Positions 1 through 64,000 of a DNA stretch of 64,000 bases are shown here, in pieces. The stretch is from Thiopseudomonas denitrificans (GTDB taxonomy: Bacteria; Pseudomonadota; Gammaproteobacteria; Pseudomonadales; Pseudomonadaceae): contig NZ_LNJZ01000005.1 of the NCBI RefSeq assembly GCF_002866065.1, forward strand, positions 1-64,000. The letters run 5' to 3'. Positions within the stretch are counted from its first letter, which is position 1. Each line of letters opens with the position of its first letter. The notes under the pieces were generated by a model, which worked only from the letters and a program-made list of their open reading frames with translations, was not told the origin of the DNA and ran no database searches. A program made the translations under genes and the position numbers.

Positions 1-22
1 GTGCGAATAAATTCGCACCTAC
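1..22. repeat. REP-like inverted repeat at window edge
   Basis: The window opens with GTGCGAAT-AA-ATTCGCAC, an 8-bp perfect inverted repeat followed by CTAC. It resembles the short extragenic palindromes (REP class) common between Pseudomonas genes. Only one copy is visible and the element may continue beyond the window. Confidence 0.45.
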
Positions 23-99
23 ATATGCTCTGCTCTATAAAGGGTCAGAGCGAGAGTATGACAACCTGCCCCAAACGTGTTATCCGCCAAGCTTAAAGC

Positions 100-133
100 A
101 AACAACCCCTATAGAGTTCTGTAGGGGTTGTTT
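100..133 (-). terminator. Hairpin terminator after the TRIC/UPF0126 gene
   Basis: Arms AAACAACCCCT (100-110) and AGGGGTTGTTT (123-133) form an 11-bp stem with a 12-nt loop. On the minus strand the stem lies about 65 bases past the stop codon of the UPF0126 gene and is followed by a short T-containing tail. It could act in both directions. Confidence 0.6.
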
Positions 134-196
134 GTTGGCTATGAAGAGCCCCTGTCTAGCGTTAGGGCCGCCAGACGCTGGCACGTCTACTGCTGC

Positions 197-817
197 TTAA
201 TCGTTCCAGCGGTCTGGCGAGTAGGAGAATACAGGTAATGACCACTTCCATTTCAGGGCGGCCATGCGCATGCTCAAGCCGAATACAAACGAGATGAGCA
301 GGTTAAGGTTCTCGTTGACTCCGAAGTAGATCAGGGCCAGGTAGAGGATGGCAACCAGGAAGGATACGCTGGCGTAAAGCTCGTGGCGCAATACCTGGGG
401 CGTGCGGTTACACATGATGTCACGCAGGATACCGCCAAAGATGCCGGTGGTGATGCCGGCCATGATGACAACAGGTGTCTCATAGTCCAGGCGCAGGGCG
501 ACGTTGCAACCGATGATGGTGAAGGCGACCAGCCCCATGCCGTCAACCAGCAGGAACAGCCGGTTGAGCCGGCGCATGTATTTGGCGATGACGATGGTGA
601 ACAGCCCGGCACCGATGGTCATGTAGATATAGAGGGGATGTTGCGTCCAGGTGACCGGATAGTTGCCCAGCAGCATGTCGCGTACGGTTCCGCCGCCCAG
701 GGCGGTCATGAAGGCGATCAGGGCAACGCCGAACAGGTCCATGTTGCGCCGTCCGGCAGCGAGTGCCCCGGACATGGCTTCAGCGGTAATCGCAATGACA
801 AAGATATAGGTCAGCAT
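197..817 (-). CDS. UPF0126/TRIC-family membrane protein, probable glycine-linked transporter
   Basis: This 206-residue protein is almost wholly hydrophobic, with about six to seven membrane segments. It shows the two internally repeated glycine-rich segments of the UPF0126 (TRIC channel-like) family, GGGTVRD near residue 41 and GGILRD near residue 127. Each carries the conserved G-G-x-x-R-D pattern. The 5' leader (818-1016) holds a tandem glycine riboswitch, so expression very likely responds to glycine. Family members placed behind glycine riboswitches are usually inferred to move glycine or handle its excess; transport by this protein is inferred, not shown. The ATG at 815-817 has an AGGTG Shine-Dalgarno seven bases upstream. 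The length is typical of the family. Confidence 0.85.
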   Translation of the reverse strand: MLTYIFVIAITAEAMSGALAAGRRNMDLFGVALIAFMTALGGGTVRDMLLGNYPVTWTQHPLYIYMTIGAGLFTIVIAKYMRRLNRLFLLVDGMGLVAFTIIGCNVALRLDYETPVVIMAGITTGIFGGILRDIMCNRTPQVLRHELYASVSFLVAILYLALIYFGVNENLNLLISFVFGLSMRMAALKWKWSLPVFSYSPDRWND

Positions 818-854
818 CAGAAAGCACCTGCATTCTGTTAATGCCCCTCCCTCT

Positions 855-1016
855 GTCCTGTTACCTGAGAGTTTGTGCAGCGCTGCTGCTTGCCCCTTCG
901 GTGGGTTGTCGATGCAACCGCTCTCCAGTTGGCGATAATGGATTGTGCAGTACTTGAGCCTGAGCGTTTATGGGAGTTTGCGCCTTCGGCGGGTATCTGG
1001 ACCACTCTCCTGCACG
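855..1016 (-). promoter_or_regulatory. Tandem glycine riboswitch
   Basis: On the minus strand two glycine aptamers lie in series. The first (about 1016-955) reads GGAGAGTGG, then CCGCCGAAGGCGCAAAC, and ends ACGCTCAGG. The second (about 935-855) reads GGAGAGCGG, then CACCGAAGGGGCAAGC, and ends AACTCTCAGGTAACAG. These are the hallmark conserved blocks of the family. A small hairpin (GCATT/AATGC) sits just before the Shine-Dalgarno of the downstream gene and may be part of the expression platform, which would suggest control of translation. Whether glycine turns the gene on or off cannot be read from the sequence. Confidence 0.93.
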
Positions 1017-1022
1017 CGGGCG

Positions 1023-1051
1023 ATTATACTGTGTGCAGGGGTGGCTGACTA
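1023..1051 (-). promoter_or_regulatory. Sigma-70 promoter driving the glycine riboswitch
   Basis: On the minus strand a perfect -10 TATAAT (1028-1023) lies 17 bases after a -35-like TAGTCA (1051-1046, 4 of 6 matches). Transcription would begin near 1016, exactly at the 5' edge of the first aptamer. Confidence 0.7.
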
Positions 1052-1379
1052 GCTGTACTTTATGCCGTACAGGCAGCCTTTTTCGTGACTCTGGTGGCCT
1101 GTGGGGTCAGCATAAAACTGATGTTTTACTATCGCAACGCCGGCCATGCTGCTAAAGTTTAGCGTCCAGGGAAGAGTGGCGTGGGCACCTTGCCGGCTGC
1201 GCTGCAACGACGGACATGACCGGGTCCGGTCCTGCCTGTATGATGTGCGCAACCTTCGTTTGCCAATTAACCAGTGCTTCCCTGAAAACAGCCGACAATA
1301 TAGCGGGTACGGGCAATCCAGACCCCTGTCGCCTTGTCCTGTTTGTCTTTAGTTTAGAACGCACACCCAGGAAACCATC
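1052..1379. other. Intergenic region upstream of gdhA
   Basis: This gap separates the divergent riboswitch promoter and gdhA. It should contain the gdhA promoter, but I find no convincing -35/-10 pair. Short reading frames here lack ribosome binding sites and resemble nothing known. A ribosome binding site, AGGAAAC, lies just before the gdhA ATG. Confidence 0.4.
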
Positions 1380-2717
1380 ATGTCATACAGCCTCGATTCC
1401 TTCCTTCAACACATCAAACAGCGTGATCCCGAGCAGCCAGAATTCCACCAGGCTGTTGAAGAAGTGCTGCGTACACTGTGGCCATTTTTGCAGGAAAACC
1501 CCAAGTACGTGCAAAATGGCATCATTGAGCGCATGGTCGAGCCTGAACGCGTCATCCTGTTCCGTGTACCCTGGGTTGATGATGCGGGCAGGGTTCACGT
1601 CAATCGTGGCTACCGGATTCAAATGAGCAGCGCAATCGGCCCCTACAAGGGCGGTATCCGTTTCCACCCGTCGGTCAACCTTGGCGTGCTCAAGTTTCTC
1701 GCCTTTGAACAGGTATTCAAGAACTCCCTGACTTCGCTGCCTATGGGTGGCGGCAAGGGCGGGGCGGACTTCGACCCCAAGGGCAAGTCCGAGCAGGAAG
1801 TGATGCGCTTCTGCCAGTCCTTCATGAATGAGCTGTACCGTCATATCGGCCAGCATCTGGATGTGCCTGCCGGTGACATTGGTGTCGGCGCCCGCGAGGT
1901 GGGCTACATGTTTGGCCAGTACAAGCGGCTGGCCAATGAGTTCACCTCGGTGTTTACCGGCAAGGGCATGACCTATGGTGGCAGCCTGATCCGTCCTGAA
2001 GCCACTGGCTATGGCTGTGTGTATTTTGCCGAACAGATGCTGAAAAGCATCAAGCGCCGCTTTGAGGGCCAGCGTGTTGCCATTTCAGGCTCCGGCAACG
2101 TGGCGCAGTATGCGGCACAGAAAGTCACCGAGCTGGGCGGCAAGGTGGTGTCACTGTCGGATTCCGGCGGCACCCTGTACATGCCCGAGGGGTTGAATGG
2201 CGAGCACTGGGCCTATCTGATGGATCTGAAAACAGTGCGTCGCGGTCGCATCGAGGAAATGGCTCGTGAGTTTGGTGCACAGTTTTTCCCCGGGCAGCGA
2301 CCATGGCACCTTGAGTGCGACATTGCCATGCCCTGTGCGACACAGAACGAGCTGAATGGCGATGATGCCCGCCAGTTGATCAAGAATGGCTGCGTGTGCG
2401 TGGCGGAAGGGGCGAACATGCCATCCACCCTTGAGGCGATCGATCTGTTCCAGGAAGCCGGTATCCTGTTTGCGCCGGGCAAGGCATCCAACGCCGGCGG
2501 TGTGGCCGTCAGTGGCCTGGAAATGACACAGAACGCCATGCGCCTGCTCTGGACCGATGGCGAGGTGGATGCCAAGTTGCACAGCATCATGCAGGGCATC
2601 CATGCGTCATGTGTCAACTACGGTACCGAAAACGGCAAGGTCAACTACGTCAAGGGGGCCAATATCGCAGGCTTCGTCAAGGTGGCGGATGCCATGCTGG
2701 CGCAGGGGATCGTCTAG
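1380..2717 (+). CDS. gdhA: NADP-specific glutamate dehydrogenase
   Basis: This cytoplasmic enzyme makes glutamate from 2-oxoglutarate and ammonia with NADPH, and is a main ammonia-assimilation route when nitrogen is plentiful. The 445 residues match the hexameric bacterial enzyme (E. coli 447) along the full length. Visible motifs include GPYKGG (87-92), the substrate-binding PMGGGKGG (121-128), DVPAGDIGVG, GGSLIRPEATGYG and the Rossmann glycine motif SGSGNVAQ near 234. The ATG is preceded by AGGAAAC. The gene stands alone. A repeat-borne hairpin downstream (2807-2832) may end its transcript. Confidence 0.97.
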   Translation: MSYSLDSFLQHIKQRDPEQPEFHQAVEEVLRTLWPFLQENPKYVQNGIIERMVEPERVILFRVPWVDDAGRVHVNRGYRIQMSSAIGPYKGGIRFHPSVNLGVLKFLAFEQVFKNSLTSLPMGGGKGGADFDPKGKSEQEVMRFCQSFMNELYRHIGQHLDVPAGDIGVGAREVGYMFGQYKRLANEFTSVFTGKGMTYGGSLIRPEATGYGCVYFAEQMLKSIKRRFEGQRVAISGSGNVAQYAAQKVTELGGKVVSLSDSGGTLYMPEGLNGEHWAYLMDLKTVRRGRIEEMAREFGAQFFPGQRPWHLECDIAMPCATQNELNGDDARQLIKNGCVCVAEGANMPSTLEAIDLFQEAGILFAPGKASNAGGVAVSGLEMTQNAMRLLWTDGEVDAKLHSIMQGIHASCVNYGTENGKVNYVKGANIAGFVKVADAMLAQGIV

Positions 2718-2770
2718 TTCTGGCGTGAAACAGCTGGCTGTGCATACTCTGCGGTGATTGCGGAACGTAT

Positions 2771-2845
2771 CGCACAAAGACGCCGCAAGCATATTGGTGC
2801 AGGTTCTTTGTCGCCAGGGCTCTGGCGACAAAGGTTTTGTACTGA
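2771..2845. repeat. Dispersed repeat, copy A, with a strong hairpin
   Basis: A stretch containing ACGCCGCAAG, then TGCAGGTTC, then arms TTTGTCGCCAG (2807-2817) and CTGGCGACAAA (2822-2832) with a 4-nt loop. A second diverged copy lies at 50104-50170. The hairpin is followed by GGTTTTGT and could stop gdhA transcription. The remainder of the gap up to the next gene (2846-3124) holds no gene or clear site beyond the AAGGA ribosome binding site at about 3115. Confidence 0.6.
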
Positions 2846-3124
2846 CATGCCCGTATCTTCCCAACAAATTGCGTGCTGTTGACGGGTTTTCTTCAGGCTG
2901 GTCGCTCGGTTGTCATGCCCCTGCCACAGCTGTACAACGTTGCTGCTGCAGGCTCCGTGCTGTTGGCAAAACATTCCTGAAGTATCTTGCAGCTGGCCAC
3001 CTGGCGGCAGCTTCCCCCGCATTGCATTGGCCGGCACCAGCGGCGACAATGCACCACAACATGATCATGCGTGAGGGATGCCATTGCCTTGCACCCCTCC
3101 TTTCAACGATTACAAGGATTCCCC

Positions 3125-5560
3125 ATGTCTGACTCCATGCTGCAGCAGCTGCGTTTACCGGCTGCCAGCCTGACACGCTCACTGCCTGAAGAAATGTTTC
3201 CGTTTGGCCGGACTGACGAACTTGAGCCGTTCAGCGGTGTGCTGGGGCAGACGCGGGCAGTCGAGGCGCTCGAGTTTGGTGTGGCGATGCCGCGTTCCGG
3301 TTATAACGTCTTTGTCATGGGTGAGCCGGGCTCTGGCCGTTTTTCCTATGTGCGCCGTTATCTGGACGAGGTGGCCCGGCAGGCGCATACGCCGTCCGAC
3401 TGGCTGTATGTCAACCATTTTGACGAGCCGCGCGAACCCCATGCGATCGAGTTGCCGGCGGGTATGGGCAGTGAATTCTGCCGGGATATTTCCGGTCTGC
3501 TCGATACCATTCTCTCGGCGTTTCCTGCCGTGTTTGAAACACCCAGCTGGCAGCAGAAAAAAAGCGCCATTGATCGCGCTTTCAACAAGAAGTATGACAA
3601 GGCGCTCGACCGTATCGAGAAGCTGGCGCTGGAAAAGAACATCGCGCTCTATCGTGACAGCAGCAATATCGCCTTTACGCCGATGTTCGAGGGGAGGGCG
3701 CTGGATGAGGCCGAGTTTGCCCAGCGGCCGGAAAGCGAGCGCGAGCAGTTTCATGCCGATATCGCCTGGCTGGAAGAGCAGCTGAACACCGAACTGTCCA
3801 GCCTGCCGTTGTGGAAGCGTGAATCGAGCAACGAGCTGCGTCGGCTCAACGAGGAAACCATCAGCCTGGCGCTGGAATCGAGCATGGCGGTACTGGCTGC
3901 CAAATATGGCGATTATCCCAGTGTGCAGGCCTACTTGCAGGCCATGCAGGGTAACCTGCTGAAAACCGTGGTTGAGCAACTGGTTGACGAGGAGCACAGC
4001 GACAGTGTCCGGCGCAAGTTGCTGGAAGAACAGTACAGCCCTAACGTGGTGATGGGGCACAGCCACAATGGCGGTGCGCCGGTGGTGTTCGAGCCGCATC
4101 CGACCTATGACAACCTGTTCGGACGTATCGAATACAGCTCTGACCAGGGCATGCTGTATACCAGCTACCGGCAGCTGCGGCCGGGTGCACTGCACCGGGC
4201 CAATGGCGGTTACCTGATCCTGGAAGCGGAAAAGCTGTTGCCGGAACCCTTTGTCTGGGAAGCATTGAAACGTGCCCTGCACTCCAGGCAGCTGAAAATG
4301 GAGTCACCGCTGCTGGAGCTGACCCGCATGGCTGCCGTGACCCTGACACCGCAGGTGATTCCGCTGCAGGTCAAGGTGATCGTGATCGGATCACGCGACC
4401 TCTATTACGCCTTGCAGGAGCTGGATCCGGATTTTCAGGACATGTTCCGTGTGCTGGTGGATTTCGAGGAGGATCTGCCGCTGGAGCAGGACAGCCTGCT
4501 GCAATTTGCACAGCTGGTGCGCAACCGTACCAGCGAGGAGGGCATGGCCCCGCTGACCCGTTGTGCCGTGCAGCGGCTGGCCCGCTACAGCATGCGTCTG
4601 TCGGAACACCAGGAACGCCTGTCGGCACATCTGTCGGAGCTGTTCCAGGTGGTCAGTGAGGCGGACTTCCTGCGTGGCAAGCACCAGGACCAGTGGACCG
4701 ATGCGAGCCATGTGGAGCAGGCCATCAATGCCAGAATGCGGCGCACCGGCCGGGTTTCGCGCCGCATTCTGGATGACATGCTGGACGGGGTGATCCTGAT
4801 TGATACCGGGGGAGCAACCATCGGCAAATGCAACGGGCTGACCGTCCTGCAGGCCGGCGACTCGGTATTCGGGGTGCCGGCGCGGATTTCCGCCACCGTG
4901 CACCCGGGCAGCAACGGCATTGTGGATATCGAGCGCGAGGTGACGCTTGGCCAGCCGATCCACTCCAAGGGCGTGATGATTCTGACCGGGTATCTGGGCA
5001 GCCATTATGCGCAGGAATATCCGTTGGCGATTTCGGCCAGCATTGCCCTGGAGCAGTCCTATGGCTATGTTGACGGCGACAGTGCCTCGCTGGGCGAGAT
5101 CTGTGCGCTGATTTCCGCATTGGCGCGGGTGCCGCTCAAGCAGTGTTTTGCCATTACCGGCTCGATTAACCAGTTTGGCGAGGTTCAGGCCATCGGTGGT
5201 GTCAACGAGAAGATTGAGGGCTTTTTCAAGCTGTGCCGCGAGCGTGGCCTGACCGGCGAGCAGGGGGTGATAGTACCCCGCGCCAACCAGAAGAACCTGC
5301 TGCTCAGTGACGAAGTGATCGCCGCAGTGGATGCCGGGCAGTTTTCGGTTTATGTGGTCGATCATGTCGAACAGGCGCTGGCCCTGCTCAGTGGCCAGCA
5401 ACCGGGGCAGGCTGACGAGGAAGGACACTTCCCCGATGACAGCATCAATGGCAAGGTGGTCGCACGCCTGAAAACCATCTCCGAGCTGGGTGCGGAGCGG
5501 GAAGAAGACAAGGGGCAGGAACCGGAAACCGCCGTATCTGCAGAAACGCCGGCGCCATGA
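3125..5560 (+). CDS. Lon-like ATP-dependent protease (AAA_32 plus Lon C-terminal domain)
   Basis: This 811-residue protein has an N-terminal and AAA_32-type ATPase region and a C-terminal Lon proteolytic domain, as in the YcbZ/LonB-like family. A Pseudomonas member of this family is known as AsrA. The P-loop position reads GEPGSGRF (66-73), with Arg and Phe where Lys and Ser/Thr are normal. In the Lon domain the motif DGDSAS gives catalytic Ser653 and GVNEKI gives Lys696. The 43-residue spacing equals that of the E. coli Lon Ser/Lys dyad. The start at 3125 was chosen over an in-frame ATG 54 bases upstream because it has AAGGA seven bases before it. The protein is probably cytoplasmic and involved in protein quality control or stress; substrates are unknown. 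Confidence 0.9.
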   Translation: MSDSMLQQLRLPAASLTRSLPEEMFPFGRTDELEPFSGVLGQTRAVEALEFGVAMPRSGYNVFVMGEPGSGRFSYVRRYLDEVARQAHTPSDWLYVNHFDEPREPHAIELPAGMGSEFCRDISGLLDTILSAFPAVFETPSWQQKKSAIDRAFNKKYDKALDRIEKLALEKNIALYRDSSNIAFTPMFEGRALDEAEFAQRPESEREQFHADIAWLEEQLNTELSSLPLWKRESSNELRRLNEETISLALESSMAVLAAKYGDYPSVQAYLQAMQGNLLKTVVEQLVDEEHSDSVRRKLLEEQYSPNVVMGHSHNGGAPVVFEPHPTYDNLFGRIEYSSDQGMLYTSYRQLRPGALHRANGGYLILEAEKLLPEPFVWEALKRALHSRQLKMESPLLELTRMAAVTLTPQVIPLQVKVIVIGSRDLYYALQELDPDFQDMFRVLVDFEEDLPLEQDSLLQFAQLVRNRTSEEGMAPLTRCAVQRLARYSMRLSEHQERLSAHLSELFQVVSEADFLRGKHQDQWTDASHVEQAINARMRRTGRVSRRILDDMLDGVILIDTGGATIGKCNGLTVLQAGDSVFGVPARISATVHPGSNGIVDIEREVTLGQPIHSKGVMILTGYLGSHYAQEYPLAISASIALEQSYGYVDGDSASLGEICALISALARVPLKQCFAITGSINQFGEVQAIGGVNEKIEGFFKLCRERGLTGEQGVIVPRANQKNLLLSDEVIAAVDAGQFSVYVVDHVEQALALLSGQQPGQADEEGHFPDDSINGKVVARLKTISELGAEREEDKGQEPETAVSAETPAP

Positions 5561-5666
5561 CAGGGGTTGCGTCCGGCGTCTGTACTGCCTTGGCACCTGT
5601 CCGGCAGCCGGTAGAGGGGCATTTGGTAGTGTCCGGAAATTTATTTGGCCGATGCCGAAAAAAAAT

Positions 5667-5695
5667 TTGAACAAAGGGCCCGCTTGGCTTTAAAG
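5667..5695 (+). promoter_or_regulatory. Possible aspA promoter
   Basis: TTGAAC (5667-5672) is followed after 16 bases by TTTAAA (5689-5694), then about 73 bases of leader before the aspA ATG. Both hexamers are imperfect, so the call is tentative. Confidence 0.4.
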
Positions 5696-5767
5696 TTACC
5701 GGCGGCTTTTCAGCCCCCTTCAGGGATGATGGCGTCAATCAACACAGGCACACAAGGTTAGGTAAAT

Positions 5768-7189
<1,422 letters not shown>

Positions 7190-7208
7190 GTCAGATTCTG
7201 CTGCGAGC

Positions 7209-7240
7209 AAAGCCGGCCCCTGTGGCCGGCTTTGTTGTTT
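7209..7240 (+). terminator. Rho-independent terminator after aspA
   Basis: AAAGCCGGCC (7209-7218) pairs with GGCCGGCTTT (7224-7233) around a short loop, followed by GTTGTTT. It lies 20 bases past the aspA stop. Confidence 0.85.
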
Positions 7241-7313
7241 CCGGAGGTATGCCTTGATACCCGCCGGCACTGATCAAAGCAGGGGATGGATCAATATTGA
7301 ATACCTGTAATTC

Positions 7314-7322
7314 TGCTACACT
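7314..7322 (+). promoter_or_regulatory. Possible extended -10 promoter of the glycogen operon
   Basis: TGCTACACT reads as an extended -10 (TG-n-TACACT) about 45 bases before the glk start. No good -35 stands at normal spacing; TTGAAT (7297-7302) is only 14 bases away. Weak call. Confidence 0.3.
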
Positions 7323-7366
7323 CTACAACATTGTTAGTTGTTTGGTGCGTGGCACGGAGGGGCTGC

Positions 7367-8314
7367 ATGTTGCTGGCTGCTGATATTGGTGGAACCTGGG
7401 CGCGACTGCAGGCGCTGGAAGACGGGCAGCCGCTTGTCAGTGAGACCTTTGCCAGTGGCGATTTTGCCACGCTGGCCGATGTGATCAATCACTTTCGGCA
7501 ACGGCACGGCTTGCCGGATTTTGTCGCTGCCTGCCTGGGCTTGCCCGGGCCGGTTGCTGGTCGCCGGGTGGCCCTGACCAACCTGCCCTGGCAGGTGGAT
7601 GCCGACGAGCTGGAAAGCACCTGCCGCATCGGGCGGGTGCAGCTGGTCAATGACTTTCAGGCGGCAGCGTGCGGGGTCGATGCGCTCACGGCGGATCAGC
7701 TGCTGGTGCTCAACCCTGGCCAGCCGGACCTGCAGGGGCCCAGGCTGGTTGCAGGCGCCGGTACCGGGCTGGGGGTGGCACCGGTGTTTTTCTGCCAGGG
7801 ACGTCATGTTCCTCTGGCCTGTGAGGGCGGCCACATGGATTTCGCACCAGCCGATGACATTCAGCAAGACTTGCAACGCTGGTTGTGGCAACAATGGGAG
7901 CACGTGTCCTGCGAGCGGCTCCTGTCCGGTCCCGGGCTGGAGTTGCTGTATGGGTTCTTTTCCGGGGTGCCGCATCCGGAGCAGGCGGGGCAGATAGCAG
8001 CGGCCGATATTACCGCCCGTGCCGAAGCCGGCGAGACGGTTGCCTGCCAGACACTGGCAACTTTTGTCGCCATGTATGGCAGCTATCTGGGCAATCTGGC
8101 GCTGTTGTGGCCGGCACGGGCCGGAATCTACATTGTGGGCGGTGTCGCGCTGCATATCCGCCACTGGTTGCAGCAGCCGGCCTTCTTGCAGGCCATGCAG
8201 GCCAAGGGGCGGATGCATGAGCTGGTGGCCGGCCTGCCGGTATATCTGGTGACAGCCCCGCAGCCCGGGCTGCGGGGCGCGGCACTGATGGTGCGACAAC
8301 TTGTTAATTCATAG
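7367..8314 (+). CDS. glk: Glucokinase (ROK-unrelated GLK family)
   Basis: Phosphorylates glucose to glucose-6-phosphate using ATP. The 315-residue product has the GLK-family phosphate motif [10 protein letters not shown] near the N-terminus, GLPGPVAG, the catalytic-site stretch [18 protein letters not shown] and CEGGHMDF. I chose the ATG at 7367 because GGAGGGG stands just upstream and the protein then begins [10 protein letters not shown], as in homologues. It leads the glycogen operon, 17 bases ahead of glgC. It can return glucose released by malQ, GH57 or phosphorolysis to hexose phosphate. Confidence 0.93.
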
Positions 8315-8331
8315 GCTGGAGGGCGGTAACG

Positions 8332-9600
8332 ATGGATGATTTCACCCAGATCAAGTCGGTCAGCGGGCTGACACGCAGTACTCTGGCGCTGGTGCTGGCT
8401 GGCGGCGAGGGCAGTCGCCTGCGCGCGCTGACCCAGTGGCGGGCCAAGCCGGCCGTGCCCTTTGGCGGCAAATACCGCATCATCGACTTTGTCCTGTCCA
8501 ACTGTGTCAATTCCGGCATCCGCCAGATTGGTGTGCTGACCCAGTACAAGTCGCATTCGCTGATCCGGCATGTGCAGCGGGCCTGGAACTTCATGCGCTA
8601 CGAAATTGGCGAGTTCGTCGAACTGCTGCCGGCTCAGCAGCGCATCGACAAGGGCTGGTACCGGGGCACGGCTGATGCCCTGTACCAGAACCTGGACATC
8701 TTGCGCCGTTACAGCCCGGACTATGTACTGGTGCTGGGTGGCGACCATATCTACACCATGGATTACAGCCAGATGCTGATCGAACATGTCCGCCGCTGTG
8801 CGGATGTGACCATTGGCTGCATCGAGGTGCCGGTGGCGGAAGCACGCGGCTTCGGCGTGATGTCGGTCAATGAACAGATGCGGGTTGAGCGCTTCACCGA
8901 AAAACCTGCCAGCCCCGAGAGCATTCCCGGCAAGCCGGGTGTGGCACTGGCATCGATGGGAATTTACATCTTTTCCACCGAGTTCCTGTTCCAGAAGCTG
9001 ATCGAGGACCACGACAATCCCAGATCCAGCAACGACTTCGGCAAGGACATCATTCCGTCGATCATCAACAGTCACCATGTACTGGCCTATCCGTTCCAGA
9101 ATGATCAGGGCGAGCCGGCCTACTGGCGTGATGTCGGTACGCTGGAGTCTTACTGGCAGGCCAATATGGACCTCTGTTCAATCGTCCCCGAGCTGAACCT
9201 GTATGACCGCAGCTGGCCGGTCTGGACCTACCAGGCGCAAATGCCGCCGGCCAAGTTCACCTTTGATGACGAGGGCCGCCGCGGGCAGGCGATCGACTCC
9301 ATGGTATCGGCTGGCTGTATCGTCTCGGGTGCCAGGATCAAGCGCTCGGTGGTGTCCAGCGGCTGCAACCTGCACAGCTATTCGGAAATCAAGGATTCGG
9401 TGTTGCTGCCCAATGTGGATGTGGGCCGGCATTGCTCGATCAACCGGGCAATCATCGACAAGGGCTGCATCATTCCGCCCGGTACCCGTATCGGGCATGA
9501 CCCGGTCGAAGACCGCAAGCGCTTCCATGTCGATGATGACAGCGGGCTGGTGCTGGTCACCCCGGACATGCTTGGGCAGTCGCTGCACTTTACCCGTTAG
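8332..9600 (+). CDS. glgC: Glucose-1-phosphate adenylyltransferase
   Basis: Makes ADP-glucose from glucose-1-phosphate and ATP, the committed step of glycogen synthesis. The 422 residues match the bacterial enzyme (E. coli 431). The N-terminal nucleotidyltransferase motif [11 protein letters not shown], followed by the KPAVPFGG region, is intact, as are [10 protein letters not shown] and RFTEKP. The C-terminal third shows the left-handed beta-helix typical of the family. It follows glk closely and is the second gene of the operon. Confidence 0.96.
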
Positions 9601-9767
9601 GGCTGTGCCTTTGTGGCCATGCTGCCGGCCCGGCAGCTTCCTTGTACAGCATGGTGTTCGGATGCGAAAAGCATTGGTGTCAGCACATGTCCGGGAGCGG
9701 CAGGGCAGGTATAATTGAGCGGTCATTATCTGACGCCCTGATTGATATTTGTTTTGAAGGTATTGCT

Positions 9768-11489
9768 GTGACACATGCAGACAAGTTGAAAGTTGTGCTG
9801 TGCTGGCATATGCACCAGCCGCATTATCGGGATGGAAAGGACGGGCAGTACCGTTTGCCTTGGGTCTATCTGCATGCGATCAAGGATTACACCGACATGG
9901 CAGCCCACCTGGAGGCCATGCCGGAGGCGCGGGTGGTGGTGAACTTTGCCCCCGTGCTGCTCGAGCAGCTGGACGACTATGCACGGCAGACCGGGGGCTG
10001 GCTTGAAGACGGGCAGCCGATGCAGGACGCCATGCTCAACATGCTGGCGGGCGTAGCGGCGTTTCCTGCTTGCCCGGACGAACGGGCCCGGCTGCTGCAG
10101 GACTGTCAGCGGGCGCACCACCCGACCATGATTGCCCCCTATGCAGAGTTTCAGGGGTTGCTGGATGTCTGTCAGCCGCTGTTGCATCATGCGGCGATGG
10201 CCGGGCAGGGCCTGATGTTCCTGAGCGAGCAGTTTTTCATCGACCTGCTGGTCTGGTATCACCTGGCCTGGATGGGCGTCAGCGTGCATCAGTCCGATCC
10301 CCGGGTCGGTATCCTGATGGACAAGGCACGGGGGTTTGAGCCGGCTGACCGGCGCATGCTGCTGCAGATCATCCATGATGCGGTGGCGGGCATCATTCCC
10401 AGGTACCGTGCCCTGTACGAACGGGGTCAGATCGAACTGTCGACCACGCCTTACGGGCATCCGATCGTGCCGCTGCTGCTGGATTTCGACAGCATGGCAG
10501 ATGCCCAGCCTGACGCGCCGCGTCCGCACCACCCGGCCTATCCGGGCGGCAAGGAGCGGGCGCGCTGGCACATGGACCGGGGATTGCAGGTGTTTGACCA
10601 CTACTTTGGCCACCGGCCGCGCGGCATCTGGTTGTCGGAAGGAGCGGTGAGTACCGCTGCGGTGCACCTGCTGGATGACTATGACATACAGTGGACCGCA
10701 TCCGGGCAGGAAGTCTGGCACGACTCGTGCCTGCGTTCGGGCCTGAACGAGGTGAGGTCGTGCAACCGTGCGCTGTACCGGCCGGCGCAGCTGGAAGACA
10801 GCAACTGCAAGCTGTTTTTCCGCGATGACGGCCTGTCCGACCTGATCGGCTTCCAGTACAAGGACTGGCACGCCGATGATGCGGCACGGGACTTTTGCCA
10901 GCATGCCGAGAACATTGCCAACTTCCTCGGCGACCAGGCGGGCCAGCGGGTGGTCACGGTGATTCTCGATGGTGAAAATGCCTGGGAGTACTACCCGAAA
11001 AACGCGCATTATTTTCTGACTGCATTTTATCGTGCGTTGTCGCACCACCCACGGGTGGAAATGACCACCTTCAGTGATGCGCTGGCGCAGGGGGCCGAGC
11101 CGCTGCCGCTGTCCAGGCTGTCAGCCGGCAGCTGGGTGTATGGCTCTTTTTCCACCTGGATTGGCGAAAAGGACAAGAACCTCGGCTGGGACTTGCTGGT
11201 GGAAGCCCGGCAGGCCTTTGACCGGGTACTCGCCAGCGGCCGGCTGGGCCCGGTACAAAAGCAGGCAGTGGAAGCACAACTGGCCATCTGCGAGGGCTCG
11301 GACTGGTTCTGGTGGTTCGGTGATTACAATCCGGCCGAGTCCGTGCGTGATTTTGAGCTGCTGTACCGTCAGCACCTGGAAAAACTGTACGAGCTGCTGG
11401 GCGAGCCGGTGCCGCCGCGTCTGGCGCAACCGGTATCACATGGTGGCGGGCACATGGAGAACTCCGGCACCATGCGGCGCAATTTGTAG
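9768..11489 (+). CDS. Glycoside hydrolase family 57 protein
   Basis: This 573-residue GH57 protein is of the alpha-amylase/glucanotransferase/branching-enzyme type. It starts with the region-I signature WHMHQPHYRD. It has the nucleophile region GIWLSEGAVS (Glu291) and the acid/base region FFRDDGLSDLIGF (Asp353 or Asp354), then LDGENAWEYYP. A GTG start at 9768 with GAAGG upstream places the WHMHQP motif at the N-terminus as in relatives. A longer in-frame extension from 9642 looks noncoding. Its place between glgC and malQ points to alpha-glucan (glycogen) processing. Which GH57 activity it has cannot be decided; a separate GH13 branching enzyme (glgB) is present in the same operon. Confidence 0.88.
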   Translation: MTHADKLKVVLCWHMHQPHYRDGKDGQYRLPWVYLHAIKDYTDMAAHLEAMPEARVVVNFAPVLLEQLDDYARQTGGWLEDGQPMQDAMLNMLAGVAAFPACPDERARLLQDCQRAHHPTMIAPYAEFQGLLDVCQPLLHHAAMAGQGLMFLSEQFFIDLLVWYHLAWMGVSVHQSDPRVGILMDKARGFEPADRRMLLQIIHDAVAGIIPRYRALYERGQIELSTTPYGHPIVPLLLDFDSMADAQPDAPRPHHPAYPGGKERARWHMDRGLQVFDHYFGHRPRGIWLSEGAVSTAAVHLLDDYDIQWTASGQEVWHDSCLRSGLNEVRSCNRALYRPAQLEDSNCKLFFRDDGLSDLIGFQYKDWHADDAARDFCQHAENIANFLGDQAGQRVVTVILDGENAWEYYPKNAHYFLTAFYRALSHHPRVEMTTFSDALAQGAEPLPLSRLSAGSWVYGSFSTWIGEKDKNLGWDLLVEARQAFDRVLASGRLGPVQKQAVEAQLAICEGSDWFWWFGDYNPAESVRDFELLYRQHLEKLYELLGEPVPPRLAQPVSHGGGHMENSGTMRRNL

Positions 11490-11586
11490 CAAGGCCGCCA
11501 GGGCCTGCTGTGGCCGGCCACATGACCAGCATCGCCCACGGGCGCTTTGCCATTTCACTGGCACTTGAGAAGGAGCAGCAAATTAC

Positions 11587-12957
11587 ATGGCAGAACGCGC
11601 CGCAGGGGTGCTCTTGCATCCGACGTCGTTACCCAACCGTGTGCTGGATGCACATGCCTGGCGATTCCTTGACTGGATGCAGGCGGCAGGCCTGTCGATC
11701 TGGCAGGTACTGCCGTTGACCGCGCCCCATGATGACCTGTCACCCTATCACAGCCTGTCGGCCTTTGCTCTGAACCCCCGGTTGCTGCCGCCGGACTGGG
11801 AGGCGCAGGTTGACCCGGAGGCCTTCAGACGCTATCTCGAACAGCCGCCGCACTGGCTCAATGATTACGCTTTGTTCATGGTGTTGCGCGAGCAGTTTGG
11901 CCACAGCCCCTGGTCGCAGTGGCCCGAACCGTACAAGCTGCGTAACCCGGTAGCGCTGGCACAGGTTGCTGACAGCAAGCTGGAGCAGATGTTGCAGCTG
12001 AAGAAGGCCCAGTTCCAGCTGCAAACGCTTTGGCAGCAGTTGCGCCGGGATGCGGCGGGCAGGGGGATCCGGCTGTTTGGCGACATGCCGATTTTTGTCG
12101 CCCATGACAGTGTTGAAGTCTGGGTGCAGCCGCAGCAGTTCCGGCTGGATGAAAACCTGGAGCCGGCGGTGGTGACCGGCGTGCCGCCGGACTATTTTTC
12201 CGCAACCGGACAGCGCTGGGGCAACCCCCACTATGACTGGGCGGCGATGGAACAGGACGGTTTCGGCTGGTGGTGCCGCCGTGTCGAAGCGGCTCTCGGA
12301 TTGTTTGACCTGGTCCGCATCGACCACTTCCGTGGCCTTGAGGCCAGCTGGGAAATCGATGCCGGCGAGCCGACCGCGATCAACGGGCGCTGGCAGAAGG
12401 CTCCGGGAGAGCGCTTGCTTGGCCGCTTGCAACAGGTATTCGACCCGCTGCCGCTGGTGGCCGAGGACCTGGGCATCATCACTCCGGAAGTGGTGGCACT
12501 GAAAGAGCGGTTTGACCTGCCCGGCATGTCGGTGCTGCAATTCGGTTTCAGCGGCCTGCCGGACAATCCCCATTCGCCGGCCAGCCAGGTGGAAAACTCG
12601 GTGGTGTATACCGGCACCCATGATAACGATACCACCCTGGGCTGGCTGGATGATTTGCACCCCGGTACCCGTGACTGGATGCTGACGCAGGTGGCGCTCG
12701 GGGCCGGTGAAATGCCCTGGCCGCTGATCGTCACCGCCCTGGAATCGGTGGCGCAATGGGCCATCGTACCCATGCAGGACTGGCTGGCGCTGGATGGCAG
12801 CCACCGCATGAATGTTCCCGGCACCACCGAAGGCAACTGGGGCTGGCAGTTCCAGTGGGAGCAGGTGCCGGACGCGCTGGCGGAGCGCATCCGCCATGAG
12901 GTTGAACAAAGCAACCGCCTGATACAGGCAGGAGGCGAGCAATGCAGCAGGAACTGA
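11587..12957 (+). CDS. malQ: 4-alpha-glucanotransferase
   Basis: Disproportionating enzyme that moves alpha-1,4-glucan segments between chains. The 456 residues make a compact GH77 protein, well short of E. coli MalQ (694), with no N-terminal extension. Catalytic blocks are intact: VRIDHFRG (nucleophile Asp246), AEDLGIIT (acid/base Glu293) and THDNDT (Asp346). The segment [15 protein letters not shown] is also typical of the family. The ATG has AAGGAG about 14 bases upstream. Its last 16 bases overlap the start of glgB, suggesting coupled translation. Confidence 0.94.
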
Positions 12958-15146
12958 TTACCCGGCTGGAGCAGGGGCGCCTGCATGACCCCTTCCGGCT
13001 GCTTGGTGCCCATCCGTCCGGCAAAGGCCGGGTTATCCGTGTATGGATGCCGACGGCGCACCGGGTACGCCTTGAGGGACGGCTGCCGATGCAGCGCCAG
13101 ACCGACAGCGGACTGTTTGTGCTGGAGCTGAGTGCCGCCGAATTCGAGGCGCTGCCGGTCCATTACGATGTGCACTGGGATGACCATGACGGCAACAGCT
13201 ATAGCCAGGTTTCCCCTTACTCTTTTGATGTGTTGCTGGGCGAGCTGGACTTGCACCTGTTTGCCGAAGGCCAGCACTGGCAAATCTACGAGCACCTGGG
13301 GGCGCAGCAGAAAACCGTCAATGGCATCAGCGGTGTCCAGTTTGCTGTCTGGGCTCCTTCTGCCGAACGCATCTCGGTGGTTGGCGATTTCAATGGCTGG
13401 CACGGCTTCCGGCATCCGATGCGCAGCCGTGGCGGCTCCGGCGTCTGGGAGCTGTTCATTCCCGGCCTGCAGCAGGGTGACAACTACAAGTTTGAGATCC
13501 GCAATGCCCATAGCGGTGACGTATTTGGCAAGACCGATCCCTATGCCCGCTCCATGGAATTGCGCCCGCAAACTGCGTCCCGCGTGTTCGACAGCCAGTA
13601 CCAGTGGCGTGACGGCGAGTGGTTGCAGCAGCGGGCGCAGTTCGCCTGGCACCGGGAGCCGGTCAGCATCTATGAGGTGCATCTGGGCTCCTGGCAGCGC
13701 AATGACGCTGGCGGCTTCCTCGATTACCGGGAAATCGCCCACCGGCTGGTCGAATATGTGAAGTGGATGGGGTATACCCATGTCGAGCTGCTGCCGGTCA
13801 GCGAGCACCCGCTGGACGAGTCATGGGGCTACCAGACCTCCGGTTACTATGCGCCGACCAGCCGTTTCGGCTCGCCGGATGATTTCCGCTATCTGGTCGA
13901 TCACTGCCACTTGCATGGCATTGGCGTGTTTCTGGACTGGGTACCGGCGCACTTTCCCAGGGACTTCTTTGCACTGGCGCGTTTTGACGGTACCGCCCTG
14001 TACGAGCATGCTGATCCGCGTCTGGGCGAGCACCGTGACTGGGGTACCTACATTTTCAACTTCGGTCGTAACGAGGTGCGCAACTTCCTGATTGCCAATG
14101 CCCTGTACTGGCTGAAAGAGTTTCACATCGACGGCCTGCGCGTGGATGCCGTGGCGTCCATGCTGTATCTGGACTATTCGCGCAACGAAGGCGACTGGCT
14201 GCCCAACGAGCATGGCGGACGGGAAAACCTGGATGCCATCAGGTTCCTGCAGCAGCTCAATCACGAGGTGCACAGCCAGCACCCGGGTGCATTGGTCATG
14301 GCCGAAGAGTCGACTTCCTGGCCGATGGTATCGCGGCCGACCTGGATGGGCGGGCTGGGCTTTTCCATGAAGTGGAATATGGGCTGGATGAATGACACCC
14401 TCGACTACTTCAGCAAGGACCCGGTCTATCGACCGTTTCACCATAACCAGCTGACCTTCAGCCAGATGTATGCCTACAGCGAAAATTTCATTTTGCCGTT
14501 TTCCCACGATGAAGTGGTACACCTGAAGGGCTCGCTGTCCGGCAAGATGCCCGGTGATGACTGGCAGAAAATGGCCAACCTGCGTTTGCTGCTCAGTTAC
14601 CAGTGGCTGCATCCGGGCAAGAAGCTGCTGTTCATGGGCTGTGACTTCGGCCAGTGGACCGAGTGGAATGACAGCACCGGGCTGCCCTGGCATCTGTGTG
14701 ACGCCCCCAATCACCGTGGCGTGATGCAGCTGGTGCGTCAGCTCAACCGGCTGTATCGCAGCGAACCGGCCCTGCACCAGCGGGACTTCGAGCAGCAGGG
14801 CTTCAGCTGGATCGACTGCCATGATTACAACCAGTCGGTACTGAGCTTTGCCCGCCATGGTGATGAAGAAAGCCTGGTCTGCGTTTTCAACTTCACCCCG
14901 GTTCCGCGCCAGCGTTACCGTATCGGTTTGCCTGGCGATGGCGACTATGTCGAGGTGTTCAACTCCGACTCGGACTGGTACGGCGGCAGTAATCTGGGCA
15001 ACCAGGGGGCACTCAGGGTTGATCCGCATCCCTGGATGGGCCAGCCGGTGTCTGCCAGCCTGACCTTGCCGCCGCTGGCCTGTGTGGTGTTCAAGCGAAC
15101 ACGGGCCGGGACGGAACAAGAGCAACCCGCACGAGTGAGCCGCTGA
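12942..15146 (+). CDS. glgB: 1,4-alpha-glucan branching enzyme (GH13)
   Basis: Introduces alpha-1,6 branches into glycogen. At 734 residues it matches the full bacterial enzyme with an N-terminal N1 domain, CBM48, GH13 barrel and C-terminal beta domain. Catalytic Asp402 (in [10 protein letters not shown]) and Glu455 (in MAEESTSW) correspond to E. coli Asp405 and Glu458. The final TGA shares a base with the glgA ATG (TGATG). The ribosome binding site GGAGG lies inside the malQ coding end. Confidence 0.97.
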
Positions 15147-16618
15147 TGAAAATACTGTTTGCAACCTCCGAGGCGCACCCGCTGGTCAAGACCGGCGGGC
15201 TGGCCGATGTCTCCGGTAGTCTGCCGGTGGCGCTGGCGCAACTGGGGCACGACGTCCGGCTGGTATTGCCGGCTTACCAGAGCGTGCTGGAGAAATATCC
15301 GGAACACGAGGTGCTGTCGCATTTCGCTGTCGGTGGTGCCGGCCGCATGCTGGGCGTGCGCGTACTGGCAGTGTGGGTGCCGGAGCTGGAGCGCAAGGTC
15401 TGGCTGCTGGATATTCCCGAGCTGTTCCGGCGCCCCGGCAACCCTTACCTGGCTGCCGACGGCAAGGACTGGTGGGATAACGGCGAGCGCTTCGGTACCT
15501 TTTCCCGTGCCGTCGCCGAGCTGGCGATGAACCGTGCCGGGCTCGACTGGCGGGCCGATGTGGTACATGCCAACGACTGGCAGACCGGGCTGGTGCCGGC
15601 ATTCCTGCGTGAAGAATACCAGCCGCCGCGTACCCTGTTCACCATTCACAACATGGCTTATGCCGGTTTCTTTCCCAGGTCCCTGTTTGACAGCCTGTGG
15701 CTGCCCTGGCACTGGTGGAGCATTGAGGGTGTCGAGTTTTATGGCCAGCTGTCGATGCTCAAGGCCGGCATCCAGTATGCTGATGCCGTGACCACGGTCA
15801 GCCCTGGCTATGCCCGTGAAATCTGTACCGAAGCCTTTGCCTACGGCTTTGCCGGCATCATGCGGGAAACCCGCCGGCAGGGCCGTCTGCATGGCATTCT
15901 GAACGGTATCGACACCCGCTACTGGAACCCGGCGACTGATCCCTATTTGTTTGCAAACTACACGCTGGACGATGGCCTTGCTGCCGGCAAGCGGAGCAAC
16001 CGCCAGGCATTGCTGCAACAGCTGGGCGCACCGGCCGCTACAGTGGCGGCGGACTTGCCGCTGCTGGGTTTCATCGGCCGGCTGGTGACCCAGAAGGGCG
16101 TCGACCTGATACTGGAAGTGCTGCCGTCACTGTTGCAACAGGGCCGCGTCAACCTTGTCTGTGTCGGCAGTGGTGATGCCGGCTTCGAGCAGGCGCTGCG
16201 CGAGCTGGCCGCCCGCTTTCCGGAGCACGCCTTTGTCCACATCGGCTATTCCGAGGAACTGGCGCATCAGGTTGAAGCCGGAGCGGATATTTTCCTGATG
16301 CCGTCACGTTTTGAGCCCTGCGGGCTGAACCAGCTGTACAGCCTGGCCTATGGCACGCTGCCGCTGGTCCATCACACTGGCGGGTTGGCTGATACGGTGG
16401 TCAATGCCAGCGACGAGAACCTGGCAGGCAAGACCGCTACCGGTTTCGTTTTTTATGACCAGAGTGCGCACGCCATGCGCTCGGCACTGGAGCATGCGCT
16501 GTATGTGTATTCCAGGCCGGGGTTGTGGCAACAGATGCAGCGCACGGCGATGGAGCAGTCTTTTTCCTGGGCGCAGAGCGCCCGGGCGTATGCAGATCTC
16601 TATACCAAGGAGCACTAA
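15146..16618 (+). CDS. glgA: Glycogen synthase (ADP-glucose)
   Basis: Glycosyltransferase family 5 enzyme that extends glycogen chains from ADP-glucose. The 490 residues include the N-terminal KTGGLADV motif (15-22) that binds ADP-glucose, HANDWQTGLVP, and the C-terminal catalytic stretch PSRFEPCGLNQLYS. It is translationally coupled to glgB by the TGATG overlap and precedes glgP by three bases. It forms the core synthetic triad with glgC and glgB. Confidence 0.97.
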   Translation: MKILFATSEAHPLVKTGGLADVSGSLPVALAQLGHDVRLVLPAYQSVLEKYPEHEVLSHFAVGGAGRMLGVRVLAVWVPELERKVWLLDIPELFRRPGNPYLAADGKDWWDNGERFGTFSRAVAELAMNRAGLDWRADVVHANDWQTGLVPAFLREEYQPPRTLFTIHNMAYAGFFPRSLFDSLWLPWHWWSIEGVEFYGQLSMLKAGIQYADAVTTVSPGYAREICTEAFAYGFAGIMRETRRQGRLHGILNGIDTRYWNPATDPYLFANYTLDDGLAAGKRSNRQALLQQLGAPAATVAADLPLLGFIGRLVTQKGVDLILEVLPSLLQQGRVNLVCVGSGDAGFEQALRELAARFPEHAFVHIGYSEELAHQVEAGADIFLMPSRFEPCGLNQLYSLAYGTLPLVHHTGGLADTVVNASDENLAGKTATGFVFYDQSAHAMRSALEHALYVYSRPGLWQQMQRTAMEQSFSWAQSARAYADLYTKEH

Positions 16619-16621
16619 ACA

Positions 16622-19078
16622 ATGAAGCAGAACTTCGAAAGCAGGCTGCAGAATGACAAGGACAGTCTTGAGCAAGATTTCATCAATTATTTGCGTTACC
16701 ACCTGGGCCGCGAACTGACCTCGGATGTCGACTACAAGATGCGCGCACTGATACTGGTGATCCGCGCCCGGCTGGTAGACAACTGGCGGCAGACCTGGGC
16801 CAGCTATCACAAGGCCCAGCCCAAGCGCGGTTACTACCTGTCGATGGAGTTCCTGATTGGTCGCACACTGGGCAACAACCTGCTCAACCTGGGGCTGGAA
16901 GAGGATGTCGCCGAAGCCTTGCAGGAGCTGGGCCAGGACCTTGAAGCCATTGAGGCCGTCGAGAGCGATGCCGGACTGGGCAATGGTGGCCTTGGGCGGC
17001 TGGCCGCCTGCTTCATCGACAGTTGTGCGACCCTGCAGTTGCCGGTCATGGGCTATGGCCTGCGTTATGAATACGGCATGTTCCGCCAGCTGATCCAGAA
17101 CGGCTTCCAGGTGGAAGAGCCGGATCACTGGCTGGCGTTTGGCAGCTATCCGTGGGAGCTGAAACGCGCCGAATACACCAGAACTGTGCGTTTTGGCGGT
17201 TACTGCCGTGATTATGTGAACCCTGAGACGGGCGTGCACATCGTGCACTGGGAAGATGCCGAAGAAGTGCTGGCGGTGCCGTTTGACGTGCCGATTCCGG
17301 GCTACAAGAACCAGACCGTCAACACCCTGCGCCTGTGGCACGCCAAGGCCCAGGAAAGCTTCAAGCTCAATGCGTTCAATGCCGGCTCCTACTTCGAGGC
17401 GGTGGCCGCCAAGAACGAGGCGGAAAACATCACCATGGTGCTGTACCCCAACGACTCCAGCGAGAGCGGCAAGGAACTGCGCCTGCGCCAGCAGTACTTC
17501 CTGGTGTCAGCCAGCCTGCAGGATGTGCTGGCCAACTGGGAGCGCTTCAACGAAGGGTATGAGACGTTTGCCGAAAACAACGTGTTTCAGCTTAACGATA
17601 CCCACCCGAGCCTGGCAGTGGCCGAGCTGATGCGCCTGCTGATCGATGAAAAACGCCTGCCCTGGGATGAGGCATGGAAGATCGTTACCGCCACCATGGC
17701 CTATACCAACCACACCCTGCTGCCCGAGGCGCTGGAAACCTGGCCGGGCGCATTGATGTGGCGACTGCTGCCGCGCCCGATGCAGATCATCGAGGAGATC
17801 AACCGGCGCTTCCTGGCCAAGGTGGCGATGAAATGGCCGGGTGACGTCGAGCGTCAGCAGCGGTTGTCCATCATTGGCGGACATGGCGAGGTGCGCATGG
17901 CGCATCTGGCGATCGTCGGCAGTTTCTCGGTCAACGGTGTTGCCGCGCTGCACTCGGAGCTGCTCAAGGACGGCCTGTTCAACGACTTCTATCAGCTGTG
18001 GCCGGAAAAGTTCAACAACAAGACCAATGGCGTCACCCCAAGACGCTGGATGGCGGCTGCCAACCCGGGGCTGCGTGCGCTGCTTGATGAAGTGCTCGGT
18101 GAGCAGTGGGTCACCGACCTGTCCAGGCTGTCGCAACTGGAAGGCTATCTGGACGATCCGGTTTTCCGCCAGACCTGGCGTGACATCAAGCTGGAAAACA
18201 AGCAGCGGCTGGCCGCCCTGATCGAACGCGAAACCGGTGTCCGTGTCAGCTCGAATGCGCTGTTTGATGTTCAGGTCAAGCGTATCCATGAATACAAACG
18301 CCAGTTGCTCAATGCGCTGCATGTGATTCATCTCTATGCCCGCATCAAGCGGGGCGACACCGCCAACTGGGTTGACCGCGTAGTGGTGTTTGGCGGCAAG
18401 GCCGCACCGGGCTACCACATGGCGAAAAAGATCATCAAGCTGATCAACAATATCGCCAGGGTGGTCAATGGCGACCCGGAAGTTGGCAACCGTCTGAAGG
18501 TGGTGTTCATCCCCAACTACAGCGTTTCCGCCATGGAGGTGATTGCGCCCGGTACCGATCTGTCAGAACAGGTCTCTACCGCGGGCAAGGAAGCATCAGG
18601 TACCGGCAACATGAAGTTCATGATGAACGGCGCCGTTACCATAGGTACGCTGGACGGTGCCAACGTGGAGATTCGCGAAGAGGTTGGCGAGGAAAACTTC
18701 TTCCTGTTCGGCCTGCATGCCGACGAGGTGCAGCAACTGGTGCCGCACTACAATCCGCAAGATTACATTGACCGTGACAGCGACCTGCAGGCTGTGATGC
18801 ACCTGCTGGAGTCGGGGCATTTCAACCAGCACGAATACGGGCTGTTTGATGACCTGATTGCTGGCGTAAAAGCCTATGCAGATCCCTGGGTGACCCTGGC
18901 CGACTTCCGTAGCTATGTCGATGTTCAGGAGCAGGCGGCGCAGGCGTTTGCCGATGTCGAGGGCTGGACCACATTGAGCATTCTCAATACCGCACGCAGC
19001 GGCAAATTCTCGACGGACCGCACCATGCAGGACTACAACAACGATATCTGGCAGCTGCAAGCGGTTGAGGTCAGCTGA
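16622..19078 (+). CDS. glgP: Glycogen/maltodextrin phosphorylase
   Basis: Releases glucose-1-phosphate from alpha-1,4-glucan ends. At 818 residues it is full length. The pyridoxal-phosphate lysine is Lys665 in EASGTGNMKFMMNGA, and GGLGRLAACFIDS, NDTHPSLAV and the C-terminal phosphate-binding region are all intact. It is the last gene of the operon and is followed at once by a strong terminator. The operon therefore encodes synthesis and breakdown together. Confidence 0.96.
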   Translation: MKQNFESRLQNDKDSLEQDFINYLRYHLGRELTSDVDYKMRALILVIRARLVDNWRQTWASYHKAQPKRGYYLSMEFLIGRTLGNNLLNLGLEEDVAEALQELGQDLEAIEAVESDAGLGNGGLGRLAACFIDSCATLQLPVMGYGLRYEYGMFRQLIQNGFQVEEPDHWLAFGSYPWELKRAEYTRTVRFGGYCRDYVNPETGVHIVHWEDAEEVLAVPFDVPIPGYKNQTVNTLRLWHAKAQESFKLNAFNAGSYFEAVAAKNEAENITMVLYPNDSSESGKELRLRQQYFLVSASLQDVLANWERFNEGYETFAENNVFQLNDTHPSLAVAELMRLLIDEKRLPWDEAWKIVTATMAYTNHTLLPEALETWPGALMWRLLPRPMQIIEEINRRFLAKVAMKWPGDVERQQRLSIIGGHGEVRMAHLAIVGSFSVNGVAALHSELLKDGLFNDFYQLWPEKFNNKTNGVTPRRWMAAANPGLRALLDEVLGEQWVTDLSRLSQLEGYLDDPVFRQTWRDIKLENKQRLAALIERETGVRVSSNALFDVQVKRIHEYKRQLLNALHVIHLYARIKRGDTANWVDRVVVFGGKAAPGYHMAKKIIKLINNIARVVNGDPEVGNRLKVVFIPNYSVSAMEVIAPGTDLSEQVSTAGKEASGTGNMKFMMNGAVTIGTLDGANVEIREEVGEENFFLFGLHADEVQQLVPHYNPQDYIDRDSDLQAVMHLLESGHFNQHEYGLFDDLIAGVKAYADPWVTLADFRSYVDVQEQAAQAFADVEGWTTLSILNTARSGKFSTDRTMQDYNNDIWQLQAVEVS

Positions 19079-19092
19079 TCAGGAAGAGAGGT

Positions 19093-19126
19093 AAAAAAAC
19101 GGATGCCCGCGGGCATCCGTTTTTTG
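19093..19126. terminator. Bidirectional terminator between glgP and cysZ
   Basis: A perfect stem ACGGATGCCC/GGGCATCCGT with an A-run before and a T-run after. The two genes converge on it (glgP on plus, cysZ on minus), so it can serve both. Confidence 0.93.
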
Positions 19127-19127
19127 T

Positions 19128-19871
19128 TCAGTCGCTGTCGGTCTCCGGGTTGCCGTCAACCCAGAGCAGTGTGCCGCCGGCAATTGCCGCCGGCATGGCC
19201 AGCAGGTTGAACAGCGGAACCATGACGGCCAGATAGGTGATGCCGCCAAAGCTCAGGCTGGCCCAGCGGTGCTGGCGCAGCCAGTACAGCATGGCCGGCC
19301 AGCTGACCTTGTTGTTGTCGGCCGGATAGTCGATGTACTGCACGGCCATCATCCAGACGTTGAACAGCAGCCACAGCGGCGCGGCCACCAGGTTGACGCC
19401 AGGTATCAGCGAAAGGATCAGCAAGCCCAGCGCGCGCGGCAAGAAATAACCCAGCTTGCGCAGCTCACGCCACAGGGTGCGCGGTGCCATGGCGGCCAGT
19501 TCGGTCCAGCTGAAGGGCGGAAACGGGTCCTTGCCACGGGCAACGATCTCGACTTTTTCTGCCAGAAAGGCATTGAATGGAGAGGCGATCAGGTTGGCCA
19601 GGGTAGTGAAGGTGAAAAACACCATCAGTGCCACCAGTGCAACGAATAGCGGCCAGAGTACGTAGTTAAGGAATGACAGCCAGTCGGGCAGGTTCGGCAC
19701 GAACGCCTCGACCCAGCCGTTGAAACGGCTGAAGGCAAACCAGAGCAGGCCGGTGAAGACCAGAATGTTGATCAGCAAGGGCAGGATGACAAAGCGGCGC
19801 AGGCCGGGTCGGCTGATCATCCTGAAACCGGCGGCCAGATAGTCGGGGCCGGAAAAAGCGTTGACGGACAT
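19128..19871 (-). CDS. cysZ: Sulfate transporter CysZ (EI24 family)
   Basis: This 247-residue inner-membrane protein matches the CysZ/EI24 family (E. coli 253). It begins [18 protein letters not shown], has the membrane-associated helical pattern of the family and includes the conserved [19 protein letters not shown] stretch. CysZ brings sulfate in for cysteine synthesis. Its other sulfur partner here, cysE, is about 14 kb away. It is separately transcribed, divergent from trxB. Confidence 0.9.
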
Positions 19872-19998
19872 GCAGGACCTTGAATGAAAAAAGCAGGATT
19901 CCCTGTCAGCGAAAAGGAAAAAAATTGCCGGTTAGTGTACTCTTGCCGCATGTTTTTTACAGCAACAGGCAGCAGGGAGGCTGCTGGTGAGACTGTGA

Positions 19999-20997
<999 letters not shown>

Positions 20998-21030
20998 GAG
21001 CGTTCCGGCGACCAGCCGCCTCTATCAAGA

Positions 21031-22410
<1,380 letters not shown>

Positions 22411-22487
22411 GGTGTGGCCTCCCTTGTTGGACATGGCAGGCATTCTAGCAGGTCTGGCCTGATTGCACTGCCTGCAGATGTGACCGG

Positions 22488-22958
22488 TTACGGCGTCAGC
22501 GCGCCGCTGTTCTGCAACGCGGCCAGCAGGCTGGCGCGGTCCTGTTCGCCGTTCAGCCGGGCGCTGTATTCGCCTGCCGGGTTGACCAGAAAGGTGACGG
22601 GAATGCCGGCCACTCCGGGCAGGCCGAGCTGTGCGATGGCGGCACTCGACAGGTGGGGGAAACCGATGTCGAGCTGGTGACCGGCTTCCAGTAGCGCGTC
22701 GCCTTCCAGGCGGTCAAAGTTGTAGCCCAGCACCATGATGTTGTGGTCGGCCAGCTCATGGTGCAGGGCATTCAGCTCGGGAATTTCGGCGCGGCAGGGT
22801 TTGCACCAGGTGGCCCAGTAATTGATCAGCAGCCATTTGCCGTCCGTGTCCAGGGGCTGACCGCTGCTGTCAGTCAGGGCGGGCGCGGATGCCTGCTGGC
22901 AGGCCGCCAGCAACCCGAAAACAGCCAGCAGGATACAGCGGGAAATGAGACAACGCAT
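22488..22958 (-). CDS. TlpA-like thioredoxin lipoprotein
   Basis: This 156-residue protein has a lipoprotein signal ending LLAAC (lipidated Cys20), followed by a TlpA/ResA-type thioredoxin fold with the CxxC motif WCKPC (51-55) and the conserved cis-Pro region GIPVTFLV. It probably acts as a periplasmic, membrane-tethered thiol reductant or oxidant. Its start overlaps the end of the upstream L,D-transpeptidase gene by one base (TGATG type), suggesting coupled expression. Confidence 0.87.
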   Translation of the reverse strand: MRCLISRCILLAVFGLLAACQQASAPALTDSSGQPLDTDGKWLLINYWATWCKPCRAEIPELNALHHELADHNIMVLGYNFDRLEGDALLEAGHQLDIGFPHLSSAAIAQLGLPGVAGIPVTFLVNPAGEYSARLNGEQDRASLLAALQNSGALTP

Positions 22959-23671
22959 CAGCTGTCGCCGGCATGGCGCTGGCTATTGCGGTCAGCCAGG
23001 CGCGGGCCGGGGCAGTTGAGGAAGGACGAGGTTTGCAGCCACTGGGGGTCCGGGTACCAGGTAAAGACCAGCTGGCCGTCCTTGAGGGCATCCACCACGG
23101 TTTTGGTGATTTCCGGACGGACCGCCGGGCAACCCTGGCTGCGGCCGATGCGGCCCTGGCGAGGAATCCACTCGGGATTCACGTAGTCGGCACCATGGAT
23201 GACAATGGCGCGCTCACGGGCGCGGTCATTGAAGCCCGGTTCCAGGCCGTCCATGCGCAAGGAGTAGCCATGCTTGCCGCTGTAGCTTTCGGCGCTGCGG
23301 AACAGGCCGATGCTGGACTGGTGGCTGCCATTGATATTGGAGAAGTTGCTGGCCAGGTTGTCGCCGGATTTGGCACCGTGCGCGACAAAATCATTGAGCA
23401 GCAGGGTGCGTTTTTTCAGATCGAAGATCCACAGGCGCTTTTCGCTGGAGGGCAGTGAAAAGTCGATCACGGCCAGACGCTCGGCGGCCTTGTTGCCCTG
23501 TTGCAGCGCGCACTGGACGGCATCAAGGGCGTGGCTGAGCACCTGCTGGTCGAGTTGTGGTGCGCTTTGCCGGAGGCTGTTGTGCAATGCTGCCGGAGTG
23601 GCCGCTTGCACGCTGTGAAAGGCCAAGCCGGCCAGGGTCAGGGAAAACAGGGACAGGGCGTGTTTGAACAT
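22958..23671 (-). CDS. Secreted murein L,D-transpeptidase catalytic-domain protein
   Basis: From the ATG at 23669-23671 the protein is 237 residues with a Sec signal (MFKHALSLFSLTLAGLAF...VQA). The mature part fits the YkuD_2 type (murein L,D-transpeptidase catalytic domain family), with IHGADY giving the catalytic-site His and SQGCPAV giving the Cys nucleophile. A longer upstream reading frame would bury the signal peptide. The role is likely in peptidoglycan cross-link or anchoring chemistry in the periplasm. It is co-transcribed with the TlpA-like gene and divergent from a second L,D-transpeptidase. Confidence 0.87.
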   Translation of the reverse strand: MFKHALSLFSLTLAGLAFHSVQAATPAALHNSLRQSAPQLDQQVLSHALDAVQCALQQGNKAAERLAVIDFSLPSSEKRLWIFDLKKRTLLLNDFVAHGAKSGDNLASNFSNINGSHQSSIGLFRSAESYSGKHGYSLRMDGLEPGFNDRARERAIVIHGADYVNPEWIPRQGRIGRSQGCPAVRPEITKTVVDALKDGQLVFTWYPDPQWLQTSSFLNCPGPRLADRNSQRHAGDS

Positions 23672-23749
23672 CAATCGTAAACCTTGGCACCATGTGCCGC
23701 TCGGGGAGGGATGACGGGTATTGGTCGCCGCTGTGGCAGACCGTGCCGT

Positions 23750-23793
23750 TTTCACTATCTGCATCCCGGAGAGTGAAATATTCTGTGTATACT
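23750..23793 (+). promoter_or_regulatory. Inverted repeat and -10 box between divergent L,D-transpeptidase genes
   Basis: TTTCACT (23750-23756) and AGTGAAA (23772-23778) form a 7-bp dyad with a 15-base spacer. It is followed by TGTGTATACT, whose TATACT (23788-23793) is a good -10 for the plus-strand gene. The dyad covers the -35 zone and could be an operator. No known regulator site is recognised. Confidence 0.4.
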
Positions 23794-23920
23794 GCCACTG
23801 AAACGCCATGTGTCAGGGCAGCGGATGCCGCCATGCCCCGATTGATTGGCGACAGGGCATGGAGTCTGGTCAAATAAAGGCCAGATCCTAACAGCAGCCT
23901 GCACACAAAGGTATAGCCAC

Positions 23921-25510
23921 TTGTCGAAAAGTTTTAACTGGATATTGCTGCCGGTACTGGTTGCGTTTACAGGCATGGCTGCTGCCATGGGGCAGATGGA
24001 ACCTGATACCGGTATGACAACGGACCTGGCCAGTGCCTGTCCGGCAGAATACCAGCGCTTTGCTGCCAGCGCGGTTGATGGCGTCCGGGTGCAGGAATAC
24101 TACCGCCGCCAGGGTGACCAGCTGCAGTGGCAGGATGTCGCACGGCGCAACCTCTTGCGCTCGCTGCTGGAGGATCTGCAGTACGACGGCCTTGAGCCGC
24201 AGGAGTACTTGCACGGGCTGCAGCAGGCGGGTACCGCACCTGTCGTGCCGTATTGCACCGATGCCGGCATCAGCCATGATTATCTGCTGGCGCTACACCA
24301 CCTGCAGCATGGCCGGCTGGTGCAGGCCGGAGTCGAGCCTTATTGGGTGGAGGCTGCAGCTGCGCTCAGGCAGCCGCTACCGGTGGTGGATCTGGCCTTG
24401 CAGACAGCGGGCGATCTGGCGCGCAGTTTTGCGCAGGCTCGCCCGGCACAGTTGCTCTATGCACAGTTGCGTGAACAGCTGCGTGATGGGACCTGGCTGC
24501 AGCAGGATGACTGGATTGTGGTTGCTGCAGGCAAGAGCCTGAAGCCCGGCATACGGGACGCACGGGTGGTCGACCTGCGCCTGCGCCTGCAACAGGGCGG
24601 CGTGCTACCGGTGGACCAGCCGGATGCTGACAGCGCGGATCCGTACCTGTATGACGAAAGGCTGGAAACTGCCGTGAAAGCCTTCCAGGCGGATCATTAT
24701 CTTGAGGATGACGGTATTGTCGGCCCGGCGACCCTGACGGAGCTTAATGTGTCGCCGCGCCAGCGGCTGATGCAGGTCAGGGTCAATCTTGAGCGGTTGC
24801 GCTGGCTGGAAAAATATCTGGAGCCCAACCTGCTGATTGTCGATATTGCCGGTGCCCGGTTGCTGTATGTGGAAAACGGTCAGGTCGCCTGGCGTACCCG
24901 CACCCAGGTGGGCACCGTGGGGCGGCAGACACCACTGCTCAAGTCGCGTATTACCCACCTGACCATGAACCCCACTTGGACCGTGCCGCCGACCATTTTC
25001 CGCAAGGACAAGCTACCGGCCATCCGCAAGGATATCGGTTATCTGGAGCGCAGCCGCATGCAGGTGCTAAATGGCCAGGGACAGGTGCTGGACCCTTATT
25101 CGGTTGACTGGAGTGCGCCCGGCAATATCATGCTGCGCCAGGCCGCCGGCCCGGGCAATGCGCTGGGCCGGGTGGCTATCCGCTTTGCCAATCCTTTTTC
25201 CGTATATTTGCATGACACGCCGAGCCAGCACCTGTTTGGCCGCGCCACCCGCACCGTCAGTTCTGGCTGTGTGCGGGTCGAGGGGGTCTTCAGTCTGCTG
25301 GATCTGCTGGCCGCGGATGATTCGACCAGGCAGCGCATCGAACAGCTGCTGGACAGTGGTGAGACCCGTCAGGTCAATCTGGCCCGCCTTACACCTGTGC
25401 TGCTGGCGTACTGGACCGTCGAAGTGGATGTGGATGGGCGACTGCGTTTCCGTGCCGACAGCTACGGACTGGATCAGCGGGTGGCCGAAGCGCTGGAGCG
25501 CGGCGGGTGA
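23921..25510 (+). CDS. YcbB/LdtD-like L,D-transpeptidase
   Basis: This protein of about 529 residues has an N-terminal hydrophobic signal, a scaffold region, a peptidoglycan-binding domain (around RLRLQQGG...DGIVGPATL) and a YkuD domain with HDTPSQHLF and SSGCVRVEG, giving the catalytic His and Cys. It is the layout of E. coli LdtD/YcbB (615 residues). It probably forms 3-3 cross-links in peptidoglycan. No ATG fits: TTG at 23921 has AAAGG nine bases upstream and starts right at the signal peptide (LSKSFNWILLPV). Another TTG at 23846 would add 25 residues. Both are possible, so the start is uncertain. Confidence 0.87.
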   Translation: MSKSFNWILLPVLVAFTGMAAAMGQMEPDTGMTTDLASACPAEYQRFAASAVDGVRVQEYYRRQGDQLQWQDVARRNLLRSLLEDLQYDGLEPQEYLHGLQQAGTAPVVPYCTDAGISHDYLLALHHLQHGRLVQAGVEPYWVEAAAALRQPLPVVDLALQTAGDLARSFAQARPAQLLYAQLREQLRDGTWLQQDDWIVVAAGKSLKPGIRDARVVDLRLRLQQGGVLPVDQPDADSADPYLYDERLETAVKAFQADHYLEDDGIVGPATLTELNVSPRQRLMQVRVNLERLRWLEKYLEPNLLIVDIAGARLLYVENGQVAWRTRTQVGTVGRQTPLLKSRITHLTMNPTWTVPPTIFRKDKLPAIRKDIGYLERSRMQVLNGQGQVLDPYSVDWSAPGNIMLRQAAGPGNALGRVAIRFANPFSVYLHDTPSQHLFGRATRTVSSGCVRVEGVFSLLDLLAADDSTRQRIEQLLDSGETRQVNLARLTPVLLAYWTVEVDVDGRLRFRADSYGLDQRVAEALERGG

Positions 25511-25520
25511 AAAAAGGAAA

Positions 25521-25572
25521 AAGGGGGCAGGTACATTTAAATGCCGGTTAAATGTACCTGACCCCTTTTTTC
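25521..25572. repeat. GGGGTCAGGTACA palindrome, copy 1
   Basis: Arms of 18 bases at 25523-25540 and 25548-25565 carry the GGTACATTTAA core and pair with one mismatch (GGGGGCAGG against CCTGACCCC) around a 7-base loop. A T-run follows. It lies 10 bases past the L,D-transpeptidase stop and next to the stop of the opposite gene, so it may work as a terminator. Copies are also at 32352 and 54081. Confidence 0.8.
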
Positions 25573-25891
25573 ATTGTAGCCTGACAAACAGCACCAACAG
25601 CGGTGTATCCAGCTGGCGCAGCTTGCCGTGTTCAAGGGTAAACCGCGCCGTACCGGATTCATCGACCAGCTGCCCGTTGTTGTTGCGCAGGGTCAGGCTG
25701 CGCACCCGGTCACTGCGACCGTGGCGGATGCGGGCCTCGAGGTGCTCTGCATCGAGCGGCTGCAGGCTGATTTTGAGCGGGTCATCGGCCTGTTCAATCC
25801 ACTCGCCGCCGTACTCCGCCAGTTCGGCAGCCAGGCCGGTTGCGGCCCAGCACAGGCTGGCAATGAAAGTTGTAGCGCGAAAACCGGGCAT
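25571..25891 (-). CDS. Small secreted hypothetical protein
   Basis: This 106-residue protein has a plausible Sec signal (MPGFRATTFIASLCWAATGLAA) and a short beta-rich mature part (about 84 residues, from about ELAEYGGEWIEQ). I do not recognise a family. It is transcribed toward the L,D-transpeptidase gene, with the palindrome between them. The gap upstream (25892-26002) shows nothing further. It is probably a real gene because of the signal peptide, but weakly supported. Confidence 0.55.
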   Translation of the reverse strand: MPGFRATTFIASLCWAATGLAAELAEYGGEWIEQADDPLKISLQPLDAEHLEARIRHGRSDRVRSLTLRNNNGQLVDESGTARFTLEHGKLRQLDTPLLVLFVRLQ

Positions 25892-26002
25892 GGTGCTTCC
25901 CTGTATTTTTCCGGGGCAACTGCATGTGCGGCCCGAGCGTTGCCTGGCAACCAGGCTGGCAGCCAGGAAGCGGGAATTGGTACCACAAATACAGTAGACG
26001 TA

Positions 26003-26037
26003 AAAAAGCCCGCAAGTATCAATAGCTTGCGGGCTTT
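26003..26037 (-). terminator. Terminator after tRNA-Leu
   Basis: On the minus strand, AAAGCCCGCAAG (26037-26026) pairs with CTTGCGGGCTTT (26016-26005) around a 9-base loop, followed by TTTT. It lies immediately past the tRNA 3' end. Confidence 0.9.
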
Positions 26038-26040
26038 ATT

Positions 26041-26127
26041 TGGTGCCCCGGGGGAGAATCGAACTCCCACGCTGTTACCAGCGGCGGATTTTGAATCCGC
26101 TGCGTCTACCAATTCCGCCACCGGGGC
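26041..26127 (-). tRNA. tRNA-Leu(CAA)
   Basis: On the minus strand the gene begins GCCCCGGTGGCGGAATTGG and ends CCCCGGGGCACCA, with encoded CCA and an acceptor stem that closes. The anticodon loop TTCAAAA in the stem GCGGA/TCCGC gives anticodon CAA, reading UUG. The long variable arm (GCTGGTAACAGC) is as expected for leucine tRNA. At 87 nt the length fits. It is a single-gene transcript with its own terminator. Confidence 0.96.
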
Positions 26128-26234
26128 ATGGCGCCGGATTATAGGGAGGCAACCGGGCAAGGTCAATGGATTTTGCGTGGCCAGAGGCTTCTTTTTCCGT
26201 TACCATCTGGCCTCCTGATTTTTGATGAATGTCC

Positions 26235-28399
<2,165 letters not shown>

Positions 28400-28429
28400 T
28401 TTTGCTTTTAAAACCTTGAGGAGTAACAC

Positions 28430-28765
28430 ATGAGCTTTTTGATTCCGATGGCTTACGCCGATACCGCAGCAGCAGGCACCCCGCCGGGCGGCGAATTTAT
28501 CCAGTTTGCCCTGCTGGGCGGTTTTCTGGTGGTGTTTTACCTGATGGTCTGGCGCCCCCAGTCCAAGCGTGCCAAGGATCACCGCAACCTGATTGGCGGC
28601 CTGCAAAAAGGTGATGAAGTGGTAACCTCCGGCGGTGTGGCCGGCAAGGTGACCAAGGTTTCCGACGAGTTCATCATGGTTGAGGTGGCTGACAACATCG
28701 AGCTGCGCTTCCAGAAGCAGGCGGTTGTTGCGGCCCTGCCCAAAGGCACCCTGAAGGCCATCTGA
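28430..28765 (+). CDS. yajC: Preprotein translocase subunit YajC
   Basis: A 111-residue single-pass inner-membrane protein that associates with SecDF-YidC. It has an N-terminal hydrophobic helix (FIQFALLGGFLVVFYLMVW) and the family motif RPQSKRAKDHRNLI, then GDEVVTSGGVAGKV and VADNIELRFQKQAV. Its ATG has TTGAGGAG upstream. It sits between tgt and secD as usual. Confidence 0.95.
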   Translation: MSFLIPMAYADTAAAGTPPGGEFIQFALLGGFLVVFYLMVWRPQSKRAKDHRNLIGGLQKGDEVVTSGGVAGKVTKVSDEFIMVEVADNIELRFQKQAVVAALPKGTLKAI

Positions 28766-28862
28766 TTCCATTCTTCGGGCCAGTGGCGACACAGGGTTGC
28801 CACTGGCTCGTTTCTGCTTCAATCGCAAGCCGTTAGCGGCTTGCCTGACCGTGGGCGGTGTC

Positions 28863-30728
28863 ATGCTCAACAAATATCCCTTGTGGAAGTACCTGCTGAT
28901 CACAGCGATACTTGCCATCAGTTTCATTTATGCCTTGCCGAACCTCTACCCCGATGATCCGGCCATCCAGATCAGCGGCAACAGCAGTGCGCTGGAGGTT
29001 GAGCAGGCCGATCTGGATCGCGCTGCCAAGGCGTTGCGTGATGCCGGCATCGAAATCAAGTCTGCCGAGCTGACCCAGCGTGCCGGTCTGTTGCGCCTGC
29101 TGGACCAGGAAGACCAGTTGCCCGGCAAGGAAGTGGTGCGTCGCGCCCTGGGCGATGATTACGTCGTGGCGTTGAACCTGGCGCAAAATACACCCGGCTG
29201 GCTGCGCAGCCTGGGCGGCAGCCCGATGAAACTCGGCCTTGACCTGTCCGGTGGTGTGCACTTCCTGCTGGAAGTGGACATGGAAAAAGCCATCTCCGCC
29301 CGCCTGAAAGTGTATGACACCGAAGCCAAAAGCATCCTGCGTAAAGAACGCATCCGTTATCGCAGCATGCCGGCTCTGGAAAACGGTATCCAGCTCGGCT
29401 TTGACGACAGCGCTACCCTGAACAAGGCTCGTGGTTTGCTGCGCAAGAGCTTCACCGATTTCGAGCAGCAGGTGATTGAGCGCGGTGGTCGCCAGGTCCT
29501 GCTGATGACCCTGTTGCCGGCCAAGATCACTGAAATTCGTGAATATTCAATCAAGCAGAACCTGACCACAGTGCGCAACCGGGTCAACGAACTGGGTGTG
29601 GCTGAGCCGCTGGTGCAGCGCCAGGGTGCCAACCGCATCGTGGTCGAATTGCCCGGTGTGCAGGATACCGCCGAGGCCAAACGTATCCTCGGCAAGACCG
29701 CCAACCTAGAATTCCGTCTGATGGCCGATTTCGATGCGCCCAGGGCGGCCACTGAAATGTTTGATTTCCGCGAGGAAGGCCGGGCACCGGTGGCGCTGGA
29801 GCGCAGCGTGATCATCACCGGTGACCAGGTCACCGATGCCCAGGCCAGCTATGACGAAAACGGCCGTCCGCAGGTCAACATCCGTCTCGACGGTCATGGT
29901 GGCGAGCTGATGAACCGCGCCACCCGCAGCTCGATCGGCCGCAGCATGGCGGTGATCTTCATCGAGCAGCGCCCGGTCACCCGCTACGTCAAGGAAGTGG
30001 TTGACGGTGTCGAGCAGGAAGTGGCGATCCAGAGCTTCAAGGAAGAGAAGCAGGTGATCAGCCTGGCCACCATCCAGTCGGCGCTGGGCAGCCAGTTCCG
30101 TATCACCGGCCTGAACGGACAGGGTGAATCATCCGAGCTGGCACTGCTGCTGCGTGCCGGCGGTCTGGCCGCTCCGATGTACTTTGCCGAGGAACGTACC
30201 ATCGGCCCGAGCCTGGGTGCCGAGAACATCGAGCTGGGCGTGAAGGCGGCGGTTTACGGTTTCATCTTCGTGGCCATTTTCATCCTGCTGATCTACAAGT
30301 TCTTCGGCTTGCTGGCGGTGCTGGCGCTGGGCCTGAACATGGTCAACCTGGTGGCGATGATGTCGCTGCTCGGTGCCACCCTGACGCTGCCCGGCATTGC
30401 CGGTATCGTACTGACCATGGGTATGGCGGTGGATGCCAACGTGCTGATCTTTTCACGGATCCGTGAGGAAATCGCCAACGGTGCGTCCATCCAGCGGGCT
30501 ATTCATGAGGGCTTTGACAAGGCGTTCTCGGCCATCATTGACGGTAACCTGACCACCTTGCTGGTTGGCGTGATCCTGTTTGCCATGGGTACCGGCCCGA
30601 TCAAGGGCTTTGCCGTGACCCTGTCACTGGGTATCGTCACCTCCATGTTCACCGCCATCTTCGTCACTCGCGCCATGGTCAACCTGATCTACGGCGGCCG
30701 CAATGACCTGAAGAAGATCTGGATTTAA
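28863..30728 (+). CDS. secD: Protein translocase subunit SecD
   Basis: SecD, with SecF, uses the proton gradient to pull exported proteins into the periplasm. From the ATG at 28863 it is 621 residues, as in Pseudomonas (about 620), with an N-terminal transmembrane helix, a large periplasmic P1 domain, then five C-terminal helices. Visible motifs include GLDLSGGVHFLLEVD and the fourth-helix block TMGMAVDANVLIFSRIREE, with the key Asp. An earlier in-frame ATG at 28797 gives a non-homologous extension. Confidence 0.96.
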   Translation: MLNKYPLWKYLLITAILAISFIYALPNLYPDDPAIQISGNSSALEVEQADLDRAAKALRDAGIEIKSAELTQRAGLLRLLDQEDQLPGKEVVRRALGDDYVVALNLAQNTPGWLRSLGGSPMKLGLDLSGGVHFLLEVDMEKAISARLKVYDTEAKSILRKERIRYRSMPALENGIQLGFDDSATLNKARGLLRKSFTDFEQQVIERGGRQVLLMTLLPAKITEIREYSIKQNLTTVRNRVNELGVAEPLVQRQGANRIVVELPGVQDTAEAKRILGKTANLEFRLMADFDAPRAATEMFDFREEGRAPVALERSVIITGDQVTDAQASYDENGRPQVNIRLDGHGGELMNRATRSSIGRSMAVIFIEQRPVTRYVKEVVDGVEQEVAIQSFKEEKQVISLATIQSALGSQFRITGLNGQGESSELALLLRAGGLAAPMYFAEERTIGPSLGAENIELGVKAAVYGFIFVAIFILLIYKFFGLLAVLALGLNMVNLVAMMSLLGATLTLPGIAGIVLTMGMAVDANVLIFSRIREEIANGASIQRAIHEGFDKAFSAIIDGNLTTLLVGVILFAMGTGPIKGFAVTLSLGIVTSMFTAIFVTRAMVNLIYGGRNDLKKIWI

Positions 30729-30740
30729 GGGGTAATCACC

Positions 30741-31649
30741 ATGAAACGTACCATCAACTTTATGGGTATACGCGTGATTGCCGTGAGCATCACGCTGGTG
30801 TTGTGCCTGGCTTCGCTGGGTGCCATTGCGATCAAGGGTTTCAACTTTGGTCTGGATTTCACCGGCGGTACCCTGGTTGAGCTCAACTACGCCGAAGCAG
30901 CTGATCTGAACGCCATTCGTGGCCAGCTGCAGGCCGGGGGATACGAGGATGCCGTGGTGCAGAGCTTTGGGGCGATCACCGATGTGCTGATCCGCACGCC
31001 CGGTGATGATCCCGAGCTGGGCAAGCAAATTGCCGCAGTGCTGAAGGAAAGCGGCAGTCAGGATTTCACCGTCAACCGGGTCGAGTTTGTCGGTCCGGCG
31101 GTGGGCGAGGAACTGCGTGACCAGGGCGGTATCGGCATGCTGGTGGCTCTGGCCGGCATCCTTGTGTACCTGGGCTTCCGTTTCCAGTGGAAGTTTGGGC
31201 TGGGCGCAATTATCGGTCTGGTGCATGACGTGATCGTGACCCTGGGCGTAGTCGCCTGGTTCCAGATTCAGTTCGATTTGACGGTACTGGCAGCGGTGCT
31301 GGCGATCATCGGTTACTCGCTCAACGACTCCATTGTGATCTTTGACCGGATCCGTGAGAACTTCCGTCTGCTGCGTAACACCTCGCTGATCGACAACATC
31401 AACATCTCCACCACCCAGACGCTGCTGCGGACGCTGGCCACTTCGATTTCCACGCTGGTGGCGGTGGCGGCACTGCTGTTCTTCGGCGGCGATAACCTGT
31501 GGGGCTTTGCCCTGGTGTTGATGGTGGGCATCACCGCAGGTACTTTCTCGTCGATCTACATTTCCAGTATCACCCTGATTCGGCTGAAGCTGACCGTGGA
31601 AGACCTGATACCGCCGACGCCGGCGCAAGAGGTTGATGAAACCCCCTGA
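30741..31649 (+). CDS. secF: Protein translocase subunit SecF
   Basis: Partner of SecD, 302 residues, six membrane helices with a periplasmic domain. It shows GLDFTGGTLVELNY, the block GLVHDVIVTLGV and GYSLNDSIVIFDRIREN. It starts 12 bases after secD and is followed by a good terminator, which closes the queA-tgt-yajC-secDF unit. Confidence 0.97.
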   Translation: MKRTINFMGIRVIAVSITLVLCLASLGAIAIKGFNFGLDFTGGTLVELNYAEAADLNAIRGQLQAGGYEDAVVQSFGAITDVLIRTPGDDPELGKQIAAVLKESGSQDFTVNRVEFVGPAVGEELRDQGGIGMLVALAGILVYLGFRFQWKFGLGAIIGLVHDVIVTLGVVAWFQIQFDLTVLAAVLAIIGYSLNDSIVIFDRIRENFRLLRNTSLIDNINISTTQTLLRTLATSISTLVAVAALLFFGGDNLWGFALVLMVGITAGTFSSIYISSITLIRLKLTVEDLIPPTPAQEVDETP

Positions 31650-31720
31650 TCTGTCAGCGGGTTGATGGCTAAAGGCTACGAACTGGCGGCCATTTGCCAG
31701 CAAAGTGTCAGGAAATGGTA

Positions 31721-31757
31721 AAAAACCGTGCAGGTGTGAACTTGCACGGTTTTTTTC
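31721..31757 (+). terminator. Terminator after secF
   Basis: AAACCGTGCA (31723-31732) pairs with TGCACGGTTT (31743-31752), with A's before and a six-T run after. It lies about 75 bases past secF. Confidence 0.9.
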
Positions 31758-31796
31758 TTTCCAACCAGCAGATCATTCATCAAGCGAGGAAACGCA

Positions 31797-32336
31797 ATGA
31801 ACAAATCCCTGTTGGTTGGTAGCGTGCTGGGGGCAGTGGCTGTCACTGCCGGTGGTGCCTTTGCCACCTATAATCTGATGTCCGGTCCTTCATACGCGGA
31901 AGTGGTGGCGGTCAAGCCGGTTATGGAAACGGTGAAGACACCACGCCAGGAATGCCGTGATGTACAGGTGACCAAACGCAAGCCGGTCAAGGACGAACAT
32001 CGCGTGGCCGGTACGGCGATCGGCGCCGTGGTTGGTGGCGTGCTGGGCAACCAGGTGGGCAAGGGCAACGGGAAAAAGCTGGCGACGGTTGCCGGTGCGG
32101 CTGGCGGCGGTTATGCCGGCAACAAGGCCCAGCAACATATTCAGCAGAACAATACCTATACCGCCACCGAGCGGCGGTGCACCACCGAGTATGATGTCAG
32201 CGAAAAGCTTGCCGGCTATGACGTCAGCTACGAGCTGGGCGGCAAGGTGCGCACCGTGCGTATGGACCAGGACCCCGGCCGCCGCCTGCCGCTGGATGAG
32301 CAGGGGCGTGTGGTTATGGCACAAGCCGGATATTGA
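31797..32336 (+). CDS. Glycine-zipper 2TM-domain protein
   Basis: A 179-residue envelope protein with an N-terminal membrane segment or signal (LLVGSVLGAVAVTAGGAFATYN) and a glycine-zipper stretch (GTAIGAVVGGVLGNQVGKGN...AGAAGGGYAGN) typical of the 2TM glycine-zipper (Rick_17kDa-like) family. Two cysteines, one before the zipper (QECRDVQ) and one after it (ERRCTTEYD), could form a disulfide. Homologues are common in gammaproteobacteria and their role is unclear. The GCGAGGAAACGC before the ATG is the ribosome binding site. Confidence 0.82.
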   Translation: MNKSLLVGSVLGAVAVTAGGAFATYNLMSGPSYAEVVAVKPVMETVKTPRQECRDVQVTKRKPVKDEHRVAGTAIGAVVGGVLGNQVGKGNGKKLATVAGAAGGGYAGNKAQQHIQQNNTYTATERRCTTEYDVSEKLAGYDVSYELGGKVRTVRMDQDPGRRLPLDEQGRVVMAQAGY

Positions 32337-32351
32337 GCGAGCGACAGAAAA

Positions 32352-32393
32352 AGGGGTCAGGTACACTTAAGCATGCTTGAGTGTACCTGCCCC
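32352..32393. repeat. GGGGTCAGGTACA palindrome, copy 2
   Basis: An inverted repeat of about 18-20 bases per arm, centred on GCATGC, with ends GGGGTCAGGTACACT and AGTGTACCTGCCCCC. It lies 16 bases after the stop of the glycine-zipper gene and 20 bases past the end of suhB, which comes from the other strand. It probably serves as a terminator for both. Confidence 0.8.
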
Positions 32394-32413
32394 CCTGTTT
32401 CACTATTGGCTGA

Positions 32414-33226
32414 TTACTTGAAACTGGCTGGTACGTGTGGCTGGATGCTGGTCAGGATGGCCTTGAAGCATTTCGGGTTGCCCGCCACCACATGGCCGTT
32501 GTCCAGGAACTGGTGACCGCCGGCGAAGTCGCTGATCAGGCCGCCCGCTTCCTGGATCAGCAGGGCACCGGCTGCCATGTCCCATTCTGACAGACCGTAC
32601 TCCCAGAAGCCGTCATAGCGGCCGGCGGCAACATAGGCCAGATCCAGGCTGGCGGCACCGGCGCGGCGGATACCGGCGCTTTGTCCGGCCAGTTCGCGGA
32701 ACATCGCCAGGTAGTTGTCGATATGCTCCATCTGCCCGTCACGGAACGGAAAGCCTGTGGCCAGCACCGCATGGGTCAGGTTGTTGCGCTTGGTGACGCG
32801 CAGGCGACGGCCGTTGAGGGTGGCACCGCGGCCACGGCTGGCGAGAAATTCTTCATCCAGCATCGGGTCATAGATTACGGCATGCTCGACCCGGCCACGG
32901 TATTTGCAGGCAATGCTGACCGCAAAGTGGGGGATGCCGTGAATGTAGTTGGTGGTGCCGTCGAGCGGATCAATTACCCACTGGTAGTCTGCTCCTTCGC
33001 CCTGGCCTGCAACGCTGCTGCCTTCCTCGCCAAGGATGCCGTGGTCGGGATAGGCTTTGAGGATAGTGTTGACGATGGTTTTTTCTGCGGCCTGGTCAAC
33101 CTGGGTAACATAGTCTTTACTGTCTTTTTCATTGACTGACAGCGAGTCGAGACGGTCCATGGAACGGACAATCAGTTCGCCGGCAGCGCGCGCAGCGCGC
33201 AGCGCAATATTCAGCATGGGCTGCAT
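32414..33226 (-). CDS. suhB: Inositol-1-monophosphatase family protein SuhB
   Basis: The 270 residues match E. coli SuhB (267), an inositol-monophosphatase-fold protein that also works in rRNA antitermination. Metal-site motifs ILGEEGS, DPLDGTTNYIHG and WDMAAGALLIQEAGG are intact. I chose the ATG at 33224-33226, giving MQPMLNIALRAARAAGELI like the E. coli N-terminus; an in-frame ATG 36 bases earlier adds an unlikely extension. It is divergent from trmJ across about 140 bases. Confidence 0.94.
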   Translation of the reverse strand: MQPMLNIALRAARAAGELIVRSMDRLDSLSVNEKDSKDYVTQVDQAAEKTIVNTILKAYPDHGILGEEGSSVAGQGEGADYQWVIDPLDGTTNYIHGIPHFAVSIACKYRGRVEHAVIYDPMLDEEFLASRGRGATLNGRRLRVTKRNNLTHAVLATGFPFRDGQMEHIDNYLAMFRELAGQSAGIRRAGAASLDLAYVAAGRYDGFWEYGLSEWDMAAGALLIQEAGGLISDFAGGHQFLDNGHVVAGNPKCFKAILTSIQPHVPASFK

Positions 33227-33369
33227 GGAGGAATACCTGGGGTTGTTAAAGAAGAGGCGCACATTCTAACAGAAAGTCGGGCGTTGTGCGTTGAAGAAAA
33301 ATCGCTTTGCCATGGAAACGCCGGGCAACCTTGGGTAAGCTTTGAGGTTTTCGATTGCCGGGGTAGCAG

Positions 33370-34155
33370 GTGTTAAGCAAGGTGCGTGTGGTGCTGGTCA
33401 ATACCAGCCATCCGGGGAACATCGGCGGAGCCGCCAGGGCCATGAAAAACATGGGGCTGAGTCGGCTGGTGCTGGTGGACCCGAAAGAGTTTCCCAGTCC
33501 GGATGCCAGTGCCCGGGCGTCCGGCGCTGATGATATCTTGCAGCAGGCGCAGGTGGTGGCGACCCTGGAGCAGGCGCTGACCGGCTGCAACCTGGTATTG
33601 GGTACCAGTGCCCGGGATCGCCGCCTGCCCTGGCCGCTGGTCAATCCGCGCGATGGCGCTGCCGTGGTGCTGCAGCATTTGCAGGTGGATGATGCAGCCG
33701 AGGTGGCGCTGGTGTTCGGGCGCGAGCATGCCGGCCTGACCAATGACGAGCTGCACCAGTGCCACTATCATGTACATATTCCGTCCTGCGACGAGTTCAG
33801 CTCCCTGAACCTGGCCGCCGCAGTACAGGTGTTGGTATACGAGTTGCGCATGGCCTGGCTGCAGGCCAGCGAACAGCCCCTGTGCATGGAGGCGGTCGAG
33901 CGGACCGGCTTGCTCGGCAGTGCACCGGCCACCCATGATGCGATGGAATTGTTTTACGCGCACCTGCAGCGTACCCTGATCGATATCGAATTTCTTGACC
34001 CGGAAAAGCCGCGTCACCTGATGACCCGCTTGCGCAGGCTGTTTGGCCGCAACCAGCTGAGCAAGTCGGAAGTCAATATCCTGCGCGGCATCCTGACCGA
34101 AACACAAAAGGCGGCCCGTGGCGAGCTGCAGCAGCGGAGGAGTGAGCATGATTAG
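33370..34155 (+). CDS. trmJ: tRNA (cytidine/uridine-2'-O-)-methyltransferase TrmJ
   Basis: SPOUT-class enzyme that methylates the ribose of tRNA position 32. The 261 residues match the family (P. aeruginosa about 257): [41 protein letters not shown], then [24 protein letters not shown], with the knot glycines. Starts with GTG at 33370, giving [10 protein letters not shown] as in homologues. Its 3' end overlaps cysE by eight bases. Placement directly before cysE-iscR is the usual gammaproteobacterial order. Confidence 0.94.
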
Positions 34156-34924
34156 TCGCATGCGTGAAGATATCCAGAGCATTTTTCACCGTGATCCGGC
34201 CGCGCGTAATACTTTTGAGGTGCTGACCTGCTATCCGGGCCTGCATGCCATCTGGTTGCACCGGGTTGCGCACTGGCTCTGGCGGCACAACTGGAAGTTG
34301 CTGGCGCGGCTGGTGTCGCATGTCAGCCGCTGGCTGACCGGTATCGAAATTCATCCTGGAGCGAAAATTGGCCGGCGTTTCTTCATTGATCACGGCATGG
34401 GTGTGGTGATCGGTGAAACCGCAGAAATCGGTGATGATGTGACTCTCTATCACGGTGTCACCCTGGGCGGAACCACCTGGAACAAGGGCAAGCGCCACCC
34501 GACCCTGCTGGACGGAGTAGTGGTGGGTGCCGGTGCCAAGGTGCTGGGGCCGTTCACTGTCGGGGCGGGTGCCAAGATCGGCTCCAATGCCGTGGTGACC
34601 AAGGAGGTACCTGCCGGTGCCACCGCAGTCGGCATTCCGGGGCGGATCATCGAGGCGAAAAAAGATCAGGCTCCCGAACAGGCCGACTTTGATGCCTATG
34701 GCATCAGTGGCGACATGCCGGACCCGGTGGCCCGCTCCATTGGTGCCATCCTCACGCACCTGAAAGCCATGGAAGGGCGGGTTGACGGCATGTGTGATGC
34801 CCTGCGCGACCTTGGCAGTGATTATTGCGCCCAGGAGTTGCCCGAACTGCCGGACAACAGTTTTGGCGGTCCCGATCCGGAAGCGAAAACTGCAAGCGAG
34901 ACGGGCACTGACGAGCATCGCTGA
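34148..34924 (+). CDS. cysE: Serine O-acetyltransferase
   Basis: Makes O-acetylserine from serine and acetyl-CoA, the first step of cysteine synthesis. From the ATG at 34148 it is 258 residues, the short bacterial form. It shows hexapeptide repeats ([37 protein letters not shown]) and the C-terminal GIPGRII. The reading frame overlaps trmJ by eight bases, suggesting coupled translation. It supplies cysteine upstream of the ISC genes. Confidence 0.95.
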
Positions 34925-34987
34925 GCGGAGCGTGAGCCGCAAGACGGTGAGGCCGGCGTCCGGACCTGCCCGCCTGCGTGCTGATTG

Positions 34988-35021
34988 AATACTTGACCGG
35001 CTTACTCGGGAATAGCATAAT
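34988..35021 (+). promoter_or_regulatory. iscR promoter with type-1 IscR operator
   Basis: A sigma-70 promoter: -35 TTGACC (34993-34998), 17 bases, -10 CATAAT (35016-35021). The sequence around the -35, ATACTTGAC followed by TACTCGGGAAT, follows the type-1 IscR box pattern ATAxxxGACT-n-AGTCGGGTAT in outline. In homologues [2Fe-2S]-IscR binds such a box and represses the operon. Confidence 0.75.
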
Positions 35022-35056
35022 GTGTGTCAATTGATTCATGACCTGTGGTGTGAACG

Positions 35057-35530
35057 ATGCGATTGACTACCAAAGGACGTTATGCGGTAACCGCCATGCT
35101 GGATTTGGCACTGAACGCACGGGAAGCTCCGGTTTCGCTGGCCGACATCTCCGAGCGTCAGGGCATATCGTTGTCCTATCTTGAGCAGCTGTTCGCCAAG
35201 TTGCGCCGCAACGAACTGGTTTCCAGTGTGCGCGGCCCTGGCGGCGGTTATCAGCTGGCGCGTGAGGCCTCGGCCATCCAGATTGTACAAGTGATTGATG
35301 CGGTTGATGAATCGGTCGATGCCACGCGCTGTAAAGGTAAGGGCAATTGCCAGGGTGGCGAGACCTGTCTGACGCACTATCTGTGGTGCGAGCTGAGCGA
35401 GCAGATTCATGATTTTTTGAGCGACATTACCCTGGGGAGTCTGGTGCAGCGGGCCGAGATCCGCGACATTGCCCGACGTCAGCAACAGCGGATTCCCTGT
35501 AGCGAAGAACTGTCGGGTGCCGAAGCCTGA
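35057..35530 (+). CDS. iscR: Fe-S cluster assembly transcriptional regulator IscR
   Basis: An Rrf2-family winged-helix repressor, 157 residues. The N-terminal HTH begins [19 protein letters not shown]. The cluster-binding cysteines are Cys92, Cys98 and Cys104, exactly at the E. coli numbers, with the histidine ligand in THYLW. It likely represses its own operon, which has a matching operator upstream. Confidence 0.97.
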
Positions 35531-35565
35531 ACGGCAGCACTGCCCAAGTATCGAGGAGTATAGAA

Positions 35566-36780
35566 ATGAAGTTACCCGTTTATCTGGACTATTCCGCAAC
35601 CACACCGGTTGATCCGCGTGTTGCGCAGAAAATGATCGACTGCCTCACCATGGACGGCAACTTTGGCAACCCTGCTTCGCGCTCCCATGTTTACGGTTGG
35701 CGCGCCGAAGAAGCAGTGGAAAATGCCCGTCAGCAGGTGGCCGACCTGATCAATGCCGACCCGCGCGAGATTGTCTGGACCTCAGGGGCTACCGAGTCGG
35801 ATAACCTGGCGATCAAGGGTGTGGCGCATTTCTATGCCACCAAGGGCAAGCACCTGATCACCTCCAAGATCGAGCATAAAGCAGTGCTGGATACCATGCG
35901 CCAGCTGGAGCGTGAGGGCTTCGAGGTGACCTACCTTGACCCGGATACGCACGGCATCATCAGCCCCGAGCAGGTAAAGGATGCCCTGCGTGATGACACT
36001 ATCCTGGTGTCCATCATGCACGTCAACAACGAGATCGGCACCGTCAACGACATTGCCGCGATTGGCGAGATCACCCGTGCCAACAAGGTGCTGTTTCATG
36101 TGGATGCAGCCCAGTCCGCCGGCAAGACCCCGATTGACGTGGAAAGCATGAAAGTTGACCTGATTTCCTTCTCCGGTCACAAAGCCTATGGCCCCAAGGG
36201 CATCGGTGCCCTCTATGTGCGTCGCAAGCCGCGTGTGCGTCTGGAGGCCCAGATGCACGGTGGCGGTCATGAGCGCGGCATGCGCTCCGGTACGCTGGCT
36301 ACCCACCAGATTGTCGGCATGGGCGAGGCATTTGCCATCGCCAGGCAGGACATGGAAAAAGACCGTGCCCATGTGGCCAGGCTGAGCGAGCGCTTCTACA
36401 GCCAGTTGCAGGATATGGAAGAAGTCTACCTGAACGGCAGCAAGACGCAGCGCATGCCGCACTTCCTCAATCTGAGCTTCAACTTTGTCGAGGGCGAGTC
36501 GCTGATGATGTCGCTCAAGGACCTGGCGGTATCCTCAGGCTCGGCCTGTACTTCGGCTTCGCTGGAGCCGTCCTATGTGTTGCGTGCCCTGGGCCGCAAC
36601 GACGAGCTGGCACACAGCTCGATCCGTTTTACCTTTGGCCGCTTCACCACCGAAGAAGAAGTCGACCTTGCAGCTGCCCAGGTGCGTGAAGCCGTGGCCA
36701 AACTGCGTGAGTTGTCGCCCCTGTGGGACATGTACAAAGACGGCGTCGACCTGTCCAAGGTTGAGTGGCAGGCCCATTAA
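35566..36780 (+). CDS. iscS: Cysteine desulfurase IscS
   Basis: A PLP enzyme that takes sulfur from cysteine for Fe-S clusters and tRNA thiolation. The 404 residues equal the E. coli protein. PLP lysine is Lys206 in [10 protein letters not shown]; the persulfide cysteine is Cys328 in [24 protein letters not shown] precedes the ATG at good distance. Second gene of the isc operon. Confidence 0.98.
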
Positions 36781-36797
36781 TAGCGAGGATTATGACC

Positions 36798-37184
36798 ATG
36801 GCATACAGTGATAAAGTGATCGACCATTACGAGAACCCGCGCAACGTGGGCAAGCTTGATGCCGATGCACCCAACGTGGGTACCGGCATGGTGGGAGCCC
36901 CCGCCTGTGGTGACGTGATGCGCCTGCAGATCGAGGTCGACGAGAGCGGCGTGATCAAGGACGCCAAATTCAAGACCTACGGCTGTGGTTCGGCCATTGC
37001 CTCCAGCTCGCTTGCCACCGAATGGATGAAGGGCAAGACGCTGGATGAGGCCGAGCAAATCAAGAATACGACCATTGCCGAAGAACTGGCGTTGCCGCCG
37101 GTGAAGATCCACTGCTCGGTACTGGCGGAAGACGCGATCAAGGCCGCCGTGCGTGACTACAAAGAGAAGCAGGCGAAGCAGTAA
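36798..37184 (+). CDS. iscU: Fe-S cluster scaffold IscU
   Basis: The 128-residue scaffold on which new [2Fe-2S] clusters form. Cluster ligands are Cys37, Cys63 and Cys106, with Asp39 near them. The LPPVK motif that HscA recognises is at 99-103. The ATG at 36798 is preferred over 36792 because GAGGA is then nine bases upstream and the start [18 protein letters not shown] matches homologues. Confidence 0.98.
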
Positions 37185-37201
37185 TTTTCAAGAGGTGTCA
37201 A

Positions 37202-37525
37202 ATGGCAATTAGCTTGACAGAGGCCGCTGCCGACCATGTACGCCGCTCCCTGGAAAAGCGTGGCAAGGGTGAGGGAGTGCGGCTGGGTGTGAAAACCACC
37301 GGCTGCTCCGGCCTGGGTTACGTGCTGGAGTACGTTGACGATCTGCTCGACAGCGACTGCGTCTTCGAGAGCCACGGACTGAAAGTGGTGGTGGACGAAG
37401 ACAGCCTGGACTTCCTCGACGGTACCGAGCTGGACTTCGTCCGCGAGGGCATCAACGAGGGCTTCAAGTTCAACAACCCCAACGTGCGTGGCGAGTGTGG
37501 CTGTGGCGAGAGCTTCAGTGTCTGA
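37202..37525 (+). CDS. iscA: A-type iron-sulfur carrier IscA
   Basis: Carrier that delivers Fe-S clusters to target proteins. The 107 residues have the three conserved cysteines, Cys35 (TGCSG), Cys99 and Cys101 (ECGCGESF). It starts 17 bases after iscU. Its last eight bases overlap the start of hscB. Confidence 0.97.
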
Positions 37526-38042
37526 GCCGGCCACCCATTTTGAGCTGTTCGGCTTGCCGCAGGCTTTTGTGCTGGATGCGGGTGAGCTGGACCGGCGCTA
37601 CCGCGAGGCGGTAAAGCTGGTACACCCGGACCGTTTCGTTGCTGCCTCAGGGCCGGAGCAGCGCGCAGCGGTGGAACGTGCCGCCGCCCTGAATGAAGCC
37701 TATCAGGTGCTCAAGTCACCCAGCCGGCGTGCACTCTACCTGCTCAATCTGCAGGCGGCGCTGGATGAAGAGGCCACCGTGCAGGACCCTGAGTTCCTGT
37801 TCCAGCAGATGGAGTGGCGAGAAGAGCTGGAAGAGCTTGGCAACAGTGCCGACTTCGCTGCCATTGATACTTTCAGGCAGCGGTTGATTCGGGCACGCCA
37901 GGACGTTGATCAAGAGTTTTCGGGTGTCTGGCAAGATCCGGCCCAGCGTCCCCGGGCCGAGCGGCTGGTGCGCCGCATGCAGTTCCTGGACAAGGTGCTG
38001 TACGAAGTGCGGCAGCTGGAAGAGCGGCTGGATGATTTTTAA
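37518..38042 (+). CDS. hscB: Fe-S co-chaperone HscB (J-domain)
   Basis: J-domain co-chaperone that brings IscU to HscA. From a GTG at 37518 it has 174 residues, near E. coli (171). HPD (36-38) is in the J-domain and the C-terminal helical IscU-binding domain follows. An in-frame GTG 30 bases earlier gives an unlikely extension. The frame overlaps iscA by eight bases. Confidence 0.94.
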
Positions 38043-38083
38043 CCCGTGTCCCTCCCCGGGATACCCTGATGAAAAAGAAAACT

Positions 38084-39940
38084 ATGTCTCTTGTGCAGAT
38101 CGTCGAACCTGATGCTCCGGCTGCTTCCGGACAACCCCGTCTGGCGGTCGGCATTGATCTGGGGACGACAAACTCCCTGATCGCAACCGTACGCGAGGGC
38201 CAGGTGGTGCCACTGCCGGATGAGCAGGGCTGTTTTGCGCTGGCGTCGGCGGTGCGTTACCTGCAGGACGACAGCGTCAGTGTCGGGCATGATGCCCGCC
38301 AGTGTGCCAGCTGTGATCCGCTCAACTGCATCCTCTCGGTCAAGCGCCTGATCGGGCGTGGTGTCGAGGATGTACAGCAGCTGGGCGAGCAGATGCCATA
38401 CCGTTTTCAGGCGGGCGAATCGCACATGCCGCTGATCGAGACGGTGCAGGGGGCGAAAAGCCCGGTCGAGGTTTCGGCAGAAATCCTCAAGGTGCTGCGT
38501 CACCGTGGCGAGCTGGCCCTGGATGGCGACCTGTTTGGTGCGGTGATCACCGTGCCGGCCTATTTTGACGACGCCCAGCGTCAGGCGACCAAGGATGCGG
38601 CCACGCTGGCCGGCATCAAGGTATTGCGCCTGCTCAACGAACCGACCGCGGCGGCGGTGGCCTATGGGCTTGACCGCCAGGCGGAAGGCGTGGTGGTGGT
38701 CTACGACCTGGGTGGTGGCACCTTTGATGTTTCCATTTTGCGCCTGAGCCAGGGTGTGTTCGAGGTGCTGGCCACTGGAGGCGATAGCGCTCTGGGCGGC
38801 GATGACTTTGATCATGTGGTGGCGGACTGGATCGTTCAGCAGTCCGGCAGCAGCACTGACCTGTCGCCCGGCGAGCAGCGCACGCTGCTGCGCATGGCCT
38901 GCGATCTGAAGGAAGCCCTGAGTCAGGCGGAGTCCGTGACCGCCAGCTATGGCGACTGGCAGGGCGAGCTGACCCGCAGCCGCTTCGAGCAACTGATCGA
39001 GCCGCTGGTCTCCCGCAGCCTGCGCGCCTGTCGCAGGGCGGTACGGGACTCGGGCATCGACACCGGCGAAGTCACTGCCGTGGTCATGGTGGGTGGTTCC
39101 ACCCGTGTGCCCATGGTGCGCGAGCGGGTGGCGCAACTGTTTGACTGCCAGCCGCTGACCGATATCGACCCGGACAAGGTGGTTGCCATGGGTGCGGCCA
39201 TCCAGGCTGATATTCTGGCCGGCAACCAGTCCGGCAATAATGATTTGCTGTTGCTGGACGTCAACCCGCTGTCGTTGGGGCTGGAAACCATGGGCGAGCT
39301 GGTGGAAAAAATCATTCCGCGTAACACCACCATTCCCGTGTCCCGCACCCAGGATTTCACTACCGCCCGCGACGGCCAGACCGCCATGGCACTGCATGTG
39401 GTGCAGGGCGAACGCGAACTGGTCAGCGACTGTCGTTCGCTGGCACGCTTCGAATTGCGCGGCATTCCGCCGATGGTGGCCGGCGCGGCGAAGATCCGAG
39501 TGACCTTCCAGGTGGATGCCGACGGTTTGCTCAGCGTAACGGCGCGGGAGGCCCGCTCCGGTGTGGAGGCCCATGTCGAGGTCAAACCATCGTATGGTCT
39601 CAGTGATGAAGCCGTCAGCCGGATGCTGGAAGAGTCCATGGCCCACGCCGAAGATGACCGCAAGGCGCGCGGCCTGCGTGAACAGCAGGTCAATGCCGGG
39701 CGTCTGCTGGAAACGGTACGGGTGGCCCTGCAAACCGATGGTGACCTGCTGGATGTGGCCGAGCGTGCCCTGATCGACGAGCAGCTGGAACTGCTTGAAC
39801 AGCTGGCATCGGCGGATGATCAGGGTGCCATCGCCCGACAGGTGCAGAAGGTCAATCAGGCGACTCACGAATTTGCCTCAAGGCGTATGGACGCCACCGT
39901 CCGGCGGGCCTTTGCCGGCCGGCAGCTGGAAGAACTTTAG
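38084..39940 (+). CDS. hscA: Fe-S assembly chaperone HscA (Hsp70 family)
   Basis: Specialised Hsp70 that releases clusters from IscU. Motifs [38 protein letters not shown] and [15 protein letters not shown] are all typical. I give the ATG at 38084 (618 residues, MSLVQIVEP), which matches homologue N-termini. An ATG 15 bases upstream (38069, MKKKT) is also possible, as neither has a strong ribosome binding site. It follows hscB by about 40 bases. Confidence 0.96.
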
Positions 39941-39949
39941 GAGTAGATG

Positions 39950-40288
39950 ATGCCCCAGATCGTATTTTTGCCGCATGCCGAACTTTGTCCGGATGGCGCG
40001 GTGGTTGAAGCCAGGCCGGGCGAAAGCATCCTTGATGCCGCATTGCGTAACGGTATTGATATCGAGCATGCTTGCGAGATGTCCTGTGCCTGCACCACCT
40101 GTCACGTCATTGTGCGTGAAGGTTTTGATTCGCTGGAGGAGTCCGACGAGCTGGAGGACGACATGCTGGACAAGGCCTGGGGTCTTGAGCACGAGTCGCG
40201 CCTGTCCTGTCAGGCCATGGTCGCTGGCGAGGACCTGACAGTGGAAATCCCCAAATACACCATCAACCAGGTGTCCGAGCGCCAGTAG
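39950..40288 (+). CDS. fdx: ISC-type [2Fe-2S] ferredoxin
   Basis: 112-residue electron carrier of the ISC pathway. Cysteines 42, 48, 51 and 87 are the cluster ligands, at the E. coli positions (Cys46 is also present, as in E. coli). TTTAGGAG precedes the second of two adjacent ATGs, so I use 39950 (MPQIVFLPH). Confidence 0.97.
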   Translation: MPQIVFLPHAELCPDGAVVEARPGESILDAALRNGIDIEHACEMSCACTTCHVIVREGFDSLEESDELEDDMLDKAWGLEHESRLSCQAMVAGEDLTVEIPKYTINQVSERQ

Positions 40289-40297
40289 GAGACTGCC

Positions 40298-40492
40298 ATG
40301 AAATGGATTGACGTACTGGATATCGCCATCGAACTGGCGGAAAAACATCCCGATACCGACCCGCGCTACATCAACTTCGTCAATCTGCACCGCATGGTGA
40401 CAGAGCTGGACGATTTTGATGATGACCCCCAGCGCAGTGGCGAAAAGGTGCTGGAAGCCATCCAGGCCGCCTGGATCGAGGAACTGGACTAG
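40298..40492 (+). CDS. iscX: IscX (YfhJ-type) protein
   Basis: The 64-residue acidic helper closes the isc operon and modulates IscS. MKWIDVLDIAIELAEKHPD and DFDDDPQRSGEKVLEAI fit the family (E. coli 66). Its TAG stop (40490-40492) is also the first three bases of a MITE-like element, so the element end may supply the stop codon. The rest of the protein looks intact. Confidence 0.95.
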   Translation: MKWIDVLDIAIELAEKHPDTDPRYINFVNLHRMVTELDDFDDDPQRSGEKVLEAIQAAWIEELD

Positions 40493-40642
40493 TGGCCTGA
40501 CCGGTCAATTCAATTGGTCAACTCCGGCGCCTGTGACTCCGATACTGCGTTGCAGCTTCTCATCGTCCCGCGATGACTCGTCGCAGGCCTTGTCTCGTGG
40601 CCACAGTCATCCGGGCTTGAGTTGATCCACTGACCAGGCAGA
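40490..40642 (+). mobile_element. Fold-back MITE-like element, copy 1 (complete, diverged)
   Basis: It begins TAGTGGCCTGACCGG, then GGCGCCTG...GACTCCGATACTGCG, has the inner GATGACTCGTCGCAG block, and ends with GGCTTGAGTTGATCC...ACCAGGC, the inverse of the other arm. It carries no reading frame. Aligned by eye to the full copy at 62020, it is the same element with scattered substitutions. The left end coincides with the iscX stop codon. Confidence 0.75.
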
Positions 40643-40759
40643 CCGCTGGGTCGAACGCCGCTCCTGCGGCACGTCTGTCATTTCCGCAGGCAGCAGCAGA
40701 CCGGTTGCGCTGTTGCCGCCCGCCCCCGGCCAGGCCTGGTGATGCCCAGCAGGACAGTG

Positions 40760-40830
40760 CGGGAAAAGCAAATCCTTTCCCGGCGCCGATATCTTGAGCG
40801 CTACGCTTTTTCCCTGAAAGCACGTATAAT
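40760..40830 (+). promoter_or_regulatory. ndk upstream region: hairpin and -10 box
   Basis: In the gap between the MITE-like element and ndk (40643-40914, no gene seen) there is an inverted repeat CGGGAAA/TTTCCCG (40760-40766, 40776-40782) and a perfect -10 TATAAT (40825-40830). No clear -35 lies 16-18 bases upstream. The -10 is about 85 bases before the ndk ATG and is likely its promoter. Confidence 0.5.
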
Positions 40831-40914
40831 CCCCGGTCTTGTATCCCGCCGATTTCCGGTTTCTTCCGGGTGGTGGCAACTTATTGATTCTCAAACCAAT
40901 GACTGGAGTTATCC

Positions 40915-41346
40915 ATGGCCGTACAACGTACCTTTTCCATCATCAAGCCCGACGCCGTTGCCAAAAACGTAATCGGTGAAATCACCAGCCGTTTCGAAAA
41001 AGCCGGCCTGCGCGTTGTTGCGTCCAAAATGGTACAGCTGTCCGAACGTGAAGCCGGCGGTTTCTACGCCGAGCACAAGGAGCGTCCTTTCTATGGCGAC
41101 CTGGTCAGCTTCATGACTTCCGGTCCGGTCATTGTGCAGGTGCTGGAAGGTGAAGACGCCATCGCCAAGAACCGCGAACTGATGGGCGCCACCAACCCGA
41201 AAGAAGCCGCCGCCGGTACCATCCGCGCCGACTTCGCCGAGTCCATCGACGAAAACGCGGTACACGGCTCCGACTCCGAAGCCGCTGCTGCCCGCGAAAT
41301 CGCTTTCTTCTTCTCCAGCACCGAGCTGTGCGACCGCATCCGCTAA
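40915..41346 (+). CDS. ndk: Nucleoside diphosphate kinase
   Basis: Balances nucleoside triphosphate pools by phosphate transfer through a phospho-histidine. The 143 residues match E. coli Ndk, with active-site His117 in AVHGSDS and the N-terminal [14 protein letters not shown] stands eight bases before the ATG. It begins the ndk-rlmN-pilF-rodZ-ispG-hisS run. Confidence 0.97.
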
Positions 41347-41376
41347 GAGAAGAAACACTGCTGTACAGGTGAATCC

Positions 41377-42492
41377 ATGACACAGGCAACAACCAACAAG
41401 GTCAATTTGCTGGGCTTGACCCTGGCACAGATGGAAGCGTTCTTCGAACAGTTGGGCGAAAAACGCTTCCGGGCCGGGCAGGTGATGAAATGGATTCACC
41501 ATTTCGGCGTTGACGACTTTGCCGACATGACCAATGTCGGCAAGGCGTTGCGTGAAAAGCTGGAAAATACCGCCTATATTCGCGGTCCGGAAGTGGTCAG
41601 TGAAGACATTTCCGAAGACGGCACCCGCAAATGGGTGATCCGTGTGGCCAGTGGAAGTTGTGTGGAGACGGTATATATCCCGCAAAACGGCCGTGGCACC
41701 CTTTGTGTTTCCTCGCAGGCCGGCTGTGCGCTGGACTGCAGTTTCTGCTCGACTGGCAAGCAGGGCTTCAACAGCGACCTGAGCGCTGCCGAAATCGTGG
41801 GACAGGTGTGGGTGGCCAACAAGTCATTTGGCACCATTCCCGCCAAGATGGACCGTGCCATCACCAACGTGGTGATGATGGGCATGGGCGAGCCGCTGCT
41901 CAACTTCGATAACGTGGTCGCTGCCATGAGCATCATGATGGATGACCTGGGCTATGGCATTTCCAAACGCAAGGTGACACTGTCCACTGCCGGCGTGGCG
42001 CCGATGGTCGACAAGCTGGGCGAGGTGATTGATGTATCCCTGGCGCTGTCGCTGCATGCGCCGAACGATGCGCTGCGCGACCAGCTGGTGCCCATCAATA
42101 AAAAATATCCGCTGGCGGTCATTCTTGATGCCTGCAAGCGTTACATCACGGGACTGGGCGAAAAGCGCAGTCTGACGGTGGAATATACGCTGCTGGCCGG
42201 AGTCAACGACCAGCCGGAACACGCTGCCGAGCTGGTGCAACTGTTGCGTGATGTGCCGTGCAAAGTTAACCTTATTCCTTTCAATCCCTTTCCGCACTCC
42301 GGTTATGAGCGGCCCAGCAACAATGCCATCCGCCGCTTTCAGGATGCACTGCACCATGCAGGCTACAATGTCACCGTGCGTACTCCGCGTGGTGATGACA
42401 TTGATGCGGCATGCGGGCAGCTGGTGGGCCAGGTGGCCGATCGTACCCGGCGCAGCGAAAGGTATATTGCGGTGAGGCAGCTTAATGCATAA
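41377..42492 (+). CDS. rlmN: 23S rRNA A2503 / tRNA A37 methyltransferase (radical SAM)
   Basis: 371-residue radical-SAM enzyme that adds C2 methyl to adenosine in rRNA and some tRNAs. The cluster motif is Cys117-x3-Cys121-x2-Cys124 in GCALDCSFC, with mechanism cysteine Cys346 (AACGQL) near the C-terminus and Cys110 just upstream of the cluster. Its end overlaps pilF by eight bases. Confidence 0.97.
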
Positions 42493-43273
42493 CGGATTCA
42501 AACATCAGGTCACGGGCCTGCGACGCTGGCTGGTTCTTGCCGGCGTGCTTGCCGTGCTGGGCGGCTGTGTGCAGACCGGTGATGTACAGCCGATGCGGAC
42601 CGGAGAAGGCCGCGAACAGGCCAGACAGGCCTATATTGAACTGGGCAAGGGTTATTTGCGCGAAGGGCTGACCGGTCAGGCCAAGCCGCCGTTGCAGAGC
42701 GCGCTTAAAATAGATCCTTCCAATGCCGAGGCCCATGAGGTGCTGGCGCTGGTGTTCCAGCAGGAAATGGAGCCGGAGCTTGCCGACAAGCATTTTCGCA
42801 AGGCACTGTCGAGCCAGCGCTCGGCACGGATCCTGAACAATTATGGCAGCTTCCTGTTTGAGGAAGGTGCCTATGAAAAAGCCATGGAAATCTACCAGGA
42901 AGCCGCACAGGACAACATGTATCCCAGCCGTTCCTGGGTATTCGAGAACATGGGGCTGACTGCGCTGAAAATGGGCGACAACAGCCAGGCCATGCATTAC
43001 TTCGAGCGCGCCCTGCGTCTGGATGCGACACAGCTGCGCAGCCTGCTGGAAATGGGCATGCTGTCCTACAGCGTGCGTGATTATCCGGCGGCGAAACACT
43101 ATTATGAAACCTACATGCAACAGGCCGAGCATGATGCCCGCAGCCTGCTGCTCGGGGCCCGGGTAGCGACTGTCTACCAGAACCGGGATGAAGCCGCCAG
43201 CCTCGGCTTGCGCCTGAAACAACTGTATCCGGCCAGCCCCGAATACAAGGCCTACCTACTGGAGCAACGATGA
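42485..43273 (+). CDS. pilF: Type IV pilus biogenesis lipoprotein PilF/PilW
   Basis: 262-residue outer-membrane-lipoprotein with a signal ending VLGGC (Cys28) and about five to six TPR units. PilF helps the PilQ secretin assemble. The family match and the rlmN-pilF-rodZ-ispG order are typical. Its stop overlaps the rodZ ATG by four bases. Confidence 0.93.
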
Positions 43274-44208
43274 GCGAAATACAGGCGGCGGCCGGGGAGG
43301 CCGCCGAGCAGTCCGGTTTGCCCGGAGCTGCACTGAAACAGGCCCGTGAACAACAGGGCTGGAACATTGCCGAAGTGGCGGGCAAGCTGCATCTGACCGA
43401 GTCCGCCGTCGCCAGCCTGGAAGCCGACCGCTATGAGGATCTGCCCGGTGTAACCTTTGTGCGTGGCTACATACGAGCCTATGCCAAGCTGCTCGGACTT
43501 GACCCTGACGTGCTGGCCCGGCAATACAGCCAGACTACAGTCACCGAACCGGTCAGGGCACTGCCTGATCTGGGCCGCACCGTAGCCCGTAGCCGCTCGC
43601 GTGGCCGCCTGCTTGTCACCCTGTTGCTGCTGGTGGTTATTGGCGCGCTGGTGGCCGGCTATTTCTGGTGGCAGGATGGCCAGGGCGGCAAGTCCCTGAG
43701 TCTGGATGCCGAAGAAACCCCATTCAGCCAGGTCGAGATCGAGCGGGTCGACGGCACGTTGTATATCCAGAGCCTGGATGAGCTGGATGCCTACACTGCC
43801 GACCTGGAAGTCGCCGAGATCGCACTTGACTCGCTGCAGTCTGCATTGCCGTTCGATGACGAAGGGGCAGCTGATGAGCCTGTCAGCGCGGAGGGCGAAC
43901 CCGTTGCTGTCAATGCCGATGCTGTGGCAGCAGGCACTGAGCAGGCGGCTGATGGCCCGGCGGTTGCCGGCAAGCACCGGCTGGAGCTGATTTTTACCGA
44001 TGAATGCTGGATTCGCATCACCGATGGTACCGGTGCTGAGGTGGCCAGTGGCCTGCGCAAGGCCGGCGAGGTTTTGCAACTCAGCGGCGACACTCCCTTC
44101 GAGCTGCATCTGGGCAACGCCAGTGGTGTGCAATTGCGCTTCAATGGCCAGCCGGTCGACATCCATTCGAGCATCCGGGGCAATGTTGCCCGCATCAAAC
44201 TGGGCTGA
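43270..44208 (+). CDS. rodZ: Cytoskeletal/cell-shape protein RodZ
   Basis: 312 residues: an N-terminal HTH that binds MreB (residues about 15-85, [23 protein letters not shown]), a single transmembrane helix (about 112-134), an acidic periplasmic linker and a C-terminal DUF4115 domain (about 240-312). It maintains rod shape together with MreB. The start overlaps pilF (ATGA). Confidence 0.93.
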
Positions 44209-44213
44209 ATCAA

Positions 44214-45323
44214 GTGCATAACCCCTCCCCGATCAAACGTCGTGTTTCACGTAAAATACATGTCGGTTCCGTGGCTGTCGGTGGCGATGCACCTGTCAGC
44301 GTACAGAGCATGACCAATACCGAAACCTGTGATGTGAATGCCACCGTGGCCCAGATCAGCCGGCTCGAGCAGGCTGGTGCCGATATCGTGCGCGTCTCCG
44401 TGCCAAGCATGGAGGCCGCCGAGGCGTTCGGCCGCATCAGGCAGCAAGTGCAGGTTCCGCTGGTGGCCGATATCCATTTCGACTACAAGATCGCCCTGCG
44501 TGTGGCCGAGCTGGGCGTTGACTGCCTGCGCATCAATCCGGGCAATATCGGTAACAACGAGCGCATCAAGGCGGTGGTGGATACCGCCCGCGATCGCGGC
44601 ATTCCGATCCGCATCGGCGTCAACGCCGGTTCGCTGGAAAAGGACCTGCAAAAGAAATACGGCGAACCCACGCCAGAGGCGCTGGTCGAATCGGCGCTAC
44701 GCCATGTCGAGCACCTGGACCGGCTGAACTTCCCGGACTTCAAGGTCAGCGTCAAGGCATCGGATGTCTTCATGGCGGTTGAAGCCTATCGGCAGCTGGC
44801 CCGCCAGATCGAGCAGCCGTTGCATCTGGGCATTACCGAAGCCGGCGGCCTGCGCTCCGGTACCGTCAAATCGGCGGTCGGGCTGGGCATGCTGCTGGCC
44901 GAAGGCATTGGCGATACCATCCGCGTTTCGCTGGCCGCCGATCCGGTCGAGGAGATCAAGGTCGGTTTCGACATTCTCAAGTCGCTGCGCCTGCGTACCC
45001 GCGGCATCAACTTCATTGCCTGCCCCAGCTGCTCGCGGCAGAACTTCGACGTGGTGAAAACCATGAACGAACTGGAGCAGCGGCTGGAAGACGTGCTGGT
45101 GCCGCTCGACGTGGCGGTGATCGGCTGTGTGGTCAATGGTCCCGGCGAAGCCAAAGAGGTCGATCTGGGCCTGACCGGCGGCTCGCCCAATCTGGTGTAC
45201 ATTGACGGCGCTCCCGCCACCAAGCTGGACAACACGCAACTGGTTGACGAGCTGGAACGCATGATTCGCGAACAGGCCGCCAAAAAACAGGCTCAAGACG
45301 CGGCAGTCATTGCCCGCAGCTAA
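44214..45323 (+). CDS. ispG: 4-hydroxy-3-methylbut-2-en-1-yl diphosphate synthase
   Basis: Seventh-step [4Fe-4S] enzyme of the MEP isoprenoid path. 369 residues with [14 protein letters not shown] at the start, LRINPGNIG, and the C-terminal cluster motif CPSC (with CVVNGPGEA). It begins with GTG (44214), five bases after rodZ; no better start is visible. Depends on Fe-S supply from the ISC genes upstream. Confidence 0.96.
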
Positions 45324-45341
45324 GCAGTACAAGGACAATTT

Positions 45342-46625
45342 GTGAGCAAGACCCTGCAAGCCATCCGTGGCATGAACGATACCCTGCCGGCGCAAACACC
45401 GCTCTGGCGTTATTTTGAACAGACAGTGGCCGGAGTGCTCGACAGTTACGGCTATCAGCAAATCCGCATGCCGGTGGTCGAGTTTACCGAGCTGTTTCGC
45501 CGCTCGATCGGCGAGGTTACCGACATCGTCGAAAAGGAAATGTACACCTTTGCCGACCGCAACGGCGACTCCCTGACCCTGCGTCCCGAGGGTACCGCCA
45601 GTTGCGTGCGCGCAGTGATGGAGCACGGCCTGATCAACAACGGGCTGGTGCAGAAGCTCTGGTACATTGGCCCGATGTTTCGCCACGAACGCCCGCAAAA
45701 GGGCCGCTACCGCCAGTTCCATCAGGTGGGTGTTGAAGTGTTCAACTTGCCCGGGCCTGATATCGATGCCGAGCTGATCCTGCTTACCTGGCGCCTGTGG
45801 CATGCGCTGGGCATTGCCGACAGCGTGACCCTGGAGCTGAACAGCCTGGGTACTTCCGAGTCGCGTGCCGCCTATCGCGCCGCACTGGTCGATTACCTGA
45901 ACGGTCATTTTGACCAGCTGGACGAAGACAGCCAGCGTCGCGTGGCGACCAACCCGTTGCGTGTGCTGGACTCCAAGGACGAGCGGACACAGGCCATTCT
46001 GGCCGCTGCGCCGAAGCTGGAGGATTATCTGGACGAGGAGTCCACCAGCCATTTTGCCGGTGTGCGTGCCCGGCTGGACGCTGCTGGTGTTCCCTATGTG
46101 CTGAACAACCGGCTGGTGCGCGGGCTGGACTATTACAGCAAGACCGTGTTCGAGTGGACCACCGACAAGCTGGGTGCCCAGGGTACCGTGTGTGGCGGCG
46201 GACGCTATGACGGTCTGGTCGAGACCATGGGCGGCAAGCCCACCACCGGCGTCGGTTTTGCCATGGGCATCGAGCGCCTGATCCTGATGCTGGAAACCCT
46301 CGGCAAGGTGCCGCCGCAACTGGCACAGCAGGTCGATGTCTATTTCTGTGCCTTTGGCGAGGCTGCCGAGCTGGCTGCCGTGCAATGGGCCGAACGCATC
46401 CGTGATGCGCTGCCGGGCGTGCGCCTGCAGGTCAACGCCGGCGGTGGCAGTTTCAAGAGCCAGTTCAAGAAGGCCGACCGCAGCACTGCGGCCTATGCCC
46501 TGATTCTGGGCGAGCACGAACTTGACAACAACTGCATCGGCATCAAGCCGTTGCGTACTGAAGACGAACAGCAGACCGTGGCTCTTGACGAGCTGACGGA
46601 CAAGCTGGCGACCCTTTTGGTCTGA
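45342..46625 (+). CDS. hisS: Histidyl-tRNA synthetase
   Basis: 427-residue class II synthetase charging tRNA-His. Motifs [10 protein letters not shown]-like ([10 protein letters not shown]), [32 protein letters not shown] and the histidine-A block [15 protein letters not shown] are present. It uses a GTG start (45342) with AAGGACA upstream. Confidence 0.97.
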
Positions 46626-46643
46626 CACTGACGGGAGATCCGC

Positions 46644-47285
46644 GTGAGCCATTACACTGAAGAAGAACAGATCGCACAGTTCAAGGACTGGTGGAGCCGT
46701 AATGGCAAGCCGCTGCTGGTGGGCGCCATCCTGGCGGTGGCACTGGTATTTGGCTGGCAGGGCTGGCAAAAACGTCAGGCCGGCCAGGCCGAACAGCTCT
46801 CTGCCACCTACCAGCAACTGCTGGAAGCCGCCTTCAGCAACGAAGGCACCAGTGCCGGTGACATGCTGAAACTGTTGCAAACCCTGGAGTCGGTCAAGCC
46901 GGACCACGCCTACACCCAGTATGCCCGCATGCTGGTGGCCCGCGTTGCGGTACTTGAAGACCGCCTGGATGATGCTGCCGCTCTGCTGCGCCAGGTGGCC
47001 GACAAACCGGCCAACCCTGTATTGGGCGAGCTGTCCCGTCAGCGTCTGGCCCGCGTGCTGGCTGCCGGTGACAAGGCCGAAGAAGCGCTGACGCTGCTCA
47101 GCGGCAAGGGACTGGAAGCTTATCAGGCGGCGCGGGACGAATTGCGCGGTGATGTGCTGGTTCAGCTGGGCCGCACCGATGAAGCCCGCAAGGCCTACCA
47201 GGCGGCGCGTGACAATCTGGACGATGGCAGTGCTGCCGGCAGCCTGATGATGAAGCTTGACGACCTCAGTTCCAAGGATGCCTGA
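46644..47285 (+). CDS. yfgM: YfgM-type ancillary SecYEG subunit
   Basis: 213-residue single-pass membrane protein with a cytoplasmic N-terminus (MSHYTEEEQIAQFKDWWSRNG), one helix (LLVGAILAVALVFGWQGW) and TPR-like repeats facing the periplasm. It associates with SecYEG and PpiD in E. coli. A GTG start with GGGAGA upstream. The hisS-yfgM-bamB-der order is conserved. Confidence 0.92.
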   Translation: MSHYTEEEQIAQFKDWWSRNGKPLLVGAILAVALVFGWQGWQKRQAGQAEQLSATYQQLLEAAFSNEGTSAGDMLKLLQTLESVKPDHAYTQYARMLVARVAVLEDRLDDAAALLRQVADKPANPVLGELSRQRLARVLAAGDKAEEALTLLSGKGLEAYQAARDELRGDVLVQLGRTDEARKAYQAARDNLDDGSAAGSLMMKLDDLSSKDA

Positions 47286-47286
47286 C

Positions 47287-48435
47287 ATGAAAGCGAACAA
47301 GTTCGTGGCTCTGCTGCTGGCCGGCCTGCTGGCCGCAGGATGCAGCAGCAAGGGCGAGAAAAAAGCCGAGAAACCGGTAGCGCTGGAAAAGATCAGCGCT
47401 GAAGTCAAACTGCACAAGGAATGGAGCACGTCGGTCGGCGTCGGACAGGGCAAGCTGTGGAATCGCCTGACCCCGGCCATCGATGGCGGCCAGCTGTTTG
47501 TTGCCGACGCTGGCGGACTGGTGCTGTCGCTGGACCGTTACACCGGCAAGAAAAACTGGCAGCGCAAGCTGAAGAAAACGGAAATATCCGGTGCCATTGG
47601 CGCCGGTGCCGGACAGGTGGTACTGGGCACCCTGGCTGGTGAGGTGATTGCACTGGATGCCGCAACCGGCAACGACCTGTGGCGTGTCCGCATCGGTAGC
47701 GAAATATTGGCAGCGCCGGCGGTGAATGACCGCGTGGTGGTGGTGCAAACCCAGGATGACCGCCTGATCGCCCTGGATGCCTTTACCGGTGCGCAGCGCT
47801 GGGTGCATGAAAGCACGCCGGCCCTGTTGACACTGCGTGGTACCAGCGCGCCGCTGCTGACCGATTATGTGGTGTATGCCGGCCTTTCCACCGGCAAGGT
47901 GATTGCCGTTGAACTGGAGCATGGCCTGCCGGTGTGGGAGCAGCGCATTGCCGTGCCCAGTGGCCGTACCGAGCTGGAACGCATGGTTGATGTCGATGGC
48001 AGCCTGGTGCTGAAGGATGGCGTGCTGTATGTATCGGCCTTCAATGGTCATGCCGCCGGCCTGGATGAGCAGACTGGCCGCGTCCTCTGGCAGCGCGCAA
48101 GCTCCAGCACCGGCGCGGTGGCCCAGGGTTATGGCAACGCCTATGTCAGCCTTGATGGCGGTACCATCGAGGCGGTGGACGAGCGCTCCGGCAGTGTCAT
48201 GTGGCGCAATGAAAGCCTGCTGCGCCGCGAGCCGACCGGGCTGGGTACCTTGTCCAGCTATGTGGTAACCGGTGACCTGGAAGGTTATGTGCACCTGCTG
48301 AGTCAGGTGGACGGGCGTTTTGTCGCGCGCACCCGTATTGACAGCAAGGGCATTCGTGTCCGACCGCTGGTCGAAGGCGGCTGGATGTATGTGTACGGTA
48401 ATGGCGGCAAGCTGGTTGCGCTGACCATCCAGTAA
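47287..48435 (+). CDS. bamB: Outer-membrane assembly lipoprotein BamB
   Basis: 382-residue beta-propeller (PQQ-type WD-like repeats with GxxLW motifs) lipoprotein of the BAM complex. Signal MKANKFVALLLAGLLAAGC with lipidated Cys19. The ATG at 47287 follows the yfgM stop directly. A terminator follows it, separating it from der. Confidence 0.95.
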   Translation: MKANKFVALLLAGLLAAGCSSKGEKKAEKPVALEKISAEVKLHKEWSTSVGVGQGKLWNRLTPAIDGGQLFVADAGGLVLSLDRYTGKKNWQRKLKKTEISGAIGAGAGQVVLGTLAGEVIALDAATGNDLWRVRIGSEILAAPAVNDRVVVVQTQDDRLIALDAFTGAQRWVHESTPALLTLRGTSAPLLTDYVVYAGLSTGKVIAVELEHGLPVWEQRIAVPSGRTELERMVDVDGSLVLKDGVLYVSAFNGHAAGLDEQTGRVLWQRASSSTGAVAQGYGNAYVSLDGGTIEAVDERSGSVMWRNESLLRREPTGLGTLSSYVVTGDLEGYVHLLSQVDGRFVARTRIDSKGIRVRPLVEGGWMYVYGNGGKLVALTIQ

Positions 48436-48455
48436 ATCCGGGTACACACGGACTG

Positions 48456-48493
48456 GCCGCTGTCGCAGTGTGACGGCGGCTTTTGTGTTTTTT
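48456..48493 (+). terminator. Terminator after bamB
   Basis: GCCGCTGTC (48456-48464) and GACGGCGGC (48472-48480) form a 9-bp stem with one mismatch and a 7-base loop, followed by a T-rich run. Confidence 0.75.
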
Positions 48494-48584
48494 GGGAAAG
48501 CGACAACCCGTGCTTGCCCGGCTGTAACTGAAATCAATGAATGAGCCCGCCGGCATGGCTGGCTACAACTGTCCGGAGGGGCCG

Positions 48585-50048
48585 ATGGTTCCCGTAATTG
48601 CTTTGGTGGGCCGCCCGAATGTGGGCAAGTCCACGCTGTTCAACCGCCTGACCCGTAGCCGGGACGCCATCGTCGGCGACATTCCCGGGTTGACCCGTGA
48701 CCGCCAGTACGGCACTGCCAAGTGGCAGGGACGGGACTATATCCTGATCGATACGGGTGGCATCTCCGGCGATGAAGAAGGTATTGATGCCAAGATGGCC
48801 GAGCAATCGCTGCTGGCGATTGAAGAAGCCGACATCGTGTTCTTTCTGGTCGATGCCCGTGACGGCCTGTGTCCGGCCGACGAACACATTGCCGCCCATT
48901 TGCGCAAGCGTGACAAGCGCACCCTGTTGCTGGTCAACAAGACCGACAACCTGGATGTCGAAGTCGCCCGTGCCGAGTTCAGTCCGCTGGCGGTTGCTGA
49001 AACCCTGGGCGTCTCGGCTGCCCATGGCCGTGGCATCCAGCAGCTGATGGAATCCGCCCTGGCCGGTGTCGAGCCGGAACCGGAAGAAGAGTTCGAGATC
49101 GAGTTGATCGAGGGCGAGGATCCGGTGCGCATTCCCGGCCCCAGCGAGCAGGACGGCATCAAGATAGCCATCATTGGCCGTCCCAATGTCGGCAAGTCGA
49201 CGCTGGTCAATCGCATCCTGGGTGAAGAGCGGGTGGTGGTCTATGACCAGCCCGGCACCACCCGTGACAGCATCTACATTCCCTTTGAGCGTGAAGAGCG
49301 CAAGTACACCCTGATCGACACTGCCGGTGTGCGCCGCCGTGGCCGTATCCACGAAGACGTGGAAAAGTTCTCGGTGGTCAAGACGTTGCAGGCGATCAAG
49401 GATGCCAACGTGGTGATCTTTGTGGTCGATGCACGTGAGGGCATCGTCGAGCATGACCTGAGCCTGCTCGGTTTTGCCCTGGAAGCGGGCAAGGCGCTGG
49501 TGATGGCGGTCAACAAGTGGGACGGCATGCAGCCCTCGGAGCGTGACTACGTCAAGACCGAGCTGGAGCGCCGGCTGTACTTTGTCGGTTTTGCTGATAT
49601 CCACTTCATTTCCGCACTGCACGGTACCGGTGTCGGGCATCTGTACCGGTCGGTTGAGCAGGCCTTCACCGCGGCGATTACCCGCTGGCCGACCAACAAG
49701 CTGACCAATATCCTGCTGGGCGCGGTGCAGGAGCACCAGCCGCCGATGATCAACGGCCGGCGCATCAAGTTGCGTTATGCCCACATGGGCGGTGCCAACC
49801 CGCCGCTGATCATTATCCATGGCAACCAGACCGGTGCCGTGCCCAAGGGCTATGTGCGCTATCTGGAAAACACCTATCGCCGGGTATTGAATCTGGTGGG
49901 TACGCCGATCCGCATCGAGTTCAAGGGCGGTGACAACCCCTATGCCGACAAGAAGAACAAGCTCAGTGAGCGGCAGGTCAACAAGAAGAAGCGCCTGATG
50001 ACCCGCAAGAAAGAGATGGAATATCGCAAGAAACGGCAGAAGAAGTAG
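48585..50048 (+). CDS. der: Ribosome biogenesis GTPase Der
   Basis: Double GTPase of 50S assembly, 487 residues (E. coli 490). G1 motifs GRPNVGKS at 9-16 and again at 198-205, and a C-terminal KH-like domain ending in lysine-rich sequence. I use the ATG at 48585 because GGAGGGG stands in front and the product begins [16 protein letters not shown]; an ATG 48 bases upstream is less likely. Confidence 0.96.
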
Positions 50049-50511
50049 GTTTTTTGCTTTGTGGTTTTGTGGTTTTGTGGAGCGTGGGGTGGGCAAGGCG
50101 CTGCGCAAACACGCCGCGAGTACGTCCATGTAGGCTCCGTGTCGCCATCCCTGGCGACACAGGGTTTGCTCCGGCCTTGCCTACCCCCTGAACCATGTGC
50201 AGGCGGAGAGAGTGTGGCCCGGCTTTGCCGGGCTGCTGTCGCTTTGTCTGATTCTTGTTTTTGCTTTTCTTTATGAAGCTTGCCGCATGCACGGTACCTG
50301 ATAGCAGTATCGGGGTGCAGGTGTAGCAGGGCTGTGCCGCCAGGGCAGTTTTTTGCTCCTGCAAAAACTGCATTTCCGCCATCCATGGCGGTCAGAGCGC
50401 GGCACAAAGCTTACAAGGATGTACTTGCAGCGACCCCGCGGAACCTGTACCCCGATGCTGCAAACCCATTGCTACACCACACACCCGCCCGTACATAATC
50501 AAAAATAAAGC
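50049..50511. other. Repeat-rich gap between der and flgF
   Basis: This gap of about 460 bases holds three tandem units of TTTTGTGG (50057-50080), a dispersed repeat (50104-50170, listed separately), a stem CAGTTTTTTGC/GCAAAAACTG (50346-50356, 50361-50370) and a palindrome CCGCCATCCATGGCGG (50376-50391). No credible gene is seen. It seems a rearrangement or repeat-capture site rather than coding sequence. Confidence 0.5.
50104..50170. repeat. Dispersed repeat, copy B, with hairpin
   Basis: ACACGCCGCGAG, then TGTAGGCTC, then the arms GTGTCGCCA (50139-50147) and TGGCGACAC (50152-50160), and GGGTTTG. Copy A is at 2771-2845. The inner arms are compensated: GTCGCCA/TGGCGAC is preserved in both while the loop and flanking bases change. 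Confidence 0.6.
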
Positions 50512-50527
50512 TGGCATATATCTTGCT
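50512..50527 (+). promoter_or_regulatory. Sigma-54 promoter upstream of flgF
   Basis: TGGCATATATCTTGCT agrees with the consensus TGGCAYR-N4-TTGCW. The GG is at 50513-50514 (-24) and the GC at 50525-50526 (-12). It sits 57 bases ahead of the flgF ATG, as expected for RpoN/FleQ-dependent flagellar rod genes. Confidence 0.85.
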
Positions 50528-50583
50528 GTGATCTCTGCAAACACACAGGACCGTCAATTTGCGGTCGCTGACGGAGATTACCC

Positions 50584-51324
50584 ATGGACAAGATGCTCTA
50601 CATATCCATGACCGGCGCCAGCCAGAACAGCAAGGCGCTGCAGGCGCATGCCAACAACCTGGCCAACGTATCCACCAGCGGATTTCGCCGCGACTTCGAA
50701 CAGGCGCGTTCGATGCCGGTCTTCGGCGATGGCCTGCCGGCTCGGGCCTATGCCATGACCGAGCGCCCCGGCACCGATTTTACCCACGGCACATTACAGG
50801 AAACCGGACGTGATCTGGATGTGGCGGTGCAGGGCGATGCCTGGATTGCCGTGCAGTCTCCCGATGGCTCCGAAGCCTATGTGCGTACCGCCAGCATGCA
50901 GGTGGACACCTTTGGCATTCTGCGTACCGCCAACGGCTTGCCGGTGATGGGCAATGCCGGCCCGATTGCCATTCCGCCGGAACAGAAAATCGAGATTGCC
51001 CAGGATGGCACCATCAGCATCCGCGCACTGGGCGAAACGCCTGATGTGATGGCCGAAGTTGACCGCATCAAGCTGGTGCTGCCCGAGCGCGGGCAGCTGC
51101 AAAAAATGCAGGATGGCCTGGTGCGCGGCAAGGATGGCCAGCAGTTTGAACCGGATGCCAACGCCCGGATGGTGTCAGGCTACACCGAATCGAGCAACGT
51201 CAACGCAGTGGCCGAGATGACCGCGATGTTGTCACTGTCACGCCAGTTCGAGCTGCACGTCAAGATGATGAGTACCGCACAGGAAAATGCATCATCGATG
51301 GCACGGATCATGCAGCTGAGCTGA
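50584..51324 (+). CDS. flgF: Flagellar basal-body rod protein FlgF
   Basis: 246-residue proximal rod protein. The N-terminal conserved block (SMTGASQNSKALQAHANNLANVSTSGFRRDFEQ) and the C-terminal rod-assembly block (YTESSNVNAVAEMTAMLSLSRQFELHVKMM) are typical of the flagellar rod/hook family. It follows the sigma-54 site and starts the flgFGHI block. The matching early rod genes flgB, flgC, flgD and flgE are not in the window. Confidence 0.94.
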   Translation: MDKMLYISMTGASQNSKALQAHANNLANVSTSGFRRDFEQARSMPVFGDGLPARAYAMTERPGTDFTHGTLQETGRDLDVAVQGDAWIAVQSPDGSEAYVRTASMQVDTFGILRTANGLPVMGNAGPIAIPPEQKIEIAQDGTISIRALGETPDVMAEVDRIKLVLPERGQLQKMQDGLVRGKDGQQFEPDANARMVSGYTESSNVNAVAEMTAMLSLSRQFELHVKMMSTAQENASSMARIMQLS

Positions 51325-51343
51325 TACACAGAATATTTGTACA

Positions 51344-51367
51344 TATGTGTCGCAAAATTGACACATA
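51344..51367 (+). promoter_or_regulatory. Hairpin just upstream of the flgG ribosome binding site
   Basis: TATGTGTC (51344-51351) and GACACATA (51360-51367) are perfect 8-base arms around an 8-base loop. The flgG Shine-Dalgarno AGGAGA begins at once after it. It might stabilise the mRNA or affect flgG translation. Confidence 0.5.
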
Positions 51368-51379
51368 AGGAGAGACACC

Positions 51380-52165
51380 ATGTTGCCTTCACTCTGGGTT
51401 GCCAAAACCGGCCTGTCCGCCCAGGACATGAACCTGACCACCATTTCCAACAACCTGGCCAACGTGTCCACCACCGGTTTCAAGCGCGATCGTGCCGAGT
51501 TCGAAGACCTGTTGTACCAGATCCGGCGCCAGCCCGGCGGCCAGTCCAGCCAGGACAGCGAGCTGCCCAGCGGCTTGCAGCTGGGCACCGGTGTGCGCAT
51601 CGTCGGTACCCAGAAGATCTTTACCCAGGGCAGCCTGCAAACTACCGAGCAGCCGCTTGACCTGGCCGTGAACGGACGCGGTTTTTTCCAGATCCTGATG
51701 CCGGACGGCACCATTTCCTATACCAGGGATGGCAGTTTTCAGCTCAATTCCGATGGCCAGGTGGTGACCTCCAGTGGTTTCCCGCTGGAACCGGCGATCG
51801 TGCTGCCCGAACAAGTGCGGACCTTCACGGTAGGCGAGGACGGTACGGTATCGGTGACGGTGGCAGGTGACCCGCAGCCGCAGATTCTCGGCAACATCCA
51901 GACGGTTGACTTCATCAACTATGCCGGACTGGAAGCCATCGGCAACAACCTGTTCCTGGAAACGGCGGCCAGCGGTGCGCCGCAAGCCGGTACGCCAGGT
52001 ACCAACGGTCTGGGCAATGTGCTGCAGAACACGCTGGAAAACTCCAACGTCAGCGTGGTGGAAGAGCTGGTCAACATGATCACCACCCAGCGGGCCTACG
52101 AGATGAATTCCAAGGTGATCTCCACCGCAGACCAGATGCTGTCCTTCATTACACAGAAGCTTTGA
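51380..52165 (+). CDS. flgG: Flagellar basal-body distal rod protein FlgG
   Basis: 261-residue distal rod subunit. N-terminal block (LSAQDMNLTTISNNLANVSTTGFKRDRAEF) and C-terminal LENSNVSVVEELVNMITTQRAYEMNSKVIS identify FlgG. It follows flgF by 55 bases with AAGGAGAG just upstream and is followed closely by flgH. Confidence 0.96.
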   Translation: MLPSLWVAKTGLSAQDMNLTTISNNLANVSTTGFKRDRAEFEDLLYQIRRQPGGQSSQDSELPSGLQLGTGVRIVGTQKIFTQGSLQTTEQPLDLAVNGRGFFQILMPDGTISYTRDGSFQLNSDGQVVTSSGFPLEPAIVLPEQVRTFTVGEDGTVSVTVAGDPQPQILGNIQTVDFINYAGLEAIGNNLFLETAASGAPQAGTPGTNGLGNVLQNTLENSNVSVVEELVNMITTQRAYEMNSKVISTADQMLSFITQKL

Positions 52166-52184
52166 TTGAGCCCGGGGTGATGCC

Positions 52185-52904
52185 ATGAAAACCAGATTGA
52201 TCCTTGCACAGCTGACGGCAGCAGTGCTGCTGAGTGGGTGCATGCAGGCACCACCGAAGCCCAATGATCCCTATTATGCGCCGGTGGTGCCACGGGTACC
52301 GATGCCGGCCGAGCAGAACATGGGTGCGATTTACCAGCCCAGTTTCGAAAGCAATTACTTCACTGACCGCAAGGCGTTCCGGGTGGGCGACATTATCACC
52401 ATTAACCTGAACGAGCGCATGCAGGCGAGCAAGAATGCCAGCTCGACCATCCAGAAAGACAGCGATCTGGATATCGGTGTGCCCAACATTCTGGGCATGG
52501 CGGTGTCGCCGAAGAACCCGCTATCCGGTATCAGCGCTCTGGGCATGACCAACAAGAACCTGAGCCTGGAAGCCAGTGCCAATGCCAAGCGCAGCACCAA
52601 GGGTTCGGGCCAGGCCGGGCAGAGCAACAGCCTGGCTGGTTCGATCACCGTCACCGTGGCTGATGTGCTGCCCAATGGCGTGCTGGTGGTGCGTGGCGAG
52701 AAGTGGCTGACGCTGAATACCGGTGACGAGCTGATCCGCATTTCCGGGCTGGTGCGTCCGGACGATATCAGCACCGACAACACCGTGTCCTCGACCCGGA
52801 TCGCCGATGCCCGCATCACCTACTCGGGCACCGGCACCTTTGCCAATGCCAGTCAGCCGGGCTGGCTGTCGCGCTTTTTCATGAGTCCGGTCTGGCCGTT
52901 TTAA
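52185..52904 (+). CDS. flgH: Flagellar L-ring lipoprotein FlgH
   Basis: 239-residue outer-membrane ring protein with signal [19 protein letters not shown] (lipidated Cys19). Matches include [23 protein letters not shown] and [20 protein letters not shown]. Starts 19 bases after flgG. A FlgH L-ring together with FlgI P-ring is expected for a Gram-negative envelope. Confidence 0.94.
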
Positions 52905-52919
52905 TGGAGGCTGTCTGCC

Positions 52920-54023
52920 ATGTATAAATACTTTCTGTTTGCAGTGCTGGCGCTGGGCCTCGGCAACACCGCCCAGGCCGAACGGCTGAAGGATCTCGCC
53001 AGCATTCAGGGCGTGCGTACCAACCAGCTGATCGGTTATGGCCTGGTGGTCGGCCTGAGCGGTAGCGGTGACCAGACCACACAAACCCCTTTCACCGTAC
53101 AGACATTCAACAACATGCTGGCCGAGTTCGGCATCCGGGTGCCGGCCGGCAGCGGCAACATCCAGTTGAAAAACGTTGCGGCGGTCTCGGTGCACGCTGA
53201 TCTGCCGCCGTTTGCCCGACCCGGACAGACCATCGACATCACGGTGTCATCGATCGGTAACGCCAAGAGTCTGCGCGGCGGCAGCCTGTTGATGACGCCG
53301 CTGAAGGGGATTGACGGCAACGTCTATGCCATTGCCCAGGGCAACCTGGTGGTGGGCGGCTTTGATGCCGGCGGAGCCGATGGCTCGCGCATTACCGTCA
53401 ACGTGCCCTCGGCGGGCCGCATTCCGTCCGGTGCCACCGTCGAGCGGGCGGTGCCCAGCGCCTTTGATCAGGGTGACTATCTGACCCTGAACCTGAACCG
53501 GCCGGACTTTACCACAGCCAAGAACATCACCGACAAGCTCAACGACCTGCTGGGTCCTGGTGTTGCCATGGCGCTGGACGCCGGCTCTATCCGGGTCGCG
53601 GCACCGCTTGATCCGAGCCAGCGAGTCAACTATTTGTCGGTCATCGAGAACCTTGAGGTGGAGGCCGGCAAGGCGGTGGCCAAGGTCATCATCAACTCGC
53701 GTACCGGTACCATTGTCATCGGGCAGGATGTACGGGTGCAGCCGGCTGCCGTCACCCATGGCAGCCTGACCGTGGCGATCAGTGAAGACATTTCGGTCAG
53801 CCAGCCGGAGCCGTTTTCACAGGGAGAGACGGTGGTGACACCGCGCTCGAAAGTCAGCGCCGAGCAGGAAAAACGCCCCATGTTCAAGTTCGCACCGGGC
53901 ACCACGCTGGATGAAATTGTCCGTGCGGTCAACCAGGTGGGGGCTGCGCCATCCGACTTGATGGCCATCCTGGAAGCGCTGAAACAGGCTGGCGCCCTGC
54001 AGGCCGACCTGATCGTGATCTAG
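52920..54023 (+). CDS. flgI: Flagellar P-ring protein FlgI
   Basis: 367-residue periplasmic ring protein with a Sec signal ([20 protein letters not shown]). Contains [32 protein letters not shown] and the C-terminal [23 protein letters not shown]. The protein ends as in homologues, so it is complete. The TAG stop (54021-54023) is also the first three bases of a truncated MITE element. In Pseudomonas-type order flgJ should follow, but it is absent here. Confidence 0.95.
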
Positions 54024-54080
54024 CGGCCTGTACGGCTAATTCCATTAGTCAGTTTCGGCGTCTGAGGCTCCGATGCTGCG
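54021..54080 (+). mobile_element. Truncated MITE-like element after flgI (copy 2)
   Basis: TAGCGGCCTGTACGGCTAATTCC leading to GGCTCCGATGCTGCG aligns with one arm of the full 62020 copy and with copy 1. After GATGCTGCG the element breaks off and a GGGGTCAGGTACA palindrome begins at once. The other arm is missing. Confidence 0.8.
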
Positions 54081-54117
54081 AAGGGGTCAGGTACATTAAT
54101 GTACCTGACCCCTTTTT
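54081..54117. repeat. GGGGTCAGGTACA palindrome, copy 3
   Basis: A perfect inverted repeat of 17 bases per arm without loop (54081-54114), followed by TTT. It abuts the truncated MITE. It probably acts as a terminator for flgI and the minus-strand gene. Confidence 0.85.
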
Positions 54118-54150
54118 CCATCTGACTTTGCTGTGTCTGGCATCCGGTCA

Positions 54151-54651
54151 TCACTGCGGGTGACACAGCAGACGTAACAGCGGGTCTCCTGCCGGCAGGG
54201 TTTCGATCAGGATGCTGTCACCCAGATGTGATACCAGGTCCTGGCTGGTGCAATTGAGCATCAGGCGTTGTGCCCCGTCGCGGGCCTCTCCGCTCTGACG
54301 AAACTCAAACAGATCAAATTCCAGCAGCAGGCTGCCATTGGCCTCCATCGCGGTTCCTGCATTGTCGATGGCGGTTATGCGGGTAACGGGCGGCCAGAGC
54401 AGTGTCCAGGGGTGCAGTGGCAGCGTTTCCTGCGTTTGGCTGACGATCAGGGCGCTGGCTGGCAGGCCGTCGCGCACGCCGGTGGCCCAGTGATAATCCT
54501 GATAGGCCAGCGAGGCCGCACCGCCGGCCAATACCAGCACGCCGGCCAGCAAAATGCGCAGCCGGAGCGAGCGCCTGTGCAGCAGTGCGGACAGCAACAA
54601 AACAATGGCAGCCAGGACGGGCAGGGCGATCAACAGGGTTGGAGCATGCAT
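54151..54651 (-). CDS. Membrane protein of unknown function (paralogue of the 57363 gene)
   Basis: From the ATG at 54649-54651 the protein is 166 residues. It has two N-terminal transmembrane segments (about 5-24 and 33-50), a conserved YQDY (50-53), LPA (63-65), PWT (81-83), LNC (132-134) and a C-terminal LLC (Cys163). The same set of positions occurs in the protein at 57363-57872. I do not recognise a named family. The LNC cysteine and the C-terminal cysteine could form a disulfide, since the domain after the helices may face the periplasm. The gene is divergent from the symporter. Confidence 0.7.
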   Translation of the reverse strand: MHAPTLLIALPVLAAIVLLLSALLHRRSLRLRILLAGVLVLAGGAASLAYQDYHWATGVRDGLPASALIVSQTQETLPLHPWTLLWPPVTRITAIDNAGTAMEANGSLLLEFDLFEFRQSGEARDGAQRLMLNCTSQDLVSHLGDSILIETLPAGDPLLRLLCHPQ

Positions 54652-55229
54652 GGAGTGATACCGAATGACGGGAAGCAAGGGAGCACAGTGTACCTGCAGG
54701 CAGCAGCCGCTTGCACGGCCGATGGCTGCCCGCTACAGCCGACATCGGGCGCTGATGTCCGTCATCCTTTGGTCGGTAGCGGGAAAGCATTGGGTTTGTC
54801 GCTGTTTTTTATTTGATGTTGGCCGGCATGTTTTTTATTGATGCAATAAACATGTTGCAGATGCCGGAGAATCCTTTCCTTAAATATGCCGTGCGTTTTT
54901 TTGTAATTTTACGTTGAATTTGAAAGCCTCCTAACTATTTGTTTTTATTGGTTAGCTCTACATGCTAATGAATTGTTTTGGCAATTCTGTGCTTGTTTTC
55001 AGTGCTGGCTTTATTGTTTTCCGAACCTGTTCCCCAGGTTTTTAGTGGCAAGTGTACGGCAAGTTTTCAGTTGTTTAATTGGTGTGCAAGCTACTTGATA
55101 GCATGCTCATAAGACTAATGTCGGGGCTTTATAAAGCTGTTCATTTTTTGCAATATTCCGCCCGGAAGCCTTGCAGCGCCAGCTTTGGTGCGGCATGGCC
55201 GAAAAACAAAAACAAGCGGAGATCGCATT
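54652..55229. other. AT-rich leader upstream of the symporter operon
   Basis: Nearly 580 bases without a gene. From about 54790 to 55180 the sequence is much richer in A/T than the rest of the window, with many T-runs. It includes a 12-base palindrome GCTTTATAAAGC (55127-55138) and the -35-like TTGATA (55095-55100) with TAATGT 15 bases on. It is probably a regulatory region with the divergent promoters and maybe an mRNA leader; no riboswitch class is recognised. Confidence 0.5.
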
Positions 55230-55490
55230 ATGGTCGATAAAGAAGTAGCACAGGCGTACTGGAAGGCGAACCTTCGCCTGATCGTCGGGTGCATGGTGGT
55301 GTGGGCCTTTACGGCCTACGGCATTTCCATGTTCCTGCGCCCCGTCCTGGTAGGCATAACTATTGGTGGTGTGGATATCGGATTCTGGTTTTCACAGCAG
55401 GGTTCCATCCTGACCTTCATTGCTCTGGTCTTTTTCTACTCGTGGAGAATGAACCAGATCGACAAACACTTTGGCATGGCGGAGGAGTGA
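55230..55490 (+). CDS. DUF4212 sodium/substrate symporter small subunit
   Basis: 86-residue protein with two membrane helices (about 15-38 and 52-75). It matches the DUF4212 family, usually found next to sodium:solute symporters of the VC_2705-like type, where it is taken as an accessory subunit. CGGAG lies before the ATG at 55230. It precedes the symporter by four bases. Confidence 0.88.
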   Translation: MVDKEVAQAYWKANLRLIVGCMVVWAFTAYGISMFLRPVLVGITIGGVDIGFWFSQQGSILTFIALVFFYSWRMNQIDKHFGMAEE

Positions 55491-55494
55491 GATC

Positions 55495-57264
55495 ATGAGT
55501 CAGTTTGCAGTCAACATGATTTTTATCGGCCTGTCCTTTGCGCTGTACATTGGTATTGCGCTCTGGACCCGCGCCGGTTCCACCAAGGAATTTTACGTAG
55601 CGGGCGGTGGTATTCACCCGGTTACCAACGGCGTTGCCGTTGCCGGTGACTGGATGTCTGCGGCTTCCTTCCTGTCCATGGCCGGCATGGTGGCCTTTAT
55701 GGGTTACGCAGGTTCTGCGTTCCTGATGGGCTGGACCGGCGGTTACATTCTGCTGGCAATGTTGCTGGCTCCTTATCTGCGCAAGTTTGGCAAGTTTACT
55801 GTGCCTGCTTTCGTAGAAGACCGTTACCAGAGCCGTACTGCCCGAATGATCGCGGTGGTCAGCCTGCTGTGCATCTCGCTGACCTACATGATCGGCCAGA
55901 TGACCGGTTCCGGCGTGGTATTTGCCCGTTACCTGAACGTATCTATTGATCTGGGTATCTGGATTGCTGCCGGTATTACCTTCTTCTACGCCGTACTGGG
56001 CGGCATGAAGAGCGTGACCTACACCCAGGTTGCCCAGTACTGCGTACTGATTGTGGCTTATCTGGTTCCGCCGATCTTCATCTCTATGCAGTTGACCGGT
56101 AACCCGATTCCTCAACTGGGTATGCTGAGCGAAGTGGGTAACGAAGGCATTAATGTAATTCCAAAACTCGACGGCATCCTGGCCGAGCTGGGCTTTGCCG
56201 AGTACACCGGGTTTGCTGCCGACCCGCTGAACTACTTCCTGCTGACTGCCACCCTGATGGTGGGTACTGCGGGCCTGCCGCACGTAATCGCCCGTTTCTT
56301 TACCGTGCGTAAAGTGGCTGAAGCCCGCTGGTCTGCTGGCTGGGCTCTGGTGTTCATTGCGCTGCTGTACCTGACTGCACCTGCGGTTGCGTCCATGGCT
56401 CGTCTGAACCTGATGGAGACTGTGTATCCAAATGGTGCCCAGGCTGACCCGATTGACTACGAGCACCGTCCGGACTGGATGAACAACTGGCTGGAAACCG
56501 GTCTGCTGAAGTTTGAAGACAAAAACGGTGACGGCCTGATTCAGTACTACAACGATGCCAGTGCAAAAGGTAAAGAGCTGACTGCCGAGCGTGGCTGGGC
56601 GGGTAACGAGCTGACCGTAAACAATGACATCATCGTGGTTGCCAACCCTGAAATTGCCAAGCTGCCAGGCTGGACCATTGGCCTGATGGCTGCCGGTGCG
56701 ATTGCTGCCGCGCTGTCCACTGCTGCCGGTTTGCTGATGGCCATTTCCTCTGCGGTGAGCCATGACATTGTCAAGGTTGCCCTCAAGCCTGACATGACAG
56801 AAAAAGGCGAGATGAACGTGGCGCGTATTGCCATGCTGGCTACTCTGATGCTCAGTGCCTATCTGGGTATGAACCCGCCTGGTTTTGCCGCGCAGACGGT
56901 GGCGCTGGCCTTTGGTCTGGCTGCATCGTCCCTGTTCCCTGCGCTGATGATGGGTATCTTCTCCCGACGCATCAACGGTAAAGGTGCTATCGCCGGTATG
57001 CTGGCGGGTATCACCCTGACCCTGGTGTACATCTTCATGTTCAAGGGCTGGTTCTTCATCGCCGGGACCAACAACTTCCCGGATACCGCTGAATACTGGT
57101 TCTTTGGCGTGAACCCGCTGGGTATCGGTTTCATCGCAGCTATCGTTAACTTCATCGTGGCCTATGCTGTATCCTTGTCCACCGAAGAACCATCACAAGA
57201 GATCCAGGATCTGGTGGAAAGCGTGCGTTACCCGAAAGGTGCCGGCGCAGCCATGGATCACTAA
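55495..57264 (+). CDS. Sodium:solute symporter family protein (ActP-like, VC_2705 type)
   Basis: 589-residue inner-membrane transporter of the SSS family with about 13 to 14 helices. Typical parts are the N-terminal FYVAGGGIHPVTNGVAVAGDWMSAASFLSMAG and IVSLLCISLTYMIGQMTGSG-like stretches. A long hydrophilic insert (about 315-390) contains DKNGDGLIQYYND (342-354), which looks like a calcium-binding EF-hand-type loop. Small carboxylates such as acetate are known substrates of relatives; the substrate here is not determined. Its codons favour T in third positions (GGT, GCT, CGT) more than neighbours. It has its DUF4212 partner directly upstream. Confidence 0.9.
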   Translation: MSQFAVNMIFIGLSFALYIGIALWTRAGSTKEFYVAGGGIHPVTNGVAVAGDWMSAASFLSMAGMVAFMGYAGSAFLMGWTGGYILLAMLLAPYLRKFGKFTVPAFVEDRYQSRTARMIAVVSLLCISLTYMIGQMTGSGVVFARYLNVSIDLGIWIAAGITFFYAVLGGMKSVTYTQVAQYCVLIVAYLVPPIFISMQLTGNPIPQLGMLSEVGNEGINVIPKLDGILAELGFAEYTGFAADPLNYFLLTATLMVGTAGLPHVIARFFTVRKVAEARWSAGWALVFIALLYLTAPAVASMARLNLMETVYPNGAQADPIDYEHRPDWMNNWLETGLLKFEDKNGDGLIQYYNDASAKGKELTAERGWAGNELTVNNDIIVVANPEIAKLPGWTIGLMAAGAIAAALSTAAGLLMAISSAVSHDIVKVALKPDMTEKGEMNVARIAMLATLMLSAYLGMNPPGFAAQTVALAFGLAASSLFPALMMGIFSRRINGKGAIAGMLAGITLTLVYIFMFKGWFFIAGTNNFPDTAEYWFFGVNPLGIGFIAAIVNFIVAYAVSLSTEEPSQEIQDLVESVRYPKGAGAAMDH

Positions 57265-57313
57265 TCCCTGTAATGTCACCTGCATGACTCGTTATGCAGG
57301 TACAGGCAACCTC

Positions 57314-57343
57314 AACAGGCTTCCCTCGGGAAGCCTGTTTTAC
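57314..57343 (+). terminator. Terminator after the symporter
   Basis: AACAGGCTTCC (57314-57324) and GGAAGCCTGTT (57329-57339) form an 11-bp perfect stem with a tight loop, followed by TTTA. The next gene begins 20 bases on, so it must be read through or separately transcribed. Confidence 0.85.
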
Positions 57344-57362
57344 TCCAAGACAGGAAAAATTC

Positions 57363-57872
57363 ATGATCTGGACATTGTTGACAGCAGCAGGCGCTGCCTT
57401 TCTGGCCGCCGGTATTGCGCAGTACGCCCGTCTGCTGACCGCCAAGAAACTGCCCAAATGGATCGTGCCAGCCGCTGCCGGTCTGGGCATTCTGGGCTAC
57501 CAGATTTACATGGAGTACAGCTGGTTCGAGCGTACTCAGGCCCAGTTGCCGGCAGGCTCGGTAGTCACCGAAGTGCGCGAGCAGCCGGCGTTTTGGCGCC
57601 CCTGGACGTTTATCGTGCCGCTGAAAATGGGTTTTAGCGTGATCGAGCCGGACAAGGTGCAGCTGGCCTCACAGGACGGCGAGCGTATTGCCCGCTTTCG
57701 CCTGTACAGCTTTGAGCAGGCCTTTGTCGATCATGTCGACCAGACCGGTTATCTGCTCAACTGCAGTCGCGCCGTTCTGGTACCACTGGATGCCGACAAC
57801 AGCCCGCAACCGGACAGGGCGCTACAGCTGGAGCGCCAGAGCCGGTTGTATACCCTGGTATGCAACAGCTAA
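57363..57872 (+). CDS. Membrane protein of unknown function (paralogue of the 54151 gene)
   Basis: 169 residues from the ATG at 57363 (AGGA upstream). Two N-terminal membrane segments, then YQIY (46-49), LPA (62-64), PWT (80-82), LNC (132-134) and a terminal LVC (Cys167). Spacing of every block agrees within a few residues with the gene at 54151-54651. The pair flanks the DUF4212/symporter genes. The function is unknown; I infer a periplasmic domain with a possible disulfide between the two cysteines. Confidence 0.72.
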   Translation: MIWTLLTAAGAAFLAAGIAQYARLLTAKKLPKWIVPAAAGLGILGYQIYMEYSWFERTQAQLPAGSVVTEVREQPAFWRPWTFIVPLKMGFSVIEPDKVQLASQDGERIARFRLYSFEQAFVDHVDQTGYLLNCSRAVLVPLDADNSPQPDRALQLERQSRLYTLVCNS

Positions 57873-57902
57873 CAGCACAGGCTACTGACTGCTGCAAGAC
57901 GG

Positions 57903-59396
57903 CTATTTCTTGCCCATCAGCGAGCCGAGAATACCGCGCACGATCTGCCGGCTGATCTGGTTGGTAGCCTGCCGGATGGTGCTTCGCACCACCTTGCCGG
58001 CAAGGTCACCCAATACGCCGTCGGCGGCGTCGGCCGCCCCCTTTCTGGCAGCATTCTTCGCCGGTGCCGGTTTTTCCGGAATCTGTACTTCGCGGGTCGC
58101 CTGTTCGGCACGGGCTGCAAGGATTTCGTAGGCCGATTCACGGTCAAACGGTTTGTCGTAGCGGCTGCCCAGCCCTGACTGGCGGACCAGTTGCGCACGC
58201 TCGCCGTCCGTCAGCGGTCCGACCCGTGACTGGGGCGGAGCAATGGCCACCTTCTGCACCACACTTGGCGTACCCTTGTCCTCCAGGGTGGCAAACAGGG
58301 CTTCACCGATGCCCAGGGTTGTCAGTTCCTGCAAGGTGCCGAACACCGGATTGGGACGGAAACCGTCGGCTACCGCTTTCAGTGATTTCTGCTCTTTGGC
58401 GGTGAAGGCACGCAGGCCGTGCTGCACGCGCAAGCCGAGCTGGGCCAGCACCGCATCCGGCAGGTCGGACGGCGACTGGGTGACAAAGTACACGCCGACA
58501 CCCTTGGAGCGGATCAGGCGCACCACCTGTTCGATGCGGTCTTGCAGCGCCTTGGGCGTGCCCTTGAACAACAGGTGGGCCTCGTCGAAAAACAGTGCCA
58601 GTACCGGCTTGTCGGCGTCACCGCGTTCGGGCAACTGTTCGAACAGCTCCGACAGCAGCCAGAACAGGAAGGTGGCATACAGCTTGGGCGCTTCATGCAC
58701 CAGCCGGGTGCCGTCGAGAATATGGATGGTGCCGCGACCGTCGGCCGAAGGCTGCAGGATATCGCCCAGCTGCAGCGCCGGCTCGCCAAAGAACTGGTCG
58801 GCCTGTTGCTGCTCCAGCGTGGCCAGTTTGCGCAGCAGCGCGTTGGCCGACTGACGGGTGAACAGCGCGCTGTCGTCGGCCAGTGCTTCAGGATTATCGA
58901 GCAGGTGGCTGATCATTGCCTTGAGGTCTTTCATGTCCAACAACAGCAGGCCTTCACGATCGGCCACCTTGAAGGTGGTGTAGAGCACTGCCTGCTGGGC
59001 GTCGGTCAGCTCCAGCAGGTTGGCCAGCAGCAGGGGGCCCATGTCGCTGATGGTGGTACGCAGCGGGTGGCCCTGGCTGGCAAAGACATCCCAGAAACAG
59101 ACCGGATAGCCTTTTGGCGAGTGCTGCAGCCAGTTCATGCTGGCAATGCGCTCGGCAATCTTGCCGGACGGGGTGCCGGCGGTGGCAATGCCGCTCAGGT
59201 CACCTTTCACATCGGCGGCAAATACCGCTACGCCAGCGTCGCTGAACTCTTCCACCAGGCGTTGCAGGGTCACGGTCTTGCCGGTACCGGTGGCACCGGC
59301 GATGATGCCGTGGCGGTTGGCCAGGCGCAGGGAATGGCCGACGGGTTCGCCGGTCAGCAGGTTCTCACCCAGGGTGAGCAGGCGGGTTGTGGTCAT
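57903..59396 (-). CDS. yjgR: HerA-like ATPase (YjgR/DUF853)
   Basis: 497-residue ATPase from the ATG at 59394-59396 (E. coli YjgR 500). P-loop GATGTGKT (34-41), and Walker B LALFFDEAHLLF. The C-terminal region (after about 420) is alanine/lysine-rich and ends in ILGSLMGKK. It is a HerA/FtsK-type motor by family; its role is unknown. An earlier TTG would add nine residues. It is the downstream member of the minus-strand group. Confidence 0.9.
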   Translation of the reverse strand: MTTTRLLTLGENLLTGEPVGHSLRLANRHGIIAGATGTGKTVTLQRLVEEFSDAGVAVFAADVKGDLSGIATAGTPSGKIAERIASMNWLQHSPKGYPVCFWDVFASQGHPLRTTISDMGPLLLANLLELTDAQQAVLYTTFKVADREGLLLLDMKDLKAMISHLLDNPEALADDSALFTRQSANALLRKLATLEQQQADQFFGEPALQLGDILQPSADGRGTIHILDGTRLVHEAPKLYATFLFWLLSELFEQLPERGDADKPVLALFFDEAHLLFKGTPKALQDRIEQVVRLIRSKGVGVYFVTQSPSDLPDAVLAQLGLRVQHGLRAFTAKEQKSLKAVADGFRPNPVFGTLQELTTLGIGEALFATLEDKGTPSVVQKVAIAPPQSRVGPLTDGERAQLVRQSGLGSRYDKPFDRESAYEILAARAEQATREVQIPEKPAPAKNAARKGAADAADGVLGDLAGKVVRSTIRQATNQISRQIVRGILGSLMGKK

Positions 59397-59471
59397 GGCA
59401 AATCTCGTATCCGGGTCGGTCAAATGTTGCGGGGCAGCTTAGCAAAGATTGCTGTCCGGGGTAGCATGGCC

Positions 59472-60488
59472 CTACTCAAACTTGCGTACCCGCTCACGGG
59501 TATCGGGGTGGCTGGACAGCATGTGCAGCAGTTTTTCCGTGCGGCGGGCCGGCTCCTCGCTGGCGGCGGCTGTGTCCAGGCGGCGCATGATGTTGGCAAA
59601 GTGAACGGGGGCAATGCCCTGATGGTGCAGTTGTTGCAGGGCAAAGTCATCGGCTTCGCTTTCCATGTCGCGTGAATAGGCCATGTTCATCAGGTAGGCC
59701 GGTGCGCCGGCCAGGGTATCGGAAGCGGCGGAAATGTCGCCGGTAATCGCCATCATGCCCCAGTACAGCAGGCCGTTCTGCACGATGCGGCGCATGCCGT
59801 GGTGGCCGGCCACGTGACCGATTTCATGGGCCAGTACTGCACTCAGTTCGTCATCGTCTTCGGCCAGTTCGACAATATCGTCCAGAAATACCAGGTCGCC
59901 GCCGGGCAGGGCAAAGGCGTTTGCACCGATGCTGGCCTGACGGAAATGCACACGCAGGCGCAAGTCCGGGTGCGCCGCCAGCAGGGGCGCAAAGTGTTGT
60001 TGCAACTGTTGTTGGCGCTCGGCCGGCAACTGGCTGGGCTCGAGCAGGTAATCATCCAGAAACTGCAGGGTCTGGCGACCAATATGGGCTTCGATGCCCG
60101 GCGGCAGTGCTGCGACAATCCCGCGTGCGGCCAGCGGCGCACCCCGGGTCAGCCCCAGATACAGGCTCAGCAACAGCACCACAACGCTGAGCAGCATCCA
60201 TTTCCAGCTGGATTCCAGGCTGTGCAGCCAGCCGTGGCGGGCACCGTGCAGGTGGCGCATCATCAGGTCCAGTGCGGCATGATCATCACTGGCAAAGTGG
60301 CCACCATCATCAAAACTGATCATGCGCGCGCTGTTGCCCAGCCGGCTGCCGACCTGCACGCTGGCGGGTGGATAGCTGCGGACATGCGTATCGTAATGCA
60401 GGCACCAGTTGCCGTCGGCAGCCAGTTCCAGCCGGGCGTCGTGGCGCTGCGAACTCAGGCCGTCAAAGTAGGAGCCACGGGCTTGCAT
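59472..60488 (-). CDS. M48-family zinc metallopeptidase, membrane-anchored
   Basis: 338 residues. One membrane helix (about 96-113), an M48 domain with HEIGH (221-225) and third ligand in ESEAD (276-280), and a N-terminal domain of about 90 residues of unknown role. It is probably a periplasmic or membrane protease. Its ATG follows directly on the stop codon of the DUF898 gene (TAGATG). Confidence 0.88.
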   Translation of the reverse strand: MQARGSYFDGLSSQRHDARLELAADGNWCLHYDTHVRSYPPASVQVGSRLGNSARMISFDDGGHFASDDHAALDLMMRHLHGARHGWLHSLESSWKWMLLSVVVLLLSLYLGLTRGAPLAARGIVAALPPGIEAHIGRQTLQFLDDYLLEPSQLPAERQQQLQQHFAPLLAAHPDLRLRVHFRQASIGANAFALPGGDLVFLDDIVELAEDDDELSAVLAHEIGHVAGHHGMRRIVQNGLLYWGMMAITGDISAASDTLAGAPAYLMNMAYSRDMESEADDFALQQLHHQGIAPVHFANIMRRLDTAAASEEPARRTEKLLHMLSSHPDTRERVRKFE

Positions 60489-61868
60489 CTAGATGATCGC
60501 CATATCCATGTCGAACATGTCGCCCAGCTCCTGGCCGAGGGCATTGACCTGCTCGATCTGGGTGCCGACGAACTTGTCCAGATCGCCGTTGATAATGATG
60601 GTGGTACATTCGGCGCGGTAGCGGGCCATGCGTACCTTGGCCCAGGGTGTGTACAGCCCCAGCGTCAGCATGATCAGGATGCTGTTGGAAAAGTAGATCC
60701 ACAGCGTGGTGCGCTTGCTCATGCTGGACTCGATACGGTGGCCGGCCAGCGCGATGTTGTTGAGATACAGGTTGGTCAGCGATGCCATGAAATAGCCGAA
60801 TACCAGCAAGTAGCCGAGCAGTGCCACCAGCGGATGCACTGCCACGGCCAGCACGCCGGCCGCGATGATGGTCAGCAGCACTTTCAGGCCAAACAGGTAA
60901 TAGCTGGTCAGGGTGCCGTTGAACTGGAAGGCGGCCAGGCCGTAGCGGCTGTTTTCCACCTGGTATTTGTGTTTCTGGTGCAGGCTCAGCGGCAGGCCCA
61001 GCGAGAAGGTGATGGCCGAGACGAAAGGCCACAGCAGCACCACCTTGGCCGCACCGCCATAGGTGCCTACAAAATTGAAACGCACGCCGCGGTAGGCGCT
61101 GTTGATGGCGTTGAAACGCAGAGAACGCGCCAGCACCCATGGAATCGCCGGCAGGATCGCCAGCAGCAGGAACAGGCTGAGTATGGGCATGAAGTTGGAT
61201 GTCAGGTTCCATGCCACCAGGACGAAAAAGGCGATGATGCGCCCCCGGAGAATCACTTTCGGGTCGGCCAGATACTGGAAATTGTTGCCGTCCAGCAGGG
61301 TGTTGCCATAAAAGTATTGCCGGTTGCGTACTTTGGCCCAGGCCGAATAGATGCCCAGCGTCAGTACCGTCAGCACGATATTGATGATCCAGATACCGAA
61401 GTACTCGCGGCCGTTACCGGTGAACTGCATGGGCACGTGCCGTGTCGCGGAGGCATGCAGGCGCTCTGCCGCCGGCAGGGGTTCCCTCAGTGTGCCGGTG
61501 CTGGTTTTCAGCGGCTCGGGCCGGCGTATGGCCGGCTCCGGGGTATCGTCCTGTATGGCAAAGCTGGCGCGGGTACTGGTCGGTTGGTCTGGTGCGGGCT
61601 GCTCCGGCTCGGGTGTTTCGATCGGCTCCAGTGACAGCTCGAACTCGGGTTCCATGCGTACTGCAATGCCGAACTGGGCCAGTTTGCGCAGATAGGCTTC
61701 GGCCTTGTCGTGTTCCAGATCTTTTTTGAGTACGGCCTGCGGATTGATATACAGCTGGTGCAGCCGGGTGTCATTGAGCTTCAGTAGCTGGCGCAGGTTC
61801 GACTGCACCTGCTCCAGTGTGAAACCGGGCAATGGCTGGGGGTTGAAAACCAGACGATAGCGCAGCAT
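60489..61868 (-). CDS. DUF898 (YjgN-like) membrane protein with an N-terminal extra domain
   Basis: 459 residues. The C-terminal half has eight or so helices in the DUF898/YjgN pattern (NGREYFGIWIINIVLTVLTLGIYSAWAKVRNRQYFYGN). The N-terminal 75 residues form a small folded domain (GFTLEQVQSNLRQLLKLND...LAQFGIAVRMEPE) that recurs at the start of other membrane proteins in gammaproteobacteria. A proline/acidic linker joins them. Co-transcribed with the M48 gene; the function is unknown. Confidence 0.86.
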   Translation of the reverse strand: MLRYRLVFNPQPLPGFTLEQVQSNLRQLLKLNDTRLHQLYINPQAVLKKDLEHDKAEAYLRKLAQFGIAVRMEPEFELSLEPIETPEPEQPAPDQPTSTRASFAIQDDTPEPAIRRPEPLKTSTGTLREPLPAAERLHASATRHVPMQFTGNGREYFGIWIINIVLTVLTLGIYSAWAKVRNRQYFYGNTLLDGNNFQYLADPKVILRGRIIAFFVLVAWNLTSNFMPILSLFLLLAILPAIPWVLARSLRFNAINSAYRGVRFNFVGTYGGAAKVVLLWPFVSAITFSLGLPLSLHQKHKYQVENSRYGLAAFQFNGTLTSYYLFGLKVLLTIIAAGVLAVAVHPLVALLGYLLVFGYFMASLTNLYLNNIALAGHRIESSMSKRTTLWIYFSNSILIMLTLGLYTPWAKVRMARYRAECTTIIINGDLDKFVGTQIEQVNALGQELGDMFDMDMAII

Positions 61869-62019
61869 GGAGACCTCTCCCTGGCAAAAAAACGCAGTCT
61901 AAACCGGCTATGCGGGATATGTCATCAGGTCTGATGTGAAAATGTCGGCTTTGCAGTATCGGTGCACAGGTTGCGAAGGGTCACTGCATGTACACCCATG
62001 CACCGCCGCCGCAGGCCGC

Positions 62020-62183
62020 TAGTGGCCTGAACGGCTAGTTCGTTAACTCAAGTTCGGATGGCTGGGGATTCGGGGCAAGGCGCTGTGACGAGTCATAGCG
62101 GGGCTATGGCGAGGAGCAGCAACGCAGCATCGGAGCCTCAGGCGCCGAAATTGACTAATGGAATTAGCCCGTACAGGCCATTA
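62020..62183 (-). mobile_element. MITE-like fold-back element, copy 3 (complete)
   Basis: About 164 bases. Termini TAGTGGCCTGAACGGCTAG and, inverted, TAATGGCCTGTACGGGCTA match over about 40 bases as imperfect inverted repeats. The centre has CATAGC/GCTATG. No reading frame inside. The right end at 62183-62181 gives the TAA stop of ycaO on the minus strand. The 150 bases before it (61869-62019) hold nothing else I recognise. Confidence 0.85.
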
Positions 62184-63932
62184 GGTCTTCGCCCGCTGTA
62201 ACTTGCCGTAGGCTGCCAGCAGGCGCTGCATGGCCGGCAAGTTGCCGAAGCCCTCGCTGTCGATGGCCTCCAGCCCATAAAAGCGCTGCTCGCCAAGTAC
62301 CACCGCCAGGGCGTCGTCCAGTACTGGTTCGCCGTACTGCCAGGCCAGTGCTTCGGCGTAATGCTCCAGTGCCTCGAAACCGTGCAGCTGGCCCAGCTGC
62401 AACAGGCTGAGCAGACACAGGTAATGGCGCAAACGCTCGCGGCCGAGGCCGTTCTGGTTGTAATTGAGCAGCCATTGTACCCACTCCAGCGCGGTGGCAT
62501 GGTCGCCGCCGGCCAGCGCCAGCATCGCTTTCAGCTCGGCCATGCGCAGGCTGGCCCAGCCGCTGCCCGGCTCGAACAGCAGGCCGAGAAACTCGCCGAT
62601 CAGCAGGTCATCGGCCAGGCTTTCCTCGTTGAGGGTATCCAGCAGGCCAAGGAAGTCTTCCGGTTCCGCTGCAACATCAGGCAGGCCGCACAGCAGTTCG
62701 CGCCAGCCTAGGCCAGTGTTGTTGTTGGCGTGGCCCAGATCGTCCAGCGGATAGATTTCCGACAGGCCGGGTACCAGGATGCGGCAGGCGCTGACGCCCA
62801 GGTGGTCGTAATCGGCAATGTAGACCTCATGACCAAGGCCGTGCAGCAGCTCCAGCAGGTGCTGGCGGGTATTCGGGTTGTCGCTGATGAAGTCCCAGCG
62901 ACAGAACTCGAAATCGGCCGGCGTGCGCAGCATGTCCCAGCCCAGGTAGCCGCTGGAGTCGGTGAAGTGGGTCTCCAGGTTGGTCGGGTCGGCCACCAGC
63001 CCGTTGTCGAAGGTGGGCTCGGCAAAAACGTCCAGCTGGTTCAGGCTGCGGCCCTGCAGCAGCTCGGTGACGGTACGTTCCAGTGCTACGGCAAAGTTCG
63101 GATGCGCCCCGAAGGAGGCAAAGCTGGTGCCGTTGTCACGGTTGAACAGCACCACGCAGACCACCGGAAACTGCCCGCCCAGCGAGGCGTCCAGTGTCAG
63201 TACCGGATAGCCGGCAGCGTCCAGCCGGTCCAGCGCTTCACGCACTCCGGGGTGCTCGTTCAGTACGTTGTCGGGAATCGGCGGCAGGCTGATGGCCTCG
63301 GTCAGGATGCGCTGCTTGACGTGCCGTTCGCAAATTTCCGCCAGTGCCTGGCTGTGTGCCTCGGCACTGTTGTTGCCGGCAGACATGCCGTTGGAGACAT
63401 ACAGGTTGCCGATGATGTTGACCGGAATGTAACTGGTCTGCCCGTCACGCTGGCGCACAAAGGGCAGGGCGCAGATGCCGCGTTCTTCGTTGCCGGACTG
63501 CAAGTCCAGCAGCTGGCTGGCGTGCAGTTCACCCTCTTGCTGGTAGAGCTCCAGCAGGTGCTCGTCCAGCAGGCCGGCGGGCAGATTGTCGTCTTCGGTC
63601 AGGGCAAACCAGCGCTCGTCCGGGTAGTGCACGAACGAGCCGCTGGCGGTATCACGGCCCAGATAAAAGTCGGCAAAGAAATAATTGCACGATAGGCGCT
63701 CGAAAAATTCGCCCAGAGCCGAGGCCAGTGCGGCCTCACGGGTTGCACCCTTGCCATTGGTGAAGCATTGCGGGCAATCGCGGTCGCGGATGTGTACCGA
63801 CCAGACATGGGGCACCGGGTTGAGCCACGAGGCTTCCTCGATATTGAAGCCCAGCGTGGCCAGCTGCTGCTGGAAGCGGGTGATGGTCTGTTCGAGGGCG
63901 ACATCTTTGCCGGGGATGTAGGTCAGGGTCAT
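62181..63932 (-). CDS. ycaO: YcaO, ribosomal protein S12 methylthiolation accessory factor
   Basis: 583-residue ATP-grasp-like YcaO domain protein (E. coli 586), which in E. coli assists RimO in modifying ribosomal protein S12. Visible parts are the NGKGATREAALASALGEFFERLSCNYFF motif with ATP-binding residues, IPVNIIGNLYVSNGMSAGNN, and the C-terminal proline-poor helical region. The ATG at 63930-63932 ends the window-side gene; its promoter lies in the last 70 bases. The stop codon is also the end of the MITE-like element, three bases in. Confidence 0.93.
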   Translation of the reverse strand: MTLTYIPGKDVALEQTITRFQQQLATLGFNIEEASWLNPVPHVWSVHIRDRDCPQCFTNGKGATREAALASALGEFFERLSCNYFFADFYLGRDTASGSFVHYPDERWFALTEDDNLPAGLLDEHLLELYQQEGELHASQLLDLQSGNEERGICALPFVRQRDGQTSYIPVNIIGNLYVSNGMSAGNNSAEAHSQALAEICERHVKQRILTEAISLPPIPDNVLNEHPGVREALDRLDAAGYPVLTLDASLGGQFPVVCVVLFNRDNGTSFASFGAHPNFAVALERTVTELLQGRSLNQLDVFAEPTFDNGLVADPTNLETHFTDSSGYLGWDMLRTPADFEFCRWDFISDNPNTRQHLLELLHGLGHEVYIADYDHLGVSACRILVPGLSEIYPLDDLGHANNNTGLGWRELLCGLPDVAAEPEDFLGLLDTLNEESLADDLLIGEFLGLLFEPGSGWASLRMAELKAMLALAGGDHATALEWVQWLLNYNQNGLGRERLRHYLCLLSLLQLGQLHGFEALEHYAEALAWQYGEPVLDDALAVVLGEQRFYGLEAIDSEGFGNLPAMQRLLAAYGKLQRAKT

Positions 63933-64000
63933 GAGCAGGCTTGCGATTGGCTGGAAAGGCGTGGATTATACGGCACCTGTTCTTGCAAGCCATAATTTCA

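Follow-up and report, generated by a model that had tools for sequence, protein, structure and literature searches.

Gene-end palindromes of Thiopseudomonas denitrificans are TIR dimers of the TIRYT group and may act as transcription terminators

In a stretch of 64,000 nucleotides at the start of a Thiopseudomonas denitrificans contig (NZ_LNJZ01000005.1, positions 1 to 64,000; referred to here as the window), three pairs of convergent genes enclose a near-perfect inverted repeat (Table 1). An earlier note, made from the sequence alone, had placed such palindromes with a shared core at 25521, 32352, and 54081; all three were borne out, at 25521-25572, ~32350-32397, and 54081-54117, as were the loops of 0 to 7 bases that it described (about 7 bases at site 1 and 4 at site 2, from folding, and 0 at site 3, from reading of the sequence). 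With up to two mismatches allowed, the core occurred eight times in the window, compared to a mean of 1.34 in 100 shuffles (maximum, 6), and the arms of the three palindromes provided six of these eight matches. The placement between convergent genes was likewise confirmed at all three sites, with genes called by our own crude codon-based script. The GGGG/CCCC edges of the palindromes were 12 and 5 bases from the two stop codons at site 1 and 16 and 19 bases from them at site 2. At site 3 the edges were 59 and 38 bases from the stops, and a second dispersed repeat lay directly before the palindrome, as claimed.

Table 1. Features at the three palindrome sites of the window
Feature	Position	Strand	Remarks
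L,D-transpeptidase gene	23945..25510	+	Ends just 5' of dimer 1
TIR dimer 1	25517..25572		TIRs at 25520-25538 (left, plus) and 25550-25568 (right, minus); GGGGGCAGG in left arm, one stem mismatch; T-tracts on both strands
Hypothetical gene (106 aa)	25571..25891	-	Converges on dimer 1; stop codon touches T-tract
Glycine-zipper protein gene	31797..32336	+	Ends ahead of dimer 2
TIR dimer 2	32350..32397		TIRs starting at 32350 (left, plus) and ending at 32397 (right, minus); CCTGCCCCC in right arm; good T-tract on minus strand only
Inositol monophosphatase family gene	32414..33262	-	Converges on dimer 2
flgI (flagellar P-ring) gene	52920..54023	+	Ends ahead of dimer 3
Second dispersed repeat, shortened copy	54020..54080		Abutted by dimer 3
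TIR dimer 3	54081..54117		Perfect palindrome AGGGGTCAGGTACATTAATGTACCTGACCCCT; good T-tract on plus strand only
Gene without a name (166 aa)	54151..54651	-	Converges on dimer 3

No Rfam family matched at the palindrome sites at the gathering threshold; a glycine riboswitch (RF00504) was found above its gathering score at 843-938 on the minus strand of the window. The second dispersed repeat (CTAGTGGCCTGTACGGCTAATTCCATTAGTCAATTTCGGCG...) was present in the window at 54020-54080, 40489-40527, and 62019-62057 and in at least 10 more copies with 87 to 97% identity, often 3' of stop codons. Full copies extend past 61 bases, and in one locus (L309) the repeat has two short, mutually inverted ends, in the manner of a MITE.

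In the whole genome (2.84 Mb in 9 contigs, with the window as C2:1-64000), the core GGGGTCAGGTACA was present in 29 exact and 18 one-mismatch copies, compared to 3 for a reversed-pattern control. Most of the copies sat in 23 near-perfect inverted pairs, here called dimers, in which AAAGGGGTCAGGTACATTT is followed by a loop and its reverse complement, with the layout NNN-AAAGGGGTCAGGTACATTTA-NNNN-loop-mirror. A strict paired pattern was found at 18 places genome-wide and at none in the reversed control, and folding of the dimer core by itself gave -17 to -37 kcal/mol. In the script numbering, sites 1, 2, and 3 of the window carry the numbers 6, 7, and 8. Seven one-mismatch cores without a close inverted partner (C1:641095, C3:105039, C4:258849, C5:150241, C5:306143, C7:52074, and C8:65501) were dropped as chance matches. 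Compensating changes in the arms (GTCAGG, GGCAGG), which the earlier note had reported, did not hold up in the window, where the changes were one-sided and affected a single arm at site 1 (GGGGGCAGG versus CCTGACCCC) and site 2 (GGGGTCAGG versus CCTGCCCCC), with the mismatch unpaired in both folds. Genuine two-sided changes were present in other copies, at C1:207198, C2:218192, and C2:225699. Six of the 23 dimers fell within 12 kb (C2:213935-225730; L042), between unrelated housekeeping-type genes that include, as judged by eye, a copper-type ATPase and its MerR-type regulator.

The convergent placement seen at the three window sites did not extend to the family at large, in which 14 dimers lay in tandem intervals, 6 in convergent and 2 in divergent ones, and 1 within an ORF call near its start. 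Two of these assignments are uncertain, because the left neighbors of C1:285798 (classed as convergent) and C2:306750 (classed as divergent) are a 24-aa call and a weak 86-aa call, respectively. The dimer at C8:27057 precedes the methyltransferase domain of its ORF, the true start of which may be downstream. Thus, copies were rare in the positions that had been named as evidence against a terminator role, with 2 of 23 in divergent intervals and 1 of 23 in an ORF. Convergent intervals were overused (6 of 22 dimers versus 6% of the intergenic bases of the window; P = 0.0017) and divergent intervals underused (2 of 22 dimers versus 27%; P = 0.04); half of the six convergent intervals in the window contained a dimer. 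Of the 14 tandem dimers, 11 were closer to the upstream stop than to the next gene (medians, 18.5 and 59 bases), and the mean fractional position of the tandem dimers differed from uniform placement (P = 0.002). The 17 clusters in Nitrincola loci comprised 6 convergent, 9 tandem, and 2 at locus ends, and the 12 in Thalassotalea comprised 4 convergent and 8 tandem with none at locus ends; none was divergent in either genus. The gene-end bias was weaker or absent elsewhere, with tandem clusters nearer the stop in 7 of 12 cases in Lysobacteraceae and in 0 of 3 in the planctomycete VGXU (Planctomycetota).

The exact 19-mer AAAGGGGTCAGGTACATTT was found in 69 stretches of other genomes from the GTDB genome collection, across phyla, with hosts that include Nitrincola, Thalassotalea, Halopseudomonas, Stutzerimonas, Lysobacteraceae, Planctomycetota, and Patescibacteria. 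A Y1 transposase domain was present in 31 of 32 of these genomes that were searched again, but the domain is so common that its presence by itself is weak evidence. The position of the motif relative to the Y1 gene is strong evidence for a link to the transposase. Six of the 32 genomes had the motif near a Y1 gene, in inverted orientation ~670 bases past the start of the Y1 domain in four of them (G095, G104, G110, and G124) and just upstream of the gene in two (G111 and G117). The Y1 genes with the motif encode transposases of ~230 aa and are bracketed by inverted motif copies set at a constant distance, as in L168, L170, L171, and L173, among others. GGGGWSAS, given in PMC3733652 as the TIR consensus of TIRYT genes, preceded 10 of 15 aligned TIRYTs and followed 12 in inverted orientation, with 9 TIRYTs having it at either end; in the two-sided cases the ends mostly shared the gene's own variant (for example, GGGGTCAGGTTCACTT in L177 and GGGGTCAGAGTCGC in L175). 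The same motif scan was applied to 22 further loci, 8 of them without a usable ORF, and the motif was on both sides in 2 of the 14 usable ones (GGGGACAGACC variants).

All 15 aligned proteins share invariant H60/H62 and Y120..NP (the HUH and Y-NP motifs), and they are 214 to 237 aa long, compared to 143 to 152 aa for the five GTAG-type matches measured. In the one protein scanned against Pfam for an HTH-like C-terminal domain (from L171), Y1_Tnp was the only hit. As that group is described by Di Nocera et al. 2013 (PMC3733652), the transposase lineage is the TIRYT group, and it is probably subclass 2.1 of TnpA-REP as delineated by Quentin et al. 2018 (PMC6006769). Among the papers searched, the names TIRYT and TIRtron appeared in these two alone, and two others that contain the 12-base core or its complement appear unrelated. 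The dimer core contains GGGGWSAS, as GGGGTCAG, and this fit, together with the inverted copies that flank TIRYT genes, leads us to read the palindromes as TIR dimers, REPIN-like and other than GTAG-type REPs. The motif is dispersed, as 23 dimers in T. denitrificans and mostly as singles in several other genomes. TIR copies are also interspersed with toxin-antitoxin genes: in Stutzerimonas (L171, 549-2961), a TIR-bounded unit of 640 bases that carries an antitoxin gene occurs in duplicate beside a ParE-type toxin gene and the TIRYT. TIRs also lie among several small toxin-antitoxin-like genes in Halopseudomonas (L129), and four same-direction TIRs and one inverted TIR are arrayed in tandem with 27- to 38-base spacing in Nitrincola (L082, 952-1095).

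The earlier note had proposed REP-type elements and a search for the associated transposase (RAYT). A mobile origin is well supported, and the relatives of the palindromes are the TIRs of TIRYTs rather than the GTAG REPs of RAYTs. No Y1 gene adjoins the palindromes in T. denitrificans. A PF01797 profile search of the genome did recover one relic with an in-frame stop (C2:290579-290929), but it sits among and belongs with GTAGGTGCGAATTCATTCGCAC-type REPs, a GTAG-type family distinct from the dimers. This relic and its REPs (L043, 5400-6100; C2 ~290.4-291.1 kb) represent a second REP family, one member of which is also present in L309. A TIRYT profile gave no TIRYT in the genome, only the RAYT relic (E = 1e-16), compared to E values of 1e-71 to 1e-103 for its ten best matches among 57 genomes, and nothing better than the relic was found in three genomes of the same genus that are ~90% (two) and 87% (one) complete. 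The dimers are thus an orphan population in this genome; according to PMC3733652, the presence of transposase genes and that of repeat families are not clearly correlated.

The dimers resemble several described systems in part. The TIRs of TIRYT genes and TIRtrons, as characterized in PMC3733652, share with them GGGGWSAS in inverted copies around a tyrosine transposase of ~230 aa and a dispersal as singles, dimers, and groups, but the copies in T. denitrificans are nearly all dimers with long hairpins, in a genome without a TIRYT. REPINs, in the description of Bertels and Rainey 2011 (PMC3116915), are likewise inverted doublets of a conserved word that form intergenic hairpins with paired changes in the spacer; unlike REPINs, the dimers lack a GTAG-type REP with its own stem, belong with a different transposase subclass, and have paired changes outside the conserved word as well. 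GTAG REPs and their RAYTs have in common with the dimers a gene-end location, in the account of PMC3733652, and a related Y1 transposase, whereas no GTAG or GTGG tag was present at the edges of the 23 dimers.

Whether the dimers are built as terminators was evaluated with a standard terminator score. The score was above zero on the plus strand for 14 of 23 dimers, on the minus strand for 16, on both for 13, and on at least one for 17, which combine the G+C-rich hairpin and T-tract of an intrinsic terminator; it was below zero in both directions for 6 (script sites 5, 13, 16, 21, 22, and 23), and several dimers had weak T-tracts. Dimers 2 and 3, in which one strand only has a good T-tract, weigh against a terminator role. 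The T count after the hairpin averaged 4.96 (n = 26) towards a gene that needs to be stopped and 4.07 (n = 14) away from one (one-sided P = 0.017), a modest excess obtained with three of the 23 sites (two divergent, one inside an ORF) excluded. At convergent dimers, transcript 3' ends are predicted to fall just past CCCCTTTT.

Corresponding intervals in three relatives (G001, G002, and G003) were compared at 9 of the 23 sites, all on contig C2; C2:225699 gave no answer. G002, which is ~82% identical, had diverged yet recognizable dimers at five of the nine sites, including window sites 1 and 2, with two dimers at site 2. Therefore, these insertions predate the split from G002, and the T. denitrificans copies at the shared sites have remained near consensus. 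The dimer at site 3 was not present in any of the three relatives and cuts into the second repeat, and it is therefore younger. Of seven convergent intervals of the relatives that were free of TIRs, four contained an ordinary terminator. In G003, a sister species, it was found on both strands at sites 1 and 2 and on the plus strand at site 3; the site 1 scores of 31 and 29 are slightly below a yardstick of 33, a score that 100-base stretches drawn at random from the window reached in 3 of 300 cases, and the right-hand neighbor gene could not be aligned there. In G001 it was found on both strands at site 2, where, as in G003, the left gene of T. denitrificans is missing and the terminator follows the next gene upstream. 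No ordinary terminator was found in the other three convergent intervals (site 3 of G001 and of G002 and C2:218192 of G003) or in any of five TIR-free tandem intervals, by a strict scan that does not pick up decayed hairpins containing wobble pairs; it passed over the site 1 and site 2 orthologues in G002, for example, although these fold. Because G003 has ordinary terminators after the corresponding genes, a terminator role is supported at the three convergent window sites; genome-wide, where 14 of 23 dimers are tandem and several T-tracts weak, the claim is less well served. These results suggest that dimers between convergent genes are probably in use as transcription terminators. A literature search found no paper that joins miniature inverted repeats and terminators with convergent genes, and one on REPs as two-way terminators yielded a single Bacillus paper that appears unrelated.

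The two arms of a dimer matched each other beyond the conserved AAAGGGG. In the 23 dimers, flank positions d4, d5, and d6 agreed within a copy in 83, 78, and 70% of cases, compared to 39, 35, and 30% between copies; at d7 the match was down to 39 versus 25%, and d8 was at chance level (P at most 5e-5). Inner positions 17 to 21 showed similar matching within copies. In 13 Nitrincola dimers, d5 and d6 matched in 85 and 77% versus 51 and 28%, with chance levels from d7 (P = 0.006 outward and at most 5e-5 inward). Arm agreement at variable positions thus extends to the sixth base outside G4 in both Thiopseudomonas and Nitrincola. It was less clean (P = 0.006, with d7 still at 50 versus 25%) in a mixed set of Thalassotalea and other dimers from the loci examined, 12 after removal of duplicates. 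IS608 has guide and cleavage sequences; no relation in that style between outer and inner variable bases was seen within the dimers, by eye. In REPINs, the spacer is known to carry paired changes (PMC3116915); outward pairing beyond the conserved word is not known to us from REPINs. Since pairing past the T-tract gives a terminator no benefit, a copying mechanism is a reasonable alternative to selection. We offer tentatively, as something that we doubt more than we believe, that the copying unit has arms of ~26 bases, with one arm templated on the other as a hairpin and the flanking variable bases carried along, and that the host then adopts the copies as gene-end terminators; snap-back copying or single-strand transposition may be the route.

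Among other explanations, the dimers might be selfish leftovers, repeats mobilized by TIRYTs and tolerated just after stop codons, with the likeness to terminators an unused by-product of AAAGGGG...CCCCTTT. The preponderance of tandem dimers, the relatives' five tandem intervals without an ordinary terminator, and arm matching that continues past the T-tract all fit this explanation, as does the same gene-end bias in GTAG REPs reported in PMC3733652. However, the ordinary terminators of G003 match all three window sites, Ts are in excess in the needed direction, and the diverged copies in G002 still keep their hairpins, so we consider it unlikely, though by no means negligible. It is very improbable that the dimers are ordinary intrinsic terminators that share sequence through duplication within the genome and have no link to a transposase: their build and location would be expected of terminators, but the same 19-mer occurs in many genera and flanks TIRYT genes.

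Uptake words of other bacteria are dispersed words that are inverted at gene ends and there double as intrinsic terminators, a layout similar to that of the dimers. Known uptake words have far higher copy numbers, whereas the dimers, with only 29 exact core copies in 2.84 Mb, are far fewer and are associated with a transposase, which makes an uptake function barely credible. The long, symmetric conserved core would also suit operator sites for a DNA-binding protein; given the placement 3' of stop codons, with just two dimers in divergent intervals, and again the transposase association, we regard this as extremely unlikely.

The reading that we prefer, with a probability of roughly 0.7, is that the palindromes are TIRYT-type TIR dimers that spread in an ancestor, lost their transposase, and now serve as intrinsic terminators between convergent genes. 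They are inverted pairs of the TIR that goes with a lineage of TIRYT-type transposases (IS200/IS605-like, HUH/tyrosine), and as miniature nonautonomous elements they are comparable to REPINs. Movement by a TIRYT, probably through single-strand hairpin transposition, would have dispersed them in the ancestor, and the transposase would since have gone from this genome, with the surviving insertions mainly just 3' of stop codons. Between convergent genes, a hairpin set between an A-tract and a T-tract may then work as an intrinsic terminator, in many cases for both directions, and the dimers would stand where relatives retain an ordinary terminator.

The element is thus of a known kind, a TIR dimer of the TIRYT group, new in this host and present without its transposase. 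It is a clear example of a repeat from a transposon end that has outlived its transposase and is placed where relatives have ordinary terminators. The little-studied TIR/TIRYT group is now tied to an exact substrate sequence, which can be tested with the transposases of Thalassotalea or Stutzerimonas.
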